Assembly: GCF_004795835.1 (NCBI RefSeq)
Contig: NZ_CP039249.1
Location: 3,261,001 to 3,325,000, forward strand
DNA: 64,000 nt
Direction of reading: 5' to 3'
Source: Sphingomonas sp. PAMC26645
GTDB taxonomy: Bacteria > Pseudomonadota > Alphaproteobacteria > Sphingomonadales > Sphingomonadaceae
In this document: positions 1 through 64,000 of the stretch, piece after piece
How the letters are laid out: each line of letters opens with the position of its first letter
Position numbering within the stretch: the stretch's first letter is position 1
The notes under the pieces: generated by a model
Told to the model about the DNA's origin: nothing
The model's database searches: none
Seen by the model: the letters and a program-made list of their open reading frames with translations, nothing else
Translations under genes and position numbers: made by a program

Positions 1-469
1 ACCATGCGCCCAGACCGGCGATTTCGACGTCCTTCGGGGTGAAATCGCGCTGCAGATTGCCGAGCAGGAGCTTGGCGACTTGCGGGCTGACCTTGTTCTG
101 GATCGTGACGTGCGGACGCCAGCCGCCGGCGTCCTGAGGGGTGAGCATTCCGGTGAACGCGTCGGCGAGGCGCTCACGGATGCCGACCAGCTCGGGAGAC
201 TCGATCCGGTAGGCGACACCCCGCCCTAGCGACATCAGGCCGCCCACACGGGCCTGTGGAGCACGGATGCCGCGCGCTTCCTGGTTGAGGCGGTGCTTGA
301 GCTCGTCGAGGCCCGAGGGCGGCAGGTGGTGGAACAGCGTCAGGTGCGCGTCGAGCTGGTTGCGCTCGGGCGGGAAATGCTCGCGGCGCATGGAGTCGAA
401 GAACGCGGTGTCCTTGCGGCCGAACAGGGCGGTGACGATGATCGGGGCTACTTCGGTTGGGCCGGTCAT
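1..469 (-). CDS. 2'-5' RNA ligase family protein (3' end cut by window edge)
   Basis: The reverse strand from an ATG at 469 is open to the window edge, giving about 156 residues with the C-terminus missing. Two HxT motifs typical of the 2H phosphoesterase / 2'-5' RNA ligase superfamily are visible: HLTL at residues 42-45 and HVTI at 120-123. Family members (ThpR, LigT) act on cyclic phosphate or 2'-5' linked nucleotides in the cytoplasm; the actual substrate here is unknown. The spacing between the two motifs (about 78 residues) suits the family. It lies downstream of kup on the same strand but a palindromic repeat separates them, so it is probably a separate transcription unit. Confidence 0.8.
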   Translation of the reverse strand, partial: MTGPTEVAPIIVTALFGRKDTAFFDSMRREHFPPERNQLDAHLTLFHHLPPSGLDELKHRLNQEARGIRAPQARVGGLMSLGRGVAYRIESPELVGIRERLADAFTGMLTPQDAGGWRPHVTIQNKVSPQVAKLLLGNLQRDFTPKDVEIAGLGAW

Positions 470-478
470 CAGAAAGAC

Positions 479-583
479 ACCGCCCCGGCGAAGGCCGGGG
501 TCCAGTTGGGAAATGTCGATGACGGACGTTGCGTTTCGTTACTGCAACCTTTCCGACTGGACCCCGGCCTCCGCCGGGGCGGT
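479..583. repeat. Palindromic intergenic element, family A copy 1
   Basis: Long imperfect inverted repeat whose arms contain CCCCGGCGAAGGCCGGGG followed by TCCAGTTGG, and the reverse complement of this at the other end. A short variable centre separates the arms. Five further copies occur in this window (23509, 28946, 45309, 48474, 57679). It fills the gap between the ligase-like gene and the end of kup. Confidence 0.9.
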
Positions 584-614
584 ACGGCTTTGGCGGACCG
601 TATGGTGTAAATCA

Positions 615-2546
615 TCAAATCTCGACCTGACTGCCCAATTCAACGACGCGGTTCGTCGGCAGGCGAAAGAACTCCATCGCGCTTTCTGCATTGCGCAGCA
701 TCCACGCGAACAGCTTTTCGCGCCAGATCATCATGCCGGGCTTGTCCGACGCGAGCAGCGTCTGGCGGGATAGGAAGAAGCTGGTGTCCATCATCTTGAA
801 GTCCGCACCGCAATTATGGACCTGGCGCAGCGCCGCGGGGACGTCGGCGTCCTCCATGAAGCCGTAGCGCAGCACGAGGCGGTGGAAACCGTCGCCGAGT
901 TCCTCGCGCACCGCACGGTCATGCGCAGGCCAATAGGGCTGGCCGACGATCTTGACGGTGAGCAGGATGACGCGCTCGTGCAGCACCTTGTTGTGCTTGA
1001 GGTTGTGGAGCAGCGCGTGCGGCACGCCGTCCGCGGTCGAGGTCATGAATACCGCTGTGCCCGGCACGCGCGATGCCGAACTCGCCGCCGAGCCGATGAA
1101 GACCTTTATCGGCATCGCAGCCTCGTGCATCCGGTCGATCATCAACTGCCGCCCCTTCGACCACGTCGTCAGGAAGGTGAAGATGATGAACCCGACCAGC
1201 AGCGGGAACCAGCCGCCGGCCGGCACCTTGGTCAGATTGGCCGCGAAATAGGCGCCGTCGACGGTAAAGAAGATCGCCAGCAGCGGGATCGCCGCGATCT
1301 TCGGCCAGTTCCAGAGGCGGAATAGGACGACGCCGAGCAGGCACGTGTCGATGAACATCGCCCCGGTCACCGCAATCCCGTACGCGCTCGTCAGGTTCGA
1401 CGAGGTGCGGAAGAACAGCACGAGCAGGATCACCATCACCATCAGCGCGCCGTTGACGAGCGGGATGTAGATCTGGCCGGCGGTCGAGGCGCTGGTGTGC
1501 TCGATCCGGAGGCGCGGGATGAAGCCGAGCTGGATCGCCTGCTGCGTTACCGAGAACGCGCCCGATATTACCGCCTGCGAGGCGATCACCGCGGCCATCG
1601 TCGCGAGGATGACGAGCGGAAGCTGGAGGCTTTCGGGGGCGAGATTGTAGAACGGGCTGACCAGCGCCTCGCGACCATCGCGGAACAGCAGCGCGCCCTG
1701 CCCCATGTAATTGAGGATCAGCGCGGGGAGTACGAAGAACAGCCACGACAGGCCAATCGGCTTCCGGCCGAAATGCCCCATGTCCGCATACAGCGCTTCC
1801 GCGCCGGTGACAGCGAGGACGACCGAGCCGAGTGCGAGGAACGCCCGCTCGGGATCGATGATGAAGAACTCGACCGCATAATGCGGCGACAACGCCCAGA
1901 GCACCTCGGGGGTCTGGACGATGCTGAGGATTCCGAGCACCGCGATGACGCTGAAATACACCAGCATGATCGGCCCGAACACGAGGCCGATGCGCGCGGT
2001 GCCGCTCTTCTGCACCCAGAACAGCCCAATCAGGATGACGATCACGATCGGCAGCACCAGTCCGGCAAAGGCGGGCGCGGCGACCGCAAGGCCCTCGACC
2101 GCGGACAGCACCGACACCGCGGGCGTAATCATGCTGTCACCGTAGAACAGCGCCGTCGCGAACACGCCGAGCAGGATGATGCCCTTGCTCCAGCGCTTGG
2201 TCTTGGTCTTGCCCGAGACGAGTGCGAGCAGCGCGAGGCTGCCGCCTTCGCCCTTGTTGTCGGCGCGCATGATGATGATGACGTACTTGACCGTCACGAC
2301 GATCATCATCGACCAGAACATCAGGCTGATGACGCCCATGATGTGCGCCGCGTCGAGCGCGAGCTTGTGGTGGCCGGCGAAGGTCTCGCGGAAGGCGTAG
2401 AGCGGGCTGGTGCCGATATCGCCGAAGACGATGCCGATAGCACCGAAGGCGAGCTTCAGCATGCCGTCGGAGTTGTGATGCCCCGGCTCGAGATCAAGAT
2501 TGGCGGGTGGCACGGTCGAGGCCGCGGCGGTCTGGTCGACGCTCAC
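615..2546 (-). CDS. kup: KUP-family potassium uptake transporter
   Basis: A 643-residue integral membrane protein of the KUP/HAK/KT family, which imports K+ with protons across the inner membrane. The N-terminal half holds the family signature regions ([17 protein letters not shown] near residue 37, then [12 protein letters not shown] near 98). About twelve hydrophobic segments follow, and a C-terminal cytosolic domain of about 150 residues ends the protein. Length is normal for bacterial Kup. The start is a GTG at 2546 without a strong Shine-Dalgarno sequence. It stands alone; the 5' flank carries a palindromic repeat and then the divergent-facing Lrp/ald pair. Confidence 0.95.
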
Positions 2547-2716
2547 TGGACGGTGAATCGACCCGGAAGTGCAGCAATCTTCATCGAATTTCCGATTTCA
2601 CCCTGTGCCCCAAGCGCGCGCATTTAGCATGAGGGCCGGAAGGCGGCAACGGCGAGGCGGGCAACGTGGATTAACTGGGGCTGATCGGACTAGTATCGAA
2701 GCGTTGCCTACACTTG

Positions 2717-2826
2717 CTCCCCTCCCTGGAAGGGAGGGGTTGGGGGTGGGTCGGCCTGCTTGTGCCGCCGACGTTCGGTAATGCGGAAGCCGACCCACCC
2801 CCGCCCCTCCCTTCCAGGGAGGGGAG
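2717..2826. repeat. Palindromic intergenic element, family C copy 1
   Basis: Inverted repeat with arms beginning CTCCCCTCCCTGGAAGGGAG, each arm itself a small hairpin, followed by a GGGTTGGGGGTGGG stretch and its complement. A second copy is at 61279. Lies between the kup promoter region and the 3' end of the Lrp-type regulator gene. Confidence 0.9.
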
Positions 2827-2841
2827 AAGAGTCGCCGGCGT

Positions 2842-3282
2842 TCAGCGCCTTATCACCTCGCGGATGACGAAGTGCGAGGCGAGCCGGGTTACCCCCGGCA
2901 ATTGCGACAGAGTCTCGCGGTGGATGCGTTCGAACGTCTCGCCGTGACGGATCTCGACGTGGAGCATATAGTCCGCCTCCCCGCTCATCAGGAAGCACTG
3001 GACGACCTGCGGACACTCGACGATCTCCGCCTCGAACGCCGCCATCGTCTCCTTGCGCTGATCCCGCAGCGTGACGTTGACGAGTACGATGCTCGGATCA
3101 CCGCGCGCTGCCTGCGACAGCACCGCACGGTAACCGACGATCGCGCCGCTCTCCCGAAGCTGCGCGACCCGGCGATGCGCGGCGCTCGCCGACAGTCCGA
3201 CCGCGTCGCCGAGCTCGGCGCTGGTGAGGTCGGAATTGGCGGCGAGCAGGTCCAGAATCCTGCGTTCGATCGTGATGCTCAA
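2842..3282 (-). CDS. Lrp/AsnC family transcriptional regulator
   Basis: N-terminal winged helix-turn-helix (ERRILDLLAANSDLTSAELG, then GLSASAAHRRVAQL) followed by an AsnC-type ligand-binding domain with the usual 'V.....G..D....V' pattern (CFLMSGEADYMLHVEIRH). Starting at the TTG at 3282 gives 146 residues, the usual family length. An ATG at 3369 is also in frame but would add 29 residues unlike the family and would crowd the divergent promoter, so TTG is preferred with moderate certainty. It is transcribed divergently from alanine dehydrogenase, the classic arrangement for an alanine-responsive activator, so it probably controls ald (inference). Confidence 0.88.
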   Translation of the reverse strand: MSITIERRILDLLAANSDLTSAELGDAVGLSASAAHRRVAQLRESGAIVGYRAVLSQAARGDPSIVLVNVTLRDQRKETMAAFEAEIVECPQVVQCFLMSGEADYMLHVEIRHGETFERIHRETLSQLPGVTRLASHFVIREVIRR

Positions 3283-3326
3283 GATTATCCCGTTTCGGCG
3301 GCGATGGGTGCAATCATCTTGCAGAT

Positions 3327-3341
3327 GCGGTATCGTACCGC
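3327..3341. promoter_or_regulatory. Candidate operator between Lrp-type regulator and ald
   Basis: A perfect 15-bp interrupted palindrome, GCGGTA-TCG-TACCGC, sits in the 127-bp divergent region between the regulator start (3282) and ald (3410). Lrp/AsnC proteins bind such dyads. Its use by the neighbouring regulator is an inference from position. Confidence 0.45.
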
Positions 3342-3409
3342 GACCAGTTTGCGAACCCTTCCCGTCCAAGACGCGCTAGTATGGCGCAAACGATAATGGA
3401 GTGGAATCA

Positions 3410-4516
<1,107 letters not shown>

Positions 4517-4567
4517 CTCGGGAACGGATACGGAACACGGGTGTTGGACAGGGGAAAGGAATTTCCA

Positions 4568-4786
4568 ATGTCCGACACCCCGAACCCCAAGTCCGAACCA
4601 TTCTCGAACGCCGAGAAGGACCCAGACGACTGGACCACCGGCGACGAGAAGATGACCGGTGCGCAGGCGAGCTACCTCAAGACGCTGTCCGAGGAAGCGC
4701 ATGAGGAATTCGACGAAACGCTGACCAAGGCGGATGCGTCGAAGAAGATCGACGAGTTGCAGTCGAAGACCGGTCGCGGGCAGTAA
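4568..4786 (+). CDS. DUF3072 domain-containing small protein
   Basis: A 72-residue, acidic, soluble protein. The conserved core (MTGAQASYLKTLSEEA, then LTKADASKKIDELQ) matches the DUF3072 family, whose function is unknown. A purine-rich ribosome-binding site (AAAGGA at 4555-4560) precedes the ATG at 4568. An upstream in-frame start at 4541 would add nine non-conserved residues. It sits 51 bp after ald on the same strand but has its own ribosome-binding site. A family B palindrome follows and may end the transcript. Confidence 0.85.
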   Translation: MSDTPNPKSEPFSNAEKDPDDWTTGDEKMTGAQASYLKTLSEEAHEEFDETLTKADASKKIDELQSKTGRGQ

Positions 4787-4812
4787 GCGCTTCCTTACAG
4801 TCACCCTTTTCT

Positions 4813-4895
4813 CGTCATCCTGACGAAAGTCAGGATCCAGAGCCAAATAGCTTTGCGTTCATGGCTCTGGATCCTGGGTCGAGCCCAGGATGACG
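4813..4895. repeat. Palindromic intergenic element, family B copy 1
   Basis: Inverted repeat CGTCATCCTGACGAAAGTCA...GATCCAGAGCC with the complementary arm. Each outer arm is also a self-complementary hairpin (CCTGAC-GAAA-GTCAGG on the left, CCTGGG-TCGA-GCCCAGG on the right), so the element can fold as a double-headed structure. It lies between the convergent DUF3072 and ccmI genes. Other copies are at 34129 and 41813. Confidence 0.9.
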
Positions 4896-4898
4896 GGA

Positions 4899-5543
4899 CT
4901 ATTTTTGGCTTGAGTTCGGCACGTCCTGCATGGCTAGGAACCGATCCAGCAAAGCCAGACGCGTAGCGACCTCGCCTCGGTATGAAATATTAGCCGGCGT
5001 CAACGCCAGCGCTTTAGCCCAATACGGTCGAGCCGTCGCGAACTCCCCGGCCCGCACATATGCTAGCCCGAGAAAAAACGGCGGCGCCGGATGTTTGGGC
5101 GCCAGTCGCATCGCCTGCTGGAACGCGAACAGCGCGGGAGGCGAAACCTGATTCGCATCGTGCGCCGCCAGCGCGTTGGCGAGCCCCGTCCACATCACCA
5201 CGCTCTTTGGAGCTATCCTGAGCCCTCCGAGCAATACCTGCACAGCCGCGCGACGGTCGCCGATCCGCGTCATCGCGTCCGCCGCAACTAGGTACGCCGC
5301 CGCGCCCGTATACCGCTCGAGCATCTGGTCGCGCAGTTCGAGCATCGCGCTGTCGTCCGGCGTCGCTGCAAGCCCGGGCGACGCTTCATGGCCGGCAAGT
5401 CCTGGCTGCCCCTGCCACGCATACCCCGCCGCGCCGAGCATCAGCGCCGCCGCGACCATCGACCAAAGGACGCGGTTCACCTTCAGCACCGCGAGCAGCG
5501 CAAACGCACCGGCTCCGATCGCGGCCAGCCAGACGTAACCCAT
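4899..5543 (-). CDS. ccmI: Cytochrome c biogenesis TPR protein, CcmI-like (short form)
   Basis: A 214-residue protein with two hydrophobic N-terminal segments (MGYVWLAAIGAGAFALLAVL and LWSMVAAALMLGAAGYAW) and a periplasmic tetratricopeptide region from about residue 75. That region resembles the apocytochrome-chaperone domain of CcmI/CycH. It probably delivers apocytochrome c to the CcmF/H haem ligation complex. It is much shorter than two-domain CcmI proteins of 400 or more residues. The start codon overlaps the ccmH stop (TGATG), so translation is coupled. It is the last gene of the ccm cluster. Confidence 0.8.
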   Translation of the reverse strand: MGYVWLAAIGAGAFALLAVLKVNRVLWSMVAAALMLGAAGYAWQGQPGLAGHEASPGLAATPDDSAMLELRDQMLERYTGAAAYLVAADAMTRIGDRRAAVQVLLGGLRIAPKSVVMWTGLANALAAHDANQVSPPALFAFQQAMRLAPKHPAPPFFLGLAYVRAGEFATARPYWAKALALTPANISYRGEVATRLALLDRFLAMQDVPNSSQK

Positions 5544-6064
5544 CAGCGTGTCCTCCGCCGAAAGCTCGACCGCGAGATCCAGCCGCCGATGCCAAGCAGC
5601 AAGATCGGCGCTAGCCACAATGGCCACGTGAGCCCCGATAGCGGCGGATCGTACGTCACGTAGTCGCCGTAGCGCGCGATCAGCCAGTCGCGGATCGAGG
5701 CAGGCTTCTCGCCGCGCTCGATCCGGTCGCGGACGAGCGCGCGCATGTCGGCCGCCATGTCGGCATCGCTGTCGGCGATCGACTGGCCCTGGCAAACGAG
5801 GCAGCGCAGCGTTTCCATGAGCGCTCGGGCGGAGGCTTCCTTGGCGGGGTCTGCGAGTTGCACGTTCGCGTAGTGCGCTGGCGGTGTGACCGGCTGGGCG
5901 AATGCCGGCGAAATGCAGAGCAACAGCGCCGCAACGACCTCCCCTCCCGCTCGCGGGAGGGGTCGGGGGAGGGCATGACGCGAACGTGCGGTTGGTGAGG
6001 AAAGAGAAGCCCCTCCCCTAACCCCTCCCGCGAGCGGGAGGGGAACTTGGTTGGCCACCCTCAC
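5543..6064 (-). CDS. ccmH: Cytochrome c-type biogenesis protein CcmH, with repeat-derived N-terminus
   Basis: Membrane-anchored thiol-disulfide protein that reduces apocytochrome c for haem attachment. The LRCLVCQ motif at residues 86-92 (Cys88, Cys91) and the C-terminal anchor (WLAPILLLGIGGW) identify it. The GTG start at 6064 overlaps the ccmG stop (GTGA), so the start is well supported. Residues 8-42 are encoded by a family D palindromic element. The hydrophobic core of the signal peptide (VVAALLLCISPAFA, residues 43-56) comes only after it, giving an unusually long n-region. No alternative start exists between the element and this core. The stop overlaps ccmI. Confidence 0.9.
   Translation of the reverse strand: MRVANQVPLPLAGGVRGGASLSSPTARSRHALPRPLPRAGGEVVAALLLCISPAFAQPVTPPAHYANVQLADPAKEASARALMETLRCLVCQGQSIADSDADMAADMRALVRDRIERGEKPASIRDWLIARYGDYVTYDPPLSGLTWPLWLAPILLLGIGGWISRSSFRRRTR
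5941..6043. repeat. Palindromic element, family D copy 1, inside ccmH
   Basis: Inverted repeat with CCCCTCCCGCTCGCGGGAGG at one end and the matching arm at the other, each arm a hairpin. It lies entirely within the ccmH reading frame, between its start codon and the signal-peptide core, and adds about 35 residues without a stop or frameshift. The second family D copy (19442) is inside gspE. Confidence 0.9.
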
Positions 6065-6588
6065 CGCGCGTCCTTCACGGCTAGCACGATCTCGGCGACA
6101 TTCTCAGGCCGGATATCGCCGATGATCTGCTTCACGACGATCCCGCGGCCGTCGATCACGAACGTCTCGGGCACGCCCGACGAGCCCAGCGCCAACTGCA
6201 CTTGGCTGGCCCGATCGCTGCCGATCCGCTCGTACGGATCGCCGTTACGCCGCAGGAACCCGGCAATCGCCGGCGCGGTGTCGCGGATCGCGATCGCGTC
6301 GATCGGCACGCCCATCGCTTTCAGGCGCATCAGTTGCGGCGCTTCGGCGATGCACGGAATGCACCAGCTTGCGAAGACGTTGAGCAACCGCGGCTTGCCC
6401 TGCCGGAACGACGCGCTGGTCAGACCCGGTTTGCCTGGGACCATCGCCGGCAGCGCGAAATCGGGGAGCGGTTTGCCGACCATCGCCGATCGCACCACCT
6501 TCTCCGCCGGCCGGAACAGCCCGCTCGCCACCACCGCGAACAGCAGCGCGAAGATCGCCAGCGGCGCCCAGAGTGCGAACCGCTTCAT
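6061..6588 (-). CDS. ccmG: Periplasmic thiol:disulfide oxidoreductase CcmG/DsbE
   Basis: A 175-residue thioredoxin-fold protein anchored by an N-terminal hydrophobic segment (residues 5-23), with the active site WCIPC at residues 75-79. A DsbE-type insert and the cis-proline strand (GVPETFVIDG) follow. It supplies reductant to CcmH and apocytochrome c in the periplasm. The ATG at 6588 overlaps the ccmF stop as ATGA; an ATG six bases upstream is also possible. It overlaps ccmH downstream, so ccmF-G-H-I are translationally coupled. Confidence 0.95.
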   Translation of the reverse strand: MKRFALWAPLAIFALLFAVVASGLFRPAEKVVRSAMVGKPLPDFALPAMVPGKPGLTSASFRQGKPRLLNVFASWCIPCIAEAPQLMRLKAMGVPIDAIAIRDTAPAIAGFLRRNGDPYERIGSDRASQVQLALGSSGVPETFVIDGRGIVVKQIIGDIRPENVAEIVLAVKDAR

Positions 6589-8498
6589 GCCCATTCGGCC
6601 CGTATCGCGGCCCGTCGCTCGCGGAGCAACCGACCGATCAGCGACAGCATGCCGCCGAGCGCGATCAGCACGCCGCCGAACCAGATCAGCGTCACGAACG
6701 GCTTCCACCAGAGGCGGAGCTGCCAGCGCCCCTGCCCGTCCGGCTGGCCGAGCACGGTATAGAGCTGGCCGTCGAGCACCGTCAGTATGGCGGACTCGTT
6801 CGTGCTCGTCGGCGGGTTGGCGAAGAAGCGGAGTTGCGGGCGGAGGATGCTCTCGCTGCCACCGCGCGTCGCGGTCAGGCGGGCTTCCAAGGCCGACCAG
6901 TTCTCGCCGATCACCGGCGAGATCCCGTCGAGCGTCACGGTGTATGGCCCGACCCGCGCCGGCTCGCCTGCGCGCACCGCGACCAATGTCTCCTTGGTGA
7001 ACGCGCTGTCCGACGCCATCCCGGCTAGGCTGACCGCAATGCCGAAATGCGCGATGACCATGCCGTAGGTGAACAGCGGCGTGCGCTTCAGGTTGCGCTT
7101 CCACAGAGGCGCGACGCTGGCGACGGCGAGCCCGGCGGCAAGCGAAAGCCCGGCCCAAGGGAGCACGCCCGGCCAGACGAACAGAAGTGCGATCGCCGCC
7201 GCCAGCGTCGCGCCGATCGGCAGCATCACGCGGCGCAGTACCGCCTTCGCATCGTCGCGGCGCCAGCGCAGCAGCGGCCCGACTGCCATTACCGCGACGA
7301 GAAGCAACGCGATTGGCCCCGCCGCCTTGTTAAAGAACGGCGGCCCGACCGACAACTGCACGCCAAAGCTCGCCGCGACGATCGGATAGAGCGTGCCGAT
7401 CAGGACGATGCCGAGGATCACCGACAACAGCAAATTGTTCGCGACCAGCCCGCCCTCGCGACTGACCGGATCGAAGGTCGTGCCCGCACGGACGGTGCCG
7501 ATCCGCGCGGCGAACAGCGCCAGCGCCCCGCCGATGTAGATCGCCAGCAACGCCAGGATGAACGCGCCGCGCTCCGGATCGACTGCGAACGCGTGCACGC
7601 TGGTCAGGATGCCTGAGCGCACCAAAAAGGTGCCGATCATCGACATCGAGAACGCGACGACCGCCAACATGATCGTCCAGGCGCGCAGGCCGTCGCGGGT
7701 TGCGAGAACGGTCACCGAATGGAGCAGCGCGGTGGCGGCGAGCCACGGCATCAGCGAGGCGTTCTCGACCGGGTCCCAGAACCACCAGCCGCCCCAGCCG
7801 AGCTCGTAATACGCCCAATACGACCCCGCCGTGATGCCGAGGGTGAGGAATATCCAGGCGATCAGCACCCAGGGTCGCATGGCCTTGGCAAACGCCGGGC
7901 CGACGTCGCGCGTGACGAGGGCACCGACCGCGAACGAGAACGCGACCGAGAGGCCGACATAACCGGTGTAGAGCGTCGGCGGGTGGAACGCCAAGCCGGG
8001 GTCCTGCAACAGCGGGTTGAGCCCGAGGCCGTCGGCGGCAGCGGGGTTCAGTCGCGCGAATGGGTTCGAGGAGAAGAGCAGGAACGCATAGAAACCAAGC
8101 GCGATCGTCGCCTGTGCGCCGAGCGTCGCGGTGAGCGTACGTTCGGGTAGCGAGCGTTCGAAGATCGCCACCGCCCCGCCGGCCAGCCCGAGGATCGTTA
8201 CCCAGAGCAGCATCGAGCCTTCATGGTTTCCCCATGCGCCAGCGAACTTGTAAAGCCACGGCTTGGCGGAATGACTGTTCTCGACGACCAGTTTGACGGA
8301 CATGTCGGAGTCGCGGAATAGCTCGATCAGCAGCGCCATCGCCAGCAGTGCGAGTAACCCCTGGACGATCGCCACCGGCCGGACCGCCGCTGCGACGTCT
8401 TCACGACCGCGTGCAATGCCGATCGCTGCCATCATTAGCTGCAACGCCGCGAGCGCGCCCGCGAACCAGAGCGCGGCGAGGCCTGCTTCGGCGATCAC
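6585..8498 (-). CDS. ccmF: Haem lyase CcmF
   Basis: A 637-residue polytopic inner-membrane protein. It carries the tryptophan-rich haem-handling motif (WGGWWFWDPVENASLMPW near residue 230), conserved His residues around it, and many hydrophobic segments. CcmF takes haem from CcmE and ligates it to CXXCH cysteines of apocytochromes with CcmH/I. The start overlaps the ccmE stop by four bases, and the 3' end overlaps ccmG. Length is normal for the family. Confidence 0.97.
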   Translation of the reverse strand: MIAEAGLAALWFAGALAALQLMMAAIGIARGREDVAAAVRPVAIVQGLLALLAMALLIELFRDSDMSVKLVVENSHSAKPWLYKFAGAWGNHEGSMLLWVTILGLAGGAVAIFERSLPERTLTATLGAQATIALGFYAFLLFSSNPFARLNPAAADGLGLNPLLQDPGLAFHPPTLYTGYVGLSVAFSFAVGALVTRDVGPAFAKAMRPWVLIAWIFLTLGITAGSYWAYYELGWGGWWFWDPVENASLMPWLAATALLHSVTVLATRDGLRAWTIMLAVVAFSMSMIGTFLVRSGILTSVHAFAVDPERGAFILALLAIYIGGALALFAARIGTVRAGTTFDPVSREGGLVANNLLLSVILGIVLIGTLYPIVAASFGVQLSVGPPFFNKAAGPIALLLVAVMAVGPLLRWRRDDAKAVLRRVMLPIGATLAAAIALLFVWPGVLPWAGLSLAAGLAVASVAPLWKRNLKRTPLFTYGMVIAHFGIAVSLAGMASDSAFTKETLVAVRAGEPARVGPYTVTLDGISPVIGENWSALEARLTATRGGSESILRPQLRFFANPPTSTNESAILTVLDGQLYTVLGQPDGQGRWQLRLWWKPFVTLIWFGGVLIALGGMLSLIGRLLRERRAAIRAEWA

Positions 8499-8941
8499 TG
8501 CTGGGCGTCCGGTTCGAGCGTCTTGGTTTCGTGCATCTTGCCGGCCATCTGCGGCGGCATGTATTTCTCGTCATGCTTGGCGAGCAGGTTCGACGCGACG
8601 AAACTGCCGTTGGGCTGGAACTGGCCTTCGGCGACGACGCCTGATTTCTCGCGGAACAGGTTAGGGACGATGCCCGCGAAGACTACCGGCGTGGTCGCCT
8701 GTCCATCGGTGACGACGAACTGCACGGTCACGCCGTCCGCGGCGCGCTTTAACGAGCCGCCCTCCACCATCCCGCCGAGCCGAACCGCACGGCCTAGCGG
8801 GAGGCCATCGCGACGCACGTCGGAGGGCGCATAGAAGAATGCGGCCTGATCCTTCAATGCGGACAGCGCGAGCAGCCCCGCGACAACGACGGCACCAAGC
8901 GCAAGCAATGCCAGCGTCAGGCGTTGATGCTTGGCCTTCAT
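8495..8941 (-). CDS. ccmE: Cytochrome c maturation haem chaperone CcmE
   Basis: A 148-residue membrane-tethered periplasmic haem chaperone. A single N-terminal transmembrane segment (residues 8-28) precedes an OB-fold domain. The haem-binding His123 and Tyr127 lie in the motif LAKHDEKYMPP. It receives haem via CcmC/D and passes it to CcmF. The ATG at 8941 overlaps the ccmD stop as ATGA. Confidence 0.97.
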   Translation of the reverse strand: MKAKHQRLTLALLALGAVVVAGLLALSALKDQAAFFYAPSDVRRDGLPLGRAVRLGGMVEGGSLKRAADGVTVQFVVTDGQATTPVVFAGIVPNLFREKSGVVAEGQFQPNGSFVASNLLAKHDEKYMPPQMAGKMHETKTLEPDAQQ

Positions 8942-9042
8942 TTCTCGGACCTACGCATCGCCAGATAGCTTAGCAACGCAATGATCGCGCCGCCTCCTAG
9001 CGTCACGACATACGCGGCAGTCACGAACGGCCAGGGGTTCAT
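8938..9042 (-). CDS. ccmD: Haem exporter accessory protein CcmD
   Basis: A 34-residue single-pass membrane peptide beginning MNPWPFVTAAYVVTLGG and ending in a basic tail (MRRSEK). This is the usual composition of CcmD, which stabilises CcmC/CcmE and the haem-release complex. It starts 10 bp after the ccmC stop and its stop overlaps the ccmE start, exactly where ccmD is expected. It is easily missed because of its size. Confidence 0.9.
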   Translation of the reverse strand: MNPWPFVTAAYVVTLGGGAIIALLSYLAMRRSEK

Positions 9043-9052
9043 GCGGCTACCT

Positions 9053-9778
9053 TCACGATCTCGCCATCCTGCGCATGCGCGCCTCGGCTTTCGCAACGGC
9101 CAGCATCGTCCGCATCCGCATCAGGACTATCCCCGCGAACACGAAGGTAAAGCCGGCCAGCATGATCGGCAGCGGCCACAGGATCGAGCCATCGATCGTG
9201 GACTTGGTCAGCCCGATGCTCGGCCCCTGGTGCAGCGTGTTCCACCACACCACCGAATAGCGGATGATCGGCAGCAGCACCGACCCGGCGATCCCGTAGA
9301 GCGCCGGCACGCGCCCGTCGCCGCCACGATCAGCATCGGCCTTCGCAAGCGCCATGTAGCCGAGATAGACGAAGAACAGCAGCAGCATCGAGGTCAGCCG
9401 GCCATCCCATTGCCACCACGTTCCCCAGGTCGGCCGTCCCCAGATCGAGCCGGTCATGAGACATAGCGCCGCGAACACCGCGCCCGGCAGCGCGATCGCA
9501 CGCGCCGCGACGCTGGCGAGTGGGTGGCGCCAGACCAGAAACATGATGCTGGAGATCGCGATCCCGCTCCAACCGCCCATGCCGAGCCAGGCGGCGGGGA
9601 CGTGGATGTAGAGGATGCGGACCGTCTCGCCCTGGAGATAGTCGGGTGGGGTCTGCGTGAGGCCTGCCCAACACCCCAGCACGATCAGCGCGACGCCGGC
9701 CCAGAACAGCGCTGGCGTCAACGGCTTGGCGATCTTCAGGAAGCGCGCGGGGTTTGCGAAGGCGTGTAGAGTGGCCAC
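9053..9778 (-). CDS. ccmC: Haem export/handling protein CcmC
   Basis: A 241-residue protein with six hydrophobic segments and the tryptophan-rich motif WGTWWQWD near residue 120 that contacts haem. It attaches haem covalently to CcmE at the periplasmic face. It is the first gene of the cluster on this strand. No ccmA or ccmB precedes it, so the ATPase and its partner must be encoded elsewhere. The upstream 190 bp carry a palindromic repeat. Confidence 0.96.
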   Translation of the reverse strand: MATLHAFANPARFLKIAKPLTPALFWAGVALIVLGCWAGLTQTPPDYLQGETVRILYIHVPAAWLGMGGWSGIAISSIMFLVWRHPLASVAARAIALPGAVFAALCLMTGSIWGRPTWGTWWQWDGRLTSMLLLFFVYLGYMALAKADADRGGDGRVPALYGIAGSVLLPIIRYSVVWWNTLHQGPSIGLTKSTIDGSILWPLPIMLAGFTFVFAGIVLMRMRTMLAVAKAEARMRRMARS

Positions 9779-9828
9779 TGGTGATAGCCATTATGACAAC
9801 AATACGAGGCTGTCACCTTGGACTTGAG

Positions 9829-9963
9829 CCCCTCTCCCCGCCGGGGAGAGGGAGGGGCCCGCCGCGCTTGCGGGGGGAGGGTGAGGGGATTGGGGCTAGG
9901 GTCGTTTACCCCAACTCCCCTCATCCGGCACTTTGTGCCACCTTCTCCCCGGAGGGGAGAAGG
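9829..9963. repeat. Palindromic intergenic element, family F
   Basis: Imperfect inverted repeat: the left arm holds CCTCTCCCCGCCGGGGAGAGG and GAGGGTGAGGGGATTGGGG, the right arm CCCCAACTCCCCTCATCC and a TTCTCCCCGGAGGGGAGAAG hairpin. It ends five bases before the stop codon of the leucine-dehydrogenase-like gene and separates it from ccmC. Only one copy was seen in this window. Confidence 0.85.
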
Positions 9964-9967
9964 ACCG

Positions 9968-11017
9968 TTACCGACCGATCAGGCGCTTGGCGATCGAGTC
10001 CGACACGTCCGACGCGGGCTGGCCGGTACGGTCGCTTTCGTTCCACACTTCGATCAGACGTTCGGGAATCCGCGCGATCCGGGCCTTCACCTCGGCCTCG
10101 TCGCCGTGACCCAGATACTCCAGGCCGACGTTGATGATCCCTCCTGCGTTGATCACGTAATCCGGCGCATACAGGATGCCGCGTGCGTGCAGCCGCGCGC
10201 CGTCTTCACGGACGCTCAGCTGGTTGTTCGCACCGCCCGCGACGACCTTCGCCTTCAGCGCCGCGATCGACATTTCGGTCAGGATCGCGCCCAGCGCGTT
10301 CGGGCTGAAGATGTCCGCGTCGGTCGTCAGGATGGCCTCGGCCGCCACCGCGGTCGCGCCGAGTTCGCCGGCCAGCTTCTGCGCACGGCCCTCGTCGACG
10401 TCGGCCAGCGTCAGCACCGCGCCGTCCTTGGCCAGCAACCGCGCGAGCCCACCGCCGACCGAACCGACGCCCTGGATTGCGACGCGCACGCCCTTCATGT
10501 CGGTCGCACCGAGGCCACGCTGTGCGGCTGCCTTCACGCCGAGATAGATGCCGAGCGCGGTGTACGGCCCCGGATCACCACCCGCAGCGCCGCTCGCGAC
10601 CGGCAGGCCGGAGACGTAGCGCGTCTGGCTGGCGATCACCTTCATGCGGTCTTCGGACATGCCGACGTCCTCAGCCGTCACGTAACGGCCGCCGAGCGAA
10701 TCGACCGCGCGGCCGAACGCCTCGAGCTGCGCCGTCGTGATGACGTCGCCGGGCTTGGCCGCGAGGACCACGCCCTTGCCGCCGCCGAGCTCCAGACCGG
10801 CCATCGCGTTCTTGAAGCTCATGCCGCGCGACAGGCGCAGCGCGTCGGTCACCGCACGGCCATTGTCGGCATAATGCCAGAAGCGTGCGCCGCCGGCTGC
10901 CGGCCCAAGCTTGGTCGAGTGCACCGCGATCACCGCGTGCAGGCCCGATTCGGGATCGGTGAAGGCATGAACGCCCTCGTGGTCGTCGAAATCGGGAAGG
11001 TCCCAAACCGCTGTCAT
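9968..11017 (-). CDS. Leucine dehydrogenase-like Glu/Leu/Phe/Val dehydrogenase
   Basis: A 349-residue NAD-dependent amino acid dehydrogenase. The N-terminal domain has the catalytic-lysine loop LELGGGKGV (near residue 77). The C-terminal Rossmann domain has GVGSVGGGLARLL near 183, and the family segment FSPNALG follows. Such enzymes reversibly deaminate branched-chain amino acids in the cytosol. Length (340-370) fits leucine dehydrogenase rather than the longer glutamate dehydrogenases, but exact substrate cannot be read from sequence. AGGAG seven bases upstream supports the ATG at 11017. Confidence 0.88.
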   Translation of the reverse strand: MTAVWDLPDFDDHEGVHAFTDPESGLHAVIAVHSTKLGPAAGGARFWHYADNGRAVTDALRLSRGMSFKNAMAGLELGGGKGVVLAAKPGDVITTAQLEAFGRAVDSLGGRYVTAEDVGMSEDRMKVIASQTRYVSGLPVASGAAGGDPGPYTALGIYLGVKAAAQRGLGATDMKGVRVAIQGVGSVGGGLARLLAKDGAVLTLADVDEGRAQKLAGELGATAVAAEAILTTDADIFSPNALGAILTEMSIAALKAKVVAGGANNQLSVREDGARLHARGILYAPDYVINAGGIINVGLEYLGHGDEAEVKARIARIPERLIEVWNESDRTGQPASDVSDSIAKRLIGR

Positions 11018-11127
11018 CGCCGGCTCCTGAGGAGAATAAAATTACCGGGAAGCGAAATATTATTTTCCGGCCGGTTTTACCAGCCCAAAGCGCTCACGTT
11101 GGGGAGGCTCGGAAAAATAATAGAAAA

Positions 11128-11204
11128 TGGGGCGACCGACGGGACTTGAACCCGCAACATCCGGCATCACAAGCCGACGCTCTAACCAATTGAACTACGA
11201 CCGC
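11128..11204 (-). tRNA. tRNA-His (anticodon GTG)
   Basis: Reading the minus strand, a cloverleaf is clear: acceptor GCGGTCG pairs with CGGTCGC, the T-arm has GGGTTCAAGTCCC, and the anticodon loop TTGTGAT gives GTG. The base before the 5' end is G and the discriminator is C, the G-1:C73 pair specific to tRNA-His. CCA is encoded. It follows the leucine-dehydrogenase-like gene upstream region and lies downstream of gspN. Confidence 0.96.
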
Positions 11205-11270
11205 CGCGTAGGCATCGCCCCCTAGCGGGGGTCGCCGGGCGGCGTCAACCGTCGACTTGCCAAAAAGACG

Positions 11271-11996
11271 TCAAAAACGTCCCTCGATGGCGAGCTTGTA
11301 CCCGTTCGGGCCGCTCACGAAGCCCGCCTGCTCGAGCTTCTGCACTGCCAGCGGATCGGACGGACGCAGCGACAGTTCGGCACGGTAGGTCCCTGCCCCC
11401 TCGATCCGGAGCGCGATGCTCTCGGTCCCGGACTGGCTCGCCAGCGGAAGCAGCAGCGCCGTGCCGTCGCACCGTGCGGTGCCGCTCACCGACTGCGGCA
11501 AGGTGATCCCGCCGACGTCACCCGCCAGCGTCGCGCGGACGCGGCCCTCGGCGGCTTCGCACTGGCCATCGCGGAAACGGACCGACACGTCGTCAAGGTC
11601 GAGCGCGGAGACGGGCACCGGCGCGAACAGCCGGCCGGTGGCGACCGTGGCGGTCATGCGGTCGACGCCGAAGCCGTGGCGACTGACGCTCGCCGACCCG
11701 TGCAACGGCTTGGCCGACACCGATTCGGGACCGGCGAAGACGATCGTCGCGCGACCGACCAGCAGCGGCAGGGGTGAAAGCCGCGCGTGCAGATCGCCGA
11801 GTGCTAGATCGCCGAACCGCGCCTCGGTCAGCGTCGCGCCCCAGACCGTCCCCGACACGCGCCGCGCGACCAGCCCTTCGTCGCCGACGCCGACCCAACC
11901 GAGCACCGCGCGCATCGGCAGGAACACGATCAGCGCGATCAGCAGCATCCCGCCGAACAGCGCGGCGGGGCCGGTACGCAAACGGATCCGCCTCAT
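11271..11996 (-). CDS. gspN: Type II secretion system protein N
   Basis: A 241-residue protein with one N-terminal transmembrane segment (residues 10-32) and a periplasmic beta-rich domain of the GspN type. GspN is an accessory inner-membrane component present in some type II systems. The ATG at 11996 overlaps the gspM stop (ATGA). It is the last gene of the operon. Sequence conservation in GspN is weak, so the call rests partly on position and general architecture. Confidence 0.8.
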   Translation of the reverse strand: MRRIRLRTGPAALFGGMLLIALIVFLPMRAVLGWVGVGDEGLVARRVSGTVWGATLTEARFGDLALGDLHARLSPLPLLVGRATIVFAGPESVSAKPLHGSASVSRHGFGVDRMTATVATGRLFAPVPVSALDLDDVSVRFRDGQCEAAEGRVRATLAGDVGGITLPQSVSGTARCDGTALLLPLASQSGTESIALRIEGAGTYRAELSLRPSDPLAVQKLEQAGFVSGPNGYKLAIEGRF

Positions 11997-12469
11997 GCCG
12001 CGCGTGCCTTCAACGTGAGCGCGACGCCGACGGTCTTGTCGCCCTTGTCGGTCATCGCCACCGAATCGACGAGGATACCGAGCCGTTCGAGGCGCGCCAG
12101 CCACGCGACCAGCGCCGCGGGGCGCGCCGACTGGATGCCGACGCGCACCCGGCTCGCGCCGTCCTGATCGAGCGAGGCGAGCGCAAAGCCGGCCTGATCC
12201 GCCTCGGCGCGCACCGCATCGGCCAGCGTGCCGGTCAGCGGCGTGGCCCGCGTCCGCTGGATATCGCGCAACGTCGCGACTTGCGCGCGCGTCTCGCCGA
12301 GCCGGGTGACGGCATCGGCATGACGCTCGCGCGCACTGGACAGGCCGTCGCCGACCGGGCGGATGATCAGCGCCCACAGCAGCGTGAGGACTGCGAGCCC
12401 CGCCATCACGAGCAGCAGCCGCCGCTCCCGTAGCGAACGTCCTTCGAACCACGTCTTCAGTCCGGTCAT
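11993..12469 (-). CDS. gspM: Type II secretion system protein M
   Basis: A 158-residue bitopic protein: short cytoplasmic N-terminus, one transmembrane helix (LLLVMAGLAVLTLLWALII), then a periplasmic ferredoxin-like domain. GspM pairs with GspL and places it in the inner-membrane platform. The start overlaps the gspL stop and the stop overlaps gspN. Confidence 0.85.
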   Translation of the reverse strand: MTGLKTWFEGRSLRERRLLLVMAGLAVLTLLWALIIRPVGDGLSSARERHADAVTRLGETRAQVATLRDIQRTRATPLTGTLADAVRAEADQAGFALASLDQDGASRVRVGIQSARPAALVAWLARLERLGILVDSVAMTDKGDKTVGVALTLKARAA

Positions 12470-13551
12470 CGTCCGCTCTCCGGGCTGATCGTGAGTTCAC
12501 CCGTCACCCGGCCGGCTGCCGCCTGGAACACGCCCGCGCGGACCGAGAAGCCGGCGGCTTCGAGCGCTCGTTTGAGGTCGGTCGCCAAGGCTTCGCGTTC
12601 GACGGCCACCGACAGGCGCAGGTCGCCGTTCGCCTGGAAATCGAGCGCGGTGACTTCGGTGCCGGGCGTCGCACGCACCGCTGCGAAGACCGCCGCGGTC
12701 GTGCTGGTGAAACCCAGCCCGGGTCCCCGCACGCGCGACAGGCGCTCGTCGAGCTGGCGGCTGGCGTCGACCACCGTCTCGCCGCGCGGCAGGCCGGTGA
12801 CCGCCACCGTATTGGCCTCCGCCTCCAACGCATCCGCGCCGAAGCTGTATTTCGCGATGCGGACGAGCGAGATCGCGAGGGTCACGGCCAGGATCGTCAG
12901 CGACAATAGCGCCAGCCGACGGATCAGCCCCCAGTCGATTGCGAACCGTCGCCGCCGCGCAAACGGCCCCTGCCGTAGGTCGAGCGGGGGCGACGCGACG
13001 GCGGCAACGATCGCTGCCTCCAGCATATCGCGGTCGATCGTCGCGGGCGCGGTGCCGCCGGTCACCAACTCCGTCAGCCGCGCTTCGTCGGCGAACCCGC
13101 TGGACGTGCCGCGCACGACACCGCTGCCCGCAAGCTCCGCCCGCGCGTAGCCCTCTTCGGGTCGCGGAAGGAGCATCGGCGCAGGAATGACCGCGACCGG
13201 ATCGACGCCTGCCTCCGCCAGCATCAGCAGCCAGTCGCGCATCGTCGCGGCACCGACGACTCCGATCGGTCGGTCGCTCGCGCCTTCGTCCCCGACCGCG
13301 ACGTGGAGTTCGGCGAGCGGCGACGCGCTTGCCTCGCTCGCCAGGATACGCGCAGCCGCCGTCGCCTGCGCCGCAGACCGCGACGGCAGCTCCGCCCAGT
13401 GCAGCGTCACCGCATCGGCGGGCGCGACCGCGATCGTCTCGTCGTCGATCGCATCGGGGATACCCTCCCCCTCCCCGACCACGCGCGCGTCCGCGACGCG
13501 CATCCAGCGATATCCGGTCTCGCCGGCGGGAAGGAACAGCAAAGTCGTCAT
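12466..13551 (-). CDS. gspL: Type II secretion system protein L
   Basis: A 361-residue protein with a cytoplasmic actin-like domain (about 1-210), a transmembrane helix (LALLSLTILAVTLAISLV) and a periplasmic domain. GspL docks the ATPase GspE to the inner membrane and contacts GspM. The ATG at 13551 overlaps the gspK stop (ATGA), which rules out the longer upstream readings of the frame. It overlaps gspM at its end. Confidence 0.9.
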   Translation of the reverse strand: MTTLLFLPAGETGYRWMRVADARVVGEGEGIPDAIDDETIAVAPADAVTLHWAELPSRSAAQATAAARILASEASASPLAELHVAVGDEGASDRPIGVVGAATMRDWLLMLAEAGVDPVAVIPAPMLLPRPEEGYARAELAGSGVVRGTSSGFADEARLTELVTGGTAPATIDRDMLEAAIVAAVASPPLDLRQGPFARRRRFAIDWGLIRRLALLSLTILAVTLAISLVRIAKYSFGADALEAEANTVAVTGLPRGETVVDASRQLDERLSRVRGPGLGFTSTTAAVFAAVRATPGTEVTALDFQANGDLRLSVAVEREALATDLKRALEAAGFSVRAGVFQAAAGRVTGELTISPESGR

Positions 13552-14546
13552 GATGGCTCGCCCCATTGCCGCGATACGAGCTGCGCGGGAAGCCGGTTCG
13601 CGTCGATCAGCGCACGTTCCTGCATTTGAGTGGTGCCGAGCGTCACGTCGATATCGAGCGTGAACCATTTCGACAGCACCTGCGCGTCCGCGCCGGGCGC
13701 GATATTGGCGGCGCCGAGCAGCGACGCGCCCTTCTGCATTTCGTCGAACGTGGCGTAGCCCTGCACCGGTCGCCGCAGCAGCAGTTGCTGGGCGGCACCG
13801 ACCGACAGCGTATCCGGATACATCATCGCCAACAGCACGCTCTGTTCGGGGAGCAGCGTGTTGACGTTGATCGGCGACGGCCTGGCGAACGGCAGCGTGC
13901 AAATCCACGGCCGGATCTTCGTGTAGATCTCGGGCGTCATCCCGGCGATGGCGCGCAGTTCGCTAGGGTCGCTCATCAGCGTGCCGGCAGTGCGGTACGA
14001 CGGCACGCGACCAAGATACGCGCCGTCCTCGGCCCCCATCGGTGACTGGTCCTGATCGCTGTCGATCCAGTCGGTCGTGCCCGCCGCGACCTGTTCCGCG
14101 ACCTGCACGGGTACGTCGAGCAGCCGCATCAGGCGGACGAACTGCGGCCGCACTTCGCCACGCGCGACGTACACGCCGGGGGTGGTCATGCCGACGAGAG
14201 AGTTCAGGTTGAAGCAGTTCGCCCCGTCGCGGACGCGCGCGGTCGCGAACCCTCCCGGCACAGGCAGGCCGAACGGGGTGTTGCTCCAGCCGCCGGCCAG
14301 CGTGACTCGGCTTGGCTTTGGCGCGAGCAGGTTGGAGACCCGAGTCAGCGCCATCGTCTCCGCCGCGAGCGCATAGGCGCGCGCCTGCTCGCCGGTCGCG
14401 GCGTTGCTCGCGAGGCGGGTCGACAGCCGGAGTTTTTCCAGCGCCGCCCCCGCCATCACCGCGATGATCGCGACGAGCATCAGCACGGTGAGCAACGCCG
14501 CGCCCCGTTCTTGCCCGCGTCGAATGCCGAGATCAGGTTCGCGCAC
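13548..14546 (-). CDS. gspK: Type II secretion minor pseudopilin GspK
   Basis: A 332-residue large minor pseudopilin. It has the GspK-type leader (QERGAALLTVLMLVAIIAVM) lacking the Glu5 common to other pilins, and a large globular domain with the SAM-like region (IDSDQDQSP, PINVNTL). It caps the pseudopilus tip with GspI and GspJ. The start lies 14 bases inside the 3' end of gspJ, and the stop overlaps gspL. Confidence 0.93.
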   Translation of the reverse strand: MREPDLGIRRGQERGAALLTVLMLVAIIAVMAGAALEKLRLSTRLASNAATGEQARAYALAAETMALTRVSNLLAPKPSRVTLAGGWSNTPFGLPVPGGFATARVRDGANCFNLNSLVGMTTPGVYVARGEVRPQFVRLMRLLDVPVQVAEQVAAGTTDWIDSDQDQSPMGAEDGAYLGRVPSYRTAGTLMSDPSELRAIAGMTPEIYTKIRPWICTLPFARPSPINVNTLLPEQSVLLAMMYPDTLSVGAAQQLLLRRPVQGYATFDEMQKGASLLGAANIAPGADAQVLSKWFTLDIDVTLGTTQMQERALIDANRLPAQLVSRQWGEPS

Positions 14547-15219
14547 CGGGCGTCTCCTGTCCCGGAGGGGTGCCCGCAGGTGGCGTTATGACAGGACCGG
14601 TTCCGTCCGAGGGCGCGGGCACGTAGCTGGTGCCGACGAGAAACATCTGGCGGAACTGCGTACCGTCATCGCGCTGGACGGTGAGTTCCATCGCGTCGGG
14701 CAAAGGCCTGCCGCTCGCGCCGTCCCATCGATCGCTCCAGGCGCCCGCGATGCGATAGCGCAGTCCGACCTGACGAACTTTGGTGAGCAACGCGGCAGGC
14801 GGCAGCGGTTGCGCGCCGTCGACCATCGGATACGCGATCCGCTGAAGCGCGCCGCCGTCGACGCGGTAGGCGACCTTCTGCATGCTGGAGCGCGCCGCAC
14901 CGTCGATATTACTCCAGCCGGCGCGGACCAAACGCAGCATCGGCGTGACGCCCGACCCACTCTCGCCGATGAACGCGGGAACGCTGGTGCCGGCCTCGTC
15001 GCGGGTGGCGCGGTTCGATGCCTGGGCGAGATCGGCGGACAGGATCGACATCGTCCGGGTAAGCGCGCTGATGTCGTCGAGCTTCGCGCCGGTCGAGCTC
15101 TGCGCCTTCACACTGAACGACAGGATCGCGACGCCCGCTGCGGCGATCATGCCAAAGATCATGAGCGACACCATGACTTCGATAAGCGTGAAGCCTGCCT
15201 CGGTTTTCGGAGGCGTCAC
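14533..15219 (-). CDS. gspJ: Type II secretion minor pseudopilin GspJ
   Basis: Starts at a GTG (15219) overlapping the gspI stop as GTGA, giving 228 residues. The prepilin cleavage/methylation motif TEAGFTLIEVMVSLMIF is near the N-terminus; a peptidase such as GspO would cleave after Gly. The frame is open farther upstream inside gspI, but that part has no leader-like sequence. It is a tip-complex pseudopilin with GspI and GspK. Confidence 0.93.
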   Translation of the reverse strand: MTPPKTEAGFTLIEVMVSLMIFGMIAAAGVAILSFSVKAQSSTGAKLDDISALTRTMSILSADLAQASNRATRDEAGTSVPAFIGESGSGVTPMLRLVRAGWSNIDGAARSSMQKVAYRVDGGALQRIAYPMVDGAQPLPPAALLTKVRQVGLRYRIAGAWSDRWDGASGRPLPDAMELTVQRDDGTQFRQMFLVGTSYVPAPSDGTGPVITPPAGTPPGQETPGART

Positions 15220-15620
15220 ATCACCATCCGCGGCGCGGGTCGCACCAAGGTCAGGCGGCCGAGTTGCGTGCCGGTCCGGTCGGCGACCGCCACGTCGATC
15301 CGCAACACGCTCGATCCGCCGAGCGCGCTGACCTGCCGGGTCCACGTCCAGGGCTGGCCGCCGTTCGTCTCGACGCCGGTGACGCGGCCTGCGGTCGGTG
15401 GCTGCGCGCTGGTGACCGCGTCGATCGCGACGTTGCGCGCGACCATCTGCGCGACCAGCGTTTCGTCGAGGATCGAGGCGCCGCGGATCGTCGCACTTTC
15501 CAGACGTACGAGCGCCATCGCCGCGAGGCTGAAGACTGCCAGCGCGACCATGATTTCTATCAACGTGAAGCCGTGTTCGGCGTAACGTCGACGAAGGGTG
15601 AAGCCGCGCTCAGCCTGCAT
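15216..15620 (-). CDS. gspI: Type II secretion minor pseudopilin GspI
   Basis: A 134-residue pseudopilin with the leader AEHGFTLIEIMVALAVF. Upstream of it within the same protein is a second partial copy of the motif (AERGFTLRRR) that lacks a following hydrophobic helix, apparently from a small internal duplication at the 5' end. GspI nucleates the pseudopilus tip. The start lies 11 bases inside gspH and the stop overlaps gspJ. Confidence 0.93.
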   Translation of the reverse strand: MQAERGFTLRRRYAEHGFTLIEIMVALAVFSLAAMALVRLESATIRGASILDETLVAQMVARNVAIDAVTSAQPPTAGRVTGVETNGGQPWTWTRQVSALGGSSVLRIDVAVADRTGTQLGRLTLVRPAPRMVM

Positions 15621-16080
15621 CGGCTCTTACGCTGCCATCGGCGTCGATGTGGACGGTTGCCGCGACGCCACCGCGATCAAGGCGGATCTCCGCTGGGCGA
15701 TCGACGAGACCGGTCGGGTCGAACGTCACGCGCAGGCGGCCGGTGGTATCGCCGATGCTGGCTCTGGTACCGTCGTTCCAGCGTTCCACGCGCATCGGTT
15801 TCTCCGCAATGGGTGTCCAGCCACCAGCCAGCCGGCGGTCGAAGCCGTAGCCGCCGCCGCTGATCCAGACGCTCACCGGACGCGCCTCGACGATCGCCGA
15901 GTCATGCGCGGCGCGGGTGCGCAGGGCGAAACGCGTCGCCTCGTCGAGCACGCGGCCGCGCGGGTCCGGCATGACGAGCACGGCTACCGCAGAGGCCAAG
16001 CCGATGATCGTGACGACGACCATCAGTTCGACCAGCGTAAAGCCGGCTTCGCGCTTATTGCCAGCTGCCGATATCGGCAT
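15610..16080 (-). CDS. gspH: Type II secretion minor pseudopilin GspH
   Basis: A 156-residue pseudopilin with the leader KREAGFTLVELMVVVTIIG and a beta-sheet domain (VSVWISGGGYGFDRRLAGGW) typical of GspH/FimT. It links the tip complex to the GspG shaft. The start lies 26 bases inside the 3' end of gspG and the stop lies inside gspI. Confidence 0.9.
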   Translation of the reverse strand: MPISAAGNKREAGFTLVELMVVVTIIGLASAVAVLVMPDPRGRVLDEATRFALRTRAAHDSAIVEARPVSVWISGGGYGFDRRLAGGWTPIAEKPMRVERWNDGTRASIGDTTGRLRVTFDPTGLVDRPAEIRLDRGGVAATVHIDADGSVRADAG

Positions 16081-16507
16081 CGATCCCCTCGCCGCCTTCC
16101 TTGCCGTCCGCCCCGAAGGTCCAGACGTCGGCCTCGCCGTGCGCGCCGGGCGAGGCGTAGAGATACGGGCGCCCCCAGGGATCGTTCGGCAGCTTCTTCA
16201 GATAACCGCCACGCTGGTACCGCGATGGATCGGATAGGCCCGCGGGCGCCGAAACGAGCGCGTTCAGCCCCTGCGTGGTGTTGGGGAAGGTCATGTTCTG
16301 GAGCTTGTACAGTTCTAGCCCGCCCTCGATCTGCGCGATGTCGGCCTTGGCCTTCTGGATCCGCGCGGTGTCGCCCGAGGGCAGCACGTTGAGCGCTACG
16401 ATGGTGGCGAGCAGGCCGATGATGACGATCACGACCATCAGCTCGACGAGGGTAAAGCCGGCCTCGCGGCGCTTCTTTTTATCTTCGGGACGCATGAACA
16501 ACCTCAT
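16055..16507 (-). CDS. gspG: Type II secretion major pseudopilin GspG
   Basis: A 150-residue major pseudopilin. The leader is RREAGFTLVELMVVIVIIG, and the C-terminal region has the GspG pattern (LPNDPWGRPYLYASPG, then GADGKEGGEG) with the calcium-binding acidic loop. It polymerises into the pseudopilus that pushes cargo through the secretin. The ATG at 16507 overlaps the gspF stop (ATGA). Confidence 0.97.
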   Translation of the reverse strand: MRLFMRPEDKKKRREAGFTLVELMVVIVIIGLLATIVALNVLPSGDTARIQKAKADIAQIEGGLELYKLQNMTFPNTTQGLNALVSAPAGLSDPSRYQRGGYLKKLPNDPWGRPYLYASPGAHGEADVWTFGADGKEGGEGIDADIGSWQ

Positions 16508-17730
16508 TGTCCGGCCAGCGTGTTGAGCTGGAGGATCGGTAGCAGGATGGATAGCACGATCGTCGCGACGATGCCGCCCATCACGACGATGATCAGCGGT
16601 TCGAGCAACGACAGCGCGGTGGCGGTGAAACGGTCGAACTCGCGTTCGAGATAGTCGGCGGCGCGCTCCAGCATCTCGTCGAGCCGGCCCGCCGCTTCAC
16701 CGCTCGCCGCGAGATAGGTCAGCAGCGGGGGGAAGACACCGGCGCGGCGCATCGCAGCGGAGAGCGAGCCACCGCCGCGGATCGCGTCGACGATCTGGTC
16801 CGACGCCTGGCGGAGGCGGCGGTTGTGGATCGTGCTGGCGGTGAGGTTGAGACCGTCAAGCAACGGCAGGCGACTCGCGACCATCGTGCCGAGCGTGCGC
16901 GCCATCCGGGCCGCGTGAAGGTCTCGGATCAGGCGGCCGAGTAGCGGGATACGGAGCAGCCAGCCGTCGAAGGCGAGCCGGAGCGTCGGGTCCTTGAGCG
17001 CCCGCCACCCGGCTAGCCCGCCGCCGACGACGATCAGCAGCATCACCCACCAGTATCCGACGAGGAACGCCGAGAACGCCATGACCATCCGCGTCAGCAG
17101 CGGGAGTTGCTGGCCGACCGTGTCGAATTGCTCGACGACCTGCGGCACCACGAACATCATCAGCGCGGTGACGACGCCGAACGCGACGAGCGCGAGGATC
17201 GAGGGGTAGGCGAGCGCGGTGATGAGCTTGCCGCGGATCTCGGCCTGGCGTTCGAGCAGGGCGGCGAGACGGTCGAGGATGGTCGGGAGCGAGCCTGAAC
17301 TCTCGCCAGCGGAGACCATCGCGCGGTAGAGCGGCGGAAAGCTTTTCGGTTCGCGCGCCATCGCGTCGGCCAGGCGACGGCCTTCGACGACGCCGGCGTG
17401 GACGTGCTGCACTATTGTTCGGACGCTGTCTTGCTCGGTCTGGCGGGTGATCGTGCGGAGCGACTCTTCCAGCGGCGAGACGCGGTTCAGGGTGGCTAGC
17501 TGGCGGGTGAAGAGCGTGAGATTCTTGCCCGACATCTTCGGTGTGCCGAGCTGGAGGCCGAACAGCGGGCGGCCTTTGGTTGCCTGTGGCGGCGCGCCGG
17601 GGGTAATCTTCACGACGTAGAATTTACGCGCGTCGAGGGTGGCGCGCGCGACGTCTATGTCCGACGCGGCGACGTGGCCGCGGCGTTCGGCGCCCTTGGT
17701 GTCGATTGCGATATAGTCGAAATCAGCCAT
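16504..17730 (-). CDS. gspF: Type II secretion inner-membrane platform protein GspF
   Basis: A 408-residue protein with two GspF domains and three hydrophobic segments (about residues 165-190, 215-240 and near the C-terminus). It forms the membrane platform that transmits GspE ATPase motion to the pseudopilus. The start MADFDYIAIDT at 17730 is preferred; an ATG at 17733 directly precedes it. The Shine-Dalgarno GGGGAGG is the end of palindromic element E1. Confidence 0.95.
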   Translation of the reverse strand: MADFDYIAIDTKGAERRGHVAASDIDVARATLDARKFYVVKITPGAPPQATKGRPLFGLQLGTPKMSGKNLTLFTRQLATLNRVSPLEESLRTITRQTEQDSVRTIVQHVHAGVVEGRRLADAMAREPKSFPPLYRAMVSAGESSGSLPTILDRLAALLERQAEIRGKLITALAYPSILALVAFGVVTALMMFVVPQVVEQFDTVGQQLPLLTRMVMAFSAFLVGYWWVMLLIVVGGGLAGWRALKDPTLRLAFDGWLLRIPLLGRLIRDLHAARMARTLGTMVASRLPLLDGLNLTASTIHNRRLRQASDQIVDAIRGGGSLSAAMRRAGVFPPLLTYLAASGEAAGRLDEMLERAADYLEREFDRFTATALSLLEPLIIVVMGGIVATIVLSILLPILQLNTLAGQ

Positions 17731-17732
17731 CA

Positions 17733-17908
17733 TCCTCCCCTGCAAGGGGAGGGGGACCGCCGCGCAGCGGTGGTGGAGGGGGCGTGCCGCGAACGTTGCG
17801 GTTGTGGTGATGGTGCGCGCGGGAACCTGGTCACGTCCGACTGGCGGTGCGAGCTTGGTGAGCCCCCTCCACCAGCTTCGCTGGTCCCCCTCCCCGTTTC
17901 GGGGAGGA
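17733..17908. repeat. Palindromic element, family E copy 1 (gspE-gspF gap)
   Basis: Long inverted repeat: TCCTCCCCTGCAAGGGGAGG at one end, TCCCCGTTTCGGGGAGGA at the other, with inner complementary parts GACCGCCGCGC / CCACCAGCTTCGCTGGTCC. It fills the only sizeable gap in the gsp operon, between the gspE stop (17920) and the gspF start, and its end supplies the gspF ribosome-binding site. Related copies are at 41665 and 44164. Confidence 0.85.
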
Positions 17909-17919
17909 ATTGGCGCGCG

Positions 17920-19590
17920 CTACGCAACTACTGTATCCTCGACAACTTCGGTCGTGTCGCGGCGGGATACTCTTACTGCTTCTTCGGCGGTGGTCTGGCC
18001 GGAGAGGACGAGGTCGCGGGCCGATTGCGCCAGGTTCGGCGACTTCGCGAATGCGTGCGCGGTGATTTCGGATTCGTGGCCGTCGGTGTTGATCAGGCGG
18101 CGGATCGTGTCGTCGATGCGGACCGCTTCGAAGACGCCGATACGGCCCTTGTAACCGGTCTGGTTGCAGTCTTCGCAGCCTTGCGCGACGTAGACGACCG
18201 CGTCGGAGGCGATGCCGAGCAGCGGCGCGACCGTGTCCGACGCGGGGACGGCCTTGCGACACGTCGGGCACAGGCGGCGCACGAGCCGCTGCGCGATCAC
18301 CGCGCGGAGCGTCGAGGCGAGCAGGAAGCTCTCGACCTTCATGTCGCGCATGCGGGTTATCGCGCCGATCGCGTCGTTGGTGTGGACGGTCGACAGCACG
18401 AGATGGCCGGTCAGCGACGCCTGCACCGCGATCTCGGCGGTCTCGCGGTCGCGGATTTCGCCGACCATCACGACGTCGGGATCCTGGCGGAGGATCGCGC
18501 GCAGGCCTGCCGCGAAGGTCAGGCCGACCTTCGGGTTGACCTGGGTCTGGCCGACGCCGTCGACGGCATACTCCACCGGGTCCTCGACGGTGAGGATGTT
18601 GCGGCTTCCGTCGTTCAGCAGGCGGAGCGCGGCGTAGAGCGAAGTGGTCTTGCCCGAGCCGGTCGGGCCGGTGACGAGGATAATGCCGTTCGGCTCGCTC
18701 AGCGCTTCGTTGAGCAGTGCGAACAATGCGGGCGGCAGGCCGAGCGCTTCGAGGTCGATGCCGGCGTTCTCCTTGTCGAGAATACGCAGCACCACGCGTT
18801 CCCCTGCGCGGCTCGGCAGCGTCGAGACGCGGACGTCGAGCAGCTTGCCACCGAGCGTCAGGCCCATGCGGCCGTCCTGTGGGACGCGGCGCTCGGCGAT
18901 GTCGAGGCGCGCCATGACCTTGATGCGGCTGACCACCACCGGGGCGACGTTGGGCGGCATACGCAGCGTTTCGCGCAGCACGCCGTCGATGCGCATGCGG
19001 ACGACCAAGCCGCTCTCGTACGGCTCGATGTGGATGTCGGACACGCCGTTGCGGGCGGCGTCGGCGATGATGCCGTTGATGAGGCGGATCGCGGGAGCGT
19101 CGTCGGCGGTGTCGAGCAGATCCTCCGCGGTCGGCATGTCGCCGGCGAGCAGGTCCAGTTCGTCGCCCATGCCGACTGCGGCGAGCGCGTTGGCCTGGCC
19201 GTCCATCGCGTAGACGTTCGACAGCAGGCGGTCGAACGCGACCTGCTCGACGAATGTCACGTCGAACGGGCGGGCGAGGTAGCGGCGAAGTTCGAGCAGG
19301 ACTTTCGGGTCCGCGCCGGCGCGCATCGCGATGGTGAGGTGGGAATCAGTGTCGGTGTGGTCGACTACGACGCCGAACTTTCGGGCGAAGGCATAGGGGA
19401 TCGTGATCTGGGGGAGATCGGTCGAGGATACCGCTGCACTGCTCCCCTCCCGCTCGCGGGAGGGGTTGGGGGAGGGAATGACATACCCCTCGATCGCGTT
19501 GTCGATGATAGAGGCAGGCCCTCCCCCGACCCCTCCCGCAAGCGGGAGGGGGGAAGTAAGCTCGATCTCGTGGCCTTCGCGGATGATCAT
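17920..19590 (-). CDS. gspE: Type II secretion ATPase GspE, with in-frame repeat insertion
   Basis: A 556-residue secretion ATPase: N-terminal GspE/PilB domain, then Walker A GPTGSGKTT near residue 307, an Asp box (LTVEDPVEYAVDGVGQ), Walker B/His box, and a four-cysteine zinc site (CPTC near 441, then CEDC). It powers pseudopilus assembly at GspL/GspF. The ATG at 19590 overlaps the gspD stop (ATGA), which fixes the start. Residues 13-50 are encoded by a family D palindromic element lying between MIIREGHEIELT and the conserved N-domain (LPQITIPYAFARKFG). The frame is kept, so the product is probably functional. Confidence 0.96.
   Translation of the reverse strand: MIIREGHEIELTSPLPLAGGVGGGPASIIDNAIEGYVIPSPNPSREREGSSAAVSSTDLPQITIPYAFARKFGVVVDHTDTDSHLTIAMRAGADPKVLLELRRYLARPFDVTFVEQVAFDRLLSNVYAMDGQANALAAVGMGDELDLLAGDMPTAEDLLDTADDAPAIRLINGIIADAARNGVSDIHIEPYESGLVVRMRIDGVLRETLRMPPNVAPVVVSRIKVMARLDIAERRVPQDGRMGLTLGGKLLDVRVSTLPSRAGERVVLRILDKENAGIDLEALGLPPALFALLNEALSEPNGIILVTGPTGSGKTTSLYAALRLLNDGSRNILTVEDPVEYAVDGVGQTQVNPKVGLTFAAGLRAILRQDPDVVMVGEIRDRETAEIAVQASLTGHLVLSTVHTNDAIGAITRMRDMKVESFLLASTLRAVIAQRLVRRLCPTCRKAVPASDTVAPLLGIASDAVVYVAQGCEDCNQTGYKGRIGVFEAVRIDDTIRRLINTDGHESEITAHAFAKSPNLAQSARDLVLSGQTTAEEAVRVSRRDTTEVVEDTVVA
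19442..19553. repeat. Palindromic element, family D copy 2, inside gspE
   Basis: Inverted repeat with CTCCCCTCCCGCTCGCGGGA and the complementary arm, closely matching the copy in ccmH (5941). It lies wholly inside the gspE reading frame near the N-terminus and is translated into a Pro/Gly/Arg-rich segment (SPLPLAGGVGGG ... PSPNPSREREG). Confidence 0.9.
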
Positions 19591-21800
19591 TTCTTGGGTC
19601 GCACGACCATCGTCGAGGTGCGTACCGGGACGGCGATACGCGGGTCTTCGATGCTGCCGGGGATCGGTGCGCTCGGGATCGGCGGGGCGGCGCCCATGTA
19701 GTCGCGGACGAGTTGGTCGATCGACGGCTCAGCGCCCGGCTCCTGCAGACCCTGTTGCAGGCGGACATAGCCGTAGCGCTGCTCGGTCAGCTTCCGGCTG
19801 TCCTCGGCGGTACGCAAAATCGTTGGGCGTATGAAGATCATCAGGTTGGTCTTCGACCGCTGTTTCGCCTTCGAGGTGAACAGATGGCCGAGCACGGGGA
19901 TGTCGCCGAGCAGCGGGATCTTCTCGATCGTGCGGCGTTCATTGTCGTCGAGCAGGCCGCTGATCACCGCGATCTGGCCGTCGTCGACGGTGCGGACGGT
20001 CTCGACCTCGCGCTTGTTGAGGATGAGGTCGCTGTTGTCGCTCGATACCGGCCCCGCGATCGAGCTGACCTCGAGGCGGAGGTTGAGCTTCACCGTACCG
20101 GACGAGTTCACCTGCGGCCGCACGGTCAGTTCGATGCCGACATTCTGGCGCTGCGTGGTGCGGAAGGCGTTGTCGAAATTGGTGCTGAGCGCCTGCCCCG
20201 TGGTGATCGGGATCTCCTGCCCGACGAGGCTGTGCGCCTCCTGGTTGTCGAGCGTGACGAGGTGCGGGACCTGGAGCAGGTTTGAGGTCGTGTCGCTCTT
20301 CACCGCGTTGATGATCGCGCCGAAGAACGTGCTGCCGATCTTGCCACCGAACCCGCCAAAGCCGCCGGTAGCCGCGAGGATCGACGCGATCGCCGACTGC
20401 TGCAGCGCGTCCGCCGCGGCATTGGGCGTGTTCGTTTCGGTCCGCGTGCCATCGGGCGCGACCACCGTCGTACCGTTGCCGCCGATCGAGCGCGCGCCGA
20501 TCGCGCCGGCAATCTGGAGGATGTTGGGCGCGGAGTTCGAGAAGGTCGATGCACCGAACGCGCCGCCGCTCGGATCGCCGACGATGAACTGCGCCCCGAG
20601 CGTGCGCGCGGTCGAATCGGAGACCTCGGCGACGATCGCCTCGACGAGTACCTGTTCGCGGCGCGTGTCGAGTTGACGGACGACCTCGTTGAGCTGACGC
20701 TGGATCTCGGCGGGGGCGGCGATGACGATCGCGTTGGCGCCGGCGAAGCGCGTGACGACCACCGCAGACCGGCCGGCAGACGTGATCGCGGCCTGGCCGG
20801 AGCTGGACGCGCCGCCGGCCGTGGGGCCAGACTGTGGGATCTGTGGTTGCGAAACATTCGACTGTCCGCCGGACGCGCCGTTGGTGCTGCTCGATCCGAA
20901 GTTCGAGCGCGACAACGCCGTCTGCACCGGCTGGGTCGGAGTCTGGCCGACGAGTTCCTGCAACACCGGCAGCAACTGCTCGGCATCGGCGTTCTCGAGG
21001 AAAACGACCTTGATCTCGGTGCCGTTGCGCGCTTTCTGGTCGAGGTCGGCGGCGACCTGCGCGAGGCGGGCGACGGTGGTCGGATCGCCGCGCAGGGCGA
21101 CCGCGTTCGAACCCTCGACCGCGACGACCGATGCGCTCGGACCGGCACCTGCGCCACCGCCCTGCCCGCCCTGTCCGCCACCCGTGCCGGCGCCGATGAG
21201 CCCCTGGAGCGCAGTCGCGATTTCCTTCGCACTCGCGTTCTTAAGCGCGACGACGCGGGTGGAGGATGTGTCGGTGTCGATCCGGCGGAGGACTTCGCGG
21301 ATGCGGCGGATGTTGTCGGCGAAATCGACCACGACGAGGCTGTTGCCGCCACGGTTCGCGCTGACCGAGCCCTGCGCGCTGACCAACGGGCGGACGGTCT
21401 CGACCGCGGACTGCGCGTCGATCGCGCGAAGGCGGATGATCTCGGTGACGTAGCTGTTGCGCGCGGCACCCGCGACGCCGATCCGGCTCGGCTGCGAAGC
21501 GGCGTTGTCGAGCGGCTGAACGCGGAACGCCCCGCCCGAGGTCGGCACCGCGACGAGGCCGTTGGCGCGCAGCGTCGAGAGGAATATCTCGAAATATTCG
21601 GAGCGCGACAGCGGCCGATCGGTGACCACCGTCACCTTGCCGGCGACGCGGTTGTCGATGATGAACGTGCGCCCGGTGACCTTGGCGGCATCGGCGATGA
21701 ACGCGCGGATGTCGGCGTCGCGGACGTTCAGCGTAGTCTGGGCATGAACGCCGGCCGCCAGTGCGAGAGCTACGACGGGGCCGAGAAACAGTTTTTTCAT
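19587..21800 (-). CDS. gspD: Type II secretion outer-membrane secretin GspD
   Basis: A 737-residue secretin. It has a signal peptide (MKKLFLGPVVALALAAGVHAQ region), N0 to N3 periplasmic ring domains, and the C-terminal secretin domain with the signature VPLLGDIPVLGHLF and the segment VPHLVTLDNQEAHSLVG. Gly/Ser/Gln-rich linkers occur around residues 205-215 and 290-330. It forms the outer-membrane exit channel. The start lies in the gspC stop and its stop overlaps gspE, so gspC-D-E are coupled. Confidence 0.97.
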   Translation of the reverse strand: MKKLFLGPVVALALAAGVHAQTTLNVRDADIRAFIADAAKVTGRTFIIDNRVAGKVTVVTDRPLSRSEYFEIFLSTLRANGLVAVPTSGGAFRVQPLDNAASQPSRIGVAGAARNSYVTEIIRLRAIDAQSAVETVRPLVSAQGSVSANRGGNSLVVVDFADNIRRIREVLRRIDTDTSSTRVVALKNASAKEIATALQGLIGAGTGGGQGGQGGGAGAGPSASVVAVEGSNAVALRGDPTTVARLAQVAADLDQKARNGTEIKVVFLENADAEQLLPVLQELVGQTPTQPVQTALSRSNFGSSSTNGASGGQSNVSQPQIPQSGPTAGGASSSGQAAITSAGRSAVVVTRFAGANAIVIAAPAEIQRQLNEVVRQLDTRREQVLVEAIVAEVSDSTARTLGAQFIVGDPSGGAFGASTFSNSAPNILQIAGAIGARSIGGNGTTVVAPDGTRTETNTPNAAADALQQSAIASILAATGGFGGFGGKIGSTFFGAIINAVKSDTTSNLLQVPHLVTLDNQEAHSLVGQEIPITTGQALSTNFDNAFRTTQRQNVGIELTVRPQVNSSGTVKLNLRLEVSSIAGPVSSDNSDLILNKREVETVRTVDDGQIAVISGLLDDNERRTIEKIPLLGDIPVLGHLFTSKAKQRSKTNLMIFIRPTILRTAEDSRKLTEQRYGYVRLQQGLQEPGAEPSIDQLVRDYMGAAPPIPSAPIPGSIEDPRIAVPVRTSTMVVRPKK

Positions 21801-22624
21801 TGGGGGGGCGCGATCGTGATGGCGAGCGGCAGGGTATCCTGGCCGCGTTCTACGGTGATGGGGACGTTGCCGCCGCCCGCGAAATCCTTGGCGATGCGGT
21901 CGAGATCGCCGGGACCGGAAACGGGACGCCCGCCAATCGAGGTGACGACGTCGCCGTCCTTGAGCCCGGCTGAGCGGAACGCGTTGCCCGAGCCTTGCGA
22001 GCGAACGGTGAGCCCGCTGATGCGGCCGCCGTCGATGCGGGGGATGAAGCCGATCTCGCTGCGCAACTGCGCGACGGGGATGCCGACGACGGGGGCAACG
22101 GCACCGGGCGCACCCGCGGGTGCCGCGCCCGGGACGACCGGCGTGACGGCGCCCGACTGGTCGAGGAACAGGTCCTCGTCGGCGCCGCCGCGGTCGATCG
22201 TGACGTGATCGAACGCAACCGCCTTGAGACGCACGCCGGGCTGGATCTCGTCGCCGACCGCGACGCTCTGCTGGACGCCGTCGGGGCCGGCGATGATCGC
22301 GGAACTGCGGCCCATCGCTTCATCCATCCGCGTGCCGAACAGGGTCAACTGGAGCGACGTGACAGTGGCGGGTGCGCCCGCCGCGCCACCGAGGCGGAAG
22401 AACGGATCGAACCCGCGCAGGATGTCGGCGGGCGAGCCCACCACCATCGGCGCGGCCGGACGCCAGTCGCCGAGTGGCGTGATCGGCGTCACGATCGTCC
22501 ACGCCAGCCGCGCGCACTGCACCGCAAGCCCGGCCAGCAGCGCGAGTTCGACGACACTATAGACATTCACGACCGGCATACGCCGCAAGATACGGCGCGC
22601 CCGCGCGTCCAGCTTCAATCGCAT
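21797..22624 (-). CDS. gspC: Type II secretion protein GspC
   Basis: A 275-residue bitopic protein: one transmembrane segment near residues 20-42, a homology region that binds the secretin N0 domain (about 70-150), an Ala/Pro/Gly linker, and a C-terminal PDZ domain (GLKDGDVVTSIGGRPVSG). It couples the inner-membrane platform to GspD and helps choose substrates. It is the first gene of the 12-gene operon. No PhoB-type repeat was seen in its 137-bp 5' flank. Confidence 0.93.
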   Translation of the reverse strand: MRLKLDARARRILRRMPVVNVYSVVELALLAGLAVQCARLAWTIVTPITPLGDWRPAAPMVVGSPADILRGFDPFFRLGGAAGAPATVTSLQLTLFGTRMDEAMGRSSAIIAGPDGVQQSVAVGDEIQPGVRLKAVAFDHVTIDRGGADEDLFLDQSGAVTPVVPGAAPAGAPGAVAPVVGIPVAQLRSEIGFIPRIDGGRISGLTVRSQGSGNAFRSAGLKDGDVVTSIGGRPVSGPGDLDRIAKDFAGGGNVPITVERGQDTLPLAITIAPPQ

Positions 22625-22761
22625 CCGCGACCCACCCCAATTTCCCGCTCTCTTCGTCGCGTAGGCATGCCATGTTACAATTCCGCGTCAATGGCTTGCG
22701 CGTTGGTTGCTTCGATTCTGAGGGGGTAGCGCTTCGCGTCGGCGATGGGCAGAAGACGCTC

Positions 22762-23418
22762 ATGTCCGATCCTGTCCCGTCCAGCGGCTCCGGCCTGCCC
22801 CCCGAAGCGATCTTCGCGCGGCTGTCCGTGCCCGGCGTGCAGCGCGTACCTAGCCCGAAGCTCGACCTGTTCGTGCGACGCGACTTCCTGCCGCCGGACC
22901 TGTGCGCGACGCTGATCGAGCGGATCGACGCGGTGCGGCGGCCGTCGACGATCTCCGATTCGAACGGCGATGCGAGCTATCGGACCAGCGAGACGGGCGA
23001 TCTGTCGCCGCTCGATCCGGTCGCGATCGAGGTCGAGCGCCGGATCGCGGCACTGACCGGACTCGACCCGGTGTACGGCGAACCGCTCCAGGGGCAGCGC
23101 TATGCGGTCGGGCAGGAGTTCAAGGGACACACCGATTATTTCGAGCCGAACGGCGTCGATTATCAGCGTTATTGCGGGGTCGCGGGCAATCGGACGTGGA
23201 CCGTCATGATCTACCTCAACCAGCCGGAAGCCGGCGGCGCGACGCGGTTCAAGGCGATCGACAAGATCGTCCAGCCGGAGACGGGCAAGCTGCTGGCGTG
23301 GAACAACCGGCGGGCCGATGGGAGCATGAACCCGGCGACGCTGCATCACGGGATGAAGGTGCGCGCGGGGGTCAAGTATGTGATCACCAAATGGTTTCGC
23401 GAGAAGCCCTGGGGTTAG
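22762..23418 (+). CDS. 2OG-Fe(II) oxygenase, prolyl 4-hydroxylase-like
   Basis: A 218-residue cytosolic dioxygenase of the prolyl 4-hydroxylase alpha-subunit type. The iron ligands are visible as HTD (HTDYF, near residues 123-125) and a distal His (HHGMKV near 195). A Lys in KYVITKWF is placed to bind 2-oxoglutarate. It hydroxylates a prolyl or related residue of an unknown target. The ATG at 22762 is chosen over a frame-open extension to 22672 because the extension resembles no family sequence. It lies divergent from gspC. Confidence 0.87.
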   Translation: MSDPVPSSGSGLPPEAIFARLSVPGVQRVPSPKLDLFVRRDFLPPDLCATLIERIDAVRRPSTISDSNGDASYRTSETGDLSPLDPVAIEVERRIAALTGLDPVYGEPLQGQRYAVGQEFKGHTDYFEPNGVDYQRYCGVAGNRTWTVMIYLNQPEAGGATRFKAIDKIVQPETGKLLAWNNRRADGSMNPATLHHGMKVRAGVKYVITKWFREKPWG

Positions 23419-23508
23419 GCTTGGTCTAGGACCATGATTGGTCCGGCAAGAACGGACGGATTGGCGCAGCGATGACTCCTGCGCCTTAGCACCTAGCACT
23501 CTCAAAGC

Positions 23509-23613
23509 ACCTCCCCGGCGAAGGCCGGGGTCCAGTTGGGCAGCGTTGCTGACGAAGGACGACGCTTCGTTACGCTGACCTTTCCAACTGGGCCCCGGCT
23601 TCGCCGGGGAGGT
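23509..23613. repeat. Palindromic intergenic element, family A copy 2
   Basis: Inverted repeat with arms ACCTCCCCGGCGAAGGCCGG and the complement, followed internally by TCCAGTTGGG / CCAACTGGGC. It lies between the convergent oxygenase and TonB-receptor genes (gap 23419-23685), which otherwise shows no gene. Confidence 0.9.
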
Positions 23614-23685
23614 CCTCTTCTTGGGAGGTCGGTCGCTCCGACTGCGCTCGCCACTGGAGCGCAACCCGAACGACCGCCCCCTTCC

Positions 23686-26493
23686 TCAGAACGTCGTGCT
23701 GATCCCGAGCGTGAACACCTGACCCAGGTTATACCGGTTGATGTACACCTTGTTGCCGTTCTCGAACGTCTGGCCCTCGGTGAAGCGCGTCTTGGTCAGG
23801 TTGCGTGCTTCGGCCTTCACCTCGAACTTGGCGCCGCGCAGTTCGACACCCTGGCGGGCGACGAGGTCAAGGCGGATGCCGGGCTTCTCGATGATGTCGG
23901 GCAGGAAGCCCGTGCCGCCGAGGTTCGACGGGCCGCGGTTGGTTACGCGGTCGCTGGCGTAGTTGAACAACAACGTGATCTGCGACAGCCGCTTGGTGTC
24001 CTCCAGCCCGAGCTGGACGTTGACGAGGTGGTCCGACTGGCCGGTGAGCGGCGCGCCGTCGCGGAAGTTACCCGTGGCGGGCGCGAAGCCGGCCTGGCAG
24101 CCCGCGACCTTGGTCGTCTGGTCCACCACGTTCGGGACGCAGCTGCCGTCCACCGTGATCGACGACTGCGTATAGGTGTAGTTGGCGATGAACAGCAGGC
24201 GGCGCGTCGCGAAGAAATCGCTGCCGAGCGTGTCGAGCGGCACGTATTTCTGGAACTCGACCTCGCCGCCGTACAGCTTGGCCTTGGGCAGGTTGGTGAA
24301 GCCGGTCTGGAGACGATCGTCGGCACCGGTGTAGAAACCGACCTGCTCAATCGGCTTGTCGATCCGCTTGTAGAACGCGCCGAGCGTGAAGCGCTGGTCA
24401 CGCGCGAAGAACCACTCGTACCGCGCATCGAGATTGTAGAGCTTGGTATCCTGCAACAGCGGGTTACCGAAGAACAGGCGATCCGATTCAGGATCGCGGA
24501 ACTGCTGTGGTGCAAGCTCGCGGAACTGCGGGCGCGAGATCGTCTTCGAGGCGCTCGCACGAAGCTGCATGTCGGGCGCGAAGTTCCAGGTCAGCGTCGA
24601 GGCCGGCAGGAAGTAATCGTTCTTCAGACGCGTCGTGGTCGCACCGATCGGGGTAACCCGCTCGTCCGCCGTCTCGTAGCGCACGCCGATCGTCGCGCGG
24701 ACACCGTCGGTCGCCTCGGCCTCGGCCTGGACATAGCCCGCGTGGATCCGCAGCGACGCATCATATTGATACGCACCGAGCGGGGTGTTGAACTGCAATT
24801 CGAGCGAGTTCAGCGGATCGTTGGTATCGATCGCCAGCAGATAATCCGGACGGAGCAGATTGTACGGATAGCCCGGCGCGGTGCCACCGCCGCGCGGCGT
24901 CTGGTAATTGAACTGGAGACGCGACGACGTGCGCTTCGTATCCGAGTAGAAATAGCCGGTCGACAACGTCATCGGCCGATCGGTCGACAGCTTGTACGCC
25001 GCATCCGCCTGGCCGCTGTAGAGGTCTTCCTTCAATTCGCTGAAGATGATCGACGCGAACGGCGAGAAGCGCTGAGTCACCTGGTAGGCACCGTTGCACT
25101 GCGCGCCGCCGGTCCCGTTCGGATCCTGCACCGTGATCGGCTGGCCGGTCGTGGTGGTGTTCGAGCAGAGATAGTCGAACTGCCGCTCGTACGGCGCATT
25201 GCGCTTCGAATTAGCGTAAGCGCCGCGGACGTCGAGCGTCAGCGCGTCGACGGGCTTGAACGCACCGACCAGCTGGCTCTCGAACAGCTGGCGTTCGAAC
25301 CAGTTGGTGTTCTGCTGGAAGCGCAGGCCGCTCGAGTTGTTGTAGGTGGTCGCCGCCGACCCACGCGCCTGCTTCAGCGTGTCGTGGATATAGACGTTGG
25401 TCAGCTTGATGCTGTTCTCGCCGAACTCGTAGCCGACGCCGATCAGCGCGTTCGCGACGATCCGGTTGTCGGTCAGCAGGGTCTGGAAATCGTTGCGGAG
25501 CAGCCCCTCGTTGGTGACCGAATCCTGCTGCGTGATGCTGCGGGTGCGGAAGGTGTTGCTCGCGCTGACCGACGCGATCACGCCAAGCCGGCCCGAACCG
25601 ATGTCGAACACCGAGCCGCCGCTGATCTCGCCCGAGAAATTGGCGGGAAGCTGGTTGTTGCGCTGGAGCAGCGAGGTCGAGGCGTTGCTGAGCGTCGCGG
25701 CCTGCGCGGCCGAGATGTTGCCGGTACCGCTCGGCGCGTTCTTGATGAAGCTCGGCACTTTCCGCGTGCCGTCGTCGAAGCCGATCCAGTCGGCATCGCC
25801 ACCATAATAGGTGTAGCCGAGTTCACTGGTGGTCGCGGTGTCGGCCGAGACCGAGCCGCCGAACGACAGGAAGTTCTTGTCCGGGATCGCCTTGGTCGTG
25901 AGGTTGATCACGCCGCCGCCGAATTCACCGGGATAGTTCACCGAATAGGTCTTCTGGACCAGCGCAGAACCGACGATCGTGGTCGGGAAGATGTCCAGCG
26001 GGACCGACCGACGCAGCGGCTCGGGGCTCGGCAGTGGCGAGCCGTTGAGCAGCGACGACGAGTAGCGATCGCCGAGACCCCGGACATAGACGAAGCCGTT
26101 GCCGACGATGCTGAGACCGGTGACGCGCGACAGCGCGCCGGCGATGTCGCCTTCGCCGGTGCGTGCGATGTCCTCGGTCGACAGGATCGAGACGACCTGC
26201 GGGGTCGCGCGGACGAAATTCGGGATGTTGCGGCCGACGACGACGATGTCCTCGCCGCCATTGGCGTCGAAGCCAGGAGCCGACACTTCGGCCTGCGCTC
26301 CGGCGGCCTCCGCTCCGGCAGCTTGGGGCGCAGACACGTCCACCGGCGTCGAGGTCGGACCGGTCTGCGTCGTCGAGGCGGGTGGCGAGGCGGCTGGAGC
26401 GGGTGCAGCGCCGCCGGTCTGGGCGAGCACCGCGGGCGCGACCAGCTGCGAGGTCAGGAGAAGTAAGGTGGCATAGCCGAAGCGCGTTTGCAT
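23686..26493 (-). CDS. TonB-dependent outer-membrane receptor
   Basis: A 935-residue TonB-dependent receptor: signal peptide ending near AVLAQ, an Ala/Pro-rich spacer, then a plug domain (DIVVVGRNIPNFVRATP, VYVRGLGDRYSSSLLNG, YPGEFGGGVINLTTK). A 22-strand-type barrel ends in an aromatic C-terminus (FTLGISTTF). Such proteins import scarce nutrients using the proton-motive force. It lies 108 bp downstream of the lipoprotein gene on the same strand with a strong hairpin between. A PhoB-box array precedes that lipoprotein, so phosphate-starvation control of both is likely. The ligand is unknown; a phosphorus compound is an inference. Confidence 0.93.
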   Translation of the reverse strand: MQTRFGYATLLLLTSQLVAPAVLAQTGGAAPAPAASPPASTTQTGPTSTPVDVSAPQAAGAEAAGAQAEVSAPGFDANGGEDIVVVGRNIPNFVRATPQVVSILSTEDIARTGEGDIAGALSRVTGLSIVGNGFVYVRGLGDRYSSSLLNGSPLPSPEPLRRSVPLDIFPTTIVGSALVQKTYSVNYPGEFGGGVINLTTKAIPDKNFLSFGGSVSADTATTSELGYTYYGGDADWIGFDDGTRKVPSFIKNAPSGTGNISAAQAATLSNASTSLLQRNNQLPANFSGEISGGSVFDIGSGRLGVIASVSASNTFRTRSITQQDSVTNEGLLRNDFQTLLTDNRIVANALIGVGYEFGENSIKLTNVYIHDTLKQARGSAATTYNNSSGLRFQQNTNWFERQLFESQLVGAFKPVDALTLDVRGAYANSKRNAPYERQFDYLCSNTTTTGQPITVQDPNGTGGAQCNGAYQVTQRFSPFASIIFSELKEDLYSGQADAAYKLSTDRPMTLSTGYFYSDTKRTSSRLQFNYQTPRGGGTAPGYPYNLLRPDYLLAIDTNDPLNSLELQFNTPLGAYQYDASLRIHAGYVQAEAEATDGVRATIGVRYETADERVTPIGATTTRLKNDYFLPASTLTWNFAPDMQLRASASKTISRPQFRELAPQQFRDPESDRLFFGNPLLQDTKLYNLDARYEWFFARDQRFTLGAFYKRIDKPIEQVGFYTGADDRLQTGFTNLPKAKLYGGEVEFQKYVPLDTLGSDFFATRRLLFIANYTYTQSSITVDGSCVPNVVDQTTKVAGCQAGFAPATGNFRDGAPLTGQSDHLVNVQLGLEDTKRLSQITLLFNYASDRVTNRGPSNLGGTGFLPDIIEKPGIRLDLVARQGVELRGAKFEVKAEARNLTKTRFTEGQTFENGNKVYINRYNLGQVFTLGISTTF

Positions 26494-26527
26494 GGCCGAA
26501 TATCCAGATCAGGGGGTCTATGGGCGA

Positions 26528-26560
26528 ATGCCGGGGTGGTCTTTGGAACCACCCCGGCAT
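26528..26560 (-). terminator. Intercistronic hairpin between lipoprotein and TonB receptor
   Basis: Perfect 13-bp stem (ATGCCGGGGTGGT with ACCACCCCGGCAT) around a 7-base loop, with no T-run after it on the minus strand. It may act as a partial terminator or an mRNA-stability element, setting the expression ratio of the two genes. Confidence 0.6.
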
Positions 26561-26601
26561 CGCTGCTCACATCATCGACTGCGGAGAGCCGACCGGAAGC
26601 G

Positions 26602-28230
26602 TTACCGGCCGTTGCAGTTGAAGTAGACCGACGTGAAGATCGGCGGGCCCTGGTCCTGCTTCGAGGCATCCGCCGCGCGGATCGTCGAGCGATCGGCCTG
26701 GCTGGTTTCCTGCGCGATCAGGTTGAGGCAGGCGACGGTCGCAGGCGACTTCACGATGCCGTTGATGAAGCGCATGTCCGAACCACCGCGCTGGCGGATA
26801 GCGGCCGGCGCAAGCGCGGTCTGCACGAACGTGAAGTTCGAATACTGACCGAAGGTACGGGGCAGCAGGTCCTCGGCACCGTTCGAGTCGATCTCGGTCG
26901 AGAACGAGTCGGCGGTCGCACCCAGCAGACGCTGTGCGGCGATGATGAACTGCATGAAGCCGCGATAGCCGTTGTCGATATCGTAGCCGTCGTCGTCTGC
27001 GCCGGTGACCGCGAAATACTTGATGTTCGTGGTGCCGCCGAAGATCTCGATGCCGTCATCGGCCGAGTTGTGGCTCTGGACATGATCGATCGTCGTGCCC
27101 GACCCGGTGCCGCCGAGCGTCAGGCCCTGGAGCTCGTTGCCGTCGCTGATCGCGATGCCGCTGTAGCGGATCTGGACATACTGCATCGTGCCGCTGTTGT
27201 CGGCCGCCGTTGGGCCACCGTAAAAGCGCCCGGTGACGCCTTCGATCGCCTGCTGGCAGGTCGTGCTCGTGCCGCCGGCGTTGTTCGGACCGGTACCCGT
27301 GGCGCAGACCGCGACGGGGGCGCGGCCGAGCAGGATGATCCCGCCCCACTGGCCCTGCGTCGCATCGCTGACGCCGTTGGCGGTCAGGTTCTGCTGCGAC
27401 GTGAAGATGATCGGTGCGTCGCGCGTACCGACGGCGCTGATCTTCGATCCGCGGTTGACGAGCAGGAGATCGGCGGTGACTTCGGTCGAGTCCGCGGCGA
27501 CGACGACGCCCGGTGCGATCGTCAGCGTCACGCCGGTATCGGCACCGGTCGTGCCGACATCGGCGCCGACTTCGGTCTGGCCGCGCAGGCGGTAGAACAC
27601 GCCGGCGATCTTCGGCAGCGTCAGGCTGGACGTGATGTTGGTCGGCAGGCGGCAGGCGCGGAACGTCTGGACCAGGCCGTCGTCGATCGTGCCGGTCGGG
27701 CACGCTGCGGCCGAACCGCCGGCGCCAACAGCAGGAACCGCGGTGCAGCGCGCGGTCGTGCTGCCGCCGAACTCGGCCGACGTGGAGGCGCAGGTCCAGC
27801 CCTGGAACGCGGTGTCGGTCGGTCCGTTGAGCGCGCCGACGAAGTTGGTGCTGGCGAAGAACGGGTTGATCGACGACGGGTCGGTCGCGGTCGTGGCGGA
27901 CGTCGCGGCGGTCGGGTACACGCCGGTCAGGACGTTTGTGCCGCTGACGTTGTTGTTGGTGCCAGCGTTGACGATCGCAAGCTGCTCGTCGGCGCTGATC
28001 GTGATCGTGCCGTCCGAGCGGCCGCCCGAGGTCGAGGCGAACTGCGCTGCCGTGATCGCCGATGGGGTCGGCGTCGGGGTGGACGGCGTCGGGGTCGGCG
28101 TAGCTGGCGGGGTGATGATCACCGTACCTGCGCCCGGCGAAGCGACGTCGTCGGCACCGCCGCAAGCGGTGAGTGCGAGGCAGGCCGTGCCGGTCAGCAG
28201 GATCGTGCCGAGGCGAGTAAAGCTGGTCAT
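26602..28230 (-). CDS. Putative surface lipoprotein, beta-helix-like, paired with TonB receptor
   Basis: A 542-residue lipoprotein with lipobox ALTAC (Cys23, +2 Gly). A Thr-Pro repeat linker (residues about 41-57) follows, then a Gly/Thr/Asn/Asp-rich region with recurring short segments (GIILLGRAPV, GIEIFGG, GYDIDNGYRG) suggestive of a right-handed beta-helix. No enzyme motif was recognised. It is first in a likely two-gene unit with the receptor, downstream of a PhoB-box array. It recalls phosphate-starvation surface lipoproteins exported by type II secretion in Caulobacter (ElpS), and a gsp operon lies close by; homology was not tested. Function is unknown; a nutrient-binding or cell-surface role is inferred. 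Confidence 0.75.
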   Translation of the reverse strand: MTSFTRLGTILLTGTACLALTACGGADDVASPGAGTVIITPPATPTPTPSTPTPTPSAITAAQFASTSGGRSDGTITISADEQLAIVNAGTNNNVSGTNVLTGVYPTAATSATTATDPSSINPFFASTNFVGALNGPTDTAFQGWTCASTSAEFGGSTTARCTAVPAVGAGGSAAACPTGTIDDGLVQTFRACRLPTNITSSLTLPKIAGVFYRLRGQTEVGADVGTTGADTGVTLTIAPGVVVAADSTEVTADLLLVNRGSKISAVGTRDAPIIFTSQQNLTANGVSDATQGQWGGIILLGRAPVAVCATGTGPNNAGGTSTTCQQAIEGVTGRFYGGPTAADNSGTMQYVQIRYSGIAISDGNELQGLTLGGTGSGTTIDHVQSHNSADDGIEIFGGTTNIKYFAVTGADDDGYDIDNGYRGFMQFIIAAQRLLGATADSFSTEIDSNGAEDLLPRTFGQYSNFTFVQTALAPAAIRQRGGSDMRFINGIVKSPATVACLNLIAQETSQADRSTIRAADASKQDQGPPIFTSVYFNCNGR

Positions 28231-28318
28231 GCGAAGGACTCCCGAGTCGTACCGTTGATTGTTCGGATCGACCCAGGCTCCCCCCTGCCGACCGTGACAT
28301 GGCGGTTAGGCTGGCCAG

Positions 28319-28378
28319 ATGACGCCGCGATGCGATTTCGATGACGCTTGCATGACTATGATATGACGGTTCGATGAC
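28319..28378 (-). promoter_or_regulatory. PhoB-box array upstream of lipoprotein/TonB receptor unit
   Basis: On the plus strand ATGAC occurs at 28319, 28341, 28352, 28363 and 28374, with the degenerate ATGCG at 28330 in the remaining slot: six units in exact 11-bp phase. Read on the minus strand these are GTCAT direct repeats, the half-site and period of Pho boxes bound by the response regulator PhoB. The orientation points to the lipoprotein start at 28230, about 90 bp downstream. Binding is inferred. Confidence 0.8.
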
Positions 28379-28539
28379 TGTCGATTGGGGCGCTACTGAC
28401 GCACGGGGTTGAAAACCGCGCTATCGAACACATCTCTTCCGATCCGGCGCGCGATGATTTACAGGCGCTGCCAGAGTCACCGCCCACGCATTCCTGCGTC
28501 CGGACGGTCAGACCGATATTACAGGATTATCTCACGACA

Positions 28540-28875
28540 ATGGCCTCTTTCAAGGACCCCAGTTTCCAGGACCGCACGAGCAGCGCAGCCGCCGCCAAGC
28601 AGAAGGCGCTCGAAGCGCTGCGTGCCAAGCCGCCGATCGACGAAGCCGTCGTAGCCGAGCGCCTTGCCGCGCGCGAGGCCAAGGAATTGGCCGAGCGCGA
28701 GAAGCGCGCTGCGAAGCGCGCTGCAGAGGATGAGGCCAAGGCTGCGAAGAAGGCTGAGGCCGAGGCTGCTGCTGCCAAGAAGCGCGAGGCCGAGGCTAAG
28801 GTCGAGCTGACCGATGCCGAGAAAAAGGCGATTCGTGACGCCAAGTATGCGGCGCGGAAGAACAAGAAGAAGTGA
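28540..28875 (+). CDS. DUF6481 family protein
   Basis: A 111-residue, highly charged Ala/Lys/Glu-rich protein predicted to be one long helix or coiled coil (residues about 35-100), ending in a basic tail (AARKNKKK). The start MASFKDPSFQDR is typical of DUF6481 proteins of sphingomonads. Function is unknown; composition would suit nucleic-acid or ribosome association. It is a single gene, divergent from the PhoB-box promoter, followed by a clear terminator. Confidence 0.85.
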   Translation: MASFKDPSFQDRTSSAAAAKQKALEALRAKPPIDEAVVAERLAAREAKELAEREKRAAKRAAEDEAKAAKKAEAEAAAAKKREAEAKVELTDAEKKAIRDAKYAARKNKKK

Positions 28876-28880
28876 TCTTT

Positions 28881-28905
28881 GGGCGGTCGTTTGGCCGCCC
28901 ATTTT
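28881..28905 (+). terminator. Rho-independent terminator after DUF6481 gene
   Basis: GGGCGGTC and GGCCGCCC pair over a GTTT loop (one G-T pair), followed by ATTTTGATT. It begins five bases after the stop codon. Confidence 0.75.
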
Positions 28906-28945
28906 GATTGAACGAATGCTCGCTGAGGCATCTGACGAAAAGACT

Positions 28946-29051
28946 ACCACCCCGGCGAAGGCCGGGGCCCAATTGGCAAGTTCGCAGTGATAAAGCGCAA
29001 ACCTACGTTACCGACGTTTCCCAATTGGGCCCCGGCCTTCGCCGGGGTGGT
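28946..29051. repeat. Palindromic intergenic element, family A copy 3
   Basis: Inverted repeat with arms ACCACCCCGGCGAAGGCCGG and CGGCCTTCGCCGGGGTGGT, inner AATTGG / CCAATTGG. It lies in the gap 28906-29118 between the convergent DUF6481 gene and the efflux operon. Confidence 0.9.
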
Positions 29052-29118
29052 GTTTTAAATCGCAGGCGCCCTTCCCCGCTACTTTGTTCGGGTGACGGAC
29101 GTATTGAAGCGCGCGACC

Positions 29119-30594
29119 CTACTCCGCCTGCTCCCAACCGCCACCCAGCGCCTTGAACAGCGCCACCGTCAGCTGCCGCAACTGCGCGTCGCTCGACACC
29201 AGCTGTTCGCGGGCCGTCAGCACGTCCGTCTCCGCGTTCAGCAGTGTCGTCTGCGCCACGAAGCCGGTCCGGTACTGCGACTCCGCCGCCTTCGCGCTGC
29301 TCTGCGCATCGACCACCGCCCGCTGCAAAGCCGCGTTCCGGCGACGCTCGGCGGCAATCTGCGCGAGCGGATCCTCGACGTCGCGCAACGCCTGCAACAC
29401 GGTCGAGCGATACCGGAGATACGCCTGCTCGCGATCCTCCTCGCGCGATTTCACGGCCGATTTACGCCGGCCCCAGTCAAGCAGCGGGAACTGCGCCGCA
29501 CCGGAGGCGGTCAGCTGGAGGCTGTCACCCGAGAAGAGATTGCCGAGCGCGGTCGAGATCAGCTGGCTCACGCCGGTCAAGCTGAACTTCGGATACATAT
29601 CCGCCACCGCCACGCCGATATCCGCAGTCGAAGCCGCGAGATCGCGTTCGGCCGCGCGGATGTCGGGGCGACGACGCAACAGCTCCGACGGCAACCCCGC
29701 CGGGATCGACGGTACGCCGAGCGGTGCGACCGACGGCGCCGCGAGTTCGGCCATCAGCGTCGCGGGTGGCTCGCCGAGCAGGATCGCCAGCGCGTGCATG
29801 CGGACGTCGACATCGGCACGGACCGGTTCGGCGCGCGCTTCCGTGGATGTGATCGAAGCGCGCTGGCGGGTGACGTCGATCGGCGGGACGAGGCCCACCT
29901 TGGCTGTGTTGCCTGCGATCTCCAGCGCACGACGCTGGCGGACGATCTCGCCCTCGATCGTCGCGATCTGCGCCTGGTCGAGCCGGAGCGCGAAATAGGC
30001 CTGCGCGACTTCCGCGGCTAAAGTCACCGCGGCATCGCGCTTCGACCAGACCGCCGCTTCGGTCCTTGCACGTGCCCCTTCGGTGCTGCGCCGGACGCCG
30101 CCGAACAGGTCGAGCTCCCAGCTTGCATCGAAGCCGACGGAATAAGTCGTGATCCCGCTGCCGGGCAGTGCGATGCCGCCGGTCGAGCCCCCAGTCGAGC
30201 CCGCGCCCCCTGCGCCCGTGCCACCACTGAACGCGCGTGCGATCGACGAGAGGCCGGCGTTCTTGCTGAACTCGATATGGCTCGGGCTTGCGCTGGCGTT
30301 GACGCTCGGGAGGCCTTGCGAGCGTGCGACGATCTCCTGCAACCGCGCCTGGCGCACGCGCGAGGCGGCGATCGCGATGTCGGGATTGCCCTTCAACGCG
30401 CGCTGGACGAGGCCGTCGAGTTGCGGATCGCCAAACGCCGACCACCAGCGCGCCGGATCGACCGAAGTACCAACGCTAGCCTGCGGACCCACGAACGCCG
30501 GCGGCACCGCCATCTCCGGCGGGCTGTAATTCGGGCCGACGGTGCACCCCGCGAGCAAGGCCGCAACCGCAACCACCATGAACCGCGCACGCAT
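29119..30594 (-). CDS. Efflux outer-membrane factor, NodT/OprM type lipoprotein
   Basis: A 491-residue TolC-family outer-membrane channel of the NodT/OprM group. The lipobox is VAALLAGCTVG (Cys near residue 16), followed by GPNYSPPE. Two OEP repeat domains carry long helices, with VSQLISTALGNLFSGDS and FPLLDWGRRKSAVKS in the second. It completes a tripartite drug efflux pump with the upstream EmrA- and EmrB-like proteins. The start ATG shares one base with the emrB stop (TGATG). The frame is open far upstream, antisense-like within emrB, and that part is not real. Confidence 0.93.
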   Translation of the reverse strand: MRARFMVVAVAALLAGCTVGPNYSPPEMAVPPAFVGPQASVGTSVDPARWWSAFGDPQLDGLVQRALKGNPDIAIAASRVRQARLQEIVARSQGLPSVNASASPSHIEFSKNAGLSSIARAFSGGTGAGGAGSTGGSTGGIALPGSGITTYSVGFDASWELDLFGGVRRSTEGARARTEAAVWSKRDAAVTLAAEVAQAYFALRLDQAQIATIEGEIVRQRRALEIAGNTAKVGLVPPIDVTRQRASITSTEARAEPVRADVDVRMHALAILLGEPPATLMAELAAPSVAPLGVPSIPAGLPSELLRRRPDIRAAERDLAASTADIGVAVADMYPKFSLTGVSQLISTALGNLFSGDSLQLTASGAAQFPLLDWGRRKSAVKSREEDREQAYLRYRSTVLQALRDVEDPLAQIAAERRRNAALQRAVVDAQSSAKAAESQYRTGFVAQTTLLNAETDVLTAREQLVSSDAQLRQLTVALFKALGGGWEQAE

Positions 30595-32210
30595 CAATGC
30601 ATCCCTCCCGAGGGGGCGCCGCCGGTCTTGCCGGAGCGCATGAATAGAACCAGTGGCGCGACGACCAGCACGACCACCATCATCGCGCGGAACACGTCGA
30701 GGAACGCGAGCATCGTCGCCTGCCGCTGCATCTGGCTGTAGAGAACGGCCAAAGGCGTCGTCGCATCGCCCTGCCCGCCGAACACGCTCGTCGCCTTCTG
30801 CATCCAGTCGTTGTAATTCGGATCGAGCGGGTTGAGCGTCTGCGTCAGTTCCGACTGGTGCCGCTGCAATCCGCCCGCGAGCTGCGTCTGCGCGAAGCAG
30901 ATGCCGATCGTCCCGCCGAGGTTTCGCGAGACGTTGAGGAGGCTCGACGCCTGCGCGGTCTGCGTCTGCTTGAGCCCGACATAGGCGATCGCGTTGATCG
31001 GCACGAACAGGAACGGCAGCGCCATCGCCTGGAAAAGCCGCGCGAACGCCGCATCGGAAAACGCGATATCCGCGGTCAGGTGGCTCATGTTCCACAGCGC
31101 GAACGCCTGCACCAGCAACGCCGGGAACAGCAGGAAGCGGACATCGACAAGCCCGCTGAGCCGCCCTGCGAACGGCACCATGACGAGCGTCGCGAGACCA
31201 CCGGCGGTCAGCGCTAGGCCGGCATCGAGCGAGCTGTAGCCGAGCACCTGTTGCAGCATCTGTGGTATGAGCTGCGTGGTACCGAACAGGATCATGCCGG
31301 TGACGCCCATCACGCCGATCGTCAGCGCGAAGTTGCGGTTCTTCAGCAGCTTGAGGTCGATCACCGGGTCCTTGTGGTTCAGCTCCCAGATCACGAGCGT
31401 GACCAGCGACACCGCGGCGATGATCGCCGACATCACGATGAAACCGCTCGAAAACCAATCCTCGCGCTCGCCGCGATCGAAAGTGAGTTCGAGGAAACCG
31501 AGCCCCAGTGCGACCAGCGCGACGCCGACATAGTCGATCGTCAGGCCGTTCTTGAAGCGCTCGTCACGGTCCTTCTTCACCTGGTCCGGCTCGTCGACGA
31601 AGGTCTCGACCAGGAACCACGCGGCGATGCCGACCGGCACGTTGATCAGGAACACCCAGTGCCAGCTCGAATATTCGACGATGTACCCGCCCAGCGTCGG
31701 CCCGAGCACGGGGCCGACGACGACGACGATCGCGAAGGCGGCGAACGCCATCCCACGTTGTTTCGGCGGGAAGGTGTCGGCGAGGATGGACTGCTCGACC
31801 GGTGCTAGGCCGCCTCCGCCGATGCCCTGAAGCACGCGGGCGACGACGAGCGTAGCGATATTGGGCGCAAGCCCGCACATCAGCGAGGCAAGCGTGAACA
31901 GGGCGATCGACAGCAGGAAATACCGCTTTCGACCGATCGCGTCCGATAGCCAGCCCGAGATCGGGATGACGATCGCGTTGGCGACGAGGTAGCTGGTCAG
32001 TACCCACGTCGCCTGATCGGTGGTGATCGACAGCCCGCCCGAGATGTGATCGAGCGCGACGTTGGCGATCGAGGTGTCGAGCACCTCCATGAAGGTCGGG
32101 ATCGAGATGATCGCGACGATCAGCCACGGGCTGTACTTGCCCGCCGCCGACCGGCTCGGTGACCACGTGTGACCGCCGCCCGCGTCCGCCTTCGCTGGCG
32201 CCTTAGCCAA
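30594..32210 (-). CDS. emrB: DHA2-family multidrug MFS transporter, EmrB-like
   Basis: A 538-residue major-facilitator transporter with 14 predicted membrane segments. It has the motif-A-like loop (GWLSDAIGRKRYFLLS) and the DHA2 motif C-type segment (VVGPVLGPTLGGYIVEYSSW). It exports drugs or hydrophobic compounds by proton antiport with EmrA and the outer-membrane factor. It starts one base after the emrA stop and overlaps the outer-membrane gene at its end. Confidence 0.94.
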   Translation of the reverse strand: MAKAPAKADAGGGHTWSPSRSAAGKYSPWLIVAIISIPTFMEVLDTSIANVALDHISGGLSITTDQATWVLTSYLVANAIVIPISGWLSDAIGRKRYFLLSIALFTLASLMCGLAPNIATLVVARVLQGIGGGGLAPVEQSILADTFPPKQRGMAFAAFAIVVVVGPVLGPTLGGYIVEYSSWHWVFLINVPVGIAAWFLVETFVDEPDQVKKDRDERFKNGLTIDYVGVALVALGLGFLELTFDRGEREDWFSSGFIVMSAIIAAVSLVTLVIWELNHKDPVIDLKLLKNRNFALTIGVMGVTGMILFGTTQLIPQMLQQVLGYSSLDAGLALTAGGLATLVMVPFAGRLSGLVDVRFLLFPALLVQAFALWNMSHLTADIAFSDAAFARLFQAMALPFLFVPINAIAYVGLKQTQTAQASSLLNVSRNLGGTIGICFAQTQLAGGLQRHQSELTQTLNPLDPNYNDWMQKATSVFGGQGDATTPLAVLYSQMQRQATMLAFLDVFRAMMVVVLVVAPLVLFMRSGKTGGAPSGGMH

Positions 32211-32211
32211 C

Positions 32212-33393
32212 TCAGCGGACCTTGACGGTCGGCACCACCGACATGCCGGGACCGATCGGATAGCGCTTCGGATCGGGGCCGTTCTTCGCGTCGAACACGA
32301 TACGGACGGGGACGCGCTGGACGACCTTCACGTAATTGCCGGTCGCGTTCTGCGGGGGCAGCAGGGCGAACGCCTGGCCGGCGCCGCGCTGGATCGATTC
32401 GACATGACCCTTGAAATCGACGCCGGGATACGCGTCGACATGGATCTCGACCGGCTGGCCGATCTTCATCAGAGTAAGCTGCGTTTCCTTGAAGTTGGCC
32501 GTGACCCACATGGTGTCGGGGACGATCGCCATCAGCTGCGTGCCGGGCGCGACATAGGAGCCGACGTTGACCGAGCGGTTGACGACCTGGCCTGCGACCG
32601 GCGCGGTCAGGCGGAGATCGCCGATCGTGACATTCGCCTGATCGACCTGCGCGCGGCGGGCATCGATCACCGACTTGGCCGCGCCGACCTGCTTCCTGGC
32701 GACGCTGATCTGCGCGGTCGCGGTGTCGATCTGCTCGCGGGCGGCGGCGGCATCGGCGGCGGTCTGGCGAGCGGTGGCGCGCGCCTGATCGAGCTGTTGA
32801 CCGGCGACCGCGCTCGGATCGAGCCGCAGCAACGCCTCGTAGCGTGCGAGATCCTGCTGCGCCTTCACCGCGGCGGCCATCGGGACGCGTGCTTGGGCGG
32901 CAGCCTGCTGGCGTTGCGCCTCGGCGGCGGTGACCTGCGCCTGCGCCTGCGCGAACTGTGCGCGGGCCTGCGATTCGTTTGCCTGCGCCTCGGCGACCTG
33001 CGCATCGCGGCCCGACGCCTTGATCACCGCGAGGAGGCGGCCCGCTTCGACATGCCGGTTGTCGATGTCGGCGACCTGCACCAGCGTGCCCGCGACCTGT
33101 GGCGCGAGGCGGACGATGTGCGTGTCGACGAACGCATCGTCGGTCGACTCGAACTGGCGCGCGTGGAGCCAGTAGAGCACGCCGCCGATGATCAGCCCGC
33201 CCACAACGATGACGAGAATGATCCAGAAGAGCGGCTTCTTGAACACCGACGGCTTCTTGTCGTCACCCTCGTCCTTGCCGTCGTCAGACTCGTCCTGCTG
33301 GTCGGTGTCGGACTGCTGGTCCTCGCCGTTCGGATCGTCCTTGCGATCCTCGTCGTCGTGGTTGGCGTCGGAGTGGTTCGTCTGGTCGGTCAT
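32212..33393 (-). CDS. emrA: HlyD/EmrA-family membrane fusion protein
   Basis: A 393-residue periplasmic adaptor. An unusually acidic N-terminal cytosolic tail (about 45 residues, Asp/Glu/Gln/Ser-rich) precedes one transmembrane helix (LFWIILVIVVGGLIIGGVLYW). Then come the split biotinyl-lipoyl domain (STDDAFVDTHIVRLAPQVAG), an alpha-helical hairpin rich in Ala/Gln, and a beta-barrel. It bridges EmrB to the outer-membrane channel. The start overlaps the TetR-gene stop (ATGA), so the pump is made together with its regulator. Confidence 0.94.
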   Translation of the reverse strand: MTDQTNHSDANHDDEDRKDDPNGEDQQSDTDQQDESDDGKDEGDDKKPSVFKKPLFWIILVIVVGGLIIGGVLYWLHARQFESTDDAFVDTHIVRLAPQVAGTLVQVADIDNRHVEAGRLLAVIKASGRDAQVAEAQANESQARAQFAQAQAQVTAAEAQRQQAAAQARVPMAAAVKAQQDLARYEALLRLDPSAVAGQQLDQARATARQTAADAAAAREQIDTATAQISVARKQVGAAKSVIDARRAQVDQANVTIGDLRLTAPVAGQVVNRSVNVGSYVAPGTQLMAIVPDTMWVTANFKETQLTLMKIGQPVEIHVDAYPGVDFKGHVESIQRGAGQAFALLPPQNATGNYVKVVQRVPVRIVFDAKNGPDPKRYPIGPGMSVVPTVKVR

Positions 33394-34028
33394 GCCTGGC
33401 CCTGTTCTTCAGCACGCATCGAATCGAGAATGGCGTCGATATTGGCGTCGATACGCGCCTTGATATCGAGGATGTCGTTGGGTTCGAGCGTGTCGCGCTC
33501 AAGCAGTTTGAGGCAGGTCGCGCGGTTCGCCCGCAGCGTGATGACCTGCCCCATCAAGGTGATCGTCGCGATCCTGCCGGTGCGAATCTCGGCGCAACCA
33601 GTGGCGATGCAGACGAGGTCGCTGAGCCTGCGCACCATCTGGCCCATCACGCCGCCATAGATCCGCTCGAACGCCTCGCCCGGCTTCATCTGTTCGCGGA
33701 GCACGAACAGCGTCCAGTCGGCACTTTCGTTGCTCGCCATCTTGTCCGCAAGTCGGCCGAAGATGCGGTGAATCTGGGCGCGCGCTTCGCTGGCGTCGTC
33801 CGCTGCGACGTCATGCGACAGCTCGGACGGGTCGCCCAAAACGGCCGTCATGCGCTCGGCGATCCGGTCGGCGGCCGCGAGGTACAAGCCCTCCTTGCCA
33901 CCGTAGTGATAGGTAATCGAGGACATCGCGGTGCCTGCGGCGGCGGCGATCCCGCGCGTGCTCGCCCCCTCCAACCCCTTGGTGCCGAATTCGCTGATCG
34001 CGATGTCTAGGAGTCGGGACTGGAGCAC
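33390..34028 (-). CDS. TetR family regulator of efflux operon
   Basis: A 212-residue regulator: N-terminal TetR helix-turn-helix (ASTRGIAAAAGTAMSSITYHYGGKEGLY, residues about 22-50) and a CecR-type ligand domain (WTLFVLREQMKPGEAFERIY). It is the first gene of the regulator-emrA-emrB-outer-membrane-factor operon and is probably an autorepressor relieved by a pump substrate. A perfect palindrome lies 12 bp upstream of its start. It starts abruptly (MLQSRLLDIAISEFG), slightly shorter at the N-terminus than many TetR proteins. Confidence 0.92.
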   Translation of the reverse strand: MLQSRLLDIAISEFGTKGLEGASTRGIAAAAGTAMSSITYHYGGKEGLYLAAADRIAERMTAVLGDPSELSHDVAADDASEARAQIHRIFGRLADKMASNESADWTLFVLREQMKPGEAFERIYGGVMGQMVRRLSDLVCIATGCAEIRTGRIATITLMGQVITLRANRATCLKLLERDTLEPNDILDIKARIDANIDAILDSMRAEEQGQA

Positions 34029-34040
34029 GGGCGGCGTTTA

Positions 34041-34052
34041 GTTCGATCGAAC
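34041..34052. promoter_or_regulatory. Candidate TetR operator
   Basis: GTTCGATCGAAC is a perfect 12-bp palindrome 12 bp upstream of the TetR gene start, followed by GAACC that repeats its half-site. TetR-type autoregulators normally bind such dyads at their own promoter; use here is inferred. Confidence 0.5.
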
Positions 34053-34128
34053 GAACCAGCCTAATGAAGAAAGCGTCATGTTGTGTGGAGGATCGATCAG
34101 CAGGTCACGCGGCCTTTCCCCGCGCGCC

Positions 34129-34210
34129 CGTCATCCTGACGAAAGTCAGGATCCAGAGCCATGGGGTGCGACGCTCGTTACCCTGGATCCTGACTTTCGT
34201 CAGCATGACG
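34129..34210. repeat. Palindromic intergenic element, family B copy 2
   Basis: CGTCATCCTGACGAAAGTCA at one end and the near-complement at the other (one mismatch, CAGCATGACG), with inner GGATCCAGAGCC / CCTGGATCC. It lies between the TetR gene and tRNA-Val. Confidence 0.9.
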
Positions 34211-34269
34211 GATCTTTGGGGGCGAAGCAGGCCGCGAGATAATGTCGCCTGCAGCGCCAGAAACAGCAA

Positions 34270-34299
34270 CGCCGGCCCCTTCGTGCGAAGGAGCCGGCG
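34270..34299 (-). terminator. Hairpin terminator downstream of tRNA-Val
   Basis: CGCCGGC-T-CCTTCG-CA-CGAAGG-G-GCCGGCG on the minus strand forms a long stem with one mismatch, beginning six bases after the tRNA 3' end and followed by TTGCTGTTT. Confidence 0.65.
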
Positions 34300-34305
34300 T
34301 AAATC

Positions 34306-34380
34306 TGGTGGGCGCGGCTGGGATTGAACCAGCGACCCCACCCGTGTGAAGGGTGTGCTCTACCACTGAGCTACGCGCCC
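34306..34380 (-). tRNA. tRNA-Val (anticodon CAC)
   Basis: Minus-strand cloverleaf: acceptor GGGCGCG / CGCGCCC, D-arm GCTCAGTGGTAGAGC, anticodon stem CACCC / GGGTG with loop TTCACAC (anticodon CAC, codon GUG), T-loop GGTTCAATCCC. CCA is encoded. Single tRNA between hupB and the efflux operon, downstream of hupB on the same strand. Confidence 0.96.
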
Positions 34381-34447
34381 GAAACTCGTTCGGAAGCGGG
34401 CCTTTAGGCAGACCCCGTCCACCTGTCCAGCCCTATCGACACCGGTC

Positions 34448-34720
34448 CTAGTTGACCGCGTCCTTCAGGCCCTTGCCGGCCTTGAACTTGGGCTGCGTCG
34501 AGGCCTTGATCGTCATCGGCTCGCCGGTACGGGGATTGCGGCCGGTCGACGCCTTGCGCTTCGAGATCGAGAACGTGCCGAAACCGACCAGGCGAACCTC
34601 GTCGCCCTTCTTCAACGATGCCTCGATCGCGTCGAACACCGCCTCGACCGCCTTGACCGCGTCGGCTTTTACCAGACCGGACGTATCGGCGACCGTCGCG
34701 ATCAGCTCCTGCTTGTTCAT
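34448..34720 (-). CDS. hupB: DNA-binding protein HU
   Basis: A 90-residue histone-like protein. It has the HU dimerisation core (EVRLVGFGTFSISKRKA) and the DNA-clamping arm GRNPRTGEPM with the conserved Pro. HU bends and compacts DNA. It lies 127 bp downstream of lon on the same strand, the usual alphaproteobacterial order lon-hup. IHF can be excluded because the arm and length match HU-beta. Confidence 0.97.
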   Translation of the reverse strand: MNKQELIATVADTSGLVKADAVKAVEAVFDAIEASLKKGDEVRLVGFGTFSISKRKASTGRNPRTGEPMTIKASTQPKFKAGKGLKDAVN

Positions 34721-34847
34721 ATAATCCCCCGGAAAAACTCGAATCGGCCGAGATGGACTCGCGACCGCAATCAGCGCGCAATAATGCGGCGGCCCCGTCT
34801 GCTGTCAAACGAAACCGCCGTATTGCCGCTTACGATCCAAACATGGA

Positions 34848-37241
<2,394 letters not shown>

Positions 37242-37282
37242 GAACGCTCCGGTGGGTGCCTGCATGGGGGCATAATCTACAG

Positions 37283-37312
37283 CTTATATGGTGAGGATGA
37301 ACCGTCCATCAA
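37283..37312 (-). promoter_or_regulatory. Candidate sigma-70 promoter of lon
   Basis: Minus-strand TTGATG (37312-37307) and TATAAG (37288-37283) are separated by 18 bp, about 42 bp before the lon ATG. No clear heat-shock (sigma-32) promoter was recognised. Confidence 0.45.
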
Positions 37313-37360
37313 TTGGTTGGCGGTGGTTAGGGGTTTTCGCGCGTTGCCCGAGGACCTGCC

Positions 37361-37438
37361 GTTCTCCTGCGAAGGCAAGCGTCCAGGGTAACGGGCGGCG
37401 GTTTGCGTGATCCTGGGCTCCTGCGTTCGCAAGAGAAC
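37361..37438. repeat. Palindromic element, family G copy 1 (diverged)
   Basis: Outer arms GTTCTCCTGCGAAGGCA and TGCGTTCGCAAGAGAAC with inner GTCCAGG / CCTGGGC; a decayed relative of the copies at 39227, 48599 and 52061. It lies between the divergent lon and M1 peptidase genes. Confidence 0.75.
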
Positions 37439-37491
37439 GGGCGGTGTCGGATCGCACTTGTGCGCGAACCGCCCAGGCGCGAGAACGGGGC

Positions 37492-39216
37492 ATGATTTCG
37501 CGCTTATTACTCGCCGCCAGCGCCACCGCGCTTCTCGCCGCCGCACCGCTTCCGAAAAAGGGAGAACCGGTGATCACCGCGCAGACGCAGCGATCTGGGG
37601 GCGTGCTGACACCCGAACAGACCGCACTCCAGTTCGACAGCGCGGACCTGGCGTTTGAAGTGCTGCCCGAGACGGAAAGCTTGAACGGCGTGGCTACGCT
37701 GGTCTTTACGGCCAAGGCCCCCCTCACCCGCCTGCCGATCGACCTCGACCGCAATCTACCGGTCAGCGCAATCGCGATCGACGGCGTTCCGCTCGCTCCC
37801 TCGGCGTGGAGCAATCCCGAGGGACGGTTGACGATCACGCTGCCCAAGCCGGTCTCGGCGGGCGGCAAGGTGACCGCGAAGATCACCTATGGCGGCACGC
37901 CGCACGTCGCGGTGAAGGCACCGTGGGACGACGGGATGGTCTGGTCGAAAACGCCCGATGGCCGCACCTGGTTCGCGACGACCGCGGAGGGCTATGGCTG
38001 CGACCTGTTCTGGCCGTGCCTCGACTTCCCGACCGGCGAGCCCGCGCTGGTGACGCTGCACATCACCGTGCCCAAGGGGCTGAAGGCGCCCTCCAACGGC
38101 GTGCTGCTCGGTGTTGATACACTGGCGGACGGCCGGACGACCTGGAACTGGCGGGCCAAGCACCCCAACACCTACGGGATCGCGCTGAACGTCGGGCCGT
38201 ATGAGGAGATCAGCGGCACGTACAAGAGCCGCTTCGGCAACAGCATCCCGATGTTTTACTGGTACCTGCCGGGCGAGAAGGGGCAGGCGGAAAAGCTGTT
38301 CGCCGAGTTCGCGCCGACGCTCGACTTCTTCGAGAGCATGATCGGGCCCTACCCGTTCGGCGACGAGAAGCTCGGCGTGGTCGAGACGCCGCACAAGGGC
38401 ATGGAGCACCAGACGATCAACGCTTACGGCAACGAATATGCCAAGGCGCCCGAGGGGTTCGACTGGCTGTTCCAGCACGAGTTCGCGCATGAGTGGTTCG
38501 GCAACCAGCTGACCGCCGCCAATTGGGACGATTACTGGCTGCACGAGGGGTATGGCACGTACATGCAGCCGCTGTACGGCCAATGGCGCGAGGGGCGTGC
38601 ACGGTACGCGACGATGATGCAGACAGAACGCGCGTCGATCATGAACCTGAAGCCGATCACGCAGCAGCGCGTCACCACGGAGGAGGAGGTGTATGAAGCC
38701 GACAAGGGCGGCGCGGGGCAGGACATCTACTACAAGGGGTCGTGGATGCTCCACACGCTGCGCGGGCTGATCGGCGACAAGGCGTTCTTCGATGTCACGC
38801 GGCTTGCGGTGTACGGGCGCTCGGATCCGAAGCCGGGCAATTTCGCGCCGCGGTTCGGGCCGACGAAGGAATTTGAAGCGCTCGTCCGGAAGGTGACGGG
38901 GAAGGACCATAAATGGTTCTTCGACGTGTATCTTCGGCAGGCGGCCTTGCCCGAACTGGTCGAGACGCGGACGGGAAATACGCTGGGTTTGGTTTGGAAA
39001 GTGCCGGGGAACGGCCCCTTCCCGCTGCCGGTGCAGGTGCAGATCGACGGCAAGACGCGGACCTTGCCGATGACTGGGGGGAAGGCGAGCTTGTCGGTGC
39101 CGGTGAGCGCGCATGTCGTGATCGACCCGGACGCGCTGGTCTTGCGGCGGAGTGTCGCACTGGAAGACGTCGCCGCCTGGAAAGCCGCGCAGGCTGCGAA
39201 GGCCAAGCCCCAATGA
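37492..39216 (+). CDS. M1 family metallopeptidase, secreted
   Basis: A 574-residue zinc aminopeptidase with an N-terminal signal peptide (MISRLLLAASATALLAAAP). The catalytic site is HEFAHEWFGNQL (HEXXH) with the third zinc ligand Glu in WLHEG, 18 residues on. The substrate-amine motif usually GxMEN reads KGMEHQ, a variant seen in exported M1 relatives. It probably trims peptides in the periplasm or outside the cell. The ATG at 37492 is chosen because it starts the signal peptide; the frame is open 48 bases farther up. Confidence 0.92.
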   Translation: MISRLLLAASATALLAAAPLPKKGEPVITAQTQRSGGVLTPEQTALQFDSADLAFEVLPETESLNGVATLVFTAKAPLTRLPIDLDRNLPVSAIAIDGVPLAPSAWSNPEGRLTITLPKPVSAGGKVTAKITYGGTPHVAVKAPWDDGMVWSKTPDGRTWFATTAEGYGCDLFWPCLDFPTGEPALVTLHITVPKGLKAPSNGVLLGVDTLADGRTTWNWRAKHPNTYGIALNVGPYEEISGTYKSRFGNSIPMFYWYLPGEKGQAEKLFAEFAPTLDFFESMIGPYPFGDEKLGVVETPHKGMEHQTINAYGNEYAKAPEGFDWLFQHEFAHEWFGNQLTAANWDDYWLHEGYGTYMQPLYGQWREGRARYATMMQTERASIMNLKPITQQRVTTEEEVYEADKGGAGQDIYYKGSWMLHTLRGLIGDKAFFDVTRLAVYGRSDPKPGNFAPRFGPTKEFEALVRKVTGKDHKWFFDVYLRQAALPELVETRTGNTLGLVWKVPGNGPFPLPVQVQIDGKTRTLPMTGGKASLSVPVSAHVVIDPDALVLRRSVALEDVAAWKAAQAAKAKPQ

Positions 39217-39226
39217 CCTCTCCACC

Positions 39227-39304
39227 GCTCCCCCGCGAAGGCGGGGGCCCAGGGTCCCAGGATACGACGCTCGTAACTCCTGGGGCCCTGCGTGCGCAGG
39301 AGAA
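39227..39304. repeat. Palindromic element, family G copy 2
   Basis: GCTCCCCCGCGAAGGCGGGG with GCCCAGG on the left and CCTGGGGCCCTGCGTGCGCA on the right. It lies between the M1 peptidase stop and the next small gene. Confidence 0.8.
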
Positions 39305-39329
39305 CATCTGGGCGTCTCGCGCGGCGGAG

Positions 39330-39527
39330 ATGGCAGCGATCTTCATGGTCGGCGACGGCTTGATCGGCCTCCTCCAACCCCGCCGCCACGTCGATCTGTG
39401 GAAGGACGATGCGCTCGGAACCGAGAAACTCGTGAAGCCGTTCGTCGACCGGCCCGGCCGCCGCCGCCTCTACGCCGTCGTGCAGATCGCAGCCGGCCTC
39501 GCCTTGGCCGCACGCCAGAAGCGATGA
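39330..39527 (+). CDS. Small protein of unknown function
   Basis: A 65-residue protein, MAAIFMVGDGLIGLLQPRRH..., with two weakly hydrophobic stretches (N-terminus and VVQIAAGLALAA near the C-terminus) around a basic centre. Family unknown. The frame is open through the upstream palindromic repeat, but the ATG at 39330 begins the plausible part; an ATG at 39345 is possible. Its stop overlaps the start of the cytochrome gene (ATGA), which supports it being translated. Confidence 0.65.
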   Translation: MAAIFMVGDGLIGLLQPRRHVDLWKDDALGTEKLVKPFVDRPGRRRLYAVVQIAAGLALAARQKR

Positions 39528-39910
39528 CTCTGCCGCGGTGGCCCCTGCTGGCGCTGGCGCTTGCCGGCTGCGGTTCGAGCCCCGACGCCGGCACGACCAG
39601 CCAGATCGCCAGTGGCGAACGTGTCTTCCGCCGCTGCACCGCCTGCCACACGATCGGGCAATATGCGGGCGATACCGATGGGCCGAACCTCTACGCGGTC
39701 ATGGGCAACCCGATCGGCGAGCGGCGCCCGCGCTTCTCCTATACCGCCGGGCTGAAAGCACTCGGCGGCAACTGGGATGCAAAGCGCATGGACGCCTGGC
39801 TCACCAACCCGCGCAAGATGGTGCCCGGCACGACGATGGCGTTCGCAGGCCTTCCCGACCCCAAGGACCGCGCCGACGTCATCGCCTACCTATCGACGCA
39901 AGGCCCCTGA
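39524..39910 (+). CDS. Small c-type cytochrome lipoprotein
   Basis: A 128-residue protein with a lipoprotein-type signal (LLALALAGCGSS) and one haem-binding motif CTACH (near residue 39-43). The distal Met region (KMVPGTTMAFAGLPDPKDR) and the cytochrome c fold ending (VIAYLST) match class I cytochrome c, c550/c552 type. Likely an electron carrier anchored in the periplasm. It is coupled to the small upstream gene through ATGA and converges on the antiporter gene. Its maturation depends on Ccm proteins such as those at 4.9-9.8 kb. Confidence 0.92.
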   Translation: MTLPRWPLLALALAGCGSSPDAGTTSQIASGERVFRRCTACHTIGQYAGDTDGPNLYAVMGNPIGERRPRFSYTAGLKALGGNWDAKRMDAWLTNPRKMVPGTTMAFAGLPDPKDRADVIAYLSTQGP

Positions 39911-39912
39911 AC

Positions 39913-41037
39913 TTACGGCACCACCGTCGTGAACAGATAAGCGGCGAAGATCACGAGATGGACGACGCCCTGCAACACCGTGGTCCGCCCGGTGCCGAGC
40001 GACAGCGTCGCCACGAACAATGACAGAGCCAACAGCGTCATGCTCTTCGCATCGATCCCAAGCGCGAGCGGCAGGTCGAGCACCAGCGACACGATCGCCA
40101 CGCTCGGGATCGTCAGCCCGATCGTCGCTAGCGCCGAACCGAGCGCGAGGTTGAGGCTGGTCTGCAACCGGTTACGCCGCGCCGACTTGTAGGCAGCGAG
40201 ACTTTCCGGCGCGAGCACCAGCGCGGCGATCACCACGCCGACCACGGTCAGCGGCAGGCCGGCACCGAGTACCGCGGCCTCGATCGTCGGCGACAGCGTC
40301 TTCGCAAGCAGCACCACCGACACAAGCGCCACCAGCAGCGCGGCGAAGGCGATGCCCGTCGCGCGGCCCGAGGGCGGCGCGGCGTGATCGTCCTTGTCGT
40401 CGGTCGACGGCAGGAAATAATCGCGGTGGCGTACCGTCTGCACCAGCACGAACGTGCCGTAGAGGATCAGCGACACGACCGCGACGAAGATCAACTGCGA
40501 CGACGCGTAGGTCGGGCCCTGTGTCGACGACGTATAGTTCGGCAGGATCAGCGACAGCACCGCCATCGCCGCGAGCACGCCAAGAGCGGCCGTCATGCCC
40601 TTCAGCGTGAACCGCTGCTCGTGATGCCGCACCGCCCCCGCGAGCAGGCAGATGCCGATGATGAAATTGAGGATGATCATGATCGCCGCGAACACCGTGT
40701 CGCGCGCGAGCGTGGTCGCATCGCCGGCGTTGGAGAGCATCAGCGAGACGATCAGCGACACCTCGATCACGGTGACCGCGATCGCGAGTACCAGCGTGCC
40801 GAACGGCTCGCCGACCTTGTGCGCGATCACTTCGGCGTGATGGACCGCGGCGAGCACGCTGCCGATCAGCACGATCACGGCGGCGGCGGTGCCGAGCAGG
40901 CCCATCTTGGCGAGGCCGACAAGGACGGCGAGCAGCCCCAGGCCCGGCGCGATCAGCGTCCAGATCGGCAGTGCCAGGCGGTCCGGCATCGTCTCCACCA
41001 CGTGCTCGTTCGGTCGGTCGGCCACTTCGATCGTCAT
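39913..41037 (-). CDS. chaA: Calcium/proton antiporter, ChaA type
   Basis: A 374-residue polytopic CaCA-family exchanger with about 11 hydrophobic segments. It has two alpha-repeat motifs: HHAEVIAHKVGEPFGTLVLA in the first half and VLAPESLAAYKSARRNRLQT, then LNLALGSALATIGLTIP in the second. The acidic loop (DDKDD) between halves is typical. It expels Ca2+, and possibly Na+ or K+, in exchange for H+. The ATG at 41037 has GAGGGA upstream; longer frame-open versions contain no membrane-protein-like sequence. Confidence 0.93.
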   Translation of the reverse strand: MTIEVADRPNEHVVETMPDRLALPIWTLIAPGLGLLAVLVGLAKMGLLGTAAAVIVLIGSVLAAVHHAEVIAHKVGEPFGTLVLAIAVTVIEVSLIVSLMLSNAGDATTLARDTVFAAIMIILNFIIGICLLAGAVRHHEQRFTLKGMTAALGVLAAMAVLSLILPNYTSSTQGPTYASSQLIFVAVVSLILYGTFVLVQTVRHRDYFLPSTDDKDDHAAPPSGRATGIAFAALLVALVSVVLLAKTLSPTIEAAVLGAGLPLTVVGVVIAALVLAPESLAAYKSARRNRLQTSLNLALGSALATIGLTIPSVAIVSLVLDLPLALGIDAKSMTLLALSLFVATLSLGTGRTTVLQGVVHLVIFAAYLFTTVVP

Positions 41038-41137
41038 GCATGCTCCCTCGTTCCACTTGGTCAACGAATGCGCGAGGGGCGATAAGGGTCCGAGTCGGGG
41101 CGATTGCGGGGCGGTGAGGATCGGGTAGGTTGCAGCG

Positions 41138-41596
41138 ATGCTGTCCGCCGATCTTCGCCAGACGCTCGTCATGACCGCCGACGCGTTGGCGAGAGCGCAG
41201 GACCCATGGTGGGTCGTTTCCAGCGCTGCGGTAGCGCTGCATGGGGTAACGCCGGTCGAGGTCGGCGATGTCGATGTGCTCTTGAGCGTGGCAGATGCCC
41301 AACGGGCGATGGACCAGCTCGGGGTCGCGCCCATCAAGGACGGTGCGAGTGCGCTCTTCCGGTCGACGCTGTTCGGGCAGTGGGAGTCACCGCCTTTGGT
41401 CGTCGAGATCATGGCGGGGTTTCATGTTGCGACGGGCGCGGGCTGGACCAAGGTCCTACCGCGTACGCGCGTGCCGATTTTTGTGGATGAGAGCGTTGTT
41501 TATGTGCCTGACCGTGCGGAATTGGCCGAGATGCTCAGGCTGTTCGGCCGTCCAAAGGATCTGGAGCGGGTTCGGCTTTTGACTCCGCAGGTGTAG
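41138..41596 (+). CDS. Nucleotidyltransferase-like protein of unknown role
   Basis: A 152-residue soluble protein. The N-terminal region WWVVSSAAVALHGVTPVEVG followed by DVDVLLSV resembles the minimal nucleotidyltransferase fold (G-S/A ... DxD), as in antibiotic nucleotidyltransferase or MNT/HEPN antitoxin families. The C-terminus (ELAEMLRLFGRPKDLERVRLL) is helical and resembles that in abortive-infection-type AbiEii/nucleotidyltransferase proteins. No toxin or HEPN partner is next to it. Divergent from chaA, single gene. Confidence 0.65.
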   Translation: MLSADLRQTLVMTADALARAQDPWWVVSSAAVALHGVTPVEVGDVDVLLSVADAQRAMDQLGVAPIKDGASALFRSTLFGQWESPPLVVEIMAGFHVATGAGWTKVLPRTRVPIFVDESVVYVPDRAELAEMLRLFGRPKDLERVRLLTPQV

Positions 41597-41664
41597 CTAA
41601 GGGCCGCCGTCACTCTGCCTACGACGATGGGTAACGACGGAGCGGTCGACCAGATTCGGCAAGC

Positions 41665-41788
41665 CTTCGATCCTCCCCTGCAAGGGGAGGTGGCGCGAAG
41701 CGACGGAGGGTGATCACCTGTCGAGAGCGGGGTCACCCCTCCGTCAGCGCCCTGCGCTGCCACCTCCCCTTGCAGGGGAGGATCGAAG
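41665..41788. repeat. Palindromic element, family E copy 2
   Basis: CTTCGATCCTCCCCTGCAAG and CTTGCAGGGGAGGATCGAAG form a perfect outer arm, with inner AGGTGGC ... GCCACCTCC and ACGGAGGGTGA ... ACCCCTCCGT. With the next element it fills most of the gap 41597-41982. Confidence 0.9.
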
Positions 41789-41812
41789 TGATCTCCGCCC
41801 GGCGATGCCACC

Positions 41813-41895
41813 CGTCATCCTGACGAAAGTCAGGATCCAGGGTTACGGTGGGCTGATCTTCGTGGCTCTGGATCCTGACTTTCGTCAGGATGACG
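41813..41895. repeat. Palindromic element, family B copy 3
   Basis: CGTCATCCTGACGAAAGTCA at the left and the exact complement at the right, with inner GGATCCAG / CTGGATCC. It lies 24 bp from the family E copy and 35 bp before the clpX terminator. Confidence 0.9.
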
Positions 41896-41930
41896 GACGG
41901 GAGTTTTCGCGCGCGTATGCCCCAAACGGA

Positions 41931-41959
41931 GAAGGGCGCCGATCGCTCGACGCCCCTTC
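41931..41959 (-). terminator. Putative terminator of clpX
   Basis: On the minus strand GAAGGGGCG pairs with CGCCCTTC (one bulged G), 24 bp after the clpX stop, followed by TCCGTTTGGG. Weak T-run. Confidence 0.5.
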
Positions 41960-41982
41960 CCTTATCTCAAACCAGTCCCGCC

Positions 41983-43248
41983 TCAGGCAGCGTCGCCGGT
42001 CTTTTTCTTCTCCGCATACACCCGGATCGGTTCCTTGCGGCCTTCGATCACGTCCTTGTCGATCATCACCTCGTCGACGCCGTCCATGCCGGGCAGGTCG
42101 AACATGGTGTCGAGCAGGATGCTCTCCAGGATGGAGCGAAGCCCGCGTGCGCCGGTCTTGCGTTCGATGCCCTTCTTGGCGACCGAAACCAGCGCGTCGT
42201 CGGTGAAGCCGAGCGCGACGTCCTCCATCTCGAACAGCTTCTGGTACTGCTTCACCAGCGCGTTCTTCGGTTCCTTCAGGATCTTCACCAGCGCGTCGAC
42301 ATCGAGATCCTCGAGCGTCGCGATCACTGGCAAACGGCCGACGAACTCGGGGATCAGGCCGAACTTCAGCAGATCCTCGGGCTCGACCGATTTCAGCGTC
42401 TCGCCCGTCTTGCGCTCGTCCGGCCCGGCGACGTACGCGCCGAAACCGATCGACTTGCCCTGGAGACGATCGCCGATGATCTTCTCGAGACCCGAGAACG
42501 CACCGCCGCAGATGAACAGGATGTTGGTCGTATCCACCTGCAGGAATTCCTGCTGCGGATGCTTCCGGCCACCCTGCGGAGGAACCGACGCGGTGGTGCC
42601 TTCCATCAGCTTGAGCAGAGCCTGCTGCACGCCCTCGCCCGACACGTCGCGCGTAATCGAGGGGTTCTCGGCCTTGCGCGAGATCTTGTCGATCTCGTCG
42701 ATATAGACGATCCCGCGCTGCGCCCGCTCGACGTTGTAGTCCGACGCCTGGAGCAGCTTGAGGATGATGTTCTCGACATCCTCGCCGACGTAACCCGCTT
42801 CGGTCAGCGTCGTCGCATCGGCCATCGTGAACGGCACGTCGAGGATGCGCGCGAGCGTCTGCGCGAGCAGCGTCTTGCCGCAACCGGTCGGGCCGACGAG
42901 CAGGATGTTCGACTTGGACAGCTCGACATCGGCACCCTTGGCGCCGTGGTTGAGCCGCTTGTAGTGATTGTGCACCGCCACCGACAGCACGCGCTTGGCG
43001 CGCTTCTGCCCGATCACGTAATCGTCGAGGACGTCGCAGATCTCCTGCGGAGTCGGCACGCCGCCGTCCTTCTTGGACACCAGCGCCGACTTCGTCTCCT
43101 CACGGATGATGTCGTTGCATAGCTCGACGCACTCGTCGCAGATGAAGACCGTCGGCCCGGCGATCAACTTGCGGACCTCGTGCTGCGACTTCCCGCAGAA
43201 CGAGCAATAGAGGGTGCTCTTCGAGTCGCCACCGCTCAGCTTCGTCAT
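41983..43248 (-). CDS. clpX: ATP-dependent Clp protease ATP-binding subunit ClpX
   Basis: A 421-residue AAA+ unfoldase. It has the N-terminal four-Cys zinc finger (Cys15, 18, 37, 40), Walker A GPTGCGKT, Walker [10 protein letters not shown], and the ClpP-docking IGF-type loop region. It unfolds tagged proteins and feeds them to ClpP. It lies 123 bp downstream of clpP on the same strand. Length is normal. Confidence 0.98.
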
Positions 43249-43371
43249 TCAATCACCTCTCGCGCATGTCGGTGCACGTGCCGTTTCCGGGGCCGCTACC
43301 GTAACGCGCCCCGGAGTTCCTACAATCAAATAAACCGGCGGGGTTTACGATTCGCCCCATGCCAGTGTCGT

Positions 43372-44061
43372 TCAAGCCGGTTTCGGCGCATCCTCGGATA
43401 CCGCCGGACGCTTGTCGAACACCTCGTCGATCAGGCCGAAATCCTTAGCCTCGTTCGCTTCGAGGAACGTATCGCGGTCCATCCGGCGCTCGATCTCTTC
43501 GATCGGCTGGCCGGTATACTGCGAATACAGCTCGTTCATGCGCTTGCGGATGCGCAGGATCTCGCGGGCCTGGATCTCGATGTCGCTGGCCATGCCCTGT
43601 GCACCACCCGATGGCTGATGGATCATGATGCGTGCGTTGGTCATCGCGACGCGCATGCCGGGCTCGCCGCTCGCGAGCAGGAAGCTGCCCATCGACGCGG
43701 CCTGGCCGATGCAGACGGTGCCGACGCGCGGACGGATGTACCGCATCGTGTCGTGGATCGCCATGCCCGCCGTGACGACACCGCCCGGCGAGTTGATGTA
43801 CATGAAGATGTCCTTCTTCGGGTTCTCGGACTCGAGGAAGAGCAGCTGTGCGGTGATCAGCGAGGCCATGCCGTCCTCGACGCCACCGGTCACGAAGATG
43901 ATGCGCTCGCGGAGCAGGCGCGAGAAGATGTCGAACGAACGCTCGCCGCGGTTCGACTGCTCGATGACGATGGGAACTAGGCCTGCTTGCGTCTGCTGCA
44001 GGCCGAGCCCGGCGCTGGCCAACGGGCTCGCGAAATCGCCGGTCTCGAACGGATTGTGCAT
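43372..44061 (-). CDS. clpP: ATP-dependent Clp protease proteolytic subunit ClpP
   Basis: A 229-residue serine protease. The catalytic Ser123 is in [11 protein letters not shown] and His148 in IMIHQPSGG; the catalytic Asp lies in the MDRDTFLEA segment. The N-terminal extension before LVPIVIEQ is the usual alphaproteobacterial propeptide. The ATG at 44061 (MHNPFETG) is preferred; an in-frame extension to 44256 runs through a palindromic repeat and is unlike the family. It precedes clpX in the standard order. Confidence 0.97.
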
Positions 44062-44163
44062 GGAAATCTCTCTTATGCCCCAGTGAACCGCTAACATCGG
44101 CGGTCCGAGAGGGGAGTTCAAGCCCTTCGCACCTCTCCCACCAGGGAGTGAGAGACGCTGAGC

Positions 44164-44289
44164 GATCCTCCCCCGCCAGGGGGAGGTGGCGCCGAAGGCG
44201 ACGGAGGGGGAGGACACGGAACCGCAGTTGTCGCCGCCTCCCCCTCCGTCTGGCAAGCGCCAGCCACCTCCCCCTAGCGGGGGAGGATC
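44164..44289. repeat. Palindromic element, family E copy 3
   Basis: GATCCTCCCCCGCCAGGGGG on the left and CCCCCTAGCGGGGGAGGATC on the right, inner AGGTGGC / GCCACCT and GACGGAGGGGGAGG / CCTCCCCCTCCGTC. It lies between clpP and the glycosyltransferase gene (gap 44062-44313). Confidence 0.9.
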
Positions 44290-44313
44290 ACAAGAACTGA
44301 GTCGAGCTCCGGC

Positions 44314-45240
44314 TTAAACGCCTGGGGCGGGGTATGCTAGGTAGGCTAGGCGGCGGACTTCACGGCGGCCGCGGACTACCGTGTCCAGGATCAGGCCGGT
44401 GAAGACGTTTAGCGCGGCGAAGATACCTAGGCCGGTGATCAGGATCGCGGTCGGGAGGCGTGGGACCTGGTGAATCTCGATATAGGTGAGCACCAGTGGG
44501 ATGCCGAGGATCAGCGCGAGCAGGCCAAACACGCTGCCGATCGCGCCGAAGAACCAGAGCGGCCGTTCGATCCGGTAGAGCGTCATGATCGTCCGCAGGA
44601 TGCGCCAGCCGTCGCCGTACGTGCTGAGCTTCGATTCGGAGCCTTCGGGGCGCGCGTAATAGGGCGTCTCGACCTCACCGATCGGCATCTTCAATTCGAG
44701 CGCGTGGACGCTGATCTCGGTCTCGATCTCGAACCCGGCCGACAGCGACGGAAAGCTCTTCACGAACCGGCGCGAGAACACGCGGTAGCCCGAGAGGATG
44801 TCGGTGAAGCTGCGGCCGAACAGGCGCGCGAGCATGCCGGTTAGGAGCGCGTTGCCGAACCGGTGGCCGCGGCGGTAGCTTTCCTGGACCTGGCTGATGC
44901 GTGAGCCGACGACCATGTCGAGCTGCTCGTCGAGGACGCGCTTTACCAGATTCGGGGCGGAGGCCGCGTCGTAGGTCGCGTCGCCATCGGCCATCACGTA
45001 GATGTCGGCGTCGATGTCGGCGAACATGCGGCGGACGACGGCGCCCTTGCCCTGGATGCGCTCGGTTCGGACGACGGCACCGGCGGCGCGCGCGACCTCT
45101 ATTGTGCGGTCGGCGCTGTTGTTGTCGTAGACGTAGATGGTGGCGCCGGGCAGCGCGGCGCGGAAACCGGCGATCGTCTGCGCGATCGCGGCTTCCTCGT
45201 TGTAGCAGGGGAGCAGGACGGCGATTCTCGGTTCGGTCAT
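44314..45240 (-). CDS. Family 2 glycosyltransferase with C-terminal membrane anchor
   Basis: A 308-residue GT-A-fold transferase like dolichyl-phosphate-mannose synthase type enzymes. It has the N-terminal motif VLLPCYNEEAAIAQTI, the nucleotide-sugar/metal site (YVMADGDATYD), and two hydrophobic helices at the C-terminus (WFFGAIGSVFGLLALILGIP and a second near 280). It probably transfers a sugar to a polyprenyl phosphate or envelope glycan. The ATG at 45240 gives the usual start. It lies between tig and clpP, an insertion into an otherwise conserved cluster. Confidence 0.88.
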   Translation of the reverse strand: MTEPRIAVLLPCYNEEAAIAQTIAGFRAALPGATIYVYDNNSADRTIEVARAAGAVVRTERIQGKGAVVRRMFADIDADIYVMADGDATYDAASAPNLVKRVLDEQLDMVVGSRISQVQESYRRGHRFGNALLTGMLARLFGRSFTDILSGYRVFSRRFVKSFPSLSAGFEIETEISVHALELKMPIGEVETPYYARPEGSESKLSTYGDGWRILRTIMTLYRIERPLWFFGAIGSVFGLLALILGIPLVLTYIEIHQVPRLPTAILITGLGIFAALNVFTGLILDTVVRGRREVRRLAYLAYPAPGV

Positions 45241-45308
45241 GGCCTGCCCTATTCTTTCGGAGGCTGTCTTGGAGACGCTATTTTCAGCCACCGAACTACC
45301 TACAAACG

Positions 45309-45415
45309 CACTTCCCCGGCGGAGGCCGGGGCCCAGTTGGGGAAGGTCCATAACGGAGCTTTGCGCGCCGTTACAGCTACCTTTCCAACTGGACCCCGGC
45401 CTCCGCCGGGGAGGT
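45309..45415. repeat. Palindromic element, family A copy 4
   Basis: CTTCCCCGGCGGAGGCCGGG and CCCGGCCTCCGCCGGGGAGG arms, inner GCCCAGTTGG / CCAACTGG. It lies between the glycosyltransferase and tig genes. Confidence 0.9.
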
Positions 45416-45432
45416 GACCCGATTATGGGTTA

Positions 45433-45454
45433 AGTGCCTCAGTCATGAGGCACT
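45433..45454 (-). terminator. Hairpin terminator downstream of tig
   Basis: AGTGCCTCA and TGAGGCACT form a perfect 9-bp stem over a four-base loop, nine bases after the tig stop on the minus strand; followed by TAACCCATAATC, a weak tail. Confidence 0.6.
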
Positions 45455-45463
45455 CAGATAGTT

Positions 45464-47119
45464 TTACGCCTCGGTCTTCGTCGAAGCCTTCTTCGCGCGC
45501 GGCTTCTTCGCTGGCGCGTCCGCAGCCTCGGTGCCTTCAGCGTTTTCCGCGGCAACCGGCGACGATTCCGTCACAGCGGTCTCCGCTTCGACAGGAGCCG
45601 CCTTCTTCTTGGCAGGCGCCTTCTTCGCAGGCTTGGCCTCGTCCGCTGCGTCCGAAGCAGGCGCCTCGTCCGTCACGGCGTCATCCGACGCAGCCTCGTC
45701 CGAAGCTGGCTTGGCCTTCTTGGCAGCGGCCTTCTTCTTCGGCTTGTGGTTGTCGTGATCATGCGTGTGCGTGCCGCTGGCGAATCCGTCCTCGCTCTCG
45801 ATCGCGGCTTCCAGCTCCTCGCGCGTCGCTTCGCGGTCGGTGATCTCGGCCTTCTCGAACAGGAAGTCGACGACCTTGTCCTCATACAGCGGCGCGCGCA
45901 GTTGGGCGGCCGCCATTGGCTCCTGCTGGACGTACTGCATGAACTGCTGGCGCTGCTCGGCAGGATATTGCTGCGCGGCCTGTGCGAGCAGACGCTGCAT
46001 TTCCTGGTTCGAAACCTCGATGCCGTTCGCCTGGCCGATCTCGGACAGGAGCAGGCCAAGGCGCACGCGACGCTCGGCGATCTTGCGGTAATCGTCGCGC
46101 TCGCCTTCCATCTCGGCCATCGCAGCCTCGGGATCGGCCTCGTGCGTGGCTTCGTGCTGGAGCTGCGACCAGATCTGGTTGAACTCGGCTTCGACCATCG
46201 ACGGCGGAACCTCGAAGTCGTGACCCTCGGCGAGCTGGTCGAGCAGCTTGCGCTTCATGTGCGTGCGCGTGAGACCGTTATGCTCCTGCTCGATCTGACC
46301 CTTAAGCAAGCCCGTGAGCTGCTCGAGGCTCTCGAGACCGAGCGACTTCGCCAGATCCTCGTCGATCTTGCTCTCGCCCGCGGTCTTCACCGACTTGACG
46401 GTGATGTCGAACGTCGCCGGCTGGCCTGCGAGCAACTTCTCCTGATACTCATCGGGGAAGGTCACGTTCAGGACCTTGTCGTCGCCGGTCTTCACGCCGA
46501 CGAGCTGATCCTCGAAGCCCGGGATGAGACGACCCGAACCGAGCTCGACGCCCATGTCGGTGCCCGTGCCGCCCTCGAACGCGACGCCGTCGGCGGTCTT
46601 GCCGACGAAATCGACGGTAACGAGATCGCCCATCGCCGCGACGTAATCGTCAGCCGCGTCGTCCCACTTCTTCTGCTGGTCGGCGAACTTCTGGAGCTGC
46701 TCGGTGACTGCGTCGTCGGCGACGGGCACGGTCAGGCGCTCGAGCTTGATGCCGTCGATGGCAGGTGCGGGGACCTGCGGGAGGACCTCCATCTCGACCT
46801 TGACCACGGCGTCCTTGCCGAGGTCATAGCCGTCTTCCAGCTCGACCGAAGGCTGCATCGCGGGGCGAAGCTGCTTCTCGGCGACGAGCGTCTGGACGCT
46901 CTCCTGGATCGCCGCGTTCAGCGCGTCCTGCGTCAGCGCCGGGCCGTGCATCTTGCGGATGAGGTTCGCCGGCACCTTGCCCGGACGGAAGCCCGGCATC
47001 TTCATTTGCGGCGCGAGGCGCTTCAGCTCGACATCGACCTTGGCATCGATATCCTTCGCGGTGATGGTGAGCGTAAAGGCGCGCTTGAGGCCCTCGTTCA
47101 ACGTCTCGACAGTCTGCAT
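45464..47119 (-). CDS. tig: Trigger factor, with long Lys/Ala-rich tail
   Basis: A 551-residue ribosome-associated chaperone and prolyl isomerase. The ribosome-binding signature GFRPGKVP is near residue 45, followed by the FKBP domain (about 155-245) and the C-terminal chaperone domain. A tail of about 120 residues after a His/Asp stretch (HTHDHDNHKPKKK) is Ala/Lys/Glu-rich with KKAAAKK-like repeats, longer than in E. coli (432 residues). The ATG at 47119 begins MQTVETLNEGLKR as in the family. tRNA-Leu lies just upstream. Confidence 0.96.
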   Translation of the reverse strand: MQTVETLNEGLKRAFTLTITAKDIDAKVDVELKRLAPQMKMPGFRPGKVPANLIRKMHGPALTQDALNAAIQESVQTLVAEKQLRPAMQPSVELEDGYDLGKDAVVKVEMEVLPQVPAPAIDGIKLERLTVPVADDAVTEQLQKFADQQKKWDDAADDYVAAMGDLVTVDFVGKTADGVAFEGGTGTDMGVELGSGRLIPGFEDQLVGVKTGDDKVLNVTFPDEYQEKLLAGQPATFDITVKSVKTAGESKIDEDLAKSLGLESLEQLTGLLKGQIEQEHNGLTRTHMKRKLLDQLAEGHDFEVPPSMVEAEFNQIWSQLQHEATHEADPEAAMAEMEGERDDYRKIAERRVRLGLLLSEIGQANGIEVSNQEMQRLLAQAAQQYPAEQRQQFMQYVQQEPMAAAQLRAPLYEDKVVDFLFEKAEITDREATREELEAAIESEDGFASGTHTHDHDNHKPKKKAAAKKAKPASDEAASDDAVTDEAPASDAADEAKPAKKAPAKKKAAPVEAETAVTESSPVAAENAEGTEAADAPAKKPRAKKASTKTEA

Positions 47120-47187
47120 GTCCGGCCTTTGTCTAAAAGAGCATTCAGGATAATTCTTCGGGCGGTCGCCTCGCCTGCGCGGCGGGC

Positions 47188-47272
47188 TGGTGCGGGCGAA
47201 GGGACTCGAACCCCCACATCTTGCGATACTTGGACCTAAACCAAGCGCGTCTACCAGTTCCGCCACGCCCGC
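47188..47272 (-). tRNA. tRNA-Leu (anticodon TAG)
   Basis: Minus-strand class II tRNA of 85 bases: acceptor GCGGGCG / CGCCCGC, anticodon stem CTTGG / CCAAG with loop TTTAGGT (anticodon TAG, codon CUA), a long variable arm, T-loop GGTTCGAGTCC, encoded CCA. It lies 68 bp upstream of tig. Confidence 0.96.
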
Positions 47273-47381
47273 ACAGGACATCGCCGTAGCGGGCGCGTCT
47301 ATACCAACGTTGCATGCGGGGGCAAGCAGATAGGCAACTCCCGATGATTACAGGCGTTGAACACCTCGAAGGAGAGACATC

Positions 47382-47543
47382 ATGGCTACCCAACCCCCGG
47401 CAGAATTTCCGACCCCGACGTCGCCCGTCGAGCCGACTGCGCCGCCGCCCGAGTTCAATCCGCCCGCACCTGACGTCGATTTTCCCGCGCCGGGAACGCC
47501 GTCGAACGATCCCGCACCCGTCCAGCCGGAGTTTTGGGCGTGA
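47382..47543 (+). CDS. Small Pro-rich protein of unknown function
   Basis: A 53-residue protein with about one third proline (FPTPTSPVEPTAPPPEF, then DFPAPGTPS) and almost no hydrophobic core, so likely disordered. Translation is supported by a strong Shine-Dalgarno AAGGAG seven bases before the ATG, and by the GTGA overlap with the next gene. No family recognised. Confidence 0.65.
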   Translation: MATQPPAEFPTPTSPVEPTAPPPEFNPPAPDVDFPAPGTPSNDPAPVQPEFWA

Positions 47544-47758
47544 GCGATCCGCATTCCGGCACGAACCCCGAAACGCTCCCCGAGGATCGTGACGAGGATA
47601 CCCGCAGCGATATCGAACAGGCGGTTGAGTCGCGGTCCGACGCGGTCGAGCGTGGCGAAGGCGGCGACGAGCCCGACACGTTCACGGATACCGGCCTGCC
47701 CGATGGCGTCGGTGGTACCGGTGGCGTCGTGAAGAACCAGGACGACGACGCGCAGTAA
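47540..47758 (+). CDS. Small acidic protein of unknown function
   Basis: A 72-residue, strongly acidic protein (Asp/Glu/Ser/Thr/Gly-rich, only one hydrophobic run GGVVK) probably disordered. The GTG start at 47540 overlaps the preceding stop (GTGA), so the pair is translationally coupled. No family recognised. A strong hairpin follows. Confidence 0.6.
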   Translation: MSDPHSGTNPETLPEDRDEDTRSDIEQAVESRSDAVERGEGGDEPDTFTDTGLPDGVGGTGGVVKNQDDDAQ

Positions 47759-47779
47759 GCTTGCGTCAGCAACCGTACA

Positions 47780-47815
47780 GGCGGGGGTGGCTATCTATAG
47801 GATCCCACCCCCGCC
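47780..47815 (+). terminator. Strong hairpin after small acidic gene
   Basis: GGCGGGGGTGG and CCACCCCCGCC form a perfect 11-bp stem, 22 bp after the stop; no T-run follows, but AGGA at 47820 could serve the next gene. Confidence 0.5.
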
Positions 47816-47893
47816 AATCAGGACCCGATAATCTCCACGATCCCCACCTTCGCCGAGCATCAGAGCCTCTATATCGCGCTCGGGCTCGCCGTA

Positions 47894-48457
47894 TTGCTGC
47901 TGATCGTAGCGCAGCGCATCCCCATCATCCGAACGCTCGTCAATCTGGCGATGACGCTTGTCCTTGTCGGACTGCTGTTCGTCGCGATCGACCAACGGCG
48001 TCAGTTCGACCCCTATGTCGGCAAGATCGCGCGGTTTCTGAAGATCGAGGACCAGCAAGTGGTCGGCGGCGAGGTTCGTATCCGTATGTCGCCGGATGGG
48101 CACTTCTGGGCGCGCGCGACGATCGACGGGGTGAGCCAGCGGCTGCTGATCGACAGCGGCGCGACGATCACCGCTATTTCGGAGAAGACTGCGGAGGCTG
48201 CTGGGGTTGAGGCGCGCGTTGGCGTGGTGCCGATCGTGTTGCAGACTGCCAATGGGTCTATCGCGGCGAAGACAGGGACGATTGCCTCGCTGCGGCTCGG
48301 CGCGATCATCGCGCGGGATTTGCAGGTGGTGGTATCGCCAGCGTTTGGCGAGACCAACGTGCTGGGGATGAACTTCCTGTCGCGCCTCGCGTCGTGGCGG
48401 GTGGAGGAGAACACGCTGATTCTCGTGCCGCATCATCCGCAGAAGGTGGACGGGTAA
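47894..48457 (+). CDS. Membrane-anchored retropepsin-like aspartic protease
   Basis: A clan AA aspartic protease homologue: hydrophobic N-terminus with a membrane helix (LVNLAMTLVLVGLLFVAI), then a retropepsin-like domain with the catalytic motif LLIDSGATIT and the flap/hydrophobic-Gly region (NVLGMNFLS). The listed start is a TTG at 47894, the first conventional start codon. The frame extends upstream to 47801 with sensible sequence (TIPTFAEHQSLYIALGLAV) but contains no ATG, GTG or TTG. AGGA at 47820 makes a non-canonical ATA/ATC start at 47828 or 47831 possible. Substrate unknown. Confidence 0.8.
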   Translation: MLLIVAQRIPIIRTLVNLAMTLVLVGLLFVAIDQRRQFDPYVGKIARFLKIEDQQVVGGEVRIRMSPDGHFWARATIDGVSQRLLIDSGATITAISEKTAEAAGVEARVGVVPIVLQTANGSIAAKTGTIASLRLGAIIARDLQVVVSPAFGETNVLGMNFLSRLASWRVEENTLILVPHHPQKVDG

Positions 48458-48473
48458 GCCGCCTCCGTACACA

Positions 48474-48579
48474 ACCACCCCGGCGAAGGCCGGGGCCCAA
48501 TTGGAAAGGTTGCAGTAACGAAGCGCTGCCCTCAGTCAGCAACGTCCCCCAACTGGGCCCCGGCCTTCGCCGGGGTGGT
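48474..48579. repeat. Palindromic element, family A copy 5
   Basis: ACCACCCCGGCGAAGGCCGG and CCGGCCTTCGCCGGGGTGGT arms with inner CCCAATTGG / CCAACTGGG. It is followed 19 bp later by a family G copy in the gap 48458-48725. Confidence 0.9.
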
Positions 48580-48598
48580 GGCGATTTGGGAGATGGCT

Positions 48599-48694
48599 CC
48601 CCTTCTGTTCCCTCGCGAACGCGGGGGCCCAGGAATCAAGCAGCGCTGCGTTCGGTTGCCCTGGACTCCCGCCTTCGCGGGAGAACAGAAGGGG
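48599..48694. repeat. Palindromic element, family G copy 3
   Basis: CCCCTTCTGTTCCCTCGCGA on the left and GCGGGAGAACAGAAGGGG on the right, inner GGGCCCAGG / CCTGGACTCCC. It lies just 3' of gatB. Confidence 0.85.
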
Positions 48695-48725
48695 CGGGAG
48701 ATCGGTCAGGTTGCTCAGTGATAGC

Positions 48726-50207
48726 TTACGAAGCCACCGACTCCCCAAGCATCCCCTTCAACACCTCGTTCACGACAGCAGGGTTAGCCTTCCCCCCCAT
48801 AGCCTTCATCGTCTGCCCAACAAAGAACCCGAACAGCTTGTCCTTACCGCCACGATAATCGGCAACCTTGTCCGCATTCGCCGCCATAACCTCGGCGATC
48901 ACCGCCTCGATAGCCCCGGTATCGCTGGTCTGCTTCAACCCACGATCCTCGACGACCTTCGCCGCGCCGTCGCCGGTTTCGAGCATCACCTCGAATACCT
49001 GCTTGGCGAGGCTACCTGACAGCGTGCCGTCCGCGATCAGCCCCAGCAATTCCGCTGCCTGCGCCGGCGACACCGGCGAGTTTTCGATGTCCTTGCCGGT
49101 CCGGTTGAGCGCGCCGAACAGCTCCGACGTCGTCCAGTTCGCCGCCGCCGCCGGCTTCACGCCCGCGTCCAGCAACGCATCGAACCACCGCGCCGCCTCG
49201 ACCTCGGCGGTCAGCACCGTCGCCTGATACGCCGTGATCCCGAGCGCCTCGTACCGCGCTCGCTTCGCATCGGGCAGTTCCGGCAGCGACGCGCGACACT
49301 CGGCGAGGAACGCGTCGTCGAGCACCAGCGGCAAAAGGTCGGGATCGGGGAAGTAGCGGTAATCATGCGCGTCTTCCTTCGACCGCATCGAGCGCGTCTC
49401 GTTGCGATCGGGATCGTAAAGCCGCGTTTCCTGCTGGATCTTGCCACCGGCCTCGAGCACCTCGACCTGGCGCTTGGCCTCCTGCTCGACCACCGCCATC
49501 ACGAAGCGCACCGAATTGACGTTCTTCGTCTCGGTCCGCGTGCCCAGCTCGTCGCCGGGCTTCCGCACGCTGACGTTGACGTCGGCGCGCATCGAGCCTT
49601 CTTCCATGTTGCCGTCGCACGACCCGACATAACGCAGGATCGATCGCAGCTTCCGCAGGTAAGCCCCTGTTTCCGCTGGCGAAGCGAGATCGGGCTTCGA
49701 CACGATCTCCATCAGCGCGACGCCCGACCGGTTGAGGTCGACGTACGACTGGGTCGGATGCTGGTCGTGCATCAGCTTACCCGCATCCTGCTCGACATGG
49801 ATGCGCTCGACGCCGATCCGCTTGCCGGCCGCGTCCGGATTCTTCTCGTCGAGGCTGATGTCGATCGCGCCTTCTCCGACGATCGGATGATAAAGCTGGC
49901 TGATCTGATAGCCCTGCGGCAGATCGGCGTAGAAGTAATTCTTACGGTCGAACCGCGACCATTTGTTAATCTGCGCCTCGATCGCCATGCCGGTGCGGAC
50001 CGCCTGGCGGATGCACTCGCGGTTCGGTACCGGCAGCATGCCCGGCATCGCCGCATCGACGAGGCTCACCTGCGTGTTGGGCTCCGCGCCGAACGCGGTC
50101 GCCGCGCCCGAGAAGAGCTTGGCGTTCGACGTCACCTGCGCGTGCACTTCGAGGCCGACCACGACCTCCCACTCACCGGTTTCGCCCTGGATACGATAAT
50201 CGCTCAT
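48726..50207 (-). CDS. gatB: Asp-tRNA(Asn)/Glu-tRNA(Gln) amidotransferase subunit B
   Basis: A 493-residue subunit that binds tRNA and activates the misacylated amino acid. The N-terminal signature is [21 protein letters not shown]; kinase-like GatB motifs ([27 protein letters not shown]) and the C-terminal YqeY-like tail (residues about 345-490) follow. The ATG at 50207 is one base after the gatA stop, completing gatC-gatA-gatB on this strand. Confidence 0.97.
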
Positions 50208-50208
50208 G

Positions 50209-51693
50209 TTACCACCAAGCCTCTGGTCGCGCGGTAAATCCTGCTCGCTGTTCGATCGCGAGCCCTGCGTTCAGCACGCCTTGTTCGTCGAGCGGCTTGC
50301 CGATGATCTGCAGCCCGAGCGGCAGACCCTGCTTGTCGAGACCACCCGGCACCGACATCGCCGGCAACCCAGCGAGGCTCGACGGCACGGTGAAGACGTC
50401 GTTCAGGTACATCGCGATCGGATCGGCCGACTTCTCGCCGAGCGCGAACGCTGCCGACGGTGCGGTCGGCGTCAGCAGGACGTCGCACGTCTCCCAAGCC
50501 CGCTCGAAATCGCGTGCGATCAGCGTCCGGACCTTCTGCGCCTGCGTGTAATACGCGTCGTAGAAACCGGCCGAGAGGACGTACGTGCCGATCATGATGC
50601 GGCGCTTCACCTCGGGGCCGAAGCCATCCGCACGCGTCGCGGCGTACATGTCCTGCAGGCCGGCGCCGGTCGGCAGGTCGCGGATCCCGTAGCGGACGCC
50701 GTCATAGCGCGCGAGGTTCGACGACGCTTCGGCGGGCGCGATGATGTAATAGGCGGGCAGCGCGTATTTGGTGTGCGGGAGCGAGACCTCGACGATCGTC
50801 GCGCCGGCATCCTTCAGCCAGTCGATGCCCTGCTGCCAGAGCGCCTCGATCTCCTCGGGCATCCCGTCGACGCGATATTCCTTGGGAATACCGACGCGCA
50901 GGCCGTTAAGATTGCTGGACAAACCTGCTTCCCATTTCGGCACGTCGAGCTGCAACGAGGTGCCGTCCTTGGCATCGAACCCGGCCATCGCCTCGAGCAG
51001 GATCGCGCAGTCACGGACGTCGCGCGCCATCGGCCCGGCCTGGTCGAGCGACGACGCGAACGCGATCGTCCCCCAGCGCGAGCAACGGCCATAGGTCGGC
51101 TTGATGCCGCTGATGCCGGTGAAGGCGGCCGGCTGGCGGATCGAACCGCCGGTGTCGGTGCCGGTCGCGCCGGGGCAGAGCCGCGCGGCGACCGCCGACG
51201 ACGAACCGCCCGACGAGCCGCCTGGAGCCAGCGAGGCGTTACCGCCGTCGTTGCGCTTCCACGGCGAGATCACGTTGCCGAACGCGGAGGTCTCGTTCGA
51301 CGAGCCCATCGCGAACTGGTCCATGTTCAGCTTGCCGAGCATTCCCGCGCCCGCATCCCAGAGATTCTGCGAGACAGTCGATTCGTAGGTGGGCGTGAAA
51401 CCTTCGAGGATGTGGCTCGCCGCGGTCGTTGTGACGCCCTTGGTGCAGAACAGGTCCTTCATGCCGATCGGCACGCCAGCCAGCGGCTTGAGCGTCTCGC
51501 CTGCCGCGCGCGCGGTGTCGGCAGCGGTGGCGGCGGCGATCGCGTGCTCAGGCGTCTCGACAAGAAACGCGTTCAACGCCTTGGCCTGGCTCACCTTTAC
51601 GATGAACGCATCGGCGACTTCGCGCGCCTTGAAGCGGCCATCGCGGACGCCGTCGCGGATGCCTGCGATGCCGAGATCTGTAAAGTCGGTCAT
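50209..51693 (-). CDS. gatA: Asp-tRNA(Asn)/Glu-tRNA(Gln) amidotransferase subunit A
   Basis: A 494-residue amidase-signature enzyme that releases ammonia from glutamine. The Ser-cisSer-Lys triad lies in [10 protein letters not shown] (Lys), [12 protein letters not shown] and [12 protein letters not shown]. The ATG at 51693 shares a base with the gatC stop (TAATG). Longer frame-open versions extend through gatC and are not real. Confidence 0.97.
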
Positions 51694-51995
51694 TATTCGA
51701 TCACCTTCGGCACGGCGAAGAACCCGTGTTCGGCCACGGGCGCGTTGGCGAGAACCTGCTCGCGGATGCCGCCGCCGGTCAGCGGGTCGGCGTTGACGAC
51801 GTCGTCGCGCAGCCGCAACGTATTGGGGATGACGGCGGTCATCGGCTCGATACCGGTCGTGTCGACCTCTTCGAGCATCTCGATCCAGCCAAGGATGTTT
51901 CCGAGTTCCGGCGCCATGCGGGCGGCGTCCTCGTCGGTGATCGCGATGCGCGCAAGGCTCGCGATCCGCTTCACGGTTGCAGTATCTACGGACAT
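51693..51995 (-). CDS. gatC: Asp-tRNA(Asn)/Glu-tRNA(Gln) amidotransferase subunit C
   Basis: A 100-residue helical subunit that stabilises GatA and links it to GatB. The family opening [17 protein letters not shown] and the core [16 protein letters not shown] are clear. First gene of the gatCAB operon; the 5' flank contains a palindromic repeat, then a divergent hydrolase gene. Confidence 0.96.
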
Positions 51996-52060
51996 GGGCT
52001 GCGGCTAGCACCCGGCGCGGCGGGGGCGCAACACCCTTCTAGCGCCGCGTCGTGTTCTGG

Positions 52061-52136
52061 TTCCCCCGCGGAGGCGGGGGCCCAGGATTGCAAACGATAC
52101 CGCCCGAGATCCTGGGCCCCCGCCTCCGCGGGGGTA
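52061..52136. repeat. Palindromic element, family G copy 4
   Basis: TTCCCCCGCGGAGGCGGGGG and CCCCCGCCTCCGCGGGGG arms with inner CCCAGGATT / ATCCTGGG. It lies in the 247-bp divergent gap between gatC and the DUF3089 gene. Confidence 0.9.
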
Positions 52137-52242
52137 CAAGCCAGTTCCAAGCCGTCGGCGGTTTCCTCAACAGTCAGGCGCCCGTTGCAACCTTCCCCCG
52201 CATACGGCACGGGAGCCTCAACGCCTGCACGGAAGGTCCCGC

Positions 52243-53349
52243 TTGGCCCGCAAGTTTCTCTATTTCGTCGCCGCGATGATCGTCCTCGCGATCGCCGCGC
52301 TGCTCGCCTACCGCCTGTTCGGCACGCAGTTGATGCGCGCGGTGATGGTGCCGAGCGAGACCTTCCAGGCGCAGCGCGAAGCTCCGCGCAACATCTACGC
52401 GCGAAAGATCATGTGGCTCGCCCGGCCCGATGCGCCCGGCAATCCCGCACTCTGGACGCCCCCCGGCTACACGCCCGGCAAGCCCGGCACGGGCGCGGCG
52501 ATCTTCTTCATCCACCCGACGTCGTACATCAACCGCGACCATTGGAACGCGCCGATCGACGACCCCGAGACCAATGCGCGGGCGGAGCTGTTCCTTCGCG
52601 GCCAGGCGAGTGCGTTCAACGAGGCCGGCGACATCTGGGCGCCGCGGTATCGCCAAGCGACGTTCGGCGCGTTCCTGACCAGCGTTGCGGATAGTGAACG
52701 CGCACTGGCGCTCGCTTACGGCGATGTGTCTGCGGCGTTCGACCGATTCCTCAAGGAAGCCGGCCCGACCCGCCCGATCATCCTCGCGGGCCACAGCCAG
52801 GGCGCGCTCCATCTCACCCGCCTACTCCGCGACCGCATCGCCACTGATCCCAAGCTGAAGGCGCGGATCGTCGCGGCGTATGTCGTCGGCTGGCCCGTGT
52901 CGCGCGCGACCGATCTTCCGAAGATGGGCCTCGCCGAGTGCCGCACCGCGGACCAGACCGGCTGTATCCTGTCGTGGGAGAGCTTTGCCGAACCTGCCGA
53001 TCCGTCACTTATCGTCGACGCCTACGACCAGACCACCGGCTTCAACGGCCAGCCGCGGAAAGCCACGCCGATGGTATGCACCAATCCACTGACCGGCACC
53101 GCCGACGCGACGGCGCCCGCCACCGCCAACCTCGGCACGCTCGTCCCGTCGGCCGACCTGAAGACCGCGACGATCGCGATCGGCAGCGTCCCCGCACGCT
53201 GTGCCGACCGCGGCTTCCTGCTGATCGGCGAGGGCCCGAACCTCGGGCCGTACGTGCTGCCCGGCAACAACTACCACGTCTACGACTACAGCCTGTTCTG
53301 GGCGAACATCCGCGCCGACGCCAACCGCCGCCTGAAGGCCTTCAAATGA
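52243..53349 (+). CDS. DUF3089 alpha/beta-hydrolase-like membrane-anchored protein
   Basis: A 368-residue protein with an N-terminal hydrophobic anchor ([19 protein letters not shown]) and a DUF3089 domain. [14 protein letters not shown] is the family signature, and GHSQGALH is the nucleophile elbow of an alpha/beta hydrolase. The reaction is unknown. It starts at a TTG (52243) with GGAAGG five bases upstream. Its stop overlaps the ruvX start (ATGA). Confidence 0.87.
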
Positions 53350-53813
53350 TCACGCTCTCCGCCGCGCAGTTCCGCGATGCGCTCTCGAACGGCGGCCGGC
53401 TGATCGGTCTCGACGTCGGCACCAAGACGATCGGCACCGCACTTTGCGATGCTGGCTGGAGCTTCGCGAGCCCCGCGCTCCTGATCCGCCGCACGAAATT
53501 CCAGAAGGACAAGGCCGCGCTTGCCGAGATCATCAAGGCCCAGGCCGTCGTCGGGCTCGTCATCGGCCTGCCGATCAACCTCGACGGTAGCGAGAGCCCA
53601 CGGTCGCAATCGACGCGGGCATTCGCGCAGAACCTCAAGGACATGGGGTTACCGATCCTGTTGCAAGACGAACGCTGGTCGACCGTTGCGGTCACCCGCA
53701 CGCTGATCGAACAGGACGCCAGCCGCGCCAAACGCGCCGAACTCGTCGACAAGATGGCCGCCGCCTACATCCTCCAGGGTGCAATCGATGCACTGGTGAC
53801 AGCGCAGATCTAG
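53346..53813 (+). CDS. ruvX: Holliday junction resolvase-like protein RuvX (YqgF)
   Basis: A 155-residue RNase-H-fold protein: [13 protein letters not shown] (first catalytic Asp), [11 protein letters not shown], and [10 protein letters not shown]. YqgF/RuvX proteins act in pre-16S rRNA 5' processing and possibly recombination. The ATG overlaps the preceding gene by ATGA. It converges with and overlaps by 4 bp the membrane-protein gene on the other strand. Confidence 0.94.
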
Positions 53814-55348
53814 CGCGCCACCCGGTAGAGGGTGGACTGGCCGTCGGTCCAGATGACGCGCAGGTCGGCGGCCTTTGCAGCCCCTGGCGGGAAGCCGATC
53901 GTCCAGACGTGTGTGAAGGCGGCGCGGGGAAACCGTGCGATCGTCTTGACGAAGTTGGAGCCGACGGTCGAACAGATCGACGGAAAGACGCTCTGGGTCG
54001 GGTCCCCGGTATAGGGTGCGGCGACCGCGTAGCGGATGTGCAGCGATTGCTGTCCTTCGATCGCCCATTGCTCGTTGGTAAACACGTCGCGTCGGACGAT
54101 CGCGAGGGCTGGAAGGTGATTGCGCCGCAGGTCGTCCCATGCGCCCCCACATGGCAACTCGACTAACGAGAGTACCGCAGCGCCGTGCGGGATGGCTGCA
54201 ACAGCCGCAAGTTCGCGTTGTTGGTCGCTGGAGCGCTCGACAAAGCTCAGCGTCGTGCCTGCCAGGCGCAGGACCAGGAATGCAGTGCCCATCACGGCCA
54301 GCGTGCGTGCCATTCGCGAATCGCGCGGCGCGATCGCGATCAATCCCAGCATCACCGCGGCGGGAGCCATCCGCATGTCGACATAGGCGCCCCCCATCAG
54401 CAATCGTGGAAGGACGACGAACGCTGCAAGGCACAACAACGCGGGGATGCCCAGCAACGGCGAGAACCCGAGGCGGGCGCTCCGCATTCCGGCATACAGC
54501 ATGGCGATCAACGGCAGCAGCGAGAGAAGATCGAACAATGGCCAGTGGTCGCGGAACAGCGAAACAAGCCATACCAGCTTCACCGGTGCGTCGAACCAGC
54601 CCTCCCCACCGAGTCCGCCCGCTGCCGCGCCCGTCCCGGCCACAATAGACGCCAGCATGACGAGGAGCGGGACCGTCATCGACAGACACTGGATCGCCGC
54701 GCCGACGAGCGCCGCCGGCCAGCCACGGCCTGCCATGCGAAGCCGCGCGATGTCGGCGCCTGCTGTCATCAGCCCCAGCAGCCCCCAGCCGAAGCTGTGC
54801 GAAATCCATATTACGCATGCGATGGGTACGAAGAGCAGAGCGCGCACGATCAGGCGATCCTGTCGCCCTAGCCGGATCCACAGCGCCAGTGCGCAGAACG
54901 CCAACGCCTGCGACAGCGCGAAATTGACGAAGCCGAACTGGAACGGCCAGGCATAGGCGAGCGGCAACGCGAACATCGCGGTCGGCGGTATGCGCCCATG
55001 CGCCTCGCGCGCGGCCCATAACAGTCCGGTCGCGGTCAGCATCGGGATCGCGATCACCGCCAGCTTGGTCGCGACCTCGAACGGGAACAGGTGCGACAAC
55101 GCCGGTACGAGCAGGTCCATGCCTAGATTGGGAATCAGCGCCCAGTGATATGCGTAATAGCGCTGGAGATCGGGCGAGGTCGGCAGGGCCATGGCGATAT
55201 GCCAGCGCCCCATATGGCCGGGCAGATCGCCGAGCGGGGGCAGCGCGGGCCATAGCAACGGCACCGCGGACGCCAGGACGAGGGCCAGCGCGAACCACCG
55301 CGTTTCCCACCATCGCACCATCGTCTGTGTCGCTGCGTCCTGCATCAT
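53810..55348 (-). CDS. Polytopic membrane protein, possibly GT-C-like
   Basis: A 512-residue protein with about ten hydrophobic segments and an early loop containing [17 protein letters not shown]. The polar residues after the first membrane helix and the final soluble domain of about 120 residues recall GT-C glycosyltransferases of sphingomonads, but no family motif is certain. An ATG at 55345 is also possible. It sits on the opposite strand inside the gat/ruvX/pyrB neighbourhood, so it is probably inserted. Confidence 0.75.
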
Positions 55349-55467
55349 TCCCCCCGTTCGCCATCGCCATCCCATGCCCGCGCTAAAATGCGGTTAACCA
55401 TGCGGATGCGCCGAGGCGTCGCGCGACGCTTGCCCCCTGCCCCCGCGGACACTATCCCGCGGCTTTA

Positions 55468-56454
55468 ATGCGAACCTCAGATCACCGCCCCGCCGCCCTC
55501 ATCGAAGGCGGCGCCGTCTTCCCGCACCGGCATCTCACCGGTATCGACGGGCTCCAGCCACATGAGATCGCGTTCCTGCTCGACGAGGCGGAGACGTGGG
55601 TCGAGGCGAACCGCACGCACGCGACTCCCGACAAGCGGCTGGCCGGGCTTACCCAGATCAACGCGTTTTTCGAGAACAGCACGCGGACTTTGCTGTCGTT
55701 CGAGATTGCGGGAAAGCGATTGGGGGCGGACGTCGTCAACATGCATGCGGCGCAGTCGAGCGTGAAGAAGGGCGAGACACTGATCGACACGGCGATGACG
55801 TTGAACGCGATGCGCGCGGACGTGATCGTGATCCGGCATATGTCGAGCGGCGCGGTGCGGTTGATCGCGGACAAGGTGGATTGTCCGGTATTGAACGCGG
55901 GCGACGGGCGGCATGAGCATCCGACGCAGGCGTTGCTCGATGCGTTGACGATCCGGCGGCGGAAGGGCTCGATCGCCGGCCAGCGCGTCGTGATCTGCGG
56001 CGATCTGCTGCACAGCCGGGTCGCGCGGTCCAACATCCTGGCGCTCACCGCGCTTGCTGCCGAGGTCCGCGTTTGTGCGCCGTCGACGCTTATGCCACCG
56101 ATGATCGAGCGGATGGGCGTGCGTGCGTTTACCGATTTCGACAAGGCGTTGGAGGGTGCGGACGTGGTAATGATGCTGCGGTTGCAGAACGAGCGGATGG
56201 ATGGGGCTTATGTGCCCTCCACGCGCGAATACCGTATGCGCTACGGCCTGACGCTCGACCGGTTGGCGAAGGCGGCGCCTGACGCGCTGGTGATGCATCC
56301 CGGCCCGATGAACCGCGGTGTGGAGATCGACTCCGCAGTGGCGGATCACGCTCGCTCGGCGATCACCGAGCAGGTCGAGATGGGGGTCGCCGTCCGGATG
56401 GCCTGCCTCGACGTGCTGACCCGAAGAGCGCGCGGCGTGGAGGGTTGGGCATGA
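55468..56454 (+). CDS. pyrB: Aspartate carbamoyltransferase catalytic subunit
   Basis: A 328-residue enzyme forming carbamoyl-aspartate in pyrimidine synthesis. The carbamoyl-phosphate loop is [13 protein letters not shown], with [10 protein letters not shown], the SVKKGE loop, and [12 protein letters not shown] near the C-terminus. The first 25 residues extend beyond the E. coli form. Its stop overlaps the start of the dihydroorotase homologue (ATGA), as expected for a PyrB-PyrC' complex. No pyrI is present. Confidence 0.97.
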
Positions 56455-57671
56455 TCCTCGCACTCACCAACGTGACGCTCGCCTGCCCCGTCGGCGGCGT
56501 GTCGAGGGGTAATGTGCTGGTCCGCGATGGCGTGATCGTCGCGACCGGGATCGTCGATATTCCGGCCGGTTCGGACATCGTCGACTGTGGCGGCAAGACG
56601 GTCGCGCCGGGAATCGTCGATCTTGGCGTGGCTAAGGTCGATCGTGCGGCGTTTCGCGCCGGCGGGATTGTGCGGATCGGTCTCATGCCCGACCAGTCGC
56701 CGGTGCTGGACGACCCCGGCATCGTCCAGCGCGCCGCGTTGATCGGCAAGCCCGACCTGTGGATTCACCCGATCGCGGCCGCGACGCGCGGACTCGAAGG
56801 CCATGACCTCGCCGAGATGGCGATCTGTCTTTCGGCTGGCGCCAAGGCGGTGGGCACGGGCAAGCACTGGATCGCCGACAGCGGCGTGATGCGGCGTGTG
56901 CTGTCCTATGCGCGCGATCTCGACGTGACGGTGATCGCGCATGCCGAGGACGGTGGATTGACCACCGGGGCGGTCGCGACCGAGGGCGAGACGGCGACGC
57001 GCCTTGGCCTGCCCGCCGCACCAGCGGTGGCGGAGGCGCTGGCGATCGCGCGTGACCTGATGCTGGCCGAGGATACCGGTGCGCGGATCCACATCCGCCA
57101 GGTGACGACGGCGGCCGGGTTCGACCTGATCCGCGCGGCGAAGCGTCGCGGCGTCGCCGTCACGTGCGGCATCACGCCCGCGCATCTGCATTTGTCGGAG
57201 ATCGCGGTCAGTGATTTCCGGTCGTTCGCGCTGCTATCGCCGCCTTTGCGGGGCGAAAGCGACCGGCGGGCGGCGCTCGAGGCGATCGCAGACGGCACGA
57301 TCGACGTGCTGTGTTCGGGACATGAGCCGCGGGGGCCCGAGGAGAAGCGGCTGCCGTTTACCGATTCGAGCAGTGGGATGGCGGGTGCGGAGACGTTGCT
57401 GCCGCTCGCGCTGATGCTGGTGCGTGACAAACTGCTGACGCTGGAGCGGCTGTTCGCGCTGCTCGCCAGCAATCCCGCGCGGGTGCTGGGGCTGGATACG
57501 GGGACTCTGGAGGTCGGCAAGCCTGCCGACCTGATGCTGTTCGACCGGCTCGCGCCTTGGCAGATCGTCGGGGAGGCGTTTCTGGCGGAGGCGGGGAATA
57601 CGCCGTTCGATGGCTTGCCGGTGCAGGGGCGCGTGTTGCGGTTGTGGAAGGGTGGGCGCGAGGTTCTGTGA
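56451..57671 (+). CDS. Dihydroorotase homologue lacking metal ligands (PyrC'/PyrX type)
   Basis: A 406-residue amidohydrolase of the dihydroorotase class I type. The strand that normally reads DLHxH is [12 protein letters not shown] (residues 53-64), with no HxH, and the terminal TDHAPH motif reads CSGHEPR, losing the catalytic Asp. The remaining fold motifs ([18 protein letters not shown]) are present. Such inactive homologues form the scaffold of the ATCase complex in pseudomonads (pyrBC'), so a structural role with PyrB is likely. Active dihydroorotase must be elsewhere. Start ATG at 56451 overlaps the pyrB stop. Confidence 0.88.
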
Positions 57672-57678
57672 GGGTGCA

Positions 57679-57781
57679 CCACCCCGGCGGAGGCCGGGGC
57701 CCAGTTGGGGGACGTCGCAAACTGAGGACAGCGCTCCGTTACGCCTACCTCTCAACTGGGCCCCGGCCTTCGCCGGGGTGG
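57679..57781. repeat. Palindromic element, family A copy 6
   Basis: CCACCCCGGCGGAGGCCGGG and CCCGGCCTTCGCCGGGGTGG arms, inner GCCCAGTTGG / CAACTGGGCC. It lies between the convergent pyrC' and SPOR genes. Confidence 0.9.
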
Positions 57782-57822
57782 CGTCTATCGAAGCGGTGGG
57801 ACGAACAAGGCGGCAGCGCCCG

Positions 57823-59130
57823 TTATCGCGACGCCATCTGCATGCCGGGCCTGCGCAACCACTGCGCCATGACGTCGCCCGCGCCTTGGCGGACGAAACA
57901 GGCGCCGCCTTTGGCGTGATACTGGCGGCACATCGCATTCGCCGCCGACTTGCTGAACCCGCCGACCGAGAGACGGTACACATCCTCGCCCTTCGCCTTG
58001 AACGTCATGCCGTTCGGCGAATAGCTGGCGAGCACCGCAAACCGGCGTGCGGCGCGTGCCCAGCCGTCTCTTGCGACCCCCGCGCTTTCGAAGGCGCCGA
58101 GCTGGACGTACCAGTTGCCGGTTGCCGGCGCCTTCACCTGATACGCCGCGGTCGCCATGGCGCGACCCGATGAGACGGGTGCAGACGCGAGCTTGATCGG
58201 GCCGCCGGCCGGACGGAGCATCATCGTCGGCAACGCCTGAACGACCTCCTGCCGCGGTCCGAACGCGATCTTCGAGACGCCAGCCGCTGACACCGAAGCG
58301 AGCTGCACAGGCGCAGCTTCGGTCGGCGCAATGACCGAATCCGCGTCCGCCAAGGCCTGTTCCGGAACACCCGGCGCAGGCGCGTTCAACGCCAGCGCGA
58401 CCGGCTGTCCCGCATCCGCCACTGCGCGAACGCCGAGCAGGCTCGCCACCTGGTCGGACGCCTTGGCCGGCTGCGCAAACAAAGCCCATTGCTCGAGCCG
58501 GGCGTCGACGTCTGCTGGTGCCATGTCCGCCGCCGCGACCACGCGTGCCTCCTGCCAACGTCCCGCCAGCGCGAAGCTCAGCGCGAGGTTCTGGCGCACC
58601 TTTGCGTTCGACGCAGGCGAACGGGCGGCTTCGGTCAGGACCGCGATCCCGCCGGCGGTGTCGCCCGCCAAAGAAAGAGCAAGGCCACGATCGACCGCCG
58701 GGATGATCGCGGCGTTTGCTTCGAGGCTGTGACGCGCGGCCTGCCAGTCTCCGGTTGCGATCTGCGACAGCGCGAGGTTGAGCGCCGCCCTGCCGTTGGT
58801 CGGCGACAGTTGCAGCGCGTCGGCGAACGCGTGCGAGGCCGAGGCGAACCGCCCGCCCTTGAGATAGCTCTGCCCGAGCAGCATCCGATAGTCTGCCTGC
58901 TGCGGCATCAGCGCAACTGCACGCTCCGCATAGCCGATCGCGATGGGACCATCGTTGCGCGCGAGTGCCGCCTGAGCCTGCCCCGCATCGCCAGCCGCAC
59001 CCTTTGCCGCGAGCGCCGCATTGCGATCGCTGGCCGAGGCGATGCCGCCCCCGTTCGCGGCACAGCCGACCATCGTACCGCCGAGCAGTAGGGCGGAGAT
59101 GCCGCCGAGGAGGAGGGCGCGCGTGGTCAT
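57823..59130 (-). CDS. TPR and SPOR-domain lipoprotein
   Basis: A 435-residue protein with a lipoprotein-type signal (LLLGGTMVGCAANGG). It has tetratricopeptide-like repeats (about 45-230), an Ala/Pro-rich linker and a C-terminal SPOR domain (GNWYVQLGAFESAGVARDGW). SPOR domains bind denuded septal peptidoglycan, so the protein probably acts at the division site or lateral wall. The ATG at 59130 is selected at the signal peptide; the frame remains open upstream. It is head to head with a second SPOR gene. Confidence 0.88.
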   Translation of the reverse strand: MTTRALLLGGISALLLGGTMVGCAANGGGIASASDRNAALAAKGAAGDAGQAQAALARNDGPIAIGYAERAVALMPQQADYRMLLGQSYLKGGRFASASHAFADALQLSPTNGRAALNLALSQIATGDWQAARHSLEANAAIIPAVDRGLALSLAGDTAGGIAVLTEAARSPASNAKVRQNLALSFALAGRWQEARVVAAADMAPADVDARLEQWALFAQPAKASDQVASLLGVRAVADAGQPVALALNAPAPGVPEQALADADSVIAPTEAAPVQLASVSAAGVSKIAFGPRQEVVQALPTMMLRPAGGPIKLASAPVSSGRAMATAAYQVKAPATGNWYVQLGAFESAGVARDGWARAARRFAVLASYSPNGMTFKAKGEDVYRLSVGGFSKSAANAMCRQYHAKGGACFVRQGAGDVMAQWLRRPGMQMASR

Positions 59131-59342
59131 CGGGGCAATCCCTGTTTCATGGCAAACGCTAGACCGCACATAGTTCCCACTCCCGGTATTCGCGTACGGA
59201 GTGCCATATCGGTTTAAAGAAGCGGTTAACGCGACTTCATAATGACTTACGGAGGCGCGATGTTGGGGATCGGGAACGGTCGCCCTTTGCCTTGCGCGAC
59301 GAACGGCGGCATGGTGGCGGCGAGACGGTATGAGGGATGGCG

Positions 59343-60416
59343 ATGACGGTTCGGCGTAAGCTTTTGGTGGGTGCGATCGCATTGAGCGGGATGCTGGCCG
59401 CCGCCCCCGCGTTTGCCGATGTGAAGGCCGGCGTCGATGCCTGGGCGAAGGGCGATTATCCGCGGGCGATCACCGAGTGGCGCCCGCTGGCGGTGGCAGG
59501 CGATGCGGACGCGCAGTTCAACCTGGCGCAGGCGTACAAGCTGGGGCGCGGCGTACCGCTGGATCCGGTGCTGGCCGAGAGCTGGTTCCGGAAGGCGGCG
59601 ATGCAGGGGCATGTGCAGGCCGCCGACAATTACGGGCTCGCGTTGTTCCAGGCCGGAAAGAAGACGGATGCGCTGCCGTGGCTGCAGAAATCGGTCGCGC
59701 ATGGTGAACCGCGGGCGCAGCTGGTGCTCGGGACGATGTTGTTCAACGGCGACGGCATACCGCGTGATTTCCCGCGGGCCTATGCGCTGATGACGCGGGC
59801 CTCGGCGTCGGGCTTGCGGTCGGCCTCGCAGACGCTCGCGCAGATGGACCAGTATATCTCGCCCACCGACCGCGAGAAGGGCACCGCGCTCGCGCAGCAA
59901 TATGCGTTGCAGTCCCCGCCGCCGGGACCTTCGCGTGCTACGGTCGGGCAAACTTCGGTGGCGCCGCAGCGTACCGCCAGCGCGCCGCGTCCGTCGAAGC
60001 TGCCGCCGAGTTCGCTTCCTGCGCACGTTCCCGGGCCGACCCGCGAACCGGCCCCGACGCGGGAACCGACGCCGACGCGCGAGCCGGCACCGGTCAGGCA
60101 GGCGCAGGTGAAGCCGCCCAAGCCTGTACCGACGAAACCTGCGCCGACGAAACCTGCTCCGGCAAAAGCTATAGCGGCCAAGCCCGCGCCGGTGCGTGCG
60201 ACGGGCAATTGGCGCGTGCAGCTTGGCGCGTTCCGCGATCAGGGCAATGCCGAGACGCAGTGGAACAAGGTTCGCGGCAAGCTGCGCGGTGCACAGCCCT
60301 TCTACGCGAAGGCGGGCGGCGTGACGCGGCTGCAGGCAGGTGGGTTTGCTTCGAAGGCGGATGCGACGCGGGCTTGCTCGGCGTCTGGCGTGGCGTGTGT
60401 GATCGTTGCGCCCTGA
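59343..60416 (+). CDS. Sel1-repeat and SPOR-domain exported protein
   Basis: A 357-residue exported protein: signal peptide (LLVGAIALSGMLAAAPAFA), Sel1-like repeats (AQFNLAQAYKLGRGVP, AQLVLGTMLFNGDGIP), a Pro-rich linker with tandem PTREPAP and PTKPAP units, and a C-terminal SPOR domain (GNWRVQLGAFRDQGNAE). It probably binds septal peptidoglycan. The ATG at 59343 has GAGGG six bases upstream; ATG 59337 is in frame but touches that site. It shares a divergent promoter region with the other SPOR gene. Confidence 0.88.
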   Translation: MTVRRKLLVGAIALSGMLAAAPAFADVKAGVDAWAKGDYPRAITEWRPLAVAGDADAQFNLAQAYKLGRGVPLDPVLAESWFRKAAMQGHVQAADNYGLALFQAGKKTDALPWLQKSVAHGEPRAQLVLGTMLFNGDGIPRDFPRAYALMTRASASGLRSASQTLAQMDQYISPTDREKGTALAQQYALQSPPPGPSRATVGQTSVAPQRTASAPRPSKLPPSSLPAHVPGPTREPAPTREPTPTREPAPVRQAQVKPPKPVPTKPAPTKPAPAKAIAAKPAPVRATGNWRVQLGAFRDQGNAETQWNKVRGKLRGAQPFYAKAGGVTRLQAGGFASKADATRACSASGVACVIVAP

Positions 60417-60461
60417 ACGAATGAGCCCGGCGGCTACGATACTCATGACGAGGATGTTCTT

Positions 60462-60671
60462 ATGTTCTTCCTGACGTTGGCGTTGCTGTCCGCACCATCG
60501 ACCTGCACCGAAATCAAGCAGCAGTGTCGCGCGTGTCCTACCGCGCCTAGCGTCAAAGGGTGTTCTACGGTCGGGATTGCGTGCCAGCCGACGCGTCGCA
60601 TCTGCGAATCTGCCGTTCCTCCGAAGTCCGTCGCGCGGGCGGACCGGGTGGCTGACAAGAAGGCGCGCTGA
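60462..60671 (+). CDS. Small Cys-rich exported protein of unknown function
   Basis: A 69-residue protein starting MFFLTLALLSAPSTCTE, a short signal-like segment, followed by six cysteines (STC, QQC, RAC, KGC, IAC, RIC) and a basic tail (DKKAR). GAGG eight bases upstream supports the ATG. Spacing of the cysteines is irregular; disulfides or metal binding are possible. No family recognised; a spurious frame is not excluded. Confidence 0.5.
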   Translation: MFFLTLALLSAPSTCTEIKQQCRACPTAPSVKGCSTVGIACQPTRRICESAVPPKSVARADRVADKKAR

Positions 60672-60770
60672 GCGATCGTGCCTTTGCCCGGCGGATGAGC
60701 GATCGGGTGCGGCAGGGATCAAATAGCCGGACCGGTCGTTTCGTTTCGACATCGACCGGGAGCTAGATGC

Positions 60771-61253
60771 ATGATTTCGAAGACCTTGGCGCTGGCAGTT
60801 GCCGGCGCGACGCTGTTGGCCGCGTGTTCTGGCGAGCAGCCTGCTACTAATAATACCGACGCGATGGCGGATAACGGCGTGTCGTTGCGCAACCTTGCCG
60901 AGACTGAGGTGGCGGTGCCCAAGCCCGAGCAGCTGACCGTGAAGGGGCGCCTGATTCCTACCCCCTCCGATCCGACGTCGCGCCACTTCTTGCTGCGCGA
61001 GCGGAAGGCGGCAAGCGGCACGATCATCGCGATCCTGCGGCAGGAGCATGAGGGCAAGGTCGCTTATGCGCGCACCGAGACGGATTGCGGCAACCGGTTG
61101 TTCCATGTTCTCGGTGTCGGCCCGAACCGCGCGCTGGTCGAAACCAACGTAGCGCATGATGGTCCGTTACGCCCCATCAAGGGCCTGCCGTTACGGGAGG
61201 AACTCGCGACGTATGTCTGCGCTGCAAGCGGGACGCCGTTGACGAAGGCCTGA
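60771..61253 (+). CDS. Hypothetical lipoprotein
   Basis: A 160-residue protein with a clear lipobox (ATLLAACSGE, Cys near residue 19). A Thr/Asn/Asp-rich linker and a soluble domain with two further cysteines (TETDCGNR, TYVCAASG) about 50 residues apart follow. Function unknown; no family recognised. It has a separate 100-bp 5' flank and is followed by a family C palindrome. Confidence 0.75.
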   Translation: MISKTLALAVAGATLLAACSGEQPATNNTDAMADNGVSLRNLAETEVAVPKPEQLTVKGRLIPTPSDPTSRHFLLRERKAASGTIIAILRQEHEGKVAYARTETDCGNRLFHVLGVGPNRALVETNVAHDGPLRPIKGLPLREELATYVCAASGTPLTKA

Positions 61254-61278
61254 CCCTCCCTCGGCTTTTACTTCTACG

Positions 61279-61385
61279 CCCCTCCTTGGAAGGGAGGGGT
61301 TGGGGGTGGGTTGGCCGGCTTGAGCCACTACGGTCCGAACTTGCGAAAACCGACCCACCCCCTGCCCCTCCCTTCCAGGGAGGGG
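61279..61385. repeat. Palindromic element, family C copy 2
   Basis: CCCCTCCTTGGAAGGGAGGG at the left and CCCCTCCCTTCCAGGGAGGG at the right, inner TTGGGGGTGGGTTGG / CCGACCCACCC. It is nearly the same as the copy at 2717. It separates the convergent lipoprotein and serB genes. Confidence 0.9.
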
Positions 61386-61392
61386 TAAGAAC

Positions 61393-62274
61393 TTAGTCCA
61401 GCACCCAGTGCTGCTTCGCGATACCCTGCGCATAGAGAAGCACCGTCAGATCCCCATGATCGATCCGCGCGGCGGCTGCTGCGGCAACGATCGGCTTGGC
61501 GTGATACGCTACCCCCAGCCCGGCCGCCTCGATCATCGCCAGATCGTTCGCGCCGTCACCAACCGCGAGTGATTCCTCTACCGCAATCCCCCGCTCGGTG
61601 ATCGCGGCGTGCAGCGTCGTCAGCTTCGTGTTCGATCCGACGATCGGCTTGGTCACCCTCCCCGTCAGCACATCACTCTCAATCTCCAGCACGTTGGCGA
61701 TCGCACGGTCGAAGCCGATCTCCTTTGCCACTGGCTCCGCGAAGCGCGTGAAGCCGCCCGATACCAGCACCGCCAGAGCGCCCCGCGACCGCATCGTCCG
61801 TACAAGAGCCTTCGCGCCGGGCATGATCGTGACGCGCTCGGCTAGGCAGCGTTCGATGTCGCTTTCCGCCAGCCCCTTGAGCAGGGCAACGCGAGCGTCG
61901 AGCGCCGCTTCGAAATCTAGTTCACCGCGCATAGCGCGCTCGGTGATCTCCGCGATCTGCGGCTTGATACCGGCATAGTCGGCGAGTTCGTCGATGCATT
62001 CGACGGTGATCATCGTCGAGTCCATGTCAGCTACTAGAAGCTTCTTCGTGCGAGTCAGGCTCGATTGAACGACCACGTCGGTACCGACGAACGCACCCTC
62101 GAGCGCGACCCGAGCCGCGTCCGGCGCCATCCCGAAGATCAGGTCGGCCGCCTCGCCCTCGTCGATCCAGCCGCTCGCACCCGGTGCGCACCCTGCGTCG
62201 CGCAGGCGGTCCATCGCAGTCGAAATATCGCCTGCGGTCAGCGTGCCCGAGGCTATAAGCGTTGCCGTGAACAT
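61393..62274 (-). CDS. serB: Phosphoserine phosphatase
   Basis: A 293-residue HAD-family enzyme that makes serine from phosphoserine. The catalytic motif is [12 protein letters not shown], followed by SGGFTRF (motif II) and [10 protein letters not shown] (motif III). An N-terminal domain of about 85 residues precedes it. The ATG at 62274 has GGGAG eight bases upstream, so the start is firm. It overlaps the miaA start head to head by 8 bp. Confidence 0.96.
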
Positions 62275-63196
62275 AGAACATCTCCCGAAGGTCGCGCTCA
62301 TCGCAGGGCCGACTGCGAGCGGCAAGTCCGCGCTCGCGCTCGCCATCGCCGCGCGCCACGACGGCGTCGTCATCAACGCCGACTCCGCGCAGGTCTATGC
62401 CGACCTCCGCATCCTCACCGCGCGCCCGTCGGCAGAAGAAGAGGCCAGCGCCCCGCACCGGCTCTTCGGACACGTCGATGCCGCCGATGCGAGCTACTCC
62501 GCGGCGCGCTGGGCTACCGAGGCGACGCTGGCGATCCGCGATACGCTCGCCGAGGGGAAGCTGCCGATCCTGGCGGGTGGCACAGGGCTCTATATCCGCA
62601 CGCTGCTCGACGGTATCGCACCCGTCCCAGACATCGACCCGGCCCTTCGCGAGCAAGTCCGCGCCCTGCCCGTCGCGGAGGCGCACGCAGCACTCACGCA
62701 ACTTGATCCGCAGGCCGCAACCAAGCTCAATGCAGCCGACACAACCCGCGTCGCCCGAGCGCTAGAAGTCGTCCGCGGTACCGGCCGGACGCTTGCCGAC
62801 TGGCAGACCGAGAAGATCGGCGGGATCGGCGATACGATCGACGTCCGCGCGCTGATCCTGATCCCCGACCGCGACTGGCTCAACGCGCGCATCGACCAGC
62901 GCTTCGCCGAGATGGCCGACACCAGCCGCGAGGAAATCACCGCGCTGCTCGCCCGCACCGACATCCCGCAGGACGCCCCGATCCGCCGCGCGATCGGTAT
63001 GCCCGAGATCGCCGCCTTGGTCCGCGGCGAGACCTCGAAACCCGACGCCATTGCCGCTGGATCGCTCGCCACGCGCCGCTATGCCAAGCGCCAATATACC
63101 TGGCTCCGACACCAGCCGCCCGCCACTTGGCCCCGCACCCAAGTGCTCGATCTCCCAACGCGCTTGCAGCAATTTGAAACTATATTGCTCAAATGA
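62267..63196 (+). CDS. miaA: tRNA dimethylallyltransferase
   Basis: A 309-residue enzyme that adds dimethylallyl to A37 of tRNAs reading UNN codons. It has the P-loop [15 protein letters not shown], the tRNA/substrate segment [18 protein letters not shown], and ending region [13 protein letters not shown]. The GTG at 62267 is the first workable start after the family opening; its Shine-Dalgarno is weak. The 5' end overlaps serB on the opposite strand. Confidence 0.94.
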
Positions 63197-63199
63197 TGT

Positions 63200-63228
63200 T
63201 TGACACGCATCTTTTATATCGGTAGCCG
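63200..63228 (+). promoter_or_regulatory. Candidate promoter of ilvB
   Basis: TTGACA at 63200-63205 matches the -35 consensus exactly; 17 bp on, TAGCCG is a poor -10. The 82-bp leader to the ATG contains AAAGGA before the start. No Leu/Ile/Val-rich leader peptide was found. Confidence 0.4.
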
Positions 63229-63278
63229 GCCCCTCCACGAGACGCTAAAGGCAGCGTTCTCGCAAAGGATGATATGAA

Positions 63279-64000
63279 ATGACCGAGAAGAGTGGAGCCG
63301 ATATCCTGATCGAGGCGCTGTGCGATCTCGGCGTGGAGGTCGTCTTCGGCTATCCGGGTGGCGCCGTGCTGCCGATCTACGATGCGCTGTTTCGCCACAA
63401 TTCGAACGGCGGTCGGATCAAGCACATTCTGGTGCGCCACGAGCAGGCTGCGACGCATGCCGCGGAAGGCTATGCCCGCTCGACCGGCAAGCCCGGCGTG
63501 GTGCTCGTCACCTCGGGTCCGGGCGCGACCAATGCCGTGACCGGGATCACCGACGCGCTGATGGATTCGATCCCGATGGTCGTGATCACCGGCCAGGTGC
63601 CGACCGCGCTGATCGGCACCGACGCGTTCCAGGAAGCCGATACCGTCGGCATCACGCGCCATTGCTCGAAGCATAACTACCTCGTGAAGGACCCCGCCAA
63701 GCTTGGCGACGTGATCCACGAGGCGTTCCACATCGCCACCTCGGGGCGCCCCGGCCCGGTGGTCGTCGACATTCCCAAGGACGTGCAGGTCGCGACCGCG
63801 CGCTACAAGAAGCCCGGCCCGATCCAGCACAAGACCTATCGCCCGCAGGTGAAGGCCGACCAGTCGCAGATCGAGCAGCTCGTCGACATGCTCGCCGCGG
63901 CCGAACGTCCGATCCTGTACACCGGCGGCGGCATCATCAATTCGGGTCCGGCCGCGAGCCAGCTGCTGTGCGAACTCGTCCGCATCACCGGCGCGCCGGT
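63279..64000 (+). CDS. ilvB: Acetolactate synthase large subunit (3' end cut by window edge)
   Basis: The first 240 codons are visible. The thiamine-diphosphate-dependent enzyme makes acetolactate for valine, leucine and isoleucine. GYPGGAVLPIYDAL is the family opening, EQAATHAAEGYARSTGKPGV contains the cofactor-activating Glu, and TSGPGATNAVTGITDALMDS follows. The ATG at 63279 has AAAGGA upstream. ilvN usually follows but lies outside the window. Confidence 0.96.
   Translation, partial: MTEKSGADILIEALCDLGVEVVFGYPGGAVLPIYDALFRHNSNGGRIKHILVRHEQAATHAAEGYARSTGKPGVVLVTSGPGATNAVTGITDALMDSIPMVVITGQVPTALIGTDAFQEADTVGITRHCSKHNYLVKDPAKLGDVIHEAFHIATSGRPGPVVVDIPKDVQVATARYKKPGPIQHKTYRPQVKADQSQIEQLVDMLAAAERPILYTGGGIINSGPAASQLLCELVRITGAP

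Follow-up and report, generated by a model that had tools for sequence, protein, structure and literature searches.

A run of evenly spaced pentamers lies ahead of a lipoprotein gene of Sphingomonas sp. PAMC26645 and raises the question of which regulator would bind there and which gene it would control. We addressed this question within the window, i.e. the whole stretch of 64,000 nucleotides of DNA under analysis, as well as in the genome to which it belongs and in related loci. The analysis indicates, with a probability of about 0.88, that the array, 60 bp long, serves as a minus-strand PhoB operator in the promoter of an ElpS-type lipoprotein gene. The features concerned are compiled in Table 1.

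Direct reading of the DNA reproduced each coordinate given in the preliminary description, with ATGAC at 28319, 28341, 28352, 28363 and 28374 and ATGCG at 28330. On the minus strand, these pentamers correspond, as had been claimed, to direct repeats of GTCAT in 11-bp phase with CGCAT in the one remaining slot. In this direction the six slots are followed by ten bases, the sequence TAACCG (28308-28303) and the lipoprotein start at 28230.

Table 1. Positions of the array and of the genes discussed (numbering of the window, unless a locus handle precedes the position).
Feature	Position	Strand	Remarks
Slot 1 (distal), half-site GTCAT	28374..28378	-	direct reading; footprint position -55
Slot 2, half-site GTCAT	28363..28367	-	footprint position -44
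Slot 3, half-site GTCAT	28352..28356	-	footprint position -33
Slot 4, half-site GTCAT	28341..28345	-	footprint position -22
Slot 5, degenerate, CGCAT (plus strand ATGCG)	28330..28334	-	footprint position -11
Slot 6 (promoter-proximal), half-site GTCAT	28319..28323	-	footprint anchor, position 0
-10-like element CCTAACCG	28303..28310	-	TA begins 10 nt past slot 6
ElpS-family lipoprotein gene	26602..28230	-	542 aa; lipobox LTAC; start codon 88 bp from array
13-bp GC-rich hairpin	26528..26560	-	no T run; in lipoprotein-receptor gap
TonB-dependent receptor gene	23686..26493	-	PF00593, PF07715; lipoprotein partner
2OG-Fe(II) oxygenase gene	22672..23418	+	PF13640; ORF as listed, true start perhaps later
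gspC, type II secretion	21797..22624	-	PF11356
gspD, type II secretion secretin	19587..21800	-	TIGR02517 above cut-off
DUF6481 gene	28540-28875	+	divergent; start 161 bp from array
Small TPR-like protein loci	L006 1097-1459; L190 1104-1556; L194; L195	- (L006, L190)	

The phasing was assessed by a scan over periods 6-30 that recorded every 5-mer with four or more exact phased copies out of six. With all 5-mers and periods considered, the array was the single 5-of-6 case in the window, and one 4-of-6 case each was obtained at periods 15, 18 and 21. Among Markov controls, which cover period 11 only, ten third-order windows contained no 4-of-6 case, and ten fifth-order windows contained one 4-of-6 and no 5-of-6 case. 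The earlier assertion that such phasing is improbable by chance is thus upheld at period 11, where the Markov windows did not reach 5 of 6. Moreover, the pattern GTCAT-N6-GTCAT-N6-GTCAT with up to two mismatches yielded 9 matches in the own genome (4,283,956 bases), four of which are overlapping registers of the array; the only two perfect matches both lie inside it, so that the genome holds no other perfect three-unit place. The same pattern written backwards, likewise with up to two mismatches, gave no match in the own genome. The array, whose 6-bp linkers differ, was reported neither by a repeat finder at default settings nor by Tandem Repeats Finder, and a search of Rfam at gathering thresholds returned three tRNAs only.

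The preliminary description had proposed scoring the region with a PhoB weight matrix. The matrix that we employed comprises 59 E. coli PhoB-bound ChIP-seq sites from a table in PMC10294691. Among the 127,966 window positions on both strands, boxes of the array ranked 1, 2 and 6. The top box, formed by slots 1 and 2 (28362-28379), attained 18.69 bits compared with a median of 18.75 bits for the E. coli sites; ranks 2 and 6 belong to the boxes at 28351-28368 (slot 3) and 28340-28357 (slot 4). Ranks 3, 4 and 5 lie outside the array, at 2124-2141 (+), 28517-28534 (-) and 21784-21801 (+); they show no phased arrays and possibly reflect chance. When the upstream regions of homologues were scored, the forward strand exceeded the reverse strand in 29 of 30 nearer and 62 of 78 further regions.

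The E. coli Pho box replaces the -35 element, about 10 nt ahead of the -10 element. The window array resembles the Pho boxes of E. coli and other bacteria in having GTCAT-type half-sites repeated directly every 11 bp ahead of a -10 element and agrees with the experimental PhoB sites underlying the matrix; at the sequence level, its box also takes the -35 place about 10 nt before the -10-like element. Correspondingly, TA follows the half-site by 10-11 nt in 27 of 30 upstream regions, the own genome included.

Does this genome encode the cognate regulator? One PhoB scored above the curated cut-off, among 16 nearly full-length matches, each covering some 200 or more positions of the PhoB model, and its DNA-binding domain aligns with that of E. 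coli PhoB (1gxp) with an E value of 2.7e-24. The own phoB gene sits behind PhoR-like, PstS-like, PstC, PstA and PhoU genes. PhoB, PhoU, PstC and PstA exceeded their curated cut-offs; the PhoR and PstS matches fell below theirs, and a TIGR00975 scan of the own genome found no pstS. PhoB/PhoR and Pst are accordingly present at the level of these matches, PstB being outside the scan.

The half-site pair occurs elsewhere in the genome. With up to one mismatch, the pair motif GTCAYNNAANYGTCAY gave 15 matches in 14 places of the own genome, and its backwards control gave none there. Apart from the array itself, matches precede a pstS-like gene, a gene for a PiT phosphate transporter, another TonB receptor gene and the gene for a small TPR protein, and they are also found between phoD and a divergent TonB receptor gene, where the half-sites face the receptor. 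Since 8 of the 14 places, as judged by eye, are in or near genes without evident phosphate role, the pair motif by itself lacks specificity. Among the 61 genomes, own included, we found at least 18 distinct perfect three-slot places. Seven of the 18 listed precede elpS homologues, three precede phosphate porins (Porin_O_P), one PhoX and three a small TPR-like protein (one identified by scanning and two by sequence). The remaining four have no clear phosphate link; they concern a chemotaxis-receptor-like gene, a place with no downstream ORF passing the filter, a short tandem repeat and a divergent or unclear arrangement. The perfect three-slot GTCAY array before the chemotaxis-receptor-like gene, a gene classified by its sequence, belongs to locus L165 (~1501-3027).

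We then turned to conservation, since absence of phased repeats upstream of orthologues had been named as evidence against a PhoB array. Of the 61 genomes searched, with the own genome counted, 43 encode lipoprotein relatives, and upstream DNA covered 30 loci (own plus 29 relatives; 13 matching genomes were left out). For L030, L035, L038 and L039 the start points are approximate, with no start codon, and their distances are therefore rough. The footprint was anchored on GTCAY followed by TA 10-11 bases on; conservation of slot 6 and of the TA is thus not independent. The anchor is carried by 27 of the 30 nearer regions, own included, and absent from 3, and the slot counts rest on those 27. 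Exact GTCAY was found at -55 in 24, at -44 in 10 and at -33 in 19 anchored sequences; the -22 slot is exact in 3 and has at most one mismatch in 19, and the -11 slot is exact in none. Off-phase positions contained exact GTCAY in 0.03 sequences on average, with a maximum of 2. When six close duplicates are set aside together with the own genome, the counts from -55 to -11 are 17, 5, 12, 1 and 0 of 20. One sequence, L038, has the anchor and no phased slots.

Further homologues were taken from named genomes and comprise 78 sequences, two of the 80 loci having been dropped for short upstream sequence. Half of them (39) carry the anchor and 39 do not. Among the 39 anchored sequences the -22 half-site is exact in 28, with an off-phase mean of 0.09 and a maximum of 4. 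An array score shared by about 0.3% of shuffles was attained in 35 of the 78, and 43 scored below 4, the majority of these lying outside the Sphingomonadales by title. Upstream of the homologue in a Caulobacter sp. MAG (L087), GTCAC, GTCCC, GTCGC, a degenerate slot and GTCAC follow one another in phase. Taken together, phased slots are present upstream of many homologues. In the Sphingomonas relatives, the slots most often exact are -55, -33 and 0, i.e. at 22-bp steps, each as wide as two 11-bp units, with weaker slots between them, and the -10-like consensus among relatives reads CCTAgC; among the more remote homologues it is mostly -22 that is exact, indicating a layout that shifts from one group to another. 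With five of six slots exact, the window genome stands at the extreme, and its nearest relative, which has an identical lipoprotein, carries GTAAC in slot 4. The slot corresponding to 28330 is degenerate in the homologues too (exact in 0 of 27 nearer and 1 of 39 further anchored sequences), which argues that the irregular slot is not noise.

The gene behind the array shows the hallmarks of an elpS gene. Its product has a lipoprotein signal peptide whose lipobox cysteine, Cys23, is invariant in 24 aligned sequences, and it is homologous to Caulobacterales members: it shares 39% identity over 369 aa (E 1e-73) with the protein of the Caulobacter sp. MAG L087, which is not CC0170 itself, and 40% over 378 residues with a Xanthomonas homologue. 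A TonB receptor gene lies next to it and T2SS genes lie near, the same order of lipoprotein, TonB receptor and T2SS genes as at the elpS (cc0170) locus of Caulobacter crescentus. According to PMC2996285, the cc0170/T2SS arrangement is also found in Sphingomonas alaskensis and others. The linear domain order, however, differs from that of the Caulobacter and Xanthomonas proteins, whose C-terminal segment matches residues 86-147, that is, the N-terminus, of the window protein. We do not regard domain order as defining for the ElpS family, and on the alignments homology is not in doubt.

The segment in question, FF..TNFVGA...GWTC, lies at the C-terminus in Caulobacter and Xanthomonas as well as in homologues from other sphingomonads, and the comparison took in L029, L033, L079, L080, L087 and L094. 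The window lipoprotein thus looks like a natural circular permutant. In other families, open frames of 900-1000 aa contain two copies of the segment and could represent an intermediate of circular permutation. Scans of Pfam and NCBIfam assigned no family to the lipoprotein, and a profile search of solved structures gave no match with E up to 0.01. The predicted model has many short strands (mean pLDDT 63.6); none of its fold matches was significant (best E 0.035), and many of those listed are proteins that we take to be parallel beta-helices. The wider homologue set consists of the best 80 of at least 578 confirmed loci, chosen by similarity to L079; by record title, these relatives belong to Caulobacterales, Sphingomonadales, Xanthomonadales and others. 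Across the class the lipoprotein is patchy, with matches in 6 of 190 genomes.

The neighborhood was compared in regions from 20 of the 29 other relatives, each of at most 11.5 kb (one of 6.3 kb). All 20 regions have a TonB receptor gene adjoining the lipoprotein gene, and 14 of them contain gspC and gspD matches. Among the best 80 of at least 578 loci, many of which lie on contigs that end early, the TonB receptor was found in 74, GspC in 47 and GspD in 49. Unlike the Caulobacter elpS locus, the window has a 2OG-Fe(II) oxygenase gene between receptor and gspC. This gene has matches in 18 of the 20 relative regions and in 27 of the 80 named loci, some of these latter matches being weak (31-46% identity) and elsewhere in the locus.

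The lipoprotein and receptor genes lie on the same strand, separated by a gap of 108 bp. We compared this gap in the window and 17 of the 29 relatives: the best perfect inverted repeat in the relatives measures 7-12 bp, some with long loops, these repeats having no shuffle control behind them, and GTCAY is absent from 16 of the 18 gaps. Since the hairpin of the window lacks a T run, it is possibly an intercistronic element that sets expression.

These observations bear on the question of whether the array acts on the lipoprotein gene only. According to the preliminary description, it drives the lipoprotein/receptor pair; by computation the lipoprotein gene is well supported as its target, and the claim regarding the pair, with the hairpin in the intervening gap, is supported in part. 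A single phosphate-controlled operon, in which the array drives both genes by read-through and the hairpin only lowers receptor levels, would be an addition to the PhoB operator and no alternative to it. The shared strand, the 108-bp distance, the lack of a T run and the constant lipoprotein-receptor order in relatives speak for such an operon, as does the Caulobacter PhoB regulon, which includes the T2SS and various TonB receptors (PMC11208175). On the other hand, inverted repeats are found in the same gap of relatives too, and the Caulobacter receptor counterpart cc0171 is reported as constitutive and independently regulated, a statement made in PMC2996285 as data not shown. We therefore hold a joint operon to be a serious possibility, though with somewhat less than even odds.

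As for the PhoB operator itself, the competing explanations fare considerably worse. Head-to-tail binding is common in the OmpR/PhoB family, and the 15 other nearly full-length matches to the PhoB model encoded in this genome leave room for another response regulator of this type at the direct repeats. We consider this improbable, given that half-site and spacing recur ahead of the pstS-like gene and the PiT gene, as well as between phoD and a TonB receptor gene, that the motif precedes Porin_O_P and PhoX genes in relatives, that the E. coli PhoB matrix singles out the array and that the Caulobacter counterpart is PhoB-dependent (PMC5172544). PhoB, the binder suggested in the preliminary description, is likewise favored as the likely candidate by the computed evidence of matrix, footprint, motif at phosphate genes and PhoB/PhoR/Pst/PhoU-type genes. 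Still less probable is a role of the array for the divergent DUF6481 gene, instead of or besides the lipoprotein gene. The array occupies the space between both genes and is 161 bp away from the start of DUF6481, yet half-sites and -10-like element face the lipoprotein gene at 26602-28230, to which the array had been said to point. Moreover, DUF6481 occurs in 2 of 20 relative regions and in 0 of 80 named loci, while many of these regions and loci have phased slots before the lipoprotein gene; as main target it was rejected for this rarity. Finally, a plus-strand ORF of 618 aa (26488-28344) overlaps the proximal part of the array, and the phasing might be regarded as chance or as a by-product of overlapping coding sequence. 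This notion is scarcely credible: the Markov windows never reached 5 of 6, and the phased conservation extends to relatives in which no conservation of the flanking sequence is visible. Chance phasing was rejected on the Markov controls and is contradicted by the footprint.

We thus return to PhoB as the probable ligand. Upon phosphate limitation, PhoR would phosphorylate PhoB, as in the known pathway, and PhoB dimers would bind head-to-tail on the 11-bp half-sites. With the promoter-proximal box in the -35 place, 10 nt before the -10-like CCTAAC, PhoB could then recruit RNA polymerase, resulting in production of the surface lipoprotein. The six slots could take three dimers. This scheme is in line with Caulobacter, where the elpS promoter is activated by phosphate starvation via PhoB (PMC5172544) and ElpS is made on phosphate starvation, released in a T2SS-dependent manner, surface-exposed and linked to alkaline phosphatase activity (PMC2996285).

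The standard Pho box consists of two 11-nt units (PMC4415409), whereas the window array has six slots, of which the one beside the proximal slot is degenerate in homologues. Promoters with several boxes or units are also known from E. coli ugp and the complex operators of Streptomyces (PMC4415409), and the three-box SphR sites of cyanobacteria likewise place more than one box at a promoter (PMC1906773). All of these operators serve different genes, and those outside E. coli also use different regulators, in contrast to six slots before an elpS-type gene; nevertheless, since multi-box Pho operators are known elsewhere, six slots are unusual yet no new kind. Among the open-access titles and beginnings of abstracts listed, none described such an array in sphingomonads. 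Judged from sequence, this is an ordinary regulator with a strong, conserved predicted operator at a gene already known as its target in another genus; the novelty lies in how far the array is conserved, in its six slots with a degenerate one among them, and in the reach into sphingomonads.

A more far-reaching interpretation, which appears rather doubtful, would ascribe to the elpS-type promoter of sphingomonads a conserved platform for three PhoB dimers, with strong half-sites every 22 bp and deliberately weak ones in between. The elpS-type gene rather than pst would then be the strongest and most cooperative PhoB target of the genome, and phosphate starvation would steeply switch on a lipoprotein/TonB uptake pair, the lipoprotein being a natural circular permutant.

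The PhoB-elpS link would extend from Caulobacter to a conserved putative operator in sphingomonads, where the ElpS/TonB-receptor pair likely serves to acquire phosphorus. The homologues moreover offer a natural promoter set of varied half-site strength and fixed phase, with which one could probe how many PhoB dimers are needed and what role the extra ones have.

Two further observations deserve mention. The small secreted TPR-like protein has phased GTCAY upstream in the own genome and in the three relatives looked at (Table 1), and it is possibly an unrecognised member of the phosphate regulon. In addition, two GANTC methylation-type sites (28237-28241 and 28244-28248) lie between array and start codon. 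In the Caulobacter elpS promoter, methylation of GANTC sites shifts with phosphate through PhoB (PMC5172544). Among 24 sequences, 17 contain GANTC within 100 nt before the start, compared with 10.8 expected, a mild excess that is reached in 2 of 300 shuffle rounds.
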